A stretch of DNA of 26,985 nt from the IMG/VR virus record IMGVR_UViG_3300046733_001371, positions 1 through 26,985 of that record; one strand, given 5' to 3'. The number at the start of each line of letters is the position of its first letter. The stretch's first letter is position 1. The notes beneath the pieces were generated by a model. It made no database searches. It was not told the origin of the DNA and was given only the letters and a program-made list of their open reading frames with translations. The position numbers were made by a program, and so were the translations under genes. This stretch comes from a virus. Below, one piece after another: positions 1 to 26,985 of this stretch.

Positions 1-301
1 CATTAATATGACTCATAGCAATTTTACAAGCAAAAATTGCTTCTTGTTTTGTTAATTGATTTTTAATGATATCGTCGAGTATATGTAAAAATTTACTGAT
101 GCCCATTCCGCCATCACGACCTTTAGCCGCTGATTCAAAATCATCCATATCAAATTGAATCATTGGGTTGTAAGCAAAAAACAATATTCTCTTAAACAAA
201 GACTCCTTGTTATACTTTTGGAGTATTTGTAATTTTTGTTCTTGTGTGGATGCTTGTTTGATCTGATCCACGATACTGCGGATTAAGTTTACTCTGCTCA
301 T
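1..301 (-). CDS. T4-type ATP-dependent DNA ligase, N-terminal part (cut by window edge)
   Basis: The open frame starts at the ATG whose first base is 301 and runs off the left edge without a stop, giving about 100 residues. The N terminus reads MSRVNLIRSIVDQI, followed by a helical segment with KLQILQKYNKESLFKRI and then FFAYNPMIQFDM. This pattern (an 'all residues in a helix, then LLKR, then a Tyr/Phe-rich loop' layout) resembles the N-terminal domain of T4 gp30 ligase. In T4 this enzyme seals nicks during replication and repair. The catalytic KxDG lysine would lie beyond the window, so activity cannot be judged. There is no Shine-Dalgarno sequence; a GCTAAATA box ends five bases before the ATG. 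The assignment rests on the N-terminal domain only. Confidence 0.6.
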   Translation of the reverse strand, partial: MSRVNLIRSIVDQIKQASTQEQKLQILQKYNKESLFKRILFFAYNPMIQFDMDDFESAAKGRDGGMGISKFLHILDDIIKNQLTKQEAIFACKIAMSHIN

Positions 302-348
302 ATAACTATTTAGCATATTTTCTTAGCAGTTAATGAAAATATTTGTTT

Positions 349-456
349 TTATAAGCCTAAATACCACATCCATATTGGTATTACTACAATGTGTAAAAAT
401 ACGCATAGGGCTAACATAATCCATACTATTTTTATGTTACCCCTATCGCCATGCAT
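349..456 (-). CDS. Small single-span membrane protein, 35 aa
   Basis: The frame begins at an ATG one base after the DoxX-like gene stops and ends at TAA. The product is a very short protein (starts MHGDRGNIKIVW) that is almost entirely one hydrophobic helix, roughly residues 8 to 33, ending in WMWYLGL. It is the last gene of the operon transcribed from the promoter near 2400. Tight coupling to the upstream gene and the clear membrane helix support it being real. No family is recognised. It may be a small partner of the neighbouring membrane protein, but that is only inferred from position. Confidence 0.5.
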   Translation of the reverse strand: MHGDRGNIKIVWIMLALCVFLHIVVIPIWMWYLGL

Positions 457-457
457 T

Positions 458-862
458 TTATGTTCTGTTTCCTCTAAGGGCAAAGTACATACCACCTACC
501 CATAACAGTACATGTAAATTATCATAAAGTATTACATCTGTGAAGCTTTCAGGTTCGCCAGTCCATATAACACCTGTCATAATACTAGCAATAGTAATGC
601 CTGAGAAACGTGTAATTATATCACCTAACTCTTTAAAATATTTTTGTAATGCAAGAATACCGCCAACTAATAATCCGGCAGCGGCACCTAATTCTCCTAG
701 TACAACAAATGACCATACTAGTAAAGTTAGCTCTACTGGCGAGTCATTTACATCAATAGGCCACTTCGCAAGCCCTTGTTGAAAAAATACAACAATAAGA
801 GGGATGCGAAGTAACCAATGAGTCATACAAAACTCTGGTATTTTATCAACTAAACTTTTCAT
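458..862 (-). CDS. DoxX-like four-helix integral membrane protein
   Basis: The 134-residue protein has four hydrophobic segments at about residues 17-34, 45-72, 82-100 and 110-129. The first contains LLRIPLIVVFFQQGLAKW, which fits the DoxX/SURF4-like pattern of a first helix ending in G-x-x-K. DoxX family proteins are small inner-membrane proteins, some linked to quinol oxidation or thiosulfate and redox metabolism; many have no known role. The start codon overlaps the pseudoazurin stop (TAATG), so the two are translationally coupled. Pairing with a copper electron carrier suggests a role around the host respiratory chain, which is an inference. The family call is by helix layout and one motif only. 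Confidence 0.55.
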   Translation of the reverse strand: MKSLVDKIPEFCMTHWLLRIPLIVVFFQQGLAKWPIDVNDSPVELTLLVWSFVVLGELGAAAGLLVGGILALQKYFKELGDIITRFSGITIASIMTGVIWTGEPESFTDVILYDNLHVLLWVGGMYFALRGNRT

Positions 863-1281
863 TACAGATCAGCTAATAACTCTTTTAATTTCTTCTTTGA
901 TTTGCCACGTACTTTGGCTTTTGAGATGTCATTATCTCCTTCACCTACAACAACAATAGCAATCATGCCCATTGTTTTATGTGGCGTACACTGATACAAA
1001 TATACACCTGGTGTGTCAAATGTAATAGCTACTTCTTTTGATAGTTTTGATTTCTTTGGTGCTTTCCAACCATCTGGTCCTGCAATAAATTCTACATTGT
1101 GACCTTTTTGTGTTGGTACCCATGTGATAGTATCGCCTACGTCGATACGTGCAATATCTTCACTGTACACCATTTTAGCGCCATCATCACGCTTGTTTAA
1201 CATTTCGATAGTCATGTCTTCTGCAAATGCTGGTGTCGCTAATGCAATCATAAGACCTACTGTTGTTAAGAGTTTTCTCAT
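862..1281 (-). CDS. Pseudoazurin/plastocyanin-like type 1 copper protein, secreted
   Basis: A 139-residue protein with an N-terminal signal peptide (residues 1-20, cleavage likely after ATPAFA), so it should act in the periplasm. The cupredoxin ligands are visible: His in KGHNVE and the C-terminal loop YQCTPHKTMGM, which supplies Cys, His and Met in the pseudoazurin spacing. These four residues bind one Cu ion that shuttles single electrons. In alphaproteobacteria pseudoazurin passes electrons to terminal reductases or oxidases. A lysine-rich tail (about residues 122-135) follows the copper domain. It overlaps the upstream small membrane gene by an ATGA junction. Cyanophages are known to carry plastocyanin; a pseudoazurin in a phage of an alphaproteobacterium would be a parallel case. 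Confidence 0.85.
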   Translation of the reverse strand: MRKLLTTVGLMIALATPAFAEDMTIEMLNKRDDGAKMVYSEDIARIDVGDTITWVPTQKGHNVEFIAGPDGWKAPKKSKLSKEVAITFDTPGVYLYQCTPHKTMGMIAIVVVGEGDNDISKAKVRGKSKKKLKELLADL

Positions 1282-1487
1282 TTGTTATCCTTTACGTTGA
1301 GATTTGACGGACTATATTGTTCGCCATTATATCCAGGGTACATATCATCCTCTACCCCAAAATTACAAGACGCTACAATTAGTAAAAATGCAATTGAAGC
1401 GTATGTTGTTCTTTTGCTCCACAAAATGAAGCCGTCAAATGCGGCTTCAGCTTGCTTTTGTGCAGTATCTTTAACTGTGTCAGACAT
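1278..1487 (-). CDS. Small membrane protein, possibly like aa3-oxidase subunit IV
   Basis: The 69-residue product has a polar N terminus, a GFILWSKRTTYASIAF segment leading into a single membrane helix (about residues 20-42), and a short acidic tail rich in Tyr and Asn. The F-x-x-W-x-K-x-T arrangement just before the helix recalls the small subunit IV of alphaproteobacterial aa3-type cytochrome c oxidase, but the match is loose. It starts at a TAATG overlap with the upstream gene and ends in an ATGA overlap with the pseudoazurin gene. A cysteine (SCNF) at the end of the helix could instead suggest a lipobox-like feature. Function unproven. Confidence 0.5.
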   Translation of the reverse strand: MSDTVKDTAQKQAEAAFDGFILWSKRTTYASIAFLLIVASCNFGVEDDMYPGYNGEQYSPSNLNVKDNK

Positions 1488-1621
1488 TAGAATGTTCCGT
1501 AAGTTTTATGTTTGAACTCACTAATCTCATCGGCTTTTTTATAGTAGCCTCTGCTTCTTAGTTCTCTAATTGCCATACAGTAACTTCTGTATTCCATTGC
1601 TTTGATAAATCTTTTAAACAT
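1487..1621 (-). CDS. Small basic protein, 44 aa, DUF1127-operon type
   Basis: The start chosen is the ATG at 1621, which overlaps the upstream stop as TAATG; a longer upstream extension of the frame would run inside the previous gene. The product (starts MFKRFIKAMEYRSY) is short, basic and rich in Arg, Lys and Tyr, with a RELRSRGYYKKADEI segment like the tail of the gene upstream. Such Gly-Tyr-x-x-x-Ala helices occur in small alphaproteobacterial proteins that accompany DUF1127 genes. No function can be assigned. Confidence 0.6.
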   Translation of the reverse strand: MFKRFIKAMEYRSYCMAIRELRSRGYYKKADEISEFKHKTYGTF

Positions 1622-1812
1622 TATCTGTTCTCCAACATTAAGCGTTTTGCTTCTTCGTGGAAACCTTCTCTCCAAAGTGCTTCAGCGGCTCTTGCTCTGC
1701 CTGCTGATTCACCGAATGCCCATACGCCCATTGCAAATGTTACAAGTGCAGTACGTAAAATTTTACAAATGTGACATGTAATGTCCCATGATTTAACTGT
1801 TATTGTTGCCAT
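1621..1812 (-). CDS. Small helical protein, 63 aa, companion of DUF1127 gene
   Basis: The protein begins MATITVKSWDITCHI, has a hydrophobic stretch (about residues 20-36, ending GVWAFGESAG) and finishes with a helix containing ALWREGFHEEAKRLM. That tail is shared in style with the next gene downstream, suggesting two diverged copies of a small family. The ATG follows directly after a TATAAATA box (1813-1820), which itself contains the stop codon of the DUF1127 gene. No Shine-Dalgarno sequence is visible, so it may rely on coupling from the upstream gene. Function unknown. Confidence 0.6.
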   Translation of the reverse strand: MATITVKSWDITCHICKILRTALVTFAMGVWAFGESAGRARAAEALWREGFHEEAKRLMLENR

Positions 1813-1820
1813 TATTTATA
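1813..1820 (-). promoter_or_regulatory. T4-late-like TATAAATA box abutting a start codon
   Basis: A perfect TATAAATA lies on the minus strand immediately before the ATG at 1812. If used as a T4-type late promoter, transcription would start inside the coding region, so this copy may be fortuitous (it contains the upstream stop codon) or may serve the genes further downstream. Confidence 0.3.
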
Positions 1821-2052
1821 CCCAACCTCTCATGTTTACGTTAACATCAACACCTGTTTCAACCGCTGAAATTGGTGTTGGTTTTTTGTAACATTCATGT
1901 GCGATTGAATGGATCTCACCACGTGAGATACCAATGTCATTTAATTCATGATTTGTTAGTCTTGATAATTCGCGAATTGTTTCACGAACTTTTGCTCGGT
2001 ACTCTGACCATGCTTTGTAGTTTTTATAATATTCTAATAATTTATTAATCAT
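1816..2052 (-). CDS. DUF1127 family small protein
   Basis: The 78-residue protein contains RELSRLTNHELNDIGISRGEI (about residues 27-47), which fits the DUF1127 core of alphaproteobacteria (R-E-L-x-R-L-x-D-x-x-L-x-D-I-G-x-x-R). DUF1127 proteins are small arginine-rich proteins; work in Agrobacterium and Rhodobacter ties several of them to RNA binding, RNA turnover and nutrient or stress responses. The N-terminal part is a basic amphipathic helix with several Tyr residues, and the C terminus is an extra 25 residues beyond the core. It is the second gene of the operon from the promoter near 2400. A phage copy could interfere with host RNA metabolism; this is inference. Confidence 0.8.
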   Translation of the reverse strand: MINKLLEYYKNYKAWSEYRAKVRETIRELSRLTNHELNDIGISRGEIHSIAHECYKKPTPISAVETGVDVNVNMRGWV

Positions 2053-2063
2053 CTTTTCATCCC

Positions 2064-2240
2064 TTAATGTGTGTGTCTGCTAGGCGCTTTACCGCCATTC
2101 TCTAACATATGATTGTAAGCGAACTCCCAATCATTTGCGTATTCTGTTTTTGCCCATGTAAGTAAATCGTTTCTACGACCAGCTGGCATCTTACGACCGC
2201 CAAAAAGACTTGCAAAGGCACCAAATAAGTTTAGTGTCAT
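2064..2240 (-). CDS. Small unknown protein, 58 aa, first gene of the operon
   Basis: The frame starts at an ATG preceded by GGAG at a good distance and ends at TAA just before the DUF1127 gene. The product starts MTLNLFGAFASLFGGRKM, then has a PAGRRNDLLTWAKTEY segment and an EFAYNHMLENGG segment. No known domain is recognised, though the W-A-K-x-E-Y and F-A-Y-N-x-M-L pattern is the kind seen in small alphaproteobacterial proteins beside DUF1127 genes. The leader upstream is unusually long and structured, so this gene's translation may be regulated. Confidence 0.65.
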   Translation of the reverse strand: MTLNLFGAFASLFGGRKMPAGRRNDLLTWAKTEYANDWEFAYNHMLENGGKAPSRHTH

Positions 2241-2378
2241 TTTATTTCTCCATGTTTAGTTCGGATGCTTGAGGAAAGCAATACCCCGTGTCTATCCACG
2301 GCGCCGCTCTTTTGACGGATGAGTTATCCGCTGGTCTTTCCCGAGTGCCACTCATTTTTTCTAAGCTGAGGTCGCTTT
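2241..2378 (-). ncRNA. Structured 5' leader RNA of the DUF1127/pseudoazurin operon
   Basis: Between the predicted transcription start near 2378 and the first start codon lie about 138 bases with no gene. The stretch is more GC-rich than its surroundings and contains at least three five-pair hairpins: 2316-2330 (CGGAT/ATCCG), 2286-2301 (CCGTG/CACGG) and 2266-2280 (TGCTT/AAGCA). A GGCGCC palindrome sits between the first two. I could not match it to a riboswitch or ribozyme class that I know. It could be a cis-regulatory leader or an independent small RNA. Confidence 0.45.
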
Positions 2379-2385
2379 CAACATA

Positions 2386-2414
2386 ACAATACTACTAAGT
2401 AGTTTTTTTGTCAA
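2386..2414 (-). promoter_or_regulatory. Strong sigma70-type promoter with palindromic spacer
   Basis: On the minus strand a consensus TTGACA (2414-2409) is followed after exactly 17 bases by TATTGT (2391-2386). Transcription should begin near 2378 and drive the operon that includes the DUF1127, pseudoazurin and DoxX-like genes. This looks like a promoter for the unmodified host polymerase, so expression is probably early. A GATAAATA box lies just upstream at about 2417-2424. Confidence 0.7.
2391..2403 (-). promoter_or_regulatory. Perfect 13-bp palindrome in promoter spacer, possible operator
   Basis: The spacer between the -35 and -10 boxes contains ACTACTTAGTAGT, a perfect inverted repeat of six bases around one central base. 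A repressor dimer bound here would occlude the promoter. No regulator gene for it is evident in the window. Confidence 0.4.
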
Positions 2415-2503
2415 TAATATTTATCCAAGATATAGCAGTGATGCTTACATATTTTTGCAATTACGATATGCATGTCTTGCATAAGTTATAAATTAAAAGA
2501 CTA

Positions 2504-2527
2504 AAGGGCAATAAAAATATTGCCCTT
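2504..2527 (-). terminator. Hairpin terminator-like structure after the kdsA-kdsB-cupin genes
   Basis: A perfect ten-pair stem (AAGGGCAATA with TATTGCCCTT) closes a four-base loop. It lies 48 bases past the stop of the cupin gene and before the next promoter. The bases after the stem on the minus strand are only moderately T-rich, so termination efficiency is uncertain. The rest of 2415-2574 shows nothing else I can name. Confidence 0.5.
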
Positions 2528-2574
2528 GTTAATAGATTTATAATATTCTAAGCTGCGTTAAAATAACGCACTTG

Positions 2575-2922
2575 TTACTCTTGTAGATATCCTACAGTCT
2601 CCCTTACAATATCATTATGATTAAATTCTGACCAGTATAGTTCAAAGGCAATACCTGCTTGTACACATTCGAACTGATGATAGACACCAGGTGGAACTTT
2701 ATGATATTGTCCTGGACCAATGATAGTTTCGTCAACTAGATCATAATCATTTTGCCATACTCTTACTTTCATAATGCCTTCTTCAACATAGAAGCCATTC
2801 CATTTATATTGGTGCATGTGCTTAGAACAAACACCGCCTTCATTCATCTCAATTCTATGGAACTCTAAACTATTATTAGCCTCTAATAGTTCTGTTTGTC
2901 CCCACACTTTACCTGCTATCAT
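2575..2922 (-). CDS. Cupin-fold protein linked to the Kdo genes
   Basis: The start at 2922 is preferred because GGAG lies at the right distance; a start at 2937 is possible. The 115-residue product carries a cupin pattern: CSKHMHQYKWNGFYVEEG in motif 1 (two His and a Glu as metal ligands) and PGQYHKVPPGVYHQFE in motif 2. This resembles the small cupins of the mannose-6-phosphate isomerase type and sugar-binding cupins. The gene overlaps the end of kdsB by 14 bases, so it belongs to the same transcript. A role in processing or isomerising a sugar in the Kdo pathway is plausible but not shown. Confidence 0.65.
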   Translation of the reverse strand: MIAGKVWGQTELLEANNSLEFHRIEMNEGGVCSKHMHQYKWNGFYVEEGIMKVRVWQNDYDLVDETIIGPGQYHKVPPGVYHQFECVQAGIAFELYWSEFNHNDIVRETVGYLQE

Positions 2923-3586
2923 TCCATTTCTCCGCATCTTGTGGTGTATTGATCTCAATACCATTAAACTCAGTATGTAAAATACCTATATCCCAACCCG
3001 CCTTTAACCATCGTAGTTGTTCAAGTCCTTCATTACGTTCTTCCCTAGTTGTAGGCAATCCTGTGTACATCTCTAATGCATTACGTCTGTATCCATATAT
3101 TCCCAGATGATGTTCACCATAAGAAAATCCTCTACCAAACCATAATGCTTTGTCGCCGGCTGTTATTACTTTAACGTTCTCTTTGATATGTCTTTCGCTT
3201 GGATTTAAATCTGTCCATAGTGTAGTTACAGGATAATGTTTTAAATGCCATTCAGTCTTTTCAATCATTTCAACTGTAACATCAGGCATGTCGCCTTGTA
3301 CGTTTATAAAAGTATCGTACTTAGAAAGTAACTCGCCATCAATAGCACCAGCACATCTTTCGGTTCCGTTCTCATAACGCTTAGTTTGATCGATCCAACA
3401 AACATCCCAACCAAATATCCCACCGATCTGCATATTGTCTGTAAGTACGTAGGTGTCAAGTCCTGATTCTTTACATCTCTCATAAACTCTCTCAATCATA
3501 GTCTTGCCATCTAGCATACATAGAGGCTTACCTGGAAAACGTGTGCTATCATACCTAGCTGGAATAACAATAGCTGTATTACTCAT
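2909..3586 (-). CDS. kdsB: CMP-Kdo synthetase (3-deoxy-manno-octulosonate cytidylyltransferase)
   Basis: The 225-residue protein starts MSNTAIVIPARYDSTRFPGKPL, the nucleotide-binding signature of KdsB (IPARYxSTRxPGKPL), and contains NVQGDMPDV for metal and substrate binding. KdsB activates Kdo with CTP to give CMP-Kdo, the donor for the inner core of lipopolysaccharide. Cellular KdsB is about 245-250 residues, so this copy is slightly short. It overlaps kdsA by 8 bases and the cupin gene by 14. The only other Kdo gene visible is kdsA; the isomerase (KdsD), phosphatase (KdsC) and a Kdo transferase are not in the window, so host enzymes would have to complete the path. The related acylneuraminate cytidylyltransferases are a less likely alternative. 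Confidence 0.85.
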   Translation of the reverse strand: MSNTAIVIPARYDSTRFPGKPLCMLDGKTMIERVYERCKESGLDTYVLTDNMQIGGIFGWDVCWIDQTKRYENGTERCAGAIDGELLSKYDTFINVQGDMPDVTVEMIEKTEWHLKHYPVTTLWTDLNPSERHIKENVKVITAGDKALWFGRGFSYGEHHLGIYGYRRNALEMYTGLPTTREERNEGLEQLRWLKAGWDIGILHTEFNGIEINTPQDAEKWNDSR

Positions 3587-4364
3587 TTGAGTCTCTTGAA
3601 TAATGAAATGCTATGATGTCTCTTACTACTTCTTCAAACTTGTCTATTTGAAGCATATTTGGACCATCGGATGGTGCGTTATCAGGCATTGGGTGCGTTT
3701 CAATGAAGAAGTTTGAGACGCCCAAAGCAGAGACACTACGACTAATGCCAGGCACAAGATCACGATTCCCCCCACTGCTATTCCCTTGTCCTCCGGGTTT
3801 TTGGGCAGCGTGTGTACAATCCATAACAATAGAGGCAGAAAAATTATTAAGCATGTACTCAATACCACTGTAATCAACAACAAGGGTGTTATATCCAAAA
3901 CTTGTACCTCTCTCTGTTATCCAAACTTCTCGGGCACCAACAGTTTTACTTAGAATTCCTTCAACGTCCCATGGTGCAAGAAATTGTCCCTTTTTAATAT
4001 TTATTATTTTATCTGTTTTACATACTGCTTGTATCAAGTCAGTTTGTCTACATAAAAAGGCTGGAATCTGTAATACGTCAACCGCATCATTAAACTCACG
4101 TGCAATACGATTTACTTGTACATAGTCATGTACATCAGTTAAGGTTTTAATATTATATTCTTCTTTTAATGTACGAAAGTCTCTAAGTGTTGCTTCCATA
4201 CCAACACCACGTTGGCTATCAATGTGCGTTCTATTTGCCTTGTCAAAACTTGCTTTAAAGTAATAGTCAATCCCATATTTGTCGCACACACGTTTGCACT
4301 CTTTGGCAATCTCTGCACTCTGTGCTAATCCTTCGTGCTGACATGGTCCTGCTATAATTCTCAT
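3579..4364 (-). CDS. kdsA: Kdo-8-phosphate synthase
   Basis: The 261-residue protein has the KdsA landmarks in order: IAGPC at the N terminus, YYFKASFDKANRTH, LTDVHDY, VDVLQIPAFLCRQTDL, NIKKGQFLAPWD and DCTHAAQKPGG. It condenses arabinose-5-phosphate with phosphoenolpyruvate to form Kdo-8-phosphate. It is about 20 residues shorter than E. coli KdsA but lacks none of the motifs. The conserved Cys in IAGPC suggests a metal-dependent (class II) form, although the E. coli metal-free enzyme has Asn elsewhere; this was not resolved. Together with kdsB directly downstream it forms a Kdo module that could supply surface or virion sugar. Confidence 0.9.
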   Translation of the reverse strand: MRIIAGPCQHEGLAQSAEIAKECKRVCDKYGIDYYFKASFDKANRTHIDSQRGVGMEATLRDFRTLKEEYNIKTLTDVHDYVQVNRIAREFNDAVDVLQIPAFLCRQTDLIQAVCKTDKIINIKKGQFLAPWDVEGILSKTVGAREVWITERGTSFGYNTLVVDYSGIEYMLNNFSASIVMDCTHAAQKPGGQGNSSGGNRDLVPGISRSVSALGVSNFFIETHPMPDNAPSDGPNMLQIDKFEEVVRDIIAFHYSRDSNE

Positions 4365-4549
4365 CTTTTGTTTTCCTGATTTACTCGAAATGGTATATAA
4401 AAATCAGTCCATGTTGTATAGATAATATATGCACCAAAACTTCCTACAAAACCCATATACCAAACGCCACTAAAAAGGGCTATTTGAATATTAGCCCAAA
4501 TAAAGTCAGCGGCTAAAAAAGCCATTGGATAATCGTACCACCTAATCAT
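4361..4549 (-). CDS. Small two-span membrane protein, 62 aa
   Basis: The protein begins MIRWYDYPMAFLAADFIW and contains two hydrophobic segments (about residues 7-28 and 31-48), followed by a polar tail ending VNQENKR. Its ATG overlaps the upstream stop (TAATG) and its end overlaps kdsA (ATGA), so it sits inside the operon. No family is recognised. Position suggests co-expression with the Kdo genes but not necessarily the same pathway. Confidence 0.6.
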   Translation of the reverse strand: MIRWYDYPMAFLAADFIWANIQIALFSGVWYMGFVGSFGAYIIYTTWTDFYIPFRVNQENKR

Positions 4550-4851
4550 TAATCATATGCTTCATAATCGCCGTTGCCTAGTGGAAACCTAACGGCATCC
4601 TCAACACTGTCCCAACGAAAACTGCGCCATTGATTTTTATCTAAATCAAATACTACTTGTACTTCTTCATTAATTGCACGAACTTTTTTCTGTGACAAGG
4701 GATCTGTTTTTTCTGCTTTTGGAATATAGTTACTATCCAGTGTGCAACGCATTTTGCGCTTAGATCCGTCTTTCTTTGTAAACTCAACTATGAATTCGCT
4801 ATCCGGCAAACGCTCTTTGATCCAGGTTTTTGTGCTTTCTTCAATTTTCAT
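4549..4851 (-). CDS. Phage protein with DUF2693/WYL-like SH3-type fold
   Basis: The 100-residue protein contains FTKKDGSKRKMRCTLDSNYIP in the middle and VVFDLDKNQWRSFRWDSV near the C terminus. This pairing (a K-D-G-x-x-R-x-M-x-C-T strand pair followed by a V-x-D-x-x-x-x-x-W-R-S-F-R motif) is common in small proteins of T4-like marine phages and fits a small beta-barrel fold of the DUF2693 type. Its job is unknown; nucleic-acid or protein binding are both possible. The start gives an acidic-to-basic mixed N terminus (MKIEESTKTW) that looks complete. Confidence 0.6.
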   Translation of the reverse strand: MKIEESTKTWIKERLPDSEFIVEFTKKDGSKRKMRCTLDSNYIPKAEKTDPLSQKKVRAINEEVQVVFDLDKNQWRSFRWDSVEDAVRFPLGNGDYEAYD

Positions 4852-4858
4852 GATTTAC

Positions 4859-5020
4859 TCATTTCTCTAATCCTAAACACGGAATAAGAATAGATTGTTT
4901 ACAGTTATCTGGATAAGCAATCGCTGATCCAAGGATAGGCAAACCTACCATTCCGATAACAATAATTAAAACGGCCCAACCTAGACCTTTGGTTGTACAA
5001 TAATTAGTTTGTTCACTCAT
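4859..5020 (-). CDS. Small single-span membrane protein, 53 aa
   Basis: The start at 5020 (MSEQTNYCTTKGLGW) is preferred because the longer frame upstream would run through the neighbouring gene; the start overlaps the upstream coding end by 8 bases. The product has one membrane helix (about residues 13-34) and a C-terminal part with two cysteines (PDNCKQSILIPCLG), which would be periplasmic if the N terminus is inside and could form a disulfide. No family recognised. Confidence 0.5.
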   Translation of the reverse strand: MSEQTNYCTTKGLGWAVLIIVIGMVGLPILGSAIAYPDNCKQSILIPCLGLEK

Positions 5021-5177
5021 CTTCAAGCTCTTCAATTTGTTTACGTTGGAAATGGGCCATTGTTTTAACCCATGCATCTAGCTTTTCTAGATATTCATCT
5101 TTATCAAGACTATGCCAGCCTTGGCAACGTCCTGTTGGGCTTCTTCCGCACCCGCATGTTTTAATTTCTAAAATCAT
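5013..5177 (-). CDS. Small cysteine motif protein, CDGSH-like, 54 aa
   Basis: The start at 5177 has a strong AAGGAG upstream. The N terminus reads MILEIKTCGCGRSPTGRCQG and then WHSLDKDEY. The C-x-C, C and His arrangement looks like a CDGSH iron-sulfur motif, but one residue is missing between the second and third Cys and the usual D-G is Q-G, so it is at best a variant; it could instead bind zinc. The rest is a charged helix ending EELEDE. It lies directly after guaC in the same operon. Confidence 0.55.
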   Translation of the reverse strand: MILEIKTCGCGRSPTGRCQGWHSLDKDEYLEKLDAWVKTMAHFQRKQIEELEDE

Positions 5178-5187
5178 TGTGTCTCCT

Positions 5188-6360
5188 TTATAGTTTAGTT
5201 GTTGAACTTGCATAAACCGCATTAAATTGATTATTAACACGTACAAATGTCGTACACTTACTTAGTTGTTTAAGTTTTAAAGCGCCAGCATACGTACAAG
5301 TACTTCTAATACCACCTAAAATATTCTGAATTGTGTTTTCTACTGCACCACGATATGGGACAAGAACTTCACGTCCTTCACTACTACGATAATCTTTAAG
5401 ACCGCCAAAGTGTTTTTTATTTGCGGCATCTGAACTCATACCGTAGAACTGTACAAACTGTTTTTGTTCGTAGTGTGGCATAAAGTTACCATTATCTAAA
5501 AGTGTTGCTTCGCCTGTAGCATAATGCTTTGTAATTACTTCACCACCGCCTTCATCGTGCCCAGCAAGCATACCACCAAGCATAACAAAATCTGCTCCGG
5601 CAGCAAAGGCTTTAGCGACATCTCCAGGGCAAGTACACCCACCGTCAGCAATAATGTGACCCCCAAGTCCATGGGCGGCATCTGCACACTCGATAACCGC
5701 AGATAACTGCGGATATCCAACACCAGTTTGTATCCTAGTAGTGCAAACAGACCCGGGACCAATGCCCACTTTAACAATATCTGCTCCACTTAAAATTAAC
5801 TCCTCTGTCATCTCTCCTGTTACAACATTACCTGCTATAATTACCAGTCTTGGAAACTGGTCACGTACCTTACGTACTCTTGCCGCAAAGTGGTCACTGT
5901 AACCATTTGCAATATCCATACATACATATTTTAGTTTGTAACCTACTTGTGCCTGAACATCAACCAACTTTAAAAAGTCATGATCGCTTGTACCAATACT
6001 CATTGCAACATTTTCTGTACGCTCTGGCATATCACCATTAAAGTATTCTACAAGTTCTTCTCCACTGTATGTCTTTACAAGACAAGTAAAAATATTTTGT
6101 TCGGCTAATTTATCAGCCATCTTAAATGTACCAACGCCATCCATGTTGGACGCCATAATAGGAATACCATTATAATGTGGGTCTTTATAAGGACCTGCAG
6201 GATATCCTTGTGGCAATACATCAGTTGCTACATAAGGCTTATAATTACGAAAAGTAAACTTGCGCTCGACACGAACTTGCTTTCGAGAAGTCAATGTACT
6301 GCGTTTAGGACGAATTAGAACATCACTATAATCTAATTTATTATCTTGTTCAATTCTCAT
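5188..6360 (-). CDS. guaC: GMP reductase
   Basis: The start at 6360 gives [20 protein letters not shown], which matches the N terminus of E. coli GuaC, and overlaps the upstream stop by ATGA. The 390-residue TIM-barrel protein has the GuaC-type signatures [20 protein letters not shown], the catalytic cysteine loop GPGSVCTTR and [15 protein letters not shown], plus [11 protein letters not shown] reductase converts GMP to IMP and ammonia using NADPH and so feeds guanine back to the adenine branch. Residues around 40-75 contain an insertion ([20 protein letters not shown]) absent in E. coli, and a second insertion lies near the flap. It is closer to GuaC than to IMP dehydrogenase, because no CBS domains are present. 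Confidence 0.9.
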
Positions 6361-6896
6361 TTTACTGTTAACTCCAATTGTTGTAATACTTGTTGAACAC
6401 ACAATGCTTGCACTTTACAATCTTCTAGTGCATTGTGTGCTTCAAAATTCATAGCTTTCCTCGGATCAATAGGCATAATCTGCATTAGTGTTCGGGCATC
6501 ACGTATTTTCCAGAATGGCCAAGGAACATGACGTTCATACTGCTGAAATAAGTTTTCCATAATAGGAATATCAAATGTACTTCCTTGAGCCCATATAGCA
6601 TCTACTCCTACACACCATTTAGTTAATGCTACTAACATTTCATCAACAGGTGTACGATTTCCATCTCCCATAGCTTCTTCCATTACTTTGGGATCTTGGT
6701 TGCCCCACCATTCCAGTGTACTCTCATCTGTAGTTCTACCACGATCTAATTGTTCATCTACTTCTAAGCGATAGTAAAAATGTTGATAGGTTTCACTAAT
6801 TGAGTTTGGATCAAATTTAACACCGCCAAATGTCAATACTACTGTATCGTTTTTTGCTCCAAGTGTTTCTAAATCAATCATTGCATGAGTTGTCAT
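6357..6896 (-). CDS. DexA-like 3'-5' exonuclease (DEDD family)
   Basis: The 179-residue protein starts [20 protein letters not shown], giving the first DEDD motif (DLET). [11 protein letters not shown] matches the region after the first motif in T4 DexA. The second and third parts are seen as [13 protein letters not shown] and [13 protein letters not shown], the latter with the His and Asp expected at the end. T4 DexA degrades single-stranded DNA 3' to 5'; relatives act on RNA (RNase T-like, Rv2179c-like). The gene is translationally coupled to guaC downstream and to the cytidylyltransferase upstream by ATGA overlaps, so salvage of released nucleotides is a possible theme. Confidence 0.8.
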
Positions 6897-7303
6897 AAAT
6901 TTTTAATCCTCTGTCTAAGTCCAGTACTACTAAATCTGTGATTACGTTTGTTAAAATAAAAATCTATTCCCAACTTGCGACATTCATTTTTACCAGTAAA
7001 GTCTTTGCTTTTATATTCTTCACCAAGTATCCTAACATCAATATCATACATTGTCAAGATATCAATTAAATCTTCTTCAGTATTATAAGGAATAATTTCA
7101 TCTACATAACGTACTGCCTTGAGCTGTGTATAACGCTCTACAATTGTTTGTATAGGGGGATTTTTTTCCTTGGGTCGATCTAAACTAGGATCCATTTGCA
7201 AAGCACAAATTAAATAATCACATTGAGTTTTTGCCTCACGTAACATCTGAATGTGTCCTGCATGTAATAAGTCAAATGCTGATGCTGTAAAGCCTACTTT
7301 CAT
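6893..7303 (-). CDS. TagD-like cytidylyltransferase
   Basis: The start at 7303 (MKVGFTASAFDLLHAGHIQM) overlaps the upstream stop as TAATG and has AGGA in place; an ATG six bases earlier is possible. The 136-residue protein carries the HxGH nucleotide-binding motif (HAGH), PPIQTIVERYTQL and, near the end, RFSSTGLRQRI, which corresponds to the ISSTxxR motif. Enzymes of this family couple CTP to a phosphorylated alcohol (for example glycerol-3-phosphate) or, as with RfaE-type, ATP to a sugar phosphate. It is common in T4-like marine phages. The neighbouring amidotransferase hints at a surface-sugar or phosphoramidate use, as in Campylobacter capsule loci, but this is speculative. Confidence 0.8.
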   Translation of the reverse strand: MKVGFTASAFDLLHAGHIQMLREAKTQCDYLICALQMDPSLDRPKEKNPPIQTIVERYTQLKAVRYVDEIIPYNTEEDLIDILTMYDIDVRILGEEYKSKDFTGKNECRKLGIDFYFNKRNHRFSSTGLRQRIKNL

Positions 7304-7512
7304 TACCATAATCCTAATGTTCTGCCGTTGCCTGCTATAATAGCGCAACAGGTTAATATGTGTAATACAATCCAAAACGTTCTAAACGCTAATGCTCGTC
7401 TTACATCTTTTTGTCTAATGGGCAAGAACTCTGGCTTATCATCATCAGTAACCCCAATTGGCATTCCAACTGTCCTTGCCCACATTTTTAAAAAGCGTCT
7501 TTGTCCGCTCAT
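7303..7512 (-). CDS. Small membrane protein, 69 aa
   Basis: The N-terminal half is basic and polar (MSGQRRFLKMWARTVGMPIG) and the C-terminal half holds one membrane helix (about residues 45-62, FWIVLHILTCCAIIAG) with two adjacent cysteines. It overlaps the amidotransferase upstream (ATGA) and the cytidylyltransferase downstream (TAATG). No family recognised. The tight coupling on both sides supports it being a real gene. Confidence 0.55.
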   Translation of the reverse strand: MSGQRRFLKMWARTVGMPIGVTDDDKPEFLPIRQKDVRRALAFRTFWIVLHILTCCAIIAGNGRTLGLW

Positions 7513-8075
7513 CTAAATAAATCCCATGCTTCTTCTGGCATCCAATGATTTTTCATTCTTTCTGGGTGCCATAATACAGTAACCATATTGTGTAGTTTCC
7601 AGCTTTCACAATTTCCTTGTTCATCAGAAGCTAGTACTGTACATCCATTTGGAATTGTATCTAATACCTCCTGGTGCCGGCTACATACATTAACACGATT
7701 TCCTTTATAGTATACACTATGATCGCCATTATGTCTAGAACTTTCTAGTAATGAGCCGCCAAGGCTTACTGTTAGAAACTGACAGCCTCTACTGATTCCT
7801 AGTATATTTTTATCTAATACTTTGGCTAAGTCTAATGTGTGTTTTTCGACTCGCAATCGTTCTTCATTATATTGCCAGCTATCTTCAAACATGCTGTTAC
7901 CTCCACTAAAAACAATTACATCTGCTTCAGATATAATATTAGCATCAAAGTGTTCTATGCTGTTTGGTATTGGCAGTAGTTGATGGTCTTGAAACATCTG
8001 GTAATAACCATGATCAAGAGCATCATATGGACCATTGCGAAAGTCAATCACACGTTGCGTGATTGCTATTTTCAT
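7509..8075 (-). CDS. Class I glutamine amidotransferase-like protein (peptidase C26)
   Basis: The 188-residue protein starts MKIAITQRVIDFRNGPYDAL. The catalytic triad is visible: nucleophile Cys in ILGISRGCQFL, and His and Glu in VLWHPERM; FSGGN forms the oxyanion region. The family includes gamma-glutamyl-GABA hydrolase (PuuD) and Cj1417 of Campylobacter, which hydrolyses gamma-glutamyl-CDP-amidate in capsule phosphoramidate synthesis and is likewise found near a cytidylyltransferase. The usual GxCxG elbow reads GISRGCQ, with Cys preceded by Arg-Gly, as in PuuD-like proteins. Substrate is unknown; the cytidylyltransferase one gene downstream makes a CDP-linked substrate the most attractive guess. 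Confidence 0.75.
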   Translation of the reverse strand: MKIAITQRVIDFRNGPYDALDHGYYQMFQDHQLLPIPNSIEHFDANIISEADVIVFSGGNSMFEDSWQYNEERLRVEKHTLDLAKVLDKNILGISRGCQFLTVSLGGSLLESSRHNGDHSVYYKGNRVNVCSRHQEVLDTIPNGCTVLASDEQGNCESWKLHNMVTVLWHPERMKNHWMPEEAWDLFR

Positions 8076-8082
8076 TTTTATG

Positions 8083-8385
8083 TTAGTCTGATTCTTCTAT
8101 CACTACATCTAATGGATATCCGGCACGGGCGGCTTCTGTGATAGTTTCTGTGCATTTTTGTTCTGCTACTTCGTAGCTATATGAGCCAACAACACATCGT
8201 CCTTTTTCATGCACTTCTAGCATAATTTCTTTTGCCTGTTCTGAAGTGTGTTTAAAAATTACAATTAAAACCTGTATTACAAAATCCATTGGTGTTACTT
8301 CATCGTTAAGCATCACTACATTATATTTGTTTGGTGTTTTTAACTTTGTTACGCCTGTGGATTCTTTTACTGCTACTTGTGTCAT
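8083..8385 (-). CDS. clpS: ClpS-like N-degron adaptor of the Clp protease
   Basis: The 100-residue protein matches ClpS along its length: YNVVMLNDEVTPMDFVIQVL near residue 21, IMLEVHEKGRCVVGSYSYEVAE and GYPLDVVIEE at the end. ClpS binds proteins with destabilising N-terminal residues and hands them to ClpA. The pocket elements Asn-Asp at the LND motif and His in EVHEKG are present; the second acidic residue is Glu rather than Asp. ClpA is not in the window, so the phage adaptor would act on the host ClpAP or redirect it. A weak Shine-Dalgarno precedes it. The hairpin at 8405-8430 lies just upstream, and an AATAAATA box (8439-8446) overlaps the end of the Hsp20 gene. Confidence 0.9.
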   Translation of the reverse strand: MTQVAVKESTGVTKLKTPNKYNVVMLNDEVTPMDFVIQVLIVIFKHTSEQAKEIMLEVHEKGRCVVGSYSYEVAEQKCTETITEAARAGYPLDVVIEESD

Positions 8386-8404
8386 GTTACTCTCTTTGTT
8401 AAGT

Positions 8405-8430
8405 GTGTGGTGAGATTATTCCCACCACAC
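8405..8430 (-). repeat. Hairpin between hsp20 and clpS
   Basis: An eight-pair stem (GTGTGGTG with CACCACAC) closes a ten-base loop. There is no T-run on the minus strand, so it may stabilise mRNA or mark a processing site rather than end transcription. Confidence 0.45.
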
Positions 8431-8441
8431 TATACTGATAT

Positions 8442-8873
8442 TTATTTAATGTCAATCTGACGTGATTTTTTCTCTTCTGGAATAATACGCTCTAGTTCAA
8501 TATAAAGCATTCCGTTTTCCATTGTTGCTCCTTTTACAACCACATCGTCAGCTAATTTCCATACTCTTGTAAACTTACGTTGTGCAATACCCTTGTGAAT
8601 CCATTCAGTCGTTTCAGACTCAATATCTTCTGGGTTGTATGAAATAATTAGTTCACCGTTTTCTGTAGTAATTGTAATGTCCTCTCTGGTAACACCAGCT
8701 AGTGCAATCTCAATTTGGAAAAGGTTATCATTCTTTCGAATGTTGTATGGAGGATATCCTCCATTTGTTTGGTTAGAATTAGCAAACATTCTATCCATTT
8801 CGTCAAATAGACGATCAAAGCCTACTACGTGAGGCGTTAATTTATTCAGATCAAGTGTAGTTAGTCGTTTCAT
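8442..8873 (-). CDS. Small heat-shock protein of the IbpA/Hsp20 family
   Basis: The start at 8873 has a strong AAGGAG; a longer frame upstream lacks support. The 143-residue protein shares the IbpA layout: GFDRLFDEMDRMF, NGGYPPYNI, then the alpha-crystallin domain with IEIALAGVTREDI, GIAQRKFTRVWKLAD, GATMENGMLYIELER and the IPEEKK tail. Hsp20 proteins hold unfolding proteins in a soluble state. T4-like cyanophages also carry hsp20 genes. It sits between the S21 gene and clpS; the late-type box upstream (8929-8936) suggests late expression. Confidence 0.9.
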   Translation of the reverse strand: MKRLTTLDLNKLTPHVVGFDRLFDEMDRMFANSNQTNGGYPPYNIRKNDNLFQIEIALAGVTREDITITTENGELIISYNPEDIESETTEWIHKGIAQRKFTRVWKLADDVVVKGATMENGMLYIELERIIPEEKKSRQIDIK

Positions 8874-8928
8874 TTTATATCTCCTTTTAAGCAAGATCTA
8901 ATTTATGGACCCTAATGGCATCCATTTT

Positions 8929-8936
8929 TATTTATG
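8929..8936 (-). promoter_or_regulatory. Late-promoter-like CATAAATA box upstream of hsp20
   Basis: CATAAATA lies 56 bases before the hsp20 start codon, within the 86-base gap between the S21 and Hsp20 genes, and fits the NATAAATA late-promoter form of T4-like phages. A second TAAATG-type half-box follows nearby. Confidence 0.45.
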
Positions 8937-8958
8937 CACATTTATGCATAAAAACTTT

Positions 8959-9183
8959 CTACCAATTATCTTTGGCTTGTTTCTTTTTAAGGCGGGCTCT
9001 ACCTGCTGCCTCTGCCTTCAGACGTTTTTCAGTGTTACTGATAAAATGCTTTCTATCTCTTAACTCTTGAAATACCCCTTCGTTATTTAATTTTTTCTTT
9101 AACTTACGCATAGCCTGGTCAACATTGTTATTTCTAACTTCAATCCAAGTGCCTCTGCCTTTTTCTTTATTATGGTTACTCAT
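8959..9183 (-). CDS. rpsU: Ribosomal protein S21 homologue
   Basis: The 74-residue basic protein fits bS21: WIEVRNNNVDQAMRKLKKKL is the conserved N-terminal segment, followed by GVFQELRDRKHFISNTEKR and a lysine/arginine-rich helical tail ending KKKQAKDNW. S21 binds the 30S platform near the anti-Shine-Dalgarno region and influences initiation. It is overlapped by the IF-3 gene (ATGA), so both are made together. Phages with S21 are known and are thought to swap it into host ribosomes; here it travels with IF-3. Confidence 0.9.
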   Translation of the reverse strand: MSNHNKEKGRGTWIEVRNNNVDQAMRKLKKKLNNEGVFQELRDRKHFISNTEKRLKAEAAGRARLKKKQAKDNW

Positions 9184-9707
9184 TTTTGTATAATCCTTGA
9201 ACTTACTCGATTTCCGGACCTGTTTATCTTCTCTAACTTTGCATCTACCATATCTGCAAATTTATTTAAAATTGCTACTGCAAGATCATGTTTAGCTCGT
9301 TCACGCCCTCTTAATATGACGGTTAACGTTACTACATTACCTTTGGCCAGAAACTTTTCTGCATGTTTTGCCTTAGTCTCTAAGTCATGTGTCTCAATAT
9401 TAATGCCCAAACGAATCTCTTTCAATTCTACTGCATTTTCTCTTTGACGTTTTTTTGCCGCTTTTTCACTCTGTTTCTTCTCATATAAGAATTTATTTAA
9501 TTCTACAATTTTACAAACAGGCGGTTCAGCCTTTTCAGCAATAAGAATCAAATCAAGATTAAGTTTTTCCGCTACACTTAGTGCTTGGTTTTTACTCATT
9601 ATTTCAGAGCCACCATCCGGTAAATGTACTCGTAGTTTTTCGAATCTAATAGACCTATTTGCTACTACTCGATTTTCCGTCTTCTTATTATTAAATTTAT
9701 TCAACAC
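9180..9707 (-). CDS. infC: Translation initiation factor IF-3
   Basis: The start at 9707 is GTG with AAGG upstream, inside the end of clpX; the next in-frame codon is TTG. The 175-residue length is that of a full bacterial IF-3. The N domain shows IRFEKLRVHLPDGGS and LSVAEKLNLDLILIAEKAEP with PPVCKIVELNKFLYE, the linker is a basic run (KKRQRENAVELKEIR), and the C domain contains RLGINIETHDLETKAKHAEK and VTLTVILRGRE. IF-3 binds the 30S subunit, prevents 50S joining and proofreads start codon and initiator tRNA. Cellular infC usually starts with AUU and is autoregulated; that is not seen here. A phage IF-3 beside S21 is the clearest sign of translation takeover in the window. Confidence 0.9.
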   Translation of the reverse strand: MLNKFNNKKTENRVVANRSIRFEKLRVHLPDGGSEIMSKNQALSVAEKLNLDLILIAEKAEPPVCKIVELNKFLYEKKQSEKAAKKRQRENAVELKEIRLGINIETHDLETKAKHAEKFLAKGNVVTLTVILRGRERAKHDLAVAILNKFADMVDAKLEKINRSGNRVSSRIIQK

Positions 9708-10911
9708 TACTGCCTTTTTGCATGTGTGGTTTTCTCATTTTATCTATAACCTCAGGCGTAATTGTTGCCTTTTTATATCCTCGTTTTTTTAGATCAGGAA
9801 GATCATATTGTGTTTCCATTAAACAATCATCTAATATTTTTCTAAGGCCGCGAGCTCCTAAATTCTGTGTTATTGCAATGTCTGCAATTCTATTTATACT
9901 TTCTATTGTAAACTCTAATTCAATATTGTCAAGTGAAAATAGAACTTTAATTTGTTCTACTAGACAGTCCTTGGGCTCAGTTAAAACTCTCACTAAATCT
10001 TCTTGTGTTAGTTCTCGTAAAATATTTACACTAGGAAGTCTCCCTAAAAATTCTGGTATTAATCCGTACTGAACTAAATCAGTTGTTTCTAGTTGATCTT
10101 CCCAAGCATGTTTATCCAACATACCGGACTGAAATCCTATCTTGGTTTTACCCATACGCTGTGTTACTACATTTTCCAATCCAACAAAAGCACCACCTAC
10201 TATAAACAATATATTTTTAGTATCAATATCCACTCTCTCTGGATTGGCTTGTGGCTTGTTGGGTACTGTAACTACTGTACCTTCCATTAGTTTAAGTAAA
10301 CTTTGCTGAACACCTTCACCACTTACATCTCTACTCAAACTTACTAAATCATTACGCTTTGCTTTTTTATCAATTTCATCTACATATATGATACCCATTT
10401 CAGTCGCATCAATATCATAGTCACTATTCTGGAATAATTTGTGTATTAATACTTCTACATCATCTCCAGCATATCCGCTTTCTGTCATTGTTGTTGCATC
10501 AGTAATAACAAAAGGAACTTTTAAAGTATTTGCTAATGTTTGAGCAATTAATGTTTTTCCTACACCTGTTGGGCCTAAAAGCAAAACATTACTTTTGGAA
10601 ATTTTTGTACTGCTCTTATTAGTGAGCCTTTTGTAATGATTATAAACTGCTACGCTGATGCTTTTTTTAACATGCTCCTGACCAATTACATATTCATTTA
10701 ATTTATGATGTAACCACTTGGGTGTTACTTCATCAAATTTAATTTTCTTTGACGAAATGCGCTCTTGATCTTTCAGAACACCATAACTAAGTTTTACACA
10801 TTCATCACAGATGTGTATGTCACTGGTTTCGCCAGTTAAAAGTTTGTTAACCTGTGATTTTGATTTACCACAAAAGTTACATGTTGGGGAACTAATAATT
10901 TCTATCGGCAT
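9697..10911 (-). CDS. clpX: ClpX ATPase of the ClpXP protease
   Basis: The 404-residue protein is close to full length. Visible parts: zinc-binding domain with Cys11, Cys14, Cys35 and Cys38; Walker A GPTGVGKT (113-120); pore loop GYAG (146-149); Walker B IIYVDEID (174-181); the ClpP-docking IGF motif (258-260); IPEFLGRLP; and GARGLRKILDD. ClpX unfolds proteins and feeds them to ClpP. Two changes stand out against E. coli ClpX: the pore loop is GYAG instead of GYVG, and the RKH loop that binds the ssrA tag is replaced by NKPQANPER (218-226) and shortened by about three residues. A phage ClpP is encoded at 14186-14806. SD GGA precedes the start, which lies inside the previous gene. Confidence 0.93.
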   Translation of the reverse strand: MPIEIISSPTCNFCGKSKSQVNKLLTGETSDIHICDECVKLSYGVLKDQERISSKKIKFDEVTPKWLHHKLNEYVIGQEHVKKSISVAVYNHYKRLTNKSSTKISKSNVLLLGPTGVGKTLIAQTLANTLKVPFVITDATTMTESGYAGDDVEVLIHKLFQNSDYDIDATEMGIIYVDEIDKKAKRNDLVSLSRDVSGEGVQQSLLKLMEGTVVTVPNKPQANPERVDIDTKNILFIVGGAFVGLENVVTQRMGKTKIGFQSGMLDKHAWEDQLETTDLVQYGLIPEFLGRLPSVNILRELTQEDLVRVLTEPKDCLVEQIKVLFSLDNIELEFTIESINRIADIAITQNLGARGLRKILDDCLMETQYDLPDLKKRGYKKATITPEVIDKMRKPHMQKGSSVE

Positions 10912-11329
10912 TGAATTCCGCTGTTATGTACTCTTTAAGATCTTCCCTAGAGTGTATTATTGGGTATTTAGCAGATGCATGAAGTACTTTTAAAGCATCT
11001 CTTTTTTTGTTTTTAGGACTGTAGTATATAACTAATCCTTTAGCATTAAGAGCAGTTGTTAAAATATCAATCCATGCACAATTATCAACATCAATAATAC
11101 ATAAATCTGATGACATTGTTGCATGATATAACCAAGCAAGGCTGGCATCAGTTGTTGGTTTATTTTGTACGTAAAAAACAATGCTAGTAGCATTTATGAA
11201 TTGTTCAATTAGTAATTTAATTTCATCAACTACATCTTGATTATTGCAGGATATTAATACACTCATGCCACTTTCAGTTAGCATTAAGTCGGGGCTAGTT
11301 ACTGTGTAACTACTATTATCTCTTTTCAT
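10892..11329 (-). CDS. Unknown 145-aa protein upstream of clpX
   Basis: The protein (starts MKRDNSSYTVTSPDLML) has alternating hydrophobic strands and helices, such as MSVLISCNN, ATSIVFYVQN and KGLVIYYSPK, giving the look of a small Rossmann-like alpha/beta fold, with LCIIDVDNC and ASAKYPIIHSREDL near the end. No catalytic motif or family is recognised. Its start overlaps the stop of the coiled-coil membrane gene (ATGA) and its end overlaps clpX by 20 bases. Linkage with clpX could indicate a partner or adaptor, but there is no sequence evidence for that. Confidence 0.65.
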   Translation of the reverse strand: MKRDNSSYTVTSPDLMLTESGMSVLISCNNQDVVDEIKLLIEQFINATSIVFYVQNKPTTDASLAWLYHATMSSDLCIIDVDNCAWIDILTTALNAKGLVIYYSPKNKKRDALKVLHASAKYPIIHSREDLKEYITAEFNADRNY

Positions 11330-13053
11330 GGTTTTCTCTGTGAATACTCGTTAATAATTGTATTGTAAACTTCTCGTCTAGTATCTGGATCAGCCTTTTC
11401 AAGAAGGTCTTCTAACTCGCCAGTTTTGTCTGCATTTAGTACTTCTCTAATCGCAACACGTTCAGTAGGTACTGGACTATTAGGCCATAATCCTTCTGCT
11501 TTCATTTTACTGACTACTTCTTCAATTTTAATTTTTGTTTCTTGTTGTGTTTTTTTACTTGTTGTTGCTGTAACATTCAACTTTTCTTGTTCTTCATTTA
11601 CAATATAGTTTCTTTTTCCCGAAGTGTCAACAGTGTATTTTCCTGTCTCATCTTCGTAAACCATAGGTACATTTTCTAACTCTGCTGGCCCTTCAGAACT
11701 TCCTCCGGCGTCCTGCATGGTATCAGTTTGCTCTCGGGTTTGGTTACTGTCAGGAATTTGTTCTTTTGTAGATTCCACAACGCTCCGTCTCGATAAATCT
11801 TTCTCATCATCGGCTTCTCTATCTCGTTCATTATGTTCCACATCACCATCTTGTATATTGCTGTCTGTAGATTTATCAGTTCTTTCATGACCACTCTCCC
11901 TGTGTACCGGTCTTCTTGCATGTTCAATAATAGTAATACCACTAATAACAAGCACAACCGCAAGTGGATCAAAAACAATAACAAGTACAATAATTACCCA
12001 ACGCACTGCTTCTTCTAAAGCATTTTTATCTGCATTGTTTCCATAAATTAATTCTGCAATATATTTTACAGGACCAACTTCTGCTTCTAATTGTCTAGCT
12101 TCTGCTTCTAGTTCATATTTCTTTTCAAATATAATATCTAATTCAGCTTCAGTAGCCTTGATTAAATCTCTCTGTTCTTGAATTTCCACTTCTACATCGT
12201 CATTAGTTGCTGTGCCAATTTGTTCACGCAATCTGTTTATAAGTTGATTACTTTGGTCAACTGTCGTTTCAGCATTTGTTCTTAAACGCTGTCTTTCTGT
12301 ACGTGCCTCATTCCTTAAAGTAGTTACAATTTGTAATGCTGAGTCTCTTGTTTCTATTAATCTTAAACGATACTCTTCAACTTTTGCGGCTGTCTTAGGA
12401 CCATATTGTCCGTCCTGTTTAGCACCAATTAAACCCTGTAGTGCTTTAATTTTATCGTCACGAACATATTCGGCTATCTGTGTTATCTCAACTTCACTTT
12501 GCTCTATTTGTGTTTGATAAGGAGCAACACTATCATTTAATGTTTGTTCAAGGCTAGTTAACGCTTCGTTTAGTCTTGTATACACTGTTTCGATACGTGC
12601 TTCTTCTGTTGCAATTTTATCTTGCAGACCAGAATCTAAACTTTCATCTTGTGTATCTAATTTTTGTATCTTTGTTTCAGCACGTGCAATAATATCCTCA
12701 CCTCTTATAATATCAGAAGCAATTCTTTCTAGTTGTGCTTTTCCTTCTATGGCAACAGCATTTTGTTCAATATGTGCTTTAGATAAAAATCCAAAGATGC
12801 CCATTGAAGTGATAAACATCAATAGTAGTACCGCAATAGTTAGATATGATTTGATAAGGAAAGGTGCTTTTTTCCAATAAAGGTGTAACCATACTGCACT
12901 TGTTAGTTTGCCTACTTCAAGTACACTGCCCATGATTATAATTGGAATAGCGGCAGCCGCAAAAATTGCCACAAGTCCTACAATACTGTAGTACGCCGCC
13001 ACTGCACTGATAGATAGTGCTACTAAAACTGTCCAATAACCAAAAAATCTCAT
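11326..13053 (-). CDS. Large membrane protein with coiled coil and peptidoglycan-binding-like motif
   Basis: The 575-residue protein has three N-terminal membrane helices (about 5-25, 27-47, 69-90), a long coiled-coil stretch (about 98-345) and a further hydrophobic segment (about 352-378) with DPLAVVLVISGITI. Inside the coiled coil, at about 200-228, KALQGLIGAKQDGQYGPKTAAKVEEYR has the LQ...DGxYGPxTxxxV pattern of the PG_binding_1 fold. After the last helix comes a charged, Glu/Asp/Arg-rich tail of almost 200 residues with low complexity. Similar proteins of unknown role are common in T4-like marine phages. It may span the host envelope during lysis or infection; this is inference. SD AAGGA is present. 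Confidence 0.7.
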   Translation of the reverse strand: MRFFGYWTVLVALSISAVAAYYSIVGLVAIFAAAAIPIIIMGSVLEVGKLTSAVWLHLYWKKAPFLIKSYLTIAVLLLMFITSMGIFGFLSKAHIEQNAVAIEGKAQLERIASDIIRGEDIIARAETKIQKLDTQDESLDSGLQDKIATEEARIETVYTRLNEALTSLEQTLNDSVAPYQTQIEQSEVEITQIAEYVRDDKIKALQGLIGAKQDGQYGPKTAAKVEEYRLRLIETRDSALQIVTTLRNEARTERQRLRTNAETTVDQSNQLINRLREQIGTATNDDVEVEIQEQRDLIKATEAELDIIFEKKYELEAEARQLEAEVGPVKYIAELIYGNNADKNALEEAVRWVIIVLVIVFDPLAVVLVISGITIIEHARRPVHRESGHERTDKSTDSNIQDGDVEHNERDREADDEKDLSRRSVVESTKEQIPDSNQTREQTDTMQDAGGSSEGPAELENVPMVYEDETGKYTVDTSGKRNYIVNEEQEKLNVTATTSKKTQQETKIKIEEVVSKMKAEGLWPNSPVPTERVAIREVLNADKTGELEDLLEKADPDTRREVYNTIINEYSQRKP

Positions 13054-13062
13054 AATAGTCCT

Positions 13063-13440
13063 TTACTTTAACATGTAAACCTTAGCATGACCTTCTTCAA
13101 CTAAACGTTCATTAACATTAAACGTTTCATCTGAATCAGGCAATGTAGAATGAATTACACCTAAAATTCTACCAAATTTTCCTCGTTTATTCAGTAATGT
13201 CTCAATAATAAATTCTTTAGCAATTAATTCTGTTAATCTTGCTTTAGCCGCTAGTCCACGTTCTTTTTCTTCTAAATCACGTGTTCTGCTTTCGGGGGTA
13301 TTAATGCCGTACAAACGAACTCGCTGGCGCATGAAAACCCCGAAGCCAAGATCGATCTCTGCATCAATTGTATCTCCATCAATAACTCTGATAAGTTTTG
13401 CTTTGTATGTATACATGCGCCTGCTCTTTCTTTTAATCAT
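13063..13440 (-). CDS. Staphylococcal-nuclease-like thermonuclease
   Basis: The 125-residue product (or 117 from the ATG at 13416, which has AGG in front) carries the SNase core: VIDGDTIDAEIDLGFG, RLYGINTPESR and, after KGLAAKARLTELI, NKRGKFGRILGVI and LVEEGHAKVYM. The Asp in GDT, the Arg in VRLYGI and Arg-Gly-Arg region match the calcium and phosphate ligands of the family. It cleaves DNA or RNA. In a phage it may help degrade host nucleic acid. A TATAAATA box (13461-13468) precedes it by about 20 bases, giving a late-promoter candidate. Confidence 0.85.
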   Translation of the reverse strand: MIKRKSRRMYTYKAKLIRVIDGDTIDAEIDLGFGVFMRQRVRLYGINTPESRTRDLEEKERGLAAKARLTELIAKEFIIETLLNKRGKFGRILGVIHSTLPDSDETFNVNERLVEEGHAKVYMLK

Positions 13441-13460
13441 TCATAAAGAATGTAGTAGTG

Positions 13461-13468
13461 TATTTATA
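13461..13468 (-). promoter_or_regulatory. T4-late-like promoter TATAAATA upstream of thermonuclease
   Basis: A perfect TATAAATA on the minus strand, 20 bases before the start at 13440. The spacing leaves room for a short untranslated leader, unlike the five-base cases elsewhere. Confidence 0.6.
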
Positions 13469-13499
13469 TGGTACAAATACACAATATCTATGTTGATTA

Positions 13500-14177
13500 T
13501 CATTTCTTATTATCTTGTAGCCATTTCTTAGCCGCTGGCATCTTTGGAGGTGTTCTTAAAAAGTTATCTATTGCACGTTGTACTTCCAACGCATCATCTT
13601 TAACATCCTCGTGATCTAACCCATATGTATTATCAATAATATGAAAGTTTGCTGATCCAAACAACCTTTGAAATTTACCTATGTTTGACTGTACTGTATT
13701 CCACATTTTTGTTAACATGTCTGCTGGTACAGTTCTTGCACGTTGAGCATTACGCTGTAGTGTTACATCTAGATTAGTGTTTACCATAATCATCATACAC
13801 TCATAACCTAGTTGCTCTAATGCTTTTTTGTCTTTTGCTACTTTAGCGACATCTTTACCGGTGCCGTCAAGTATTACTCCTAGACGCCCATCTAAGAAAT
13901 GCCCTTGTTTTGCTTTTGTTAATTTTTTAGCCTTATTACGAATTTCTTGGCCTTGCTCGCTACCTACGACATCTGGATCTCCAAGATCCATATCGTGCTT
14001 TCGTGCCAAGTATTCATAAATTTCATCACTATTGACAGATTTTAAGCCGGTGCCACCCAGTAACTTTCCAGCCGCATAAGACTTTCCACTACCCGGGCCA
14101 CCTGCCATAAAAACTGCTTTAAAAATATGAGGATCGTTAGGACCCTCATCAAGTGTTGTTACCTCATGTATCTTCAT
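13500..14177 (-). CDS. P-loop kinase of the zeta-toxin/AAA_33 type
   Basis: The 225-residue protein has a Walker A motif AGGPGSGKSYAAGKLL (about residues 25-40), NSDEIYEYLARK following, GVILDGTGKD as a Walker B-like strand, and a helical lid with LQRNAQRARTVP containing arginines for phosphate handling. Such proteins phosphorylate small molecules, nucleotides or polynucleotide ends; in phages the substrate is usually unknown. The start MKIHEVTTLDEGPNDPH is typical of pelagic T4-like phages. There is no Shine-Dalgarno sequence; the CATAAATA box ends five bases before the ATG, predicting a leaderless late transcript. Confidence 0.75.
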   Translation of the reverse strand: MKIHEVTTLDEGPNDPHIFKAVFMAGGPGSGKSYAAGKLLGGTGLKSVNSDEIYEYLARKHDMDLGDPDVVGSEQGQEIRNKAKKLTKAKQGHFLDGRLGVILDGTGKDVAKVAKDKKALEQLGYECMMIMVNTNLDVTLQRNAQRARTVPADMLTKMWNTVQSNIGKFQRLFGSANFHIIDNTYGLDHEDVKDDALEVQRAIDNFLRTPPKMPAAKKWLQDNKK

Positions 14178-14182
14178 ACATG

Positions 14183-14190
14183 TATTTATG
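14183..14190 (-). promoter_or_regulatory. Late-promoter-like CATAAATA, five bases before a start codon
   Basis: The minus strand reads CATAAATACATGTATG. The box overlaps the end of clpP and ends exactly five bases before the ATG at 14177. The same 15-base string recurs before the gene starting at 17705. Confidence 0.55.
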
Positions 14191-14806
14191 TTTTCTTGTT
14201 TACGACCTTGTCTGCTAATCCAAAGTCAACAGCATCTTGTGCTGAAAGAAATGTATCGAATTTCATTGTTTCATACATTTCGTCATAAGTTTTGCCTGCT
14301 GTATTATGTTTTACATAGGCTTCTGTTAATTGACGGTTAAGTTTTTTGCTTTCCTCAAAGCTACGGATTGCATCTTCCATTTCTAGCTCTTGTACATGTA
14401 CACTACCACTTGTTCCACGTGTACCACTGCTAACACGATGAATCATTGTGCGTGAATTAGGCAATACTAAACGTTGCCCTGGTTCTCCTGCCATTGCAAG
14501 AAAGCTACCCATACTACATGCTTGTCCAATAACAATAGTACTAACTGGTGCATTAATAAATTGCATGGTATCATAAATTGATAAACCTGCTGTTACTCCA
14601 CCACCTGGACTATTGATATAAAAATTAATTGGTTCTTCAGCATTCTGTGATTCTAAAAATAGCATTTGTGCTACTACTAAGTTTGCTGTAAGATCATTCA
14701 CTTCACCAGTAAGCATTACGATACGATCTTTTAAAAGACGACTATAAATGTCGTATGAACGTTCTCCACGTCCAGTTTGTTCTACTACCATAGGTACTAG
14801 TGCCAT
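14186..14806 (-). CDS. clpP: ClpP serine protease subunit
   Basis: The 206-residue protein starts [20 protein letters not shown], which corresponds to the mature N terminus of E. coli ClpP, so no propeptide is encoded. Catalytic Ser98 lies in GQACSMGSF, His123 in NSRTMIHR and Asp184 in [12 protein letters not shown], so the triad is complete. Between His and Asp there is an extra stretch of about 12 residues relative to E. coli, centred on [18 protein letters not shown], in the handle region that governs ring-ring contact. ClpP forms a double heptamer and degrades substrates unfolded by ClpX or ClpA. ClpX is 3.3 kb further along the strand. SD GGAG is present. Confidence 0.93.
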
Positions 14807-14807
14807 A

Positions 14808-14921
14808 TTATTCTCCGTTATGTTCTATTGCATATTTGAATGTTAGCTCAATGAACTTTCCAAAAAGTCCCAAAGCACTCCAAAATACAATATTATAAAT
14901 TATTATTTCTGTCCAGCCCAT
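14808..14921 (-). CDS. Small amphipathic/membrane protein, 37 aa
   Basis: The product begins [20 protein letters not shown] and is a single hydrophobic helix followed by [16 protein letters not shown]. Its end lies just before the GGAG of clpP, and its start lies inside the end of the preceding small gene (29-base overlap in a different frame). Too short for family assignment; support is the clean start-to-stop structure inside the operon. Confidence 0.4.
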
Positions 14922-15012
14922 TTTGTTTGGTCTTTCCTGTTATATATCCAGCAACAAACGCTGTTGCCATAGCACCTAATAGTGCTAATGAATGCCATAT
15001 AATAAAACTCAT
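14893..15012 (-). CDS. Small membrane protein, 39 aa
   Basis: It starts two bases after the preceding gene and has one hydrophobic helix, MSFIIWHSLALLGAMATAFV, then [14 protein letters not shown] and a polar tail. The AAGGAATAATT upstream contains an AAGGA ribosome-binding sequence. It overlaps the next small gene in another frame. The single-helix architecture with a basic inside tail suggests a small inner-membrane protein; nothing more can be said. Confidence 0.45.
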   Translation of the reverse strand: MSFIIWHSLALLGAMATAFVAGYITGKTKQNGLDRNNNL

Positions 15013-15014
15013 AA

Positions 15015-15161
15015 TTATTCCTTTTCAATCTTATGATGTGGATAAGCCTTAGGGCGTTCCACTTTAATCGTTTCCATCCAATCCTGTGCTTCAGATTCTG
15101 TTGCAAAACGTGCAACAGTTACTTCATCTTCAACACGTGGTTGATATACTACTTTATACAT
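15015..15161 (-). CDS. Small soluble protein, 48 aa
   Basis: The product begins MYKVVYQPRVEDEVTVARFA and continues TESEAQDWMETIKVERPKAY. Its start overlaps the stop of the oxygenase-like gene (TAATG), and GGAG precedes it. The strand-strand-helix pattern (a short beta pair with TESEAQDWM helix) is typical of small T4-like phage proteins that add or modify ligands; no family is named with confidence. Confidence 0.5.
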   Translation of the reverse strand: MYKVVYQPRVEDEVTVARFATESEAQDWMETIKVERPKAYPHHKIEKE

Positions 15162-16009
15162 TACTCTTCTCCTTTGTATCGAGCTTGTAGATCAAAAATT
15201 ATCGAGTACCTAACATCGTGTGACGGATCTGGATTATGTGTCATACCATGGTATGTCGGTATCCATCCACTACGTTCGGCATATTCACCAAACATCCATA
15301 AAGTACCATTATCTGTTAAATTATCAAAAGTCTGCCATTCTCCAGATGCTGTATTTTTAGCATGAAACTCTACAAAGTTTTCACCTAAGTGTAAACCTCC
15401 CAATGTCTCATCACAATGTTCTGCGCCAAATCTTTCAGTATTGTGTTTACGATGTTCTACACGGTTACTATCATCGGCTACGGGTACATTATACTGAATA
15501 ATCATCAATTTGTAAAGTACTTTTTCCCAATCTGGTTCTTGATCTTTATAGCATAATTTCGCATAATGCTCAAGTACAGGTTTAAAGTCAGCATGCATTT
15601 CAACAAAGTATTCTAACTCTGGAAAATCTTCTGATAACTTTTCACCAGTCCAATCGTAAATATAAAGTTTTCTTCTTTCTACTCTATCACCTTGTCCAGC
15701 TTCTTCGTTATACCAATCAATTGGACCAGTCATCGTATCAATGTCATATCCAATAAGAGGACCTTGGTGTTTTAGTGCATAGCTTTTATCAGGAATATTT
15801 GGATCAGCCCAATCTTCAATAACTGGCTCATCTTCTCCGTCAAAGCTACTTATTTTAAAAAACAGTTCAGGACTTAACTTTTTAAACAAGCTGTCAATAA
15901 CTTGATACCTGTCCTTATATTTGTCTGCAAGAAGCTGACTGTGAGCCAATGGCCACTCACCAGTTTTTTGCATATCCTGAAGTTCTAATAAATTAAATGT
16001 TTTTGTCAT
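15161..16009 (-). CDS. Possible 2-oxoglutarate/Fe(II)-type oxygenase, 282 aa
   Basis: The start at 16009 (MTKTFNLLELQDM) is the best of two nearby ATGs; neither has a Shine-Dalgarno sequence. The C-terminal part carries HCDETLGGLHLGENF, in which His-x-Asp could bind iron, and later YHGMTHNPDPSHDVRYSIIF, with a second His and the Arg of the co-substrate site. These make a jelly-roll oxygenase plausible. The N-terminal 100 residues are helical and unmatched. No partner pathway is evident beside it. The N-terminal region overlaps the upstream small membrane gene by 17 bases. Confidence 0.55.
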   Translation of the reverse strand: MTKTFNLLELQDMQKTGEWPLAHSQLLADKYKDRYQVIDSLFKKLSPELFFKISSFDGEDEPVIEDWADPNIPDKSYALKHQGPLIGYDIDTMTGPIDWYNEEAGQGDRVERRKLYIYDWTGEKLSEDFPELEYFVEMHADFKPVLEHYAKLCYKDQEPDWEKVLYKLMIIQYNVPVADDSNRVEHRKHNTERFGAEHCDETLGGLHLGENFVEFHAKNTASGEWQTFDNLTDNGTLWMFGEYAERSGWIPTYHGMTHNPDPSHDVRYSIIFDLQARYKGEE

Positions 16010-16211
16010 ATTGTGCATATCGTTTAGGAGGTAAGATTTCTTGATCTCCGTCTGCTCTATCAACTACTTCAATAAATCCTTGATCTTGTAATAGTTGTAA
16101 AGTTATATCCATGCCGTCAGTTAGTCCAGCTTTATGGCCACTTCGCCAACTAAACCAAGCACAGAGAGCAATAAATGCTCCCATAGTTACGTAAAAGGTT
16201 ATAGTAAACAT
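15993..16211 (-). CDS. Small membrane-anchored protein, 72 aa
   Basis: The start has AAGGA at a good distance. A single membrane helix (about residues 1-20, MFTITFYVTMGAFIALCAWF) is followed by a soluble cytoplasmic tail with HKAGLTDGMDITLQLLQDQGFIEVV and a basic end. Spacing and overlap put it in the same operon as the oxygenase-like gene. No family is recognised; the tail pattern (helix then a short beta strand) is common in small phage membrane proteins. Confidence 0.6.
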   Translation of the reverse strand: MFTITFYVTMGAFIALCAWFSWRSGHKAGLTDGMDITLQLLQDQGFIEVVDRADGDQEILPPKRYAQYDKNI

Positions 16212-16238
16212 ATTGTTTCCTTCTGTTACTAGTACTTA

Positions 16239-16523
16239 TTAAGAATAGACTTTTCTAGCACTCTTTAAAGATCCTTCTATAATTCCAGGATACTTACCTA
16301 AATATGTGCCAGCTTTAAGATCATCTACGGTGATTAATTCCTTGTGCCGGTGTTCTATCTTGTCCCAACATTCTAACATAGTTTTACCCATTTCGTCAAA
16401 GAAACTATCTGAAAATATTGGATCATCTTGTTTGTAGTATGCATACGCCGCCATTAGATACCAAGGCACCATCATGTTAATGTTGTCTTCAAATATTTTG
16501 GCGGCGGCGTTATCTAAAATCAT
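16239..16523 (-). CDS. Small protein resembling an NAD ligase Ia-type segment
   Basis: The start at 16523 forms an ATGA overlap with the upstream stop; ATGs at 16538 and 16556 are alternatives. The product contains MVPWYLMAAYAYYKQDDPIF, then SDSFFDEMGKTMLECWDKIE and HRHKELITVDDLKAGTYL. The Y-Y-x-x-D-x-P-x-x-S-D-x-x-F-D pattern is like the Ia domain of NAD-dependent DNA ligases, which binds nicotinamide. Here it stands alone with no adenylation domain, so it cannot be a ligase; it may be a relic or a recruited binding domain. Confidence 0.55.
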   Translation of the reverse strand: MILDNAAAKIFEDNINMMVPWYLMAAYAYYKQDDPIFSDSFFDEMGKTMLECWDKIEHRHKELITVDDLKAGTYLGKYPGIIEGSLKSARKVYS

Positions 16524-16687
16524 TGTTGTTTTTTCCATAGGCTTTTTAGAAACCATTTATTACGCTTTATCCATTCACTTAGGTCATATTCTACTACCTT
16601 GCCCTCCCAATCATAAATCTCAGTACGGTGCTCTTGCCATATGAGATTTAACCAGGCACGGAATGGAGTAGCATTTTGTTTAGGCAT
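16520..16687 (-). CDS. Small protein, 55 aa, unknown
   Basis: The start at 16687 overlaps the upstream stop (TAATG). The product starts MPKQNATPFRAWLNLIWQEH and continues RTEIYDWEGKVVEYDLSEW, ending with a basic WKKQQ tail. Tryptophan is unusually frequent. No family is recognised. It is a small gene in a tight overlapping run of three. Confidence 0.5.
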   Translation of the reverse strand: MPKQNATPFRAWLNLIWQEHRTEIYDWEGKVVEYDLSEWIKRNKWFLKSLWKKQQ

Positions 16688-17112
16688 TAGGCTGCCTCCG
16701 CCATTGTTGATGTACATACGTATGGCTTATTCCACTGACCTACATTGATATCAATATAATATGCAGTTTCAAAATAGTCAATCATTGCATCTGAATTATC
16801 GTACCACATTGTACCTTTCATAGCTTGCACAAGTTCTTCAATGAACGTTTCTGCTTCACCATAAAACTCTGGATAAAACTGATTAACTTGAACATATCCA
16901 TCACATGGATAGTATTTTTGATTTCTGCGCTCTGCAATCTCTTTATTGCGAGCATTTGCCATGCCAATAAAATCAGCAGTACCTTCTTTAATGTTAACAA
17001 CAAGTGTGCTATGATTGTGTACAGCTATTGAACCTTTGTATCCGTACTTTTTAAGTACTGCTTTGATACCTGGTGTAAGTTCTTTTTTACGCTGTTGATT
17101 CATATATGCCAT
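16687..17112 (-). CDS. Conserved phage/plasmid-type protein of unknown function, 141 aa
   Basis: The start at 17112 (MAYMNQQRKKELTPGIKAVL) has AGGAG at a good distance; MNQQRKK at 17103 is less likely. KKYGYKGSIAVHNHSTLVVN is followed by EAETFIEELVQAMKGTMWYD and YYIDINVGQWNKPYV. I associate this layout with mobile-element proteins sharing a domain found beside large polyvalent proteins (LPD29-like), but the family name is uncertain. It is the first gene after the promoter at 17145-17173, so it is probably expressed early with the genes downstream. Confidence 0.6.
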   Translation of the reverse strand: MAYMNQQRKKELTPGIKAVLKKYGYKGSIAVHNHSTLVVNIKEGTADFIGMANARNKEIAERRNQKYYPCDGYVQVNQFYPEFYGEAETFIEELVQAMKGTMWYDNSDAMIDYFETAYYIDINVGQWNKPYVCTSTMAEAA

Positions 17113-17144
17113 TTGCTAACTCCTGTTTTTTAACTTATACCACT

Positions 17145-17173
17145 AATATATAGTAAGACGCCTTGGTTGTCAA
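17145..17173 (-). promoter_or_regulatory. Sigma70-type promoter TTGACA-17-TATATT
   Basis: Minus strand TTGACA (17173-17168), a 17-base spacer and TATATT (17150-17145). Transcription should begin near 17138, 26 bases before the start codon at 17112. It follows directly on the terminator for the preceding gene, so a new transcription unit begins here. Confidence 0.7.
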
Positions 17174-17174
17174 C

Positions 17175-17199
17175 AAAAAAGCGAACAAAAGTTCGCTTT
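17175..17199 (-). terminator. Intrinsic terminator
   Basis: A nine-pair stem (AAAGCGAAC with GTTCGCTTT) with a four-base loop is followed on the minus strand by six T residues. It lies just after the stop of the gene at 17223 and just before the promoter at 17145-17173. Confidence 0.75.
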
Positions 17200-17222
17200 G
17201 TTTTCAATAGGTTGTAATTTTT

Positions 17223-17705
17223 TTACCTAATATACATAATTGGAGAAATTATAGTTTGCTGTTTTACTTGTGTAAATACGCCATGTTTGCAAACATATGT
17301 GCCTAAGAATGTTGGTACATATGAACCTCGTTGAATTTTACTTGGTAATTTGATTTCAAAATGTAATGGAATACTTTTTCCTGGATGCATATTTTGGACT
17401 GGTACTTTTGTTAAGTGTGACTTTGTCATTACCATAATGTCTCCACTTTCTCTGTGATGCATAAACAATTTAAAATCTATAATATTGCATGTTACTGCTC
17501 TATCATATGTTCCTATAGCAGTAGTTACATGTGTTTGTGATAGTTCGACATCAGTCAGTTTACCATTAAAATTATCCAGTGGCGTTGATATTGTTAACTT
17601 TACATATGCAAACGTCATAACAATTATAAACAGTAGCATTGACAGAACACTAGCCGCTAATAATAGCGGTATGCTATTTTCTAGTTTACAGTACAGCTTT
17701 TCCAT
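17223..17705 (-). CDS. Membrane-anchored protein with extracytoplasmic domain, 160 aa
   Basis: One membrane helix at about residues 12-36 (LLLAASVLSMLLFIIVMTFA) is followed by a beta-rich domain with TFLGTYVCKHGVFTQVKQQT near the end. Two cysteines (VTCNII and YVCKHG) could form a disulfide in the periplasm. The start ATG is preceded by an AATAAATA box with a five-base gap and no Shine-Dalgarno sequence. A clear terminator follows the gene. The lone helix and beta-rich region recall minor envelope or spanin-like proteins, but no motif supports a specific role. Confidence 0.6.
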   Translation of the reverse strand: MEKLYCKLENSIPLLLAASVLSMLLFIIVMTFAYVKLTISTPLDNFNGKLTDVELSQTHVTTAIGTYDRAVTCNIIDFKLFMHHRESGDIMVMTKSHLTKVPVQNMHPGKSIPLHFEIKLPSKIQRGSYVPTFLGTYVCKHGVFTQVKQQTIISPIMYIR

Positions 17706-17710
17706 ACATG

Positions 17711-17718
17711 TATTTATT
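17711..17718 (-). promoter_or_regulatory. Late-promoter-like AATAAATA, five bases before a start codon
   Basis: The minus strand reads AATAAATACATGTATG. It overlaps the end of the preceding gene and stops exactly five bases before the ATG at 17705. The 15-base core is identical to that at 14175-14189. Confidence 0.55.
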
Positions 17719-18098
17719 TAATCCCAGTGATTTTTGTTATTTAATTGATAATAAAACTCTTCTACTAGGTTTTCTTGGTCCTTTTTACTCCAACGTAAAC
17801 TCCAACCGTTTACATTGCATACTACAAAACTGGCTGGTACTCTTTCAGGACGGGGACCACATCCACTATAATACCAAAAATATTTGCCATTTTTTGTTTC
17901 TAGTCCTTGTACTCCCTCATCTTTATCCCAATTTTCAGCAATATGTTTAAACTGATCAATAGTCATCCAACGAGTAAAGTTTGAGTAGTCAGTTACTCTA
18001 AAACTTAGTTTAACTGAATCTTCATTTTTAAATACATAAATCTTAACTGGCTTGGACATCTTCCAAACACCATCTTCATCTAATCTTGGATCGCTCAT
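17718..18098 (-). CDS. Unknown 126-aa protein
   Basis: The product begins MSDPRLDEDGVWKMSKPVKI and continues with VFKNEDSVKLSFRVTDYSNF, later GCGPRPERVPASFVVCNVNG. Its start overlaps the stop of the preceding gene by ATGA. It has many aromatic residues and no hydrophobic segment, so it is probably soluble. No family is recognised. Confidence 0.6.
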   Translation of the reverse strand: MSDPRLDEDGVWKMSKPVKIYVFKNEDSVKLSFRVTDYSNFTRWMTIDQFKHIAENWDKDEGVQGLETKNGKYFWYYSGCGPRPERVPASFVVCNVNGWSLRWSKKDQENLVEEFYYQLNNKNHWD

Positions 18099-18355
18099 TC
18101 TTCTTGTGCTTTTCTTTTCTCTCGTATTGCTTCTTGCAAATCTAAAATCTGTTCATTTTCAATTAATCGAATAACAGTTTCAGTTACACCAATTTCATGT
18201 TGTAACATTCCTAACTTTGTCATTAGCTTATCAAGTTCTTTTGTGTAAAAATCAAGTTCTTTCTTTTTACGGGCTCTTTGATCATAAATGTCTGAAATAT
18301 CAATAATTAATTTTGGTTGTTTTTGGTCCTTACTATTATGGCCTATTAAACTCAT
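18095..18355 (-). CDS. Coiled-coil protein, 86 aa
   Basis: The start at 18355 has GGAG at the right distance; an upstream ATG at 18367 lacks one. The product begins MSLIGHNSKDQKQPKLIIDI and continues with SDIYDQRARKKKELDFYTKE and then a long run of heptad-like, highly charged sequence (about residues 25-85). It looks like a single coiled coil. Its leader forms the long hairpin at 18375-18450, and a TATAAATA box lies just beyond, inside the radical SAM gene's end. Function unknown. Confidence 0.6.
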   Translation of the reverse strand: MSLIGHNSKDQKQPKLIIDISDIYDQRARKKKELDFYTKELDKLMTKLGMLQHEIGVTETVIRLIENEQILDLQEAIREKRKAQEE

Positions 18356-18374
18356 TTTATGCTCCATGGTTAAT

Positions 18375-18450
18375 AGCGACGGATTAAAGTTTCCGATAGC
18401 GTTATCCTCTCAGGTATTAAACCTATGGGCCAAGGTTTTAATCCGCCGCT
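18375..18450 (-). ncRNA. Long hairpin leader between late promoter and coiled-coil gene
   Basis: A 14-base arm (18437-18450) pairs with 18375-18388, with 13 Watson-Crick pairs and one wobble, enclosing 48 bases. Within them lies a smaller hairpin (18420-18424 with 18433-18437). It could be a regulatory leader or a small structured RNA. It is bounded by TATAAATA (18455-18462) upstream and the ribosome-binding site downstream. A CTGAGAGGAT string recalls part of a thiamine-pyrophosphate riboswitch, but the rest of that motif is absent, so no class is claimed. Confidence 0.5.
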
Positions 18451-18454
18451 TAAA

Positions 18455-18462
18455 TATTTATA
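18455..18462 (-). promoter_or_regulatory. T4-late-like promoter TATAAATA
   Basis: A perfect TATAAATA on the minus strand overlapping the radical SAM stop codon. Transcription from it would begin close to the outer base of the 14-bp hairpin. Confidence 0.6.
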
Positions 18463-19465
18463 GTATATTATCCCAATGTGGTTTGCTATCGTTTATTCCA
18501 CATCTCCAATTGCATTCAACACATGATTGTCCATCAGCATATAAACTATCCCATAACCGTTGCCAAAAATCATTTTGCATTATGCTCTTTAGTGAATGTT
18601 TGTTTAGATCATTCCAATCTGTACTTCCGTAGAAGTCACTTATTTGATCAGCAATAATACCTTCGCCGCTTGATGCAGTCGCCCAACCACAACATGGATG
18701 AACTATACCAGACTCAGTAACAAAGATTGCGTTTAAATCAAAACATACATCTTTAAATCCGTTTTTTGGTCTTGGGGCGGCTTCTGATTCAGTAACAGGC
18801 GCTTTGTCACAAACTTCATTAATCAATCCGCGATCTGCTGCCGCTATTTGATTCATTAAAACTTTCTCACTTGCTCTACCTTGGCGTTTTACAAAACTAT
18901 CAAAACCCAAATCGTACGCCAATTCTTCTGCTTCATCTACCTGATGTTCATTCCATGGAAATATAATGAACTGCCACTGACTTGAACAATTCTTTGCTTC
19001 GTTAAATGCTCTTGCGTTTGCTACAATCTTTTCCCATGAAACTTTACGCCTATAGATATGATTAGTATCAGACAACCCGTCTACATTAAATTTAAATAAA
19101 TCTGTACTAGTAGTCTTTTTTGCAACCTTTGTGTAGTAGTCAGGATGCTTTAGCCCGCCATTTGTGCTTATATCTAAAGATGCTTTTTCTGGGGCTCGTT
19201 CTTTTATTAACTCAACTATTTCTAAAAACTTAGTATGAGCTAGTGGATCACCTGCGGTTCCACAAAACTGTAGTTCAGATTCTTCTGCTAAAATTTGTTC
19301 AGATAAAATATTCTCAATTACCTTGAGATCAATTTCTTGATTAAAGTTTACCCAAGGACTTAACATTAGTCCTTTGTCGGTTGCATCATATCTAGAACAG
19401 CCCGGACACCATGCGTTACAGGCGGTGGATATTTCAAATTCTATCTTCTCTACCTGTTCATACAT
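18458..19465 (-). CDS. Radical SAM protein with C-terminal SPASM/twitch-type cysteine cluster
   Basis: The start at 19465 (MYEQVEKIEFEISTACNAWC) overlaps the stop of the FNR gene as TAATG. The radical SAM motif is ACNAWCPGC (Cys-x3-Cys-x2-Cys, about residues 15-22), which binds the [4Fe-4S] cluster that cleaves SAM. C-terminal cysteines at GIVHPCCGWA and SCVECNWRCG match an auxiliary cluster of the twitch or SPASM type, seen in enzymes that modify peptides or sugars. The 335-residue length is typical. Substrate is unknown. The FNR next to it would supply electrons and the oxygenases suggest a modification pathway. Confidence 0.88.
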   Translation of the reverse strand: MYEQVEKIEFEISTACNAWCPGCSRYDATDKGLMLSPWVNFNQEIDLKVIENILSEQILAEESELQFCGTAGDPLAHTKFLEIVELIKERAPEKASLDISTNGGLKHPDYYTKVAKKTTSTDLFKFNVDGLSDTNHIYRRKVSWEKIVANARAFNEAKNCSSQWQFIIFPWNEHQVDEAEELAYDLGFDSFVKRQGRASEKVLMNQIAAADRGLINEVCDKAPVTESEAAPRPKNGFKDVCFDLNAIFVTESGIVHPCCGWATASSGEGIIADQISDFYGSTDWNDLNKHSLKSIMQNDFWQRLWDSLYADGQSCVECNWRCGINDSKPHWDNIL

Positions 19466-20229
19466 TACACAATAGTCTCTACAAATGCTCGTTCTTGAAC
19501 AAAATCTCCTGGACTTCGCATTGTTCCATGCATCCATCCATCTTCTTCTAACATCTCTCTAATTTCATTATTAAAACTTGGTCCACCGCAAATCATAATA
19601 CGATCAAATTTCTTGTTAAATCTAATGTAACCTAAACCTAAGTCGTTAAATAGTTTTCCGCTTCTAATATTATCAGTAATTCTTCCAGCAAATACACCTT
19701 CATTTGGTTCTTCACGTGTAACACTTTGATATACTATTGCTCCATGTTCTTCTAGCTCGTCTTTAAACACAAGCTCATTATTGAAACGGCAAGTATGTGT
19801 AACTACAACCTGTTCATAATAATCGTAAACTTCTGGATGTCTTGCTAAACTTAGAAATGGAGCGAGACCAGTACCAGTACTAATCATCCAAAGTCTTCCT
19901 TTTCCTGCAATACATGGTTCAGGATCAATATTACGCAATAGCAATGTTCCAATTGCTTTTTCACTTACTATAATCTCATCACCAGGCTTAATATGTTGTA
20001 GCTTACTGGTTAGCGGACCGTCTTGTACTTTTATGCTGAAAAATTCCAGGTGTTCGTCTTCTGGTGAATTAGCGATACTGTATGCCCTAGTTAATGTTGG
20101 CTCCATGCCAATCATAGTAAACTCTCCTGGTTGGAAGTTTTTATTTTTCCATGCTTCTGATTTGGTTGTCTTAAACCAAAATAAATCTTCTGTAAAATGC
20201 TTGATTTCTAAAACTGTCTCGGTGTTCAT
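19465..20229 (-). CDS. Ferredoxin/flavodoxin-NADP reductase (Fpr type)
   Basis: A 254-residue flavoprotein with the FAD-binding motif LTRAYSIANSP (about 48-58), the NADP-binding loop MISTGTGLAPFLSLARHPEV, CGGPSFNNEIREML, and the C-terminal FVQERAFVETIV found in bacterial subclass I Fpr enzymes. It moves electrons from NADPH to ferredoxin or flavodoxin. The ATGA overlap with the oxygenase gene upstream and the TAATG overlap with the radical SAM gene downstream tie the three together. The likely job is supplying low-potential electrons to the radical SAM cluster through a host ferredoxin or flavodoxin; no ferredoxin gene is in the window. Confidence 0.9.
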   Translation of the reverse strand: MNTETVLEIKHFTEDLFWFKTTKSEAWKNKNFQPGEFTMIGMEPTLTRAYSIANSPEDEHLEFFSIKVQDGPLTSKLQHIKPGDEIIVSEKAIGTLLLRNIDPEPCIAGKGRLWMISTGTGLAPFLSLARHPEVYDYYEQVVVTHTCRFNNELVFKDELEEHGAIVYQSVTREEPNEGVFAGRITDNIRSGKLFNDLGLGYIRFNKKFDRIMICGGPSFNNEIREMLEEDGWMHGTMRSPGDFVQERAFVETIV

Positions 20230-20996
20230 TGTATTTCCTTGTAAAATTGTATGTTTATACCACTCTTAAGCCAACGATAGTTTGGCTTGCTTCTACGAAC
20301 GCAACTCGCATGTACCTGACATGCATCAAATATCATAACGTCACCTGGGTTGTAATGTAGGGTATTTTCAATACTAAAGCCTCGCATATTACCAACTGGT
20401 ATCTGAGGAAACAAAAACTCTTTTTGCCTTACATAGTCTGTTTCCATATTTAGCACATTGCCGGATATATCTACGCACTCAGGATATTCACGTGCTACTA
20501 CATAATCACTATTTCCTTGTTCACTTACATGCATACGATCAAAGGTAACACTATACCCAATATGCCGTTGATCAAAAAACGAAGTGTGTGCATCACTCCA
20601 ATTAGTAATCATTAAAGGTATGATTGCACTCTTATATGGAATAACATTTTTTGTCCATTGTTCTGCACACTCTCTCTCACTTAATAAGTCTACATGCGCA
20701 TCATGTAACTGTGTGGTAATATAATAATTTCCAGAATGCTTGTCACTGAAACTACCTATCTCTTGTTCAAATTTAGATTTTAAAAAAGGGGCTTTTTCAA
20801 ATAATAAATTTATATCACAAACTGGTTGCATATTATTACTACTTGGTGCCCATTTGAGTTTATCTGCTAACTGAAACTGCAATAATGATATCTGATTAAT
20901 TTCATCATCATTAAACATTCCAGCTACCACACGAGCAGGTTCGAATCTACCTATGATTTCATTTTTAAATTCTTTGCAATTATTAATATATGTCAT
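20226..20996 (-). CDS. 2-oxoglutarate/Fe(II) oxygenase-like protein, 256 aa
   Basis: The centre holds TTQLHDAHVDLLSE, in which HVD would be the metal-binding His-x-Asp, and the C-terminal third holds GDVMIFDACQVHASCVRRSK, giving the second His and nearby Arg for 2-oxoglutarate. This fits a jelly-roll dioxygenase. It is coupled to FNR by ATGA and to the oxygenase upstream in the same way, so a stepwise oxidation of one substrate is plausible. The substrate is not recognisable. Confidence 0.65.
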   Translation of the reverse strand: MTYINNCKEFKNEIIGRFEPARVVAGMFNDDEINQISLLQFQLADKLKWAPSSNNMQPVCDINLLFEKAPFLKSKFEQEIGSFSDKHSGNYYITTQLHDAHVDLLSERECAEQWTKNVIPYKSAIIPLMITNWSDAHTSFFDQRHIGYSVTFDRMHVSEQGNSDYVVAREYPECVDISGNVLNMETDYVRQKEFLFPQIPVGNMRGFSIENTLHYNPGDVMIFDACQVHASCVRRSKPNYRWLKSGINIQFYKEIQ

Positions 20997-21691
20997 TTTA
21001 GATATGTAAAAATACTTAAACCTAGTTTTTCTTCAATGCCTTGAGCATTAAAATTTACTGCACTATGAATTCTAGCAGTATCAAATGTAATTATATTTCC
21101 TGGTTTCCATGGAACAATTTGCTCAACACTCAGTCCCCAAAATGCATCCAAGTCTTGATGTGTAAAATATTTGTTATATAATATTTCATCAAATGCTTTT
21201 CCTGTATAATTAATTAATTTACTATTATCATACAAGTCTTGATTATAGTATACATTTTTTGCAGGCTTATGTCGACTCCTAATCTTAACTGGACCATCCA
21301 AATAGCACTGATCAAACACTGCAAAATTACTTGGTTTAGATATCTCTATTGGTATTACTACAGTTTTGTGTAATCTAGGTACATGCACTACACTATCATC
21401 ATTGTGTAATATGTGAGGCTTTTGTACCTTAAAAAAATTAGCGGCAAATACTCCAACATTGTCACCAATAAAAGGTCGTAGTAACGTATTAAATTCAGTA
21501 AACCATTCAGTATAACCTTCCTTTTCTGGAAAAAAGTCCATAGTTACTGGTCCAGTATTCTTGTATGTTTTTTTACCGTCATTGAATACTGTTTTTAATC
21601 GACTAATCCAAGAACTGTTTATGACGTTTTCATAAACATTAGTTGGCTCTAATCTTGAAAGGATTTCTTGTTTTTGCTCTGTTGTTCTCAT
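20993..21691 (-). CDS. 2-oxoglutarate/Fe(II) oxygenase-like protein, 232 aa
   Basis: The middle contains KPHILHNDDSVVHVP, with a possible His-x-Asp, and the C-terminal part PGNIITFDTARIHSAVNFNA followed by KLGLSIFTYL, matching the end of phytanoyl-CoA-like oxygenases. It shares domain style and the RLEP-like N-terminal segment (SRLEPTNVYE versus GRFEPARVVA) with the next gene, so the two are probably paralogues from a duplication. It is first in the oxidative cassette, and its start faces the plus-strand island across 43 bases. Confidence 0.6.
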   Translation of the reverse strand: MRTTEQKQEILSRLEPTNVYENVINSSWISRLKTVFNDGKKTYKNTGPVTMDFFPEKEGYTEWFTEFNTLLRPFIGDNVGVFAANFFKVQKPHILHNDDSVVHVPRLHKTVVIPIEISKPSNFAVFDQCYLDGPVKIRSRHKPAKNVYYNQDLYDNSKLINYTGKAFDEILYNKYFTHQDLDAFWGLSVEQIVPWKPGNIITFDTARIHSAVNFNAQGIEEKLGLSIFTYLK

Positions 21692-21734
21692 GGCTAAATA
21701 TACTTATACAATATTTATCTATAGGAGTTTCCCC
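21692..21734. promoter_or_regulatory. Divergent intergenic region with opposed late-type boxes
   Basis: The 43 bases between the divergent genes hold GATAAATA on the minus strand and GCTAAATA on the plus strand, so transcription may leave in both directions. The plus-strand gene has TAGGAG as its ribosome-binding site. Confidence 0.4.
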
Positions 21735-23078
21735 ATGAGTTCATTTCTAGGGATTGCGTCAACTGACGAATGGGTCAGAGAACACGTATCAATTGCTTGG
21801 CTGGCAAATCATAATATAAAGTCAAAGGTAGTAAAACCAATGATGGAAAACATTACCGAGCATCAAGTTTTAGAAGCATTCATTGAAGACTTTAATCAGG
21901 TTTATGGAGAAAACATAAATGACTGTTTAGAGCAAGTTTTACAAAACGGACACCAATACGCTTTTGTTTTGAAAGTCGGTAACTTTATGCATGACACAAA
22001 GTATACAATTAATCATTATTTTAAAAAATTATGGAATGGTGAAAAAGTAGTAGGACATATTTTAGATAGAAAAGACGGGTATTATGAAATACATCCACAA
22101 GCATTTATGATAGATGTTAAGTGGTGGGAAGAAAAGGGTAAACCTGCCTTTGGAGACACTGTTAGGTGTACTTGGTCAATTACAGAACCAGAACGTAGTG
22201 ATATAAATTTTCATGATGACTATACTCCAATTTGGGTTAAAAAAGGCACTAATACAAAACAATACAATATGAAATATCGTGGTGCTGATTGGATTAAATT
22301 AGCTTTAGAAGATGACGCATTGGGAGTTTGGCCGGATCAAATTAGAGCTTCTAAAGAATATATGTATCCAGAAGTTCCCGACTATATGTTTAAAATGGAA
22401 GATATCCACAAGTCAATGGACTCTAATATATTATATGCGGCAAATACAGAAACTATTTCTATCAACCGCCGTAATAAGGTTGAACCTCATGACACTGTTA
22501 TTTGTAGTGCTGGCGGTGCTAGTCCGTTTTTACATGCATATACTAATAGATTAAGACCAGACGGCAATTTATGGATATATGATATCAGTCCGTTAGCCTT
22601 ACAATTCCAACAAAAGTTATATCTGTATTGGGATGGAAAAAATTATGCAAAGTTCTTACAAGACTTTATGAAAGAAAATCCATTGTTTAAAAGACATATT
22701 GTAAGTACTCAGCGATTACGTGAGTATAGTGATTTTATCGATGGGATTAATGGATTTCAAGAATGGTTCCAAAAAAGCAAAACTACTTGGGATATCCGGT
22801 TTGTTGAAACTGACATTTTAAATACACAAGGCTTTGTTAGAAAAATTAGAGGCTTTATGAATCCTGGAAGTAAGGTTTTGTTACATACAAGTAATATTTT
22901 TTGTTATCATAAAACAAGTTACTTATTAAATTATAACGAAAAATATATACTGTGGGAGCATCTAAATGATGCTATTAAACAATGGAAAAACGCTGATGTA
23001 GATTTAACATCTAATGTATTTTTTAACGATAGTAAAAGAAAGATATTTGAGATATTACCATGGTACACAAAATTTTAG
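21735..23078 (+). CDS. Large two-domain protein, glycosyltransferase-like N part and methyltransferase-like C part
   Basis: The start at 21735 (MSSFLGIASTDEWVREHVSI) has TAGGAG in front; a frame upstream is possible but unsupported. The N half contains FVLKVGNFMHDTKY, VVGHILDRKDGYYEIHPQAF and a W-W pair, which recalls phage proteins with a Rossmann-type sugar-nucleotide fold. The C half has TVICSAGGASPFLHAYTNRL followed by NLWIYDISPLALQFQQKLYL, the look of a SAM-binding Rossmann fold. Both assignments are by pattern only. It is one of only two genes on the plus strand here and is linked to the hydroxylase gene that follows. Confidence 0.45.
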   Translation: MSSFLGIASTDEWVREHVSIAWLANHNIKSKVVKPMMENITEHQVLEAFIEDFNQVYGENINDCLEQVLQNGHQYAFVLKVGNFMHDTKYTINHYFKKLWNGEKVVGHILDRKDGYYEIHPQAFMIDVKWWEEKGKPAFGDTVRCTWSITEPERSDINFHDDYTPIWVKKGTNTKQYNMKYRGADWIKLALEDDALGVWPDQIRASKEYMYPEVPDYMFKMEDIHKSMDSNILYAANTETISINRRNKVEPHDTVICSAGGASPFLHAYTNRLRPDGNLWIYDISPLALQFQQKLYLYWDGKNYAKFLQDFMKENPLFKRHIVSTQRLREYSDFIDGINGFQEWFQKSKTTWDIRFVETDILNTQGFVRKIRGFMNPGSKVLLHTSNIFCYHKTSYLLNYNEKYILWEHLNDAIKQWKNADVDLTSNVFFNDSKRKIFEILPWYTKF

Positions 23079-23806
23079 AAGAGTTTATTAGTTCGTGTAA
23101 AGAACACAGTCATTATGAACACTTAAATGAATGTCCTTCTCATTTTGAAGAATGGACTGAAAAAAGACATTTACGTCATGACTATCATAAATGGATTAGA
23201 AAAGAAAGTAATGTACCTAGCCTAAGGCTAGATATAGATTTTCCGTTTAAAGAAGTATATGATGAAGCAATGAACGCTGAAGTTCATTTAATAAAACATC
23301 GGGGTTCAGCTCATCCAGGATGGGAAAGTATGGCAGTACACGGACAGGCAGTATGGGCTACTGATCCTCCAAAAAATAATCCAGAACTTGAAGGTGTTGA
23401 CTTCCATTGGACAGAACTCGCAGATATTTGCCCACGTACAGTTGAGTGGTTTAAAGATTGTTGGCCTACACAAGGTTACCAACGTATACGTTTTATGATG
23501 TTAAGGGATGGTGGTTTTATCCGTCCTCATCAGGACTTGGATAGACGTGAACTAAGTGCTATGAATATTGCTCTTAATAATCCGGACGGTTGTGAATTTG
23601 CCATGGAAGATGCAGGTATTATTCCTTGGGTTCCTGGCGATGTTAGATTAATAGATGTCGGCAGGCGCCATTGTGTATGGAATCAAAGTGGCAAAGATCG
23701 TTTGCATATGATTGTTCATGACAAGTGGACGCCTGCGCAGTATGATATTGTTTGTAGAAGTTATGATCTACTAAAACGTGATTATCTACCGTTTACAAAT
23801 GCATAA
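23060..23806 (+). CDS. Asp/Asn beta-hydroxylase-like 2-oxoglutarate oxygenase
   Basis: The C-terminal half carries LRDGGFIRPHQDLDRRELSA (His-x-Asp), NIALNNPDGCEFAM, PGDVRLIDVGRRHCVWNQSG and DRLHMIVHDKWTP, which is the spacing of the aspartyl/asparaginyl beta-hydroxylase domain (two His, one Asp, and an Arg for 2-oxoglutarate). The first 90 residues are helical and unmatched. It overlaps the preceding gene by 19 bases and runs convergently into the next gene with a 25-base overlap. It may hydroxylate a residue in a phage or host protein; no target is visible. Confidence 0.75.
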   Translation: MVHKILEEFISSCKEHSHYEHLNECPSHFEEWTEKRHLRHDYHKWIRKESNVPSLRLDIDFPFKEVYDEAMNAEVHLIKHRGSAHPGWESMAVHGQAVWATDPPKNNPELEGVDFHWTELADICPRTVEWFKDCWPTQGYQRIRFMMLRDGGFIRPHQDLDRRELSAMNIALNNPDGCEFAMEDAGIIPWVPGDVRLIDVGRRHCVWNQSGKDRLHMIVHDKWTPAQYDIVCRSYDLLKRDYLPFTNA

Positions 23807-24153
23807 AACTTTTCAGCCGCTTCTAGTACAGCATCTGCACCAGGTACTTCTGGAAGTTTTACTTCGGTAATAATTTCACCAGTTTCTTTATCACGCTTTA
23901 CAGTTTGTTCCCAACCTGCAAATTTTGCATGATAATCATTCCATACATTGCCTTGTGCCATTTCTAACACCTTTGTACGAATTTCATAACCATTTTTATT
24001 AAATGATACCTTTGGTGCTTCTGGCGCTTTAAAGGTACTTTGTAGTGCGTCAGTAAAACCTTGTGGATCAATTCCTTTTTCCATCATTTTACTGTATTCT
24101 TTCATCATTGCAAGCATTGTATTGCTCGCTTCTTTTGTCATGTTTTCAAACAT
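23782..24153 (-). CDS. Unknown 123-aa protein with phasin-like helices
   Basis: The N-terminal helix (MFENMTKEASNTMLAMMKEY) is amphipathic and Met-rich and the rest contains GYEIRTKVLEMAQGNVWNDY and KRDKETGEIITEVKLPEVPG. A phasin-like helical look is present, but no phasin motif is certain. Its end overlaps the plus-strand hydroxylase gene. The 5' side carries the GC hairpin at 24183-24200. Confidence 0.5.
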   Translation of the reverse strand: MFENMTKEASNTMLAMMKEYSKMMEKGIDPQGFTDALQSTFKAPEAPKVSFNKNGYEIRTKVLEMAQGNVWNDYHAKFAGWEQTVKRDKETGEIITEVKLPEVPGADAVLEAAEKFYAFVNGR

Positions 24154-24182
24154 ATTATTTTCCTTTTCTGTGTGTGTGTTGT

Positions 24183-24200
24183 GGGGGATTGGTTACCCCC
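24183..24200 (-). repeat. GC hairpin in the leader of the 123-aa gene
   Basis: A five-pair GGGGG/CCCCC stem with an eight-base loop lies 30 bases upstream of the start at 24153, beside a run of GT repeats (24167-24180). It could be a terminator for the preceding gene or an mRNA stabiliser; there is no T-run. Confidence 0.4.
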
Positions 24201-24214
24201 TACGTTCTATTTAT

Positions 24215-24577
24215 CTAGAACGAAAATGTTGCGCCGACTGTTAAGTCGCCACGGTCTTCTGCTTCTAAGTCATATGACGTTGATGCAAAAAGTTCTACTG
24301 AGTCAGTTACATCATACTCAGCTAAAAACTTTAGTGTTGGTAGAACTTCAACTGTTTCGTCAAGTGTAAATGTATTGTTATACACTGATAAGTCTGATGA
24401 CAGTGTTAGTTCAAGTTGTTCTACACCTGTGTATGTTACTTCTGGTGTTAGTACAATAGTGTTAACATCTGTATCGATGTTACGTTTTGCAGTTACTTCG
24501 CCGCCGAAATCAAGATCGGCTGCCGATACTGTTGTAGCCATTAAAAATGCGGCTACTGATGTAGTTAAAAGTTTCAT
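24215..24577 (-). CDS. Secreted outer-membrane beta-barrel-like protein, 120 aa
   Basis: The start at 24577 has AAGGA at the right distance; the longer frame lacks support. A signal peptide is clear (MKLLTTSVAAFLMATTVSA, cleavage after VSA). The rest alternates polar and hydrophobic residues in strand-like stretches (TIVLTPEVTYTGVEQLELTL) and ends ATFSF, a C-terminal Phe being the signature for insertion by the BAM complex. With about 100 mature residues it could form a small barrel of eight strands. In phages such proteins may alter receptor availability and block superinfection, or be surface factors; both are inference. Confidence 0.65.
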   Translation of the reverse strand: MKLLTTSVAAFLMATTVSAADLDFGGEVTAKRNIDTDVNTIVLTPEVTYTGVEQLELTLSSDLSVYNNTFTLDETVEVLPTLKFLAEYDVTDSVELFASTSYDLEAEDRGDLTVGATFSF

Positions 24578-24615
24578 TTGTTTTTTCCTTCTATTGAAAC
24601 GTGTTTTGCTCAATC

Positions 24616-24831
24616 CTATCCACTAACGTAGGTAGGGCTGTTAGGACGGTACCAATTCTTTTGTTGGTGTATCTTTCCTAATAAAGCTCTCAACTCTGAG
24701 AGTTCTGCTTCCTTGTGAGAGTCACGTGTATTCAATAAAAAGTTTGCTCGTCTGCTAATTTTAGCATTGAGGGCCTGTTCGATAACTTCTAAATCTCTTA
24801 CTGATAATTCAAATTTAGTATTTGGTTTCAT
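24616..24831 (-). CDS. Small helical protein, 71 aa
   Basis: The start at 24831 has AGGA at six bases; the upstream GTG at 24843 lies in the tmRNA terminator region. The product begins MKPNTKFELSVRDLEVIEQA and continues with LNAKISRRANFLLNTRDSHK, mostly helical and charged. It follows the tmRNA gene directly. No family recognised. Confidence 0.55.
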   Translation of the reverse strand: MKPNTKFELSVRDLEVIEQALNAKISRRANFLLNTRDSHKEAELSELRALLGKIHQQKNWYRPNSPTYVSG

Positions 24832-24846
24832 ATCTATCCTCACAAG

Positions 24847-24878
24847 AAAAAACGACTATTCTGTTGCCAGGCTAGTCG
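24847..24878 (-). terminator. Intrinsic terminator of the tmRNA gene
   Basis: A six-pair stem (CGACTA with TAGTCG) with a 14-base loop is followed by six T residues on the minus strand, ending the coding piece. Confidence 0.7.
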
Positions 24879-24896
24879 CCAACCCCTACGTACCTA

Positions 24897-24938
24897 TTAG
24901 GCCGCTAATGCCATTTCTGGCTGATAATTGTCATTTGC
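24897..24938 (-). other. tmRNA tag reading frame, ANDNYQPEMALAA
   Basis: The resume codon is GCA (24938-24936) and the frame reads A-N-D-N-Y-Q-P-E-M-A-L-A-A, then TAA and TAG in tandem. The start (AND) and the end (LAA) match the family; the LAA tail is the signal read by ClpX in bacteria. With the alanine carried by the RNA itself the tag becomes AANDNYQPEMALAA. Confidence 0.9.
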
Positions 24939-25164
24939 AATTATAAAGTTTAACCTATTACGCTGTTACCCGGTTAACTCCACTTCACTTTCACACCTGT
25001 CGATCCTAGTTCAGCCCCATCATAAACATACGACTTGTGGCTTTCGGCCCTTGTCCTATGCACAGGAAAGTAGGTGCATCTACTCTCATATGTTTATGGT
25101 GGAGCTGCGCGGTACTGCCCCGCGGTCCAGTATGTGTCTACGTTGCTTCAACGCCAACATACTA

Positions 25165-25193
25165 TTTATAGCAAAAGAAGATGATTTTGTCAA
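25165..25193 (-). promoter_or_regulatory. tmRNA promoter TTGACA-17-TATAAATA
   Basis: A consensus TTGACA (25193-25188), exactly 17 bases, then TATAAA (25170-25165), which continues as TATAAATA, the T4 late box (25170-25163). Either a host sigma70 holoenzyme or the late sigma of the phage could use it, so the tmRNA may be made throughout infection. Confidence 0.75.
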
Positions 25194-25236
25194 GACTTTA
25201 TTTCAAATATTTCTGACTGTAATATTTTTGCCACAC

Positions 25237-26007
25237 TTATTGTATTTTATAATCTTTGTGACCTCTTTCAAATAGAGTTGTATATTTTTGTGTTTTGTAT
25301 CCAGTGAATTGTAAACTGTGTCTATTCCATTTACTGCAATTAGCAGTACTGTGAGGAACATTAGGCCAATCAAAAACATGAACTTCGCCTGCTCTCCATC
25401 CTTCATACATACCGGTGCCATACTGATACATTTGTCCGGCTTTCCAAGGTGTTAACATAATGACTAATCTAACAACCTGAGATGGATCTGGATCTGCCAA
25501 TTTCCACAATTCATCATCTACATGTATTTGAAACATTTGGCCTGGGCATTGAGATATAATCCTAGCACTGGATGGCATTTGCTTTTTTTTGGCATAGTCT
25601 GACTTATAATGTCTTAATCCAATAACATCTTCAAGTGATGATAAAAGAGGAAACATTTCTGGGCTTAATCCATGCCCATACCCCTTGCTTGATTGTTTGT
25701 CTTTATTCTGATACAGCCCACTAGTATAATCTAAATTTTTTACTGTATTATGAACTGTATCCATGTTTATCATTTCTGGCGTTCGTTCATAAATGCATCT
25801 AGTTTCTATCCAGTCGATTTCTTGTTGCCATGCTGGATCAGATAAATCAACATAACCCAAAACTTTAAAATAGTCTCCAGGAGTGTCTATGCGACTGCTG
25901 TCAAAATGATAATTGCTGTTATTGGAATTACATGTCCATTCATTTTTATCGGACAATGAACCATCTTGTAAAGTTTGATTCCAATTCGTGGTGTTATGGT
26001 ATTTCAT
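25237..26007 (-). CDS. Asp/Asn hydroxylase-like 2-oxoglutarate oxygenase, 256 aa
   Basis: The centre has QMFQIHVDDELWKLA, with His-x-Asp in IHVDD, and the C-terminal part has GEVHVFDWPNVPHSTANCSK and then WNRHSLQFTGYKT, giving the second His and an Arg. This is the pattern of the aspartyl/asparaginyl hydroxylase-type jelly roll. The N-terminal 100 residues carry no known motif. The ATG follows a GATAAATA box by five bases and lacks a Shine-Dalgarno sequence. It is next to the tRNA cluster. Confidence 0.7.
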   Translation of the reverse strand: MKYHNTTNWNQTLQDGSLSDKNEWTCNSNNSNYHFDSSRIDTPGDYFKVLGYVDLSDPAWQQEIDWIETRCIYERTPEMINMDTVHNTVKNLDYTSGLYQNKDKQSSKGYGHGLSPEMFPLLSSLEDVIGLRHYKSDYAKKKQMPSSARIISQCPGQMFQIHVDDELWKLADPDPSQVVRLVIMLTPWKAGQMYQYGTGMYEGWRAGEVHVFDWPNVPHSTANCSKWNRHSLQFTGYKTQKYTTLFERGHKDYKIQ

Positions 26008-26012
26008 ATTTT

Positions 26013-26020
26013 TATTTATC
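26013..26020 (-). promoter_or_regulatory. Late-promoter-like GATAAATA, five bases before a start codon
   Basis: The minus strand reads GATAAATAAAAATATG, ending five bases before the ATG at 26007. It also abuts the 3' end of the tRNA-Gln gene. Confidence 0.5.
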
Positions 26021-26095
26021 TGGCTGGAACGGTAGGACTCGAACCTACAATCACCTGTACCAAAAACAGGTGCATTACCATTATGCTACGTTCCA
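26021..26095 (-). tRNA. tRNA-Gln (UUG)
   Basis: Acceptor stem TGGAACG with CGTTCCA, G73 and an encoded CCA. The anticodon loop is TTTTGGT on the stem CCTGT/ACAGG, giving anticodon UUG. U1-A72 and G73 match glutamine identity. Confidence 0.9.
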
Positions 26096-26106
26096 ATGAT
26101 AATAAA

Positions 26107-26183
26107 TGGCGCGGTTGACGGGACTCGAACCCGCGACCCTCGGCGTGACAGGCCGATACTCTAACCAACTGAGCTACAACCGC
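26107..26183 (-). tRNA. tRNA-Asp (GUC)
   Basis: Acceptor stem GCGGTTG with CAACCGC, G73 and an encoded CCA. The anticodon stem is TCGGC/GCCGA with loop CTGTCAC, giving GUC; T arm and D stem are normal. Confidence 0.93.
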
Positions 26184-26202
26184 CCTGTAATAAATTTTTA
26201 AA

Positions 26203-26277
26203 TGGTAGTCCCTACGGGAATCGAACCCGTCTTTCCAGGTTGAAAACCTGGCGTCCTAACCGATAGACGAAGGGACC
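26203..26277 (-). tRNA. tRNA-Glu (UUC)
   Basis: Acceptor stem GGTCCCT with AGGGACT, so the first pair is a G-U wobble. Anticodon loop TTTTCAA on CCAGG/CCTGG, giving UUC. Discriminator A and encoded CCA follow. Confidence 0.9.
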
Positions 26278-26282
26278 AAACT

Positions 26283-26360
26283 TGGCAAAGGTGGAGAGAT
26301 TCGAACTCTCTAATCCTGGTTTTGGAGACCAGTGTGCCACTCCAACTGCACCGCACCCTC
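26283..26360 (-). tRNA. tRNA-Trp (CCA)
   Basis: Anticodon loop CTCCAAA on CTGGT/ACCAG, giving CCA. The acceptor stem GAGGGTG with CACCTTT has two G-U pairs; G73 and encoded CCA follow, matching tryptophan identity. Confidence 0.88.
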
Positions 26361-26365
26361 ATTAT

Positions 26366-26442
26366 TGGTCTTGGTGGTAGGATTTGAACCTACGATCTCT
26401 TGCACCCAAAGCAAGCGCCTTACCAAACTAGGCCACACCAAG
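26366..26442 (-). tRNA. tRNA-Pro (UGG)
   Basis: Acceptor stem CTTGGTG with CACCAAG, A73 and encoded CCA. Anticodon loop TTTGGGT gives UGG. This is the first tRNA after the promoter at 26459-26487. Confidence 0.92.
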
Positions 26443-26458
26443 TAGTGTTTATAGTATT

Positions 26459-26487
26459 AATATAAGCGAAGTATTTATGAAAGTCAA
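26459..26487 (-). promoter_or_regulatory. Sigma70-type promoter for the tRNA cluster, TTGACT-17-TATATT
   Basis: TTGACT (26487-26482), 17 bases and TATATT (26464-26459) on the minus strand, with transcription starting near 26452, 10 bases before tRNA-Pro. A CATAAATA box lies within the spacer (26472-26479). Confidence 0.65.
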
Positions 26488-26494
26488 GTACTTT

Positions 26495-26985
26495 TTAAGA
26501 AAAAAGCCAAACTTTTCTAAATAATTCTGGAAATTCTTGCTTAAAGTATTCTAGTCTTAACTGATGATGCTCCATATACTTTTTTACATTTCTTAATTGA
26601 TCTATAGTAAATTTAGTTTCTAAATATTCCTCTATCTCATATAAGTTATGCATCCAATTACTGTCAACTAACAATGCGTCTGGATTGGCATTATACAAAT
26701 GCTGAATATGATTTGAATCAAAATCAGCATACATTGCTCTTACAACCTCTTTAGCATCATCAATAGTATACATTTTTACTTCTTCTAGTGGTTGTTTAAA
26801 TACTGCCCAATGTAATCGGTTTAGTTGGTAAAAATATTTAAGTTGTCCATCTCTAAACAGTTCTTTACAACGTTCATGCCAATGTTTATGCCAGGTTTCA
26901 GTCCAAGTACCTATATCTTTTTTGTGTGTCTCTACATGATCCATACGCCAAAATTCAGTACTCTTGTCAATGTCATCTTCAGAAG
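26495..26985 (-). CDS. Unknown protein, C-terminal part (cut by window edge)
   Basis: The frame is open to the right edge of the window; the ATG at 26944 (MDHVETHKKDIGTWTETWHK) is probably internal because coding sequence continues upstream without a stop (SEDDIDKSTEFWR). The product is polar and aromatic-rich, with HWAVFKQPLEEVKMY and LVDSNWMHNLYEIEEYLETK near the end. The C-terminal pattern is loosely like phage sulfotransferase-type proteins, but no motif is seen. Stop lies 8 bases from the tRNA promoter. Confidence 0.55.
   Translation of the reverse strand, partial: SEDDIDKSTEFWRMDHVETHKKDIGTWTETWHKHWHERCKELFRDGQLKYFYQLNRLHWAVFKQPLEEVKMYTIDDAKEVVRAMYADFDSNHIQHLYNANPDALLVDSNWMHNLYEIEEYLETKFTIDQLRNVKKYMEHHQLRLEYFKQEFPELFRKVWLFS

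What the first reader, a model, noticed from the sequence alone, without database searches (positions are those of the whole stretch)
24847..25193. Phage-borne circularly permuted two-piece tmRNA
Seen: on the minus strand an acceptor half ending CCA precedes a half starting GGGGCTG. The two pair in a seven-pair acceptor stem with the G-U at pair three. A 78-base spacer with complementary ends lies between, and a tag frame ANDNYQPEMALAA and a terminator follow. Known: permuted tmRNA genes occur in alphaproteobacteria, some cyanobacteria and some betaproteobacteria; one-piece tmRNAs are known in some phages. Inference: this is a functional phage tmRNA captured from an alphaproteobacterial host lineage. 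It was not recognised as a gene by any open-reading-frame logic.
Basis: partly seen in the sequence, partly recalled or inferred. Interest (0 to 1): 0.92.

Follow-up and report, generated by a model that had tools for sequence, protein, structure and literature searches.

The report
Phage two-piece tmRNA beside Clp genes
This virus fragment carries a real gene for a two-piece ribosome-rescue RNA of a kind already published for many marine phages; what is less expected is that its relatives carry it close to their own Clp protease genes, and that the phage ClpX has lost the residues that normally read the rescue tag.

Summary
Minus strand 25193-24847 holds a circularly permuted, alphaproteobacterial-type tmRNA gene: Rfam alpha_tmRNA 122.6 bits, tmRNA_permuted 118.2 bits, and an ARAGORN permuted call with tag ANDNYQPEMALAA. 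In 35 related viral genes the T-stem, D-like helix and spacer hairpin covary, so it is under selection. It is a known kind: two-piece phage tmRNAs were reported in 2022 (53, mostly aquatic), and one 20-base pattern finds at least 119 IMG/VR stretches.

New here: (1) the window's relatives share a promoter, TTGACA-N17-TATAAATA; none of 51 host tmRNA genes has the TATAAATA; (2) tmRNA and clpX travel together: 28 of 50 clpX-bearing viral contigs also hold a permuted tmRNA, always on the same strand within 20 kb; clpP, infC and clpS are usually present; (3) no SmpB was found in about 100 contigs; (4) all 51 ClpX proteins of the window's clade have lost the E. coli ssrA-contact residues (Val154, Thr199, RKH loop), while 25 more distant phage ClpX keep them.

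Most likely the RNA rescues stalled ribosomes with host SmpB, and tagged proteins go to host proteases.

The parts
25163..25193 (-). promoter TTGACA (25193-25188), 17-nt spacer, TATAAATA (25170-25163)
   Evidence: Sequence. TATAAATA in this position in 31 of 65 distinct viral tmRNA genes and 0 of 51 host genes.
25097..25158 (-). acceptor piece: 5' hairpin, half of the D-like helix, T-arm 25124-25108, acceptor strand and CCA 25107-25097; transcription start near 25158 is inferred from the promoter
   Evidence: cmscan alignment, pairing, covariation of T-stem and D-like helix in 35 viral sequences.
25019..25096 (-). 78-nt spacer removed on processing; ends pair over 8 bp
   Evidence: 91% of cells paired across 35 sequences against 69% in shuffles.
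24853..25018 (-). coding piece: acceptor 5' strand GGGGCTG, second half of the D-like helix, resume codon GCA, 3' hairpin 24878-24853
24894..24938 (-). tag reading frame ANDNYQPEMALAA followed by TAA TAG
   Evidence: ARAGORN; the same tag on contig L065.
24847..24852 (-). T-run after the 3' hairpin, probable terminator
   Evidence: Sequence.
9697..10911 (-). ClpX with pore-1 GYAG, Ser at position 199 (E. coli numbering) and no GGRKH; zinc finger, Walker motifs and IGF kept
   Evidence: Pfam, PDB alignment, survey of 76 phage ClpX.
14186..14806 (-). ClpP
   Evidence: Pfam CLP_protease 208.9 bits; closest solved relatives are bacterial ClpP.
9180..9707 (-). translation initiation factor IF3, directly after clpX
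   Evidence: Pfam IF3_N and IF3_C.
8083..8385 (-). ClpS adaptor
   Evidence: Pfam ClpS 105.8 bits.

Best explanation
It is a phage-resident, circularly permuted (two-piece) tmRNA gene of the alphaproteobacterial type. A promoter with a host-type -35 and a phage-type -10 makes one precursor. The spacer hairpin holds the halves together and host tRNA-processing enzymes cut it out, leaving an acceptor piece and a coding piece joined by the acceptor stem and the D-like helix. The G3-U70 pair makes it a substrate for host alanyl-tRNA synthetase. With host SmpB it enters ribosomes stalled on broken mRNA, adds ANDNYQPEMALAA and frees the ribosome for phage translation. Tagged fragments are probably destroyed mainly by host ClpXP or ClpAP, because the phage's own ClpX lacks the known tag-contact residues. 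Shown: gene anatomy, covariation, promoter conservation, linkage to clpX, no SmpB found, ClpX residue changes. Inferred: processing, charging, tagging, timing, and which protease acts.
For: Two Rfam models and ARAGORN agree on both halves. T-stem, D-like helix and spacer hairpin covary. The promoter is conserved among phage copies and absent from host copies. The tag ends in ALAA, with ALAA/AIAA/AMAA endings in most relatives. SmpB was not found in the roughly 100 records searched, including contigs of 183-242 kb. ClpX of the clade lacks Val154, Thr199 and the RKH motif, which in E. coli contact the tag (PMC7652416). G012 and G051 have the same type of tag with ordinary ClpX, so tag and ClpX type are not tied.
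Against: No transcript, charging or tagging data. The E. coli rules for ClpX may not hold for a protein 40-50% identical. Constant linkage of tmRNA to clpX could mean that the two do act together. Most contigs are fragments, so SmpB could lie in unsequenced parts.
Confidence: 0.78

Rival explanations
1. Private tag-and-destroy pathway: the phage tmRNA adds a tag that is read chiefly by the phage's own remodelled ClpX with its own ClpP, giving the phage a separate degradation channel for stalled or host proteins.
For: tmRNA and clpX are linked on the same strand in 28 of 28 contigs that hold both; clpP and clpS are usually present; ClpX has changed exactly at the tag-contact sites.
Against: The changes remove known contacts and no replacement is evident; phages with ordinary ClpX (G012, G051) carry the same PEMALAA tags; the tag still ends in a conventional ALAA.
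Confidence: 0.15
2. Decoy: the phage RNA mainly competes for host SmpB and so blocks host trans-translation, as proposed for the tRNA-like-domain-only RNA of mycobacteriophage DS6A.
For: A tRNA-like-only RNA similar to that of DS6A inhibits tmRNA (PMC4131195); these phages bring no SmpB of their own.
Against: The tag frame, resume codon region and stop are intact, and tags are kept across dozens of diverged phages.
Confidence: 0.05
3. Passive relic: a host ssrA copy picked up by imprecise excision or recombination, without a function for the phage.
For: Host ssrA genes are integration sites and ssrA fragments occur in prophages (PMC9004378).
Against: Full length, covarying, with a promoter unlike that of the hosts, and grouped with other phage copies.
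Confidence: 0.02

Closest known systems
Two-piece tmRNA of methylophage Melnitz and related marine myophages (PMC9004378)
   Same: Alphaproteobacterial-type permuted tmRNA on a marine phage; alpha_tmRNA 106.7 and tmRNA_permuted 113.4 bits.
   Different: Melnitz has a glutamine riboswitch after the tmRNA, the window has none; Melnitz has a gp23 capsid gene and no ClpS or IF3 was found in it; its tag is ANDNYVPVDYALAA.
Sinorhizobium jumbo phages Phosso and AP-J-162
   Same: Permuted tmRNA in Phosso (108 bits); clpX directly followed by infC, plus ClpS. AP-J-162 reports a tmRNA, clpX next to IF-3 and Hsp20 (PMC11242549).
   Different: ClpX only 45.6% identical, with GYVG, Thr199 and GGRKN; the tmRNA locus is much longer (690 nt).
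Bacillus phage G
   Same: A phage with a tmRNA (PMC4131195) and adjacent ClpP- and ClpX-like genes.
   Different: Bacillus host; the ClpX keeps GYVG, Thr199 and GGRKH. Its tmRNA was not examined here.
Alphaproteobacterial tmRNA of bacteria (Rfam RF01849)
   Same: All model positions covered, encoded CCA, 3' element CCTGGCAACAGAA.
   Different: Acceptor pairs 5 and 6 differ from the consensus by compensatory changes; promoter -10 TATAAATA; phage copies group apart from the sampled hosts.

Membership tests
Permuted tmRNA, alphaproteobacterial type (RF01849, RF04321) | Covariance-model match over both halves above the gathering score | tested here: met
   122.6 bits (cut-off 50) and 118.2 bits (cut-off 47), full model.
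Permuted tmRNA, alphaproteobacterial type (RF01849, RF04321) | Acceptor half upstream of the coding half, with a spacer between | tested here: met
   CCA at 25099-25097, spacer 25096-25019, GGGGCTG from 25018.
Permuted tmRNA, alphaproteobacterial type (RF01849, RF04321) | Seven-pair acceptor stem with G-U at pair three | tested here: met
Permuted tmRNA, alphaproteobacterial type (RF01849, RF04321) | Tag frame with Ala resume codon, ending in Ala-Ala and a stop | tested here: met
   GCA...GCC TAA TAG, ANDNYQPEMALAA.
Permuted tmRNA, alphaproteobacterial type (RF01849, RF04321) | Transcript processed into two RNAs | not testable with these tools
   No expression data; the covarying spacer hairpin is indirect support.
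Permuted tmRNA, alphaproteobacterial type (RF01849, RF04321) | Alanylation and trans-translation with SmpB | not testable with these tools
   Inferred only; no SmpB was found in the phage records.
ClpXP that degrades ssrA-tagged proteins (as in E. coli) | Zinc finger, Walker motifs, IGF loop and a ClpP partner | tested here: met
ClpXP that degrades ssrA-tagged proteins (as in E. coli) | Tag-contact residues: Val154, Thr199, RKH loop | tested here: not met
   Ala (Ile once), Ser and no GGRKH in all 51 clade members; roles of the residues from PMC7652416.

The most novel reading that the evidence does not exclude
A lineage of marine jumbo-size phages keeps a linked proteostasis set (tmRNA, ClpX, ClpP, ClpS, IF3) in which ClpX has been rebuilt at exactly the tag-reading sites: either the phage protease is kept off ssrA-tagged products and serves other clients while tagging feeds host proteases, or it reads a private signal. 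Both would be a phage-specific separation of tagging from degradation.
Probability: 0.35. Interest if true: 0.68.

Novelty: new member of a known kind. Interest (0 to 1): 0.42.

Why it matters
Why phages carry tmRNA is an open question; published suggestions are upkeep of the hijacked translation machinery or recycling of host proteins (PMC9004378). The linkage with clpX shown here, with loss of the tag-contact residues in the same phages, makes the question testable with purified ClpXP and tagged GFP. It also warns against assuming that a phage clpX completes the tagging pathway. Such genes are invisible to ORF callers and unannotated in some deposited phages (for example Phosso).

Tried and rejected
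Glutamine riboswitch after the tmRNA, as in Melnitz: none in the window even with permissive settings. SspB as a phage partner: none in 23 records. T4-type gp23 capsid gene to place the lineage: not found in the fragments of the window's clade, present in Melnitz and Phosso, so the lineage is unplaced. Covariation of the acceptor stem: uninformative, because the search pattern fixed one strand. Conservation of the 3' hairpin: the loop was found exactly in only 4 of 35 sequences, partly because the extracts were cut at 200 nt; not pursued. The generic promoter scan missed the promoter because it demands T at the last position of the -10. Three weak tmRNA matches at 22.7 bits: ARAGORN calls tRNA-Ala genes at two of these places and the third was not fetched.

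Full report
What is there. The finding is real. On the minus strand, 25193-24847, lies a complete circularly permuted tmRNA gene. ARAGORN calls it as permuted with tag ANDNYQPEMALAA and two stop codons. Rfam gives alpha_tmRNA at 122.6 bits over the whole model and tmRNA_permuted at 118.2 bits; a permissive search adds nothing else. The sequence shows CCA at 25099-25097, a 78-nt spacer, GGGGCTG from 25018, a seven-pair acceptor stem with G-U at the third pair, the tag at 24938-24900, and a 3' hairpin with a T-run to 24847. The hairpin called a terminator also contains the conserved alpha-tmRNA element CCTGGCAACAGAA. The window is a 26,985-base virus record of IMG/VR.

Is it under selection? A 20-base pattern from the coding half finds at least 119 stretches in IMG/VR; ARAGORN calls a permuted tmRNA in most of those it could read. 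In 35 distinct viral genes that carry the same -10 element, the T-stem pairs in 175 of 175 cells although its sequence varies (shuffles 75%), the D-like helix in 93% (shuffles 79%), and the eight pairs at the spacer ends in 91% (shuffles 69%, at most 74%). Such shuffles do not correct for relatedness. The spacer hairpin appears to be maintained, as expected if it presents the precursor for processing. The acceptor stem is invariant in this sample, partly because the search fixed one strand, so it is not counted.

Promoter. Directly upstream is TTGACA, 17 nt, TATAAATA (25193-25163). TATAAATA sits in this position in 31 of 65 distinct viral tmRNA genes, including nearly all close relatives of the window's, and in none of 51 cellular tmRNA genes. 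In 582 kb around clpX of related phages TATAAATA occurs 29 times on the sense strand in the 100 nt before ORFs and never on the antisense strand (these counts include near-identical contigs); most of the distinct sites lack a TTGACA. PMC9004378 names TATAAAT as the T4-like late promoter element. The tmRNA promoter thus joins a sigma-70 -35 to the phage's own -10. That it is read at both stages of infection is inference.

Known kind. Two-piece phage tmRNAs are not new. PMC9004378 describes one in the marine methylophage Melnitz and counts 53 two-piece among 133 distinct phage tmRNAs, 50 of the 53 from marine or aquatic phages. DSS3_MAL1 and Melnitz carry annotated ones. Sinorhizobium jumbo phage Phosso has an unannotated one at 108 bits, and AP-J-162 reports a tmRNA and a clpX next to IF-3 (PMC11242549). 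In a tree of 118 tmRNAs almost all phage copies form one group apart from the cellular rows: two label changes against about 34 in shuffles. The one cellular row inside the phage group, L171, lies on a contig binned as Bacteroidetes and may itself be phage. The gene looks long-resident in phages. The host sample holds only genomes that match the 20-base pattern exactly and includes no SAR11, so the donor is not placed.

Neighbourhood. The same contig encodes ClpX, ClpP, ClpS, IF3 and an Hsp20. From the tmRNA side, 6 of 48 contigs of 22 kb or more carry ClpX (G002 and G003 came in through ClpX and are left out). From the ClpX side, 28 of 50 contigs carry a permuted tmRNA over the cut-off, although most are fragments. 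In the 28 the two genes are on the same strand every time, 4.5-20 kb apart. ClpS was found in 11 of 14 and IF3 in 11 of 15 records tested. Among isolate phage records only 71 of 50,697 hold a comparable ClpX. The linkage is far above chance, but it reflects related phages more than independent gains. Contigs reach 242 kb, so part of the group at least is of jumbo size. SmpB was not found in any record searched, nor SspB in 23, so host SmpB is presumably used.

ClpX. The phage ClpX proteins surveyed fall into two sets. In the window's set of 51, pore-1 is GYAG (GYIG once), position 199 is Ser and the GGRKH motif is gone. In the other 25, GYVG, Thr199 and GGRKH are all kept (alignment). Phosso and Atu_ph07 keep GYVG and have GGRKN; phage G keeps all three. 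In E. coli these residues contact the ssrA tag: Y153A, V154F and R228A raise KM 50-fold or more, T199S about four-fold, and human ClpXP, with leucines at the Thr199 and His230 positions, does not degrade ssrA substrates (PMC7652416). The ClpP-docking IGF loop and the zinc finger are kept. The clade's ClpX is therefore predicted to work with ClpP but to recognise ssrA tags poorly. G012 and G051 carry the same PEMALAA type of tag with ordinary ClpX, so tag and ClpX did not change together. This speaks against a private tag-reader pair and for degradation of tagged fragments by host enzymes. The 51 sequences are one clade, so this is probably a single evolutionary change that has been kept.

Conclusion. 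The RNA is a new member of a known kind. The linkage to clpX together with loss of the tag-contact residues is the part worth following. Rescue with host SmpB and host proteolysis is the best-supported reading, but it rests on inference from E. coli biochemistry and has not been shown.

Noticed in passing
window 2909-4364, minus: A cytidylyltransferase (CTP_transf_3) next to a DAHP/KDO8P-synthase-type enzyme: a possible phage route to a KDO-like sugar for surface modification.
   Followed up: partly
window 18458-23806: A cluster with a radical SAM protein, an oxidoreductase NAD-binding protein and an Asp/Arg-hydroxylase-like protein, beside several proteins without any Pfam match.
   Followed up: partly
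window 862-1281, minus: A secreted-looking plastocyanin/azurin-type copper protein on a phage contig.
   Followed up: no
window 13500-14177, minus: A zeta-toxin-like P-loop kinase between clpP and a nuclease-like gene.
   Followed up: no
window 26021-26442, minus: Five tRNA genes (Gln, Asp, Glu, Trp, Pro) just upstream of the tmRNA; a similar set lies upstream of the tmRNA in L327 and L329.
   Followed up: partly
L127:2402-2865: A GOLLD RNA (160.5 bits) immediately before the tmRNA of phage DSS3_MAL1, overlapping a tRNA-Arg.
   Followed up: no
L319:1887-1961: ARAGORN reports a tRNA-Pyl-type gene with anticodon CUA next to the tmRNA of a 233-kb clpX-bearing phage contig: possibly an amber-reading tRNA, or a miscall.
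   Followed up: no
L056, L064, L118: Viral tmRNAs with an unusually long tag, ANDNFKPELSFDFDGVLEAA.
   Followed up: no
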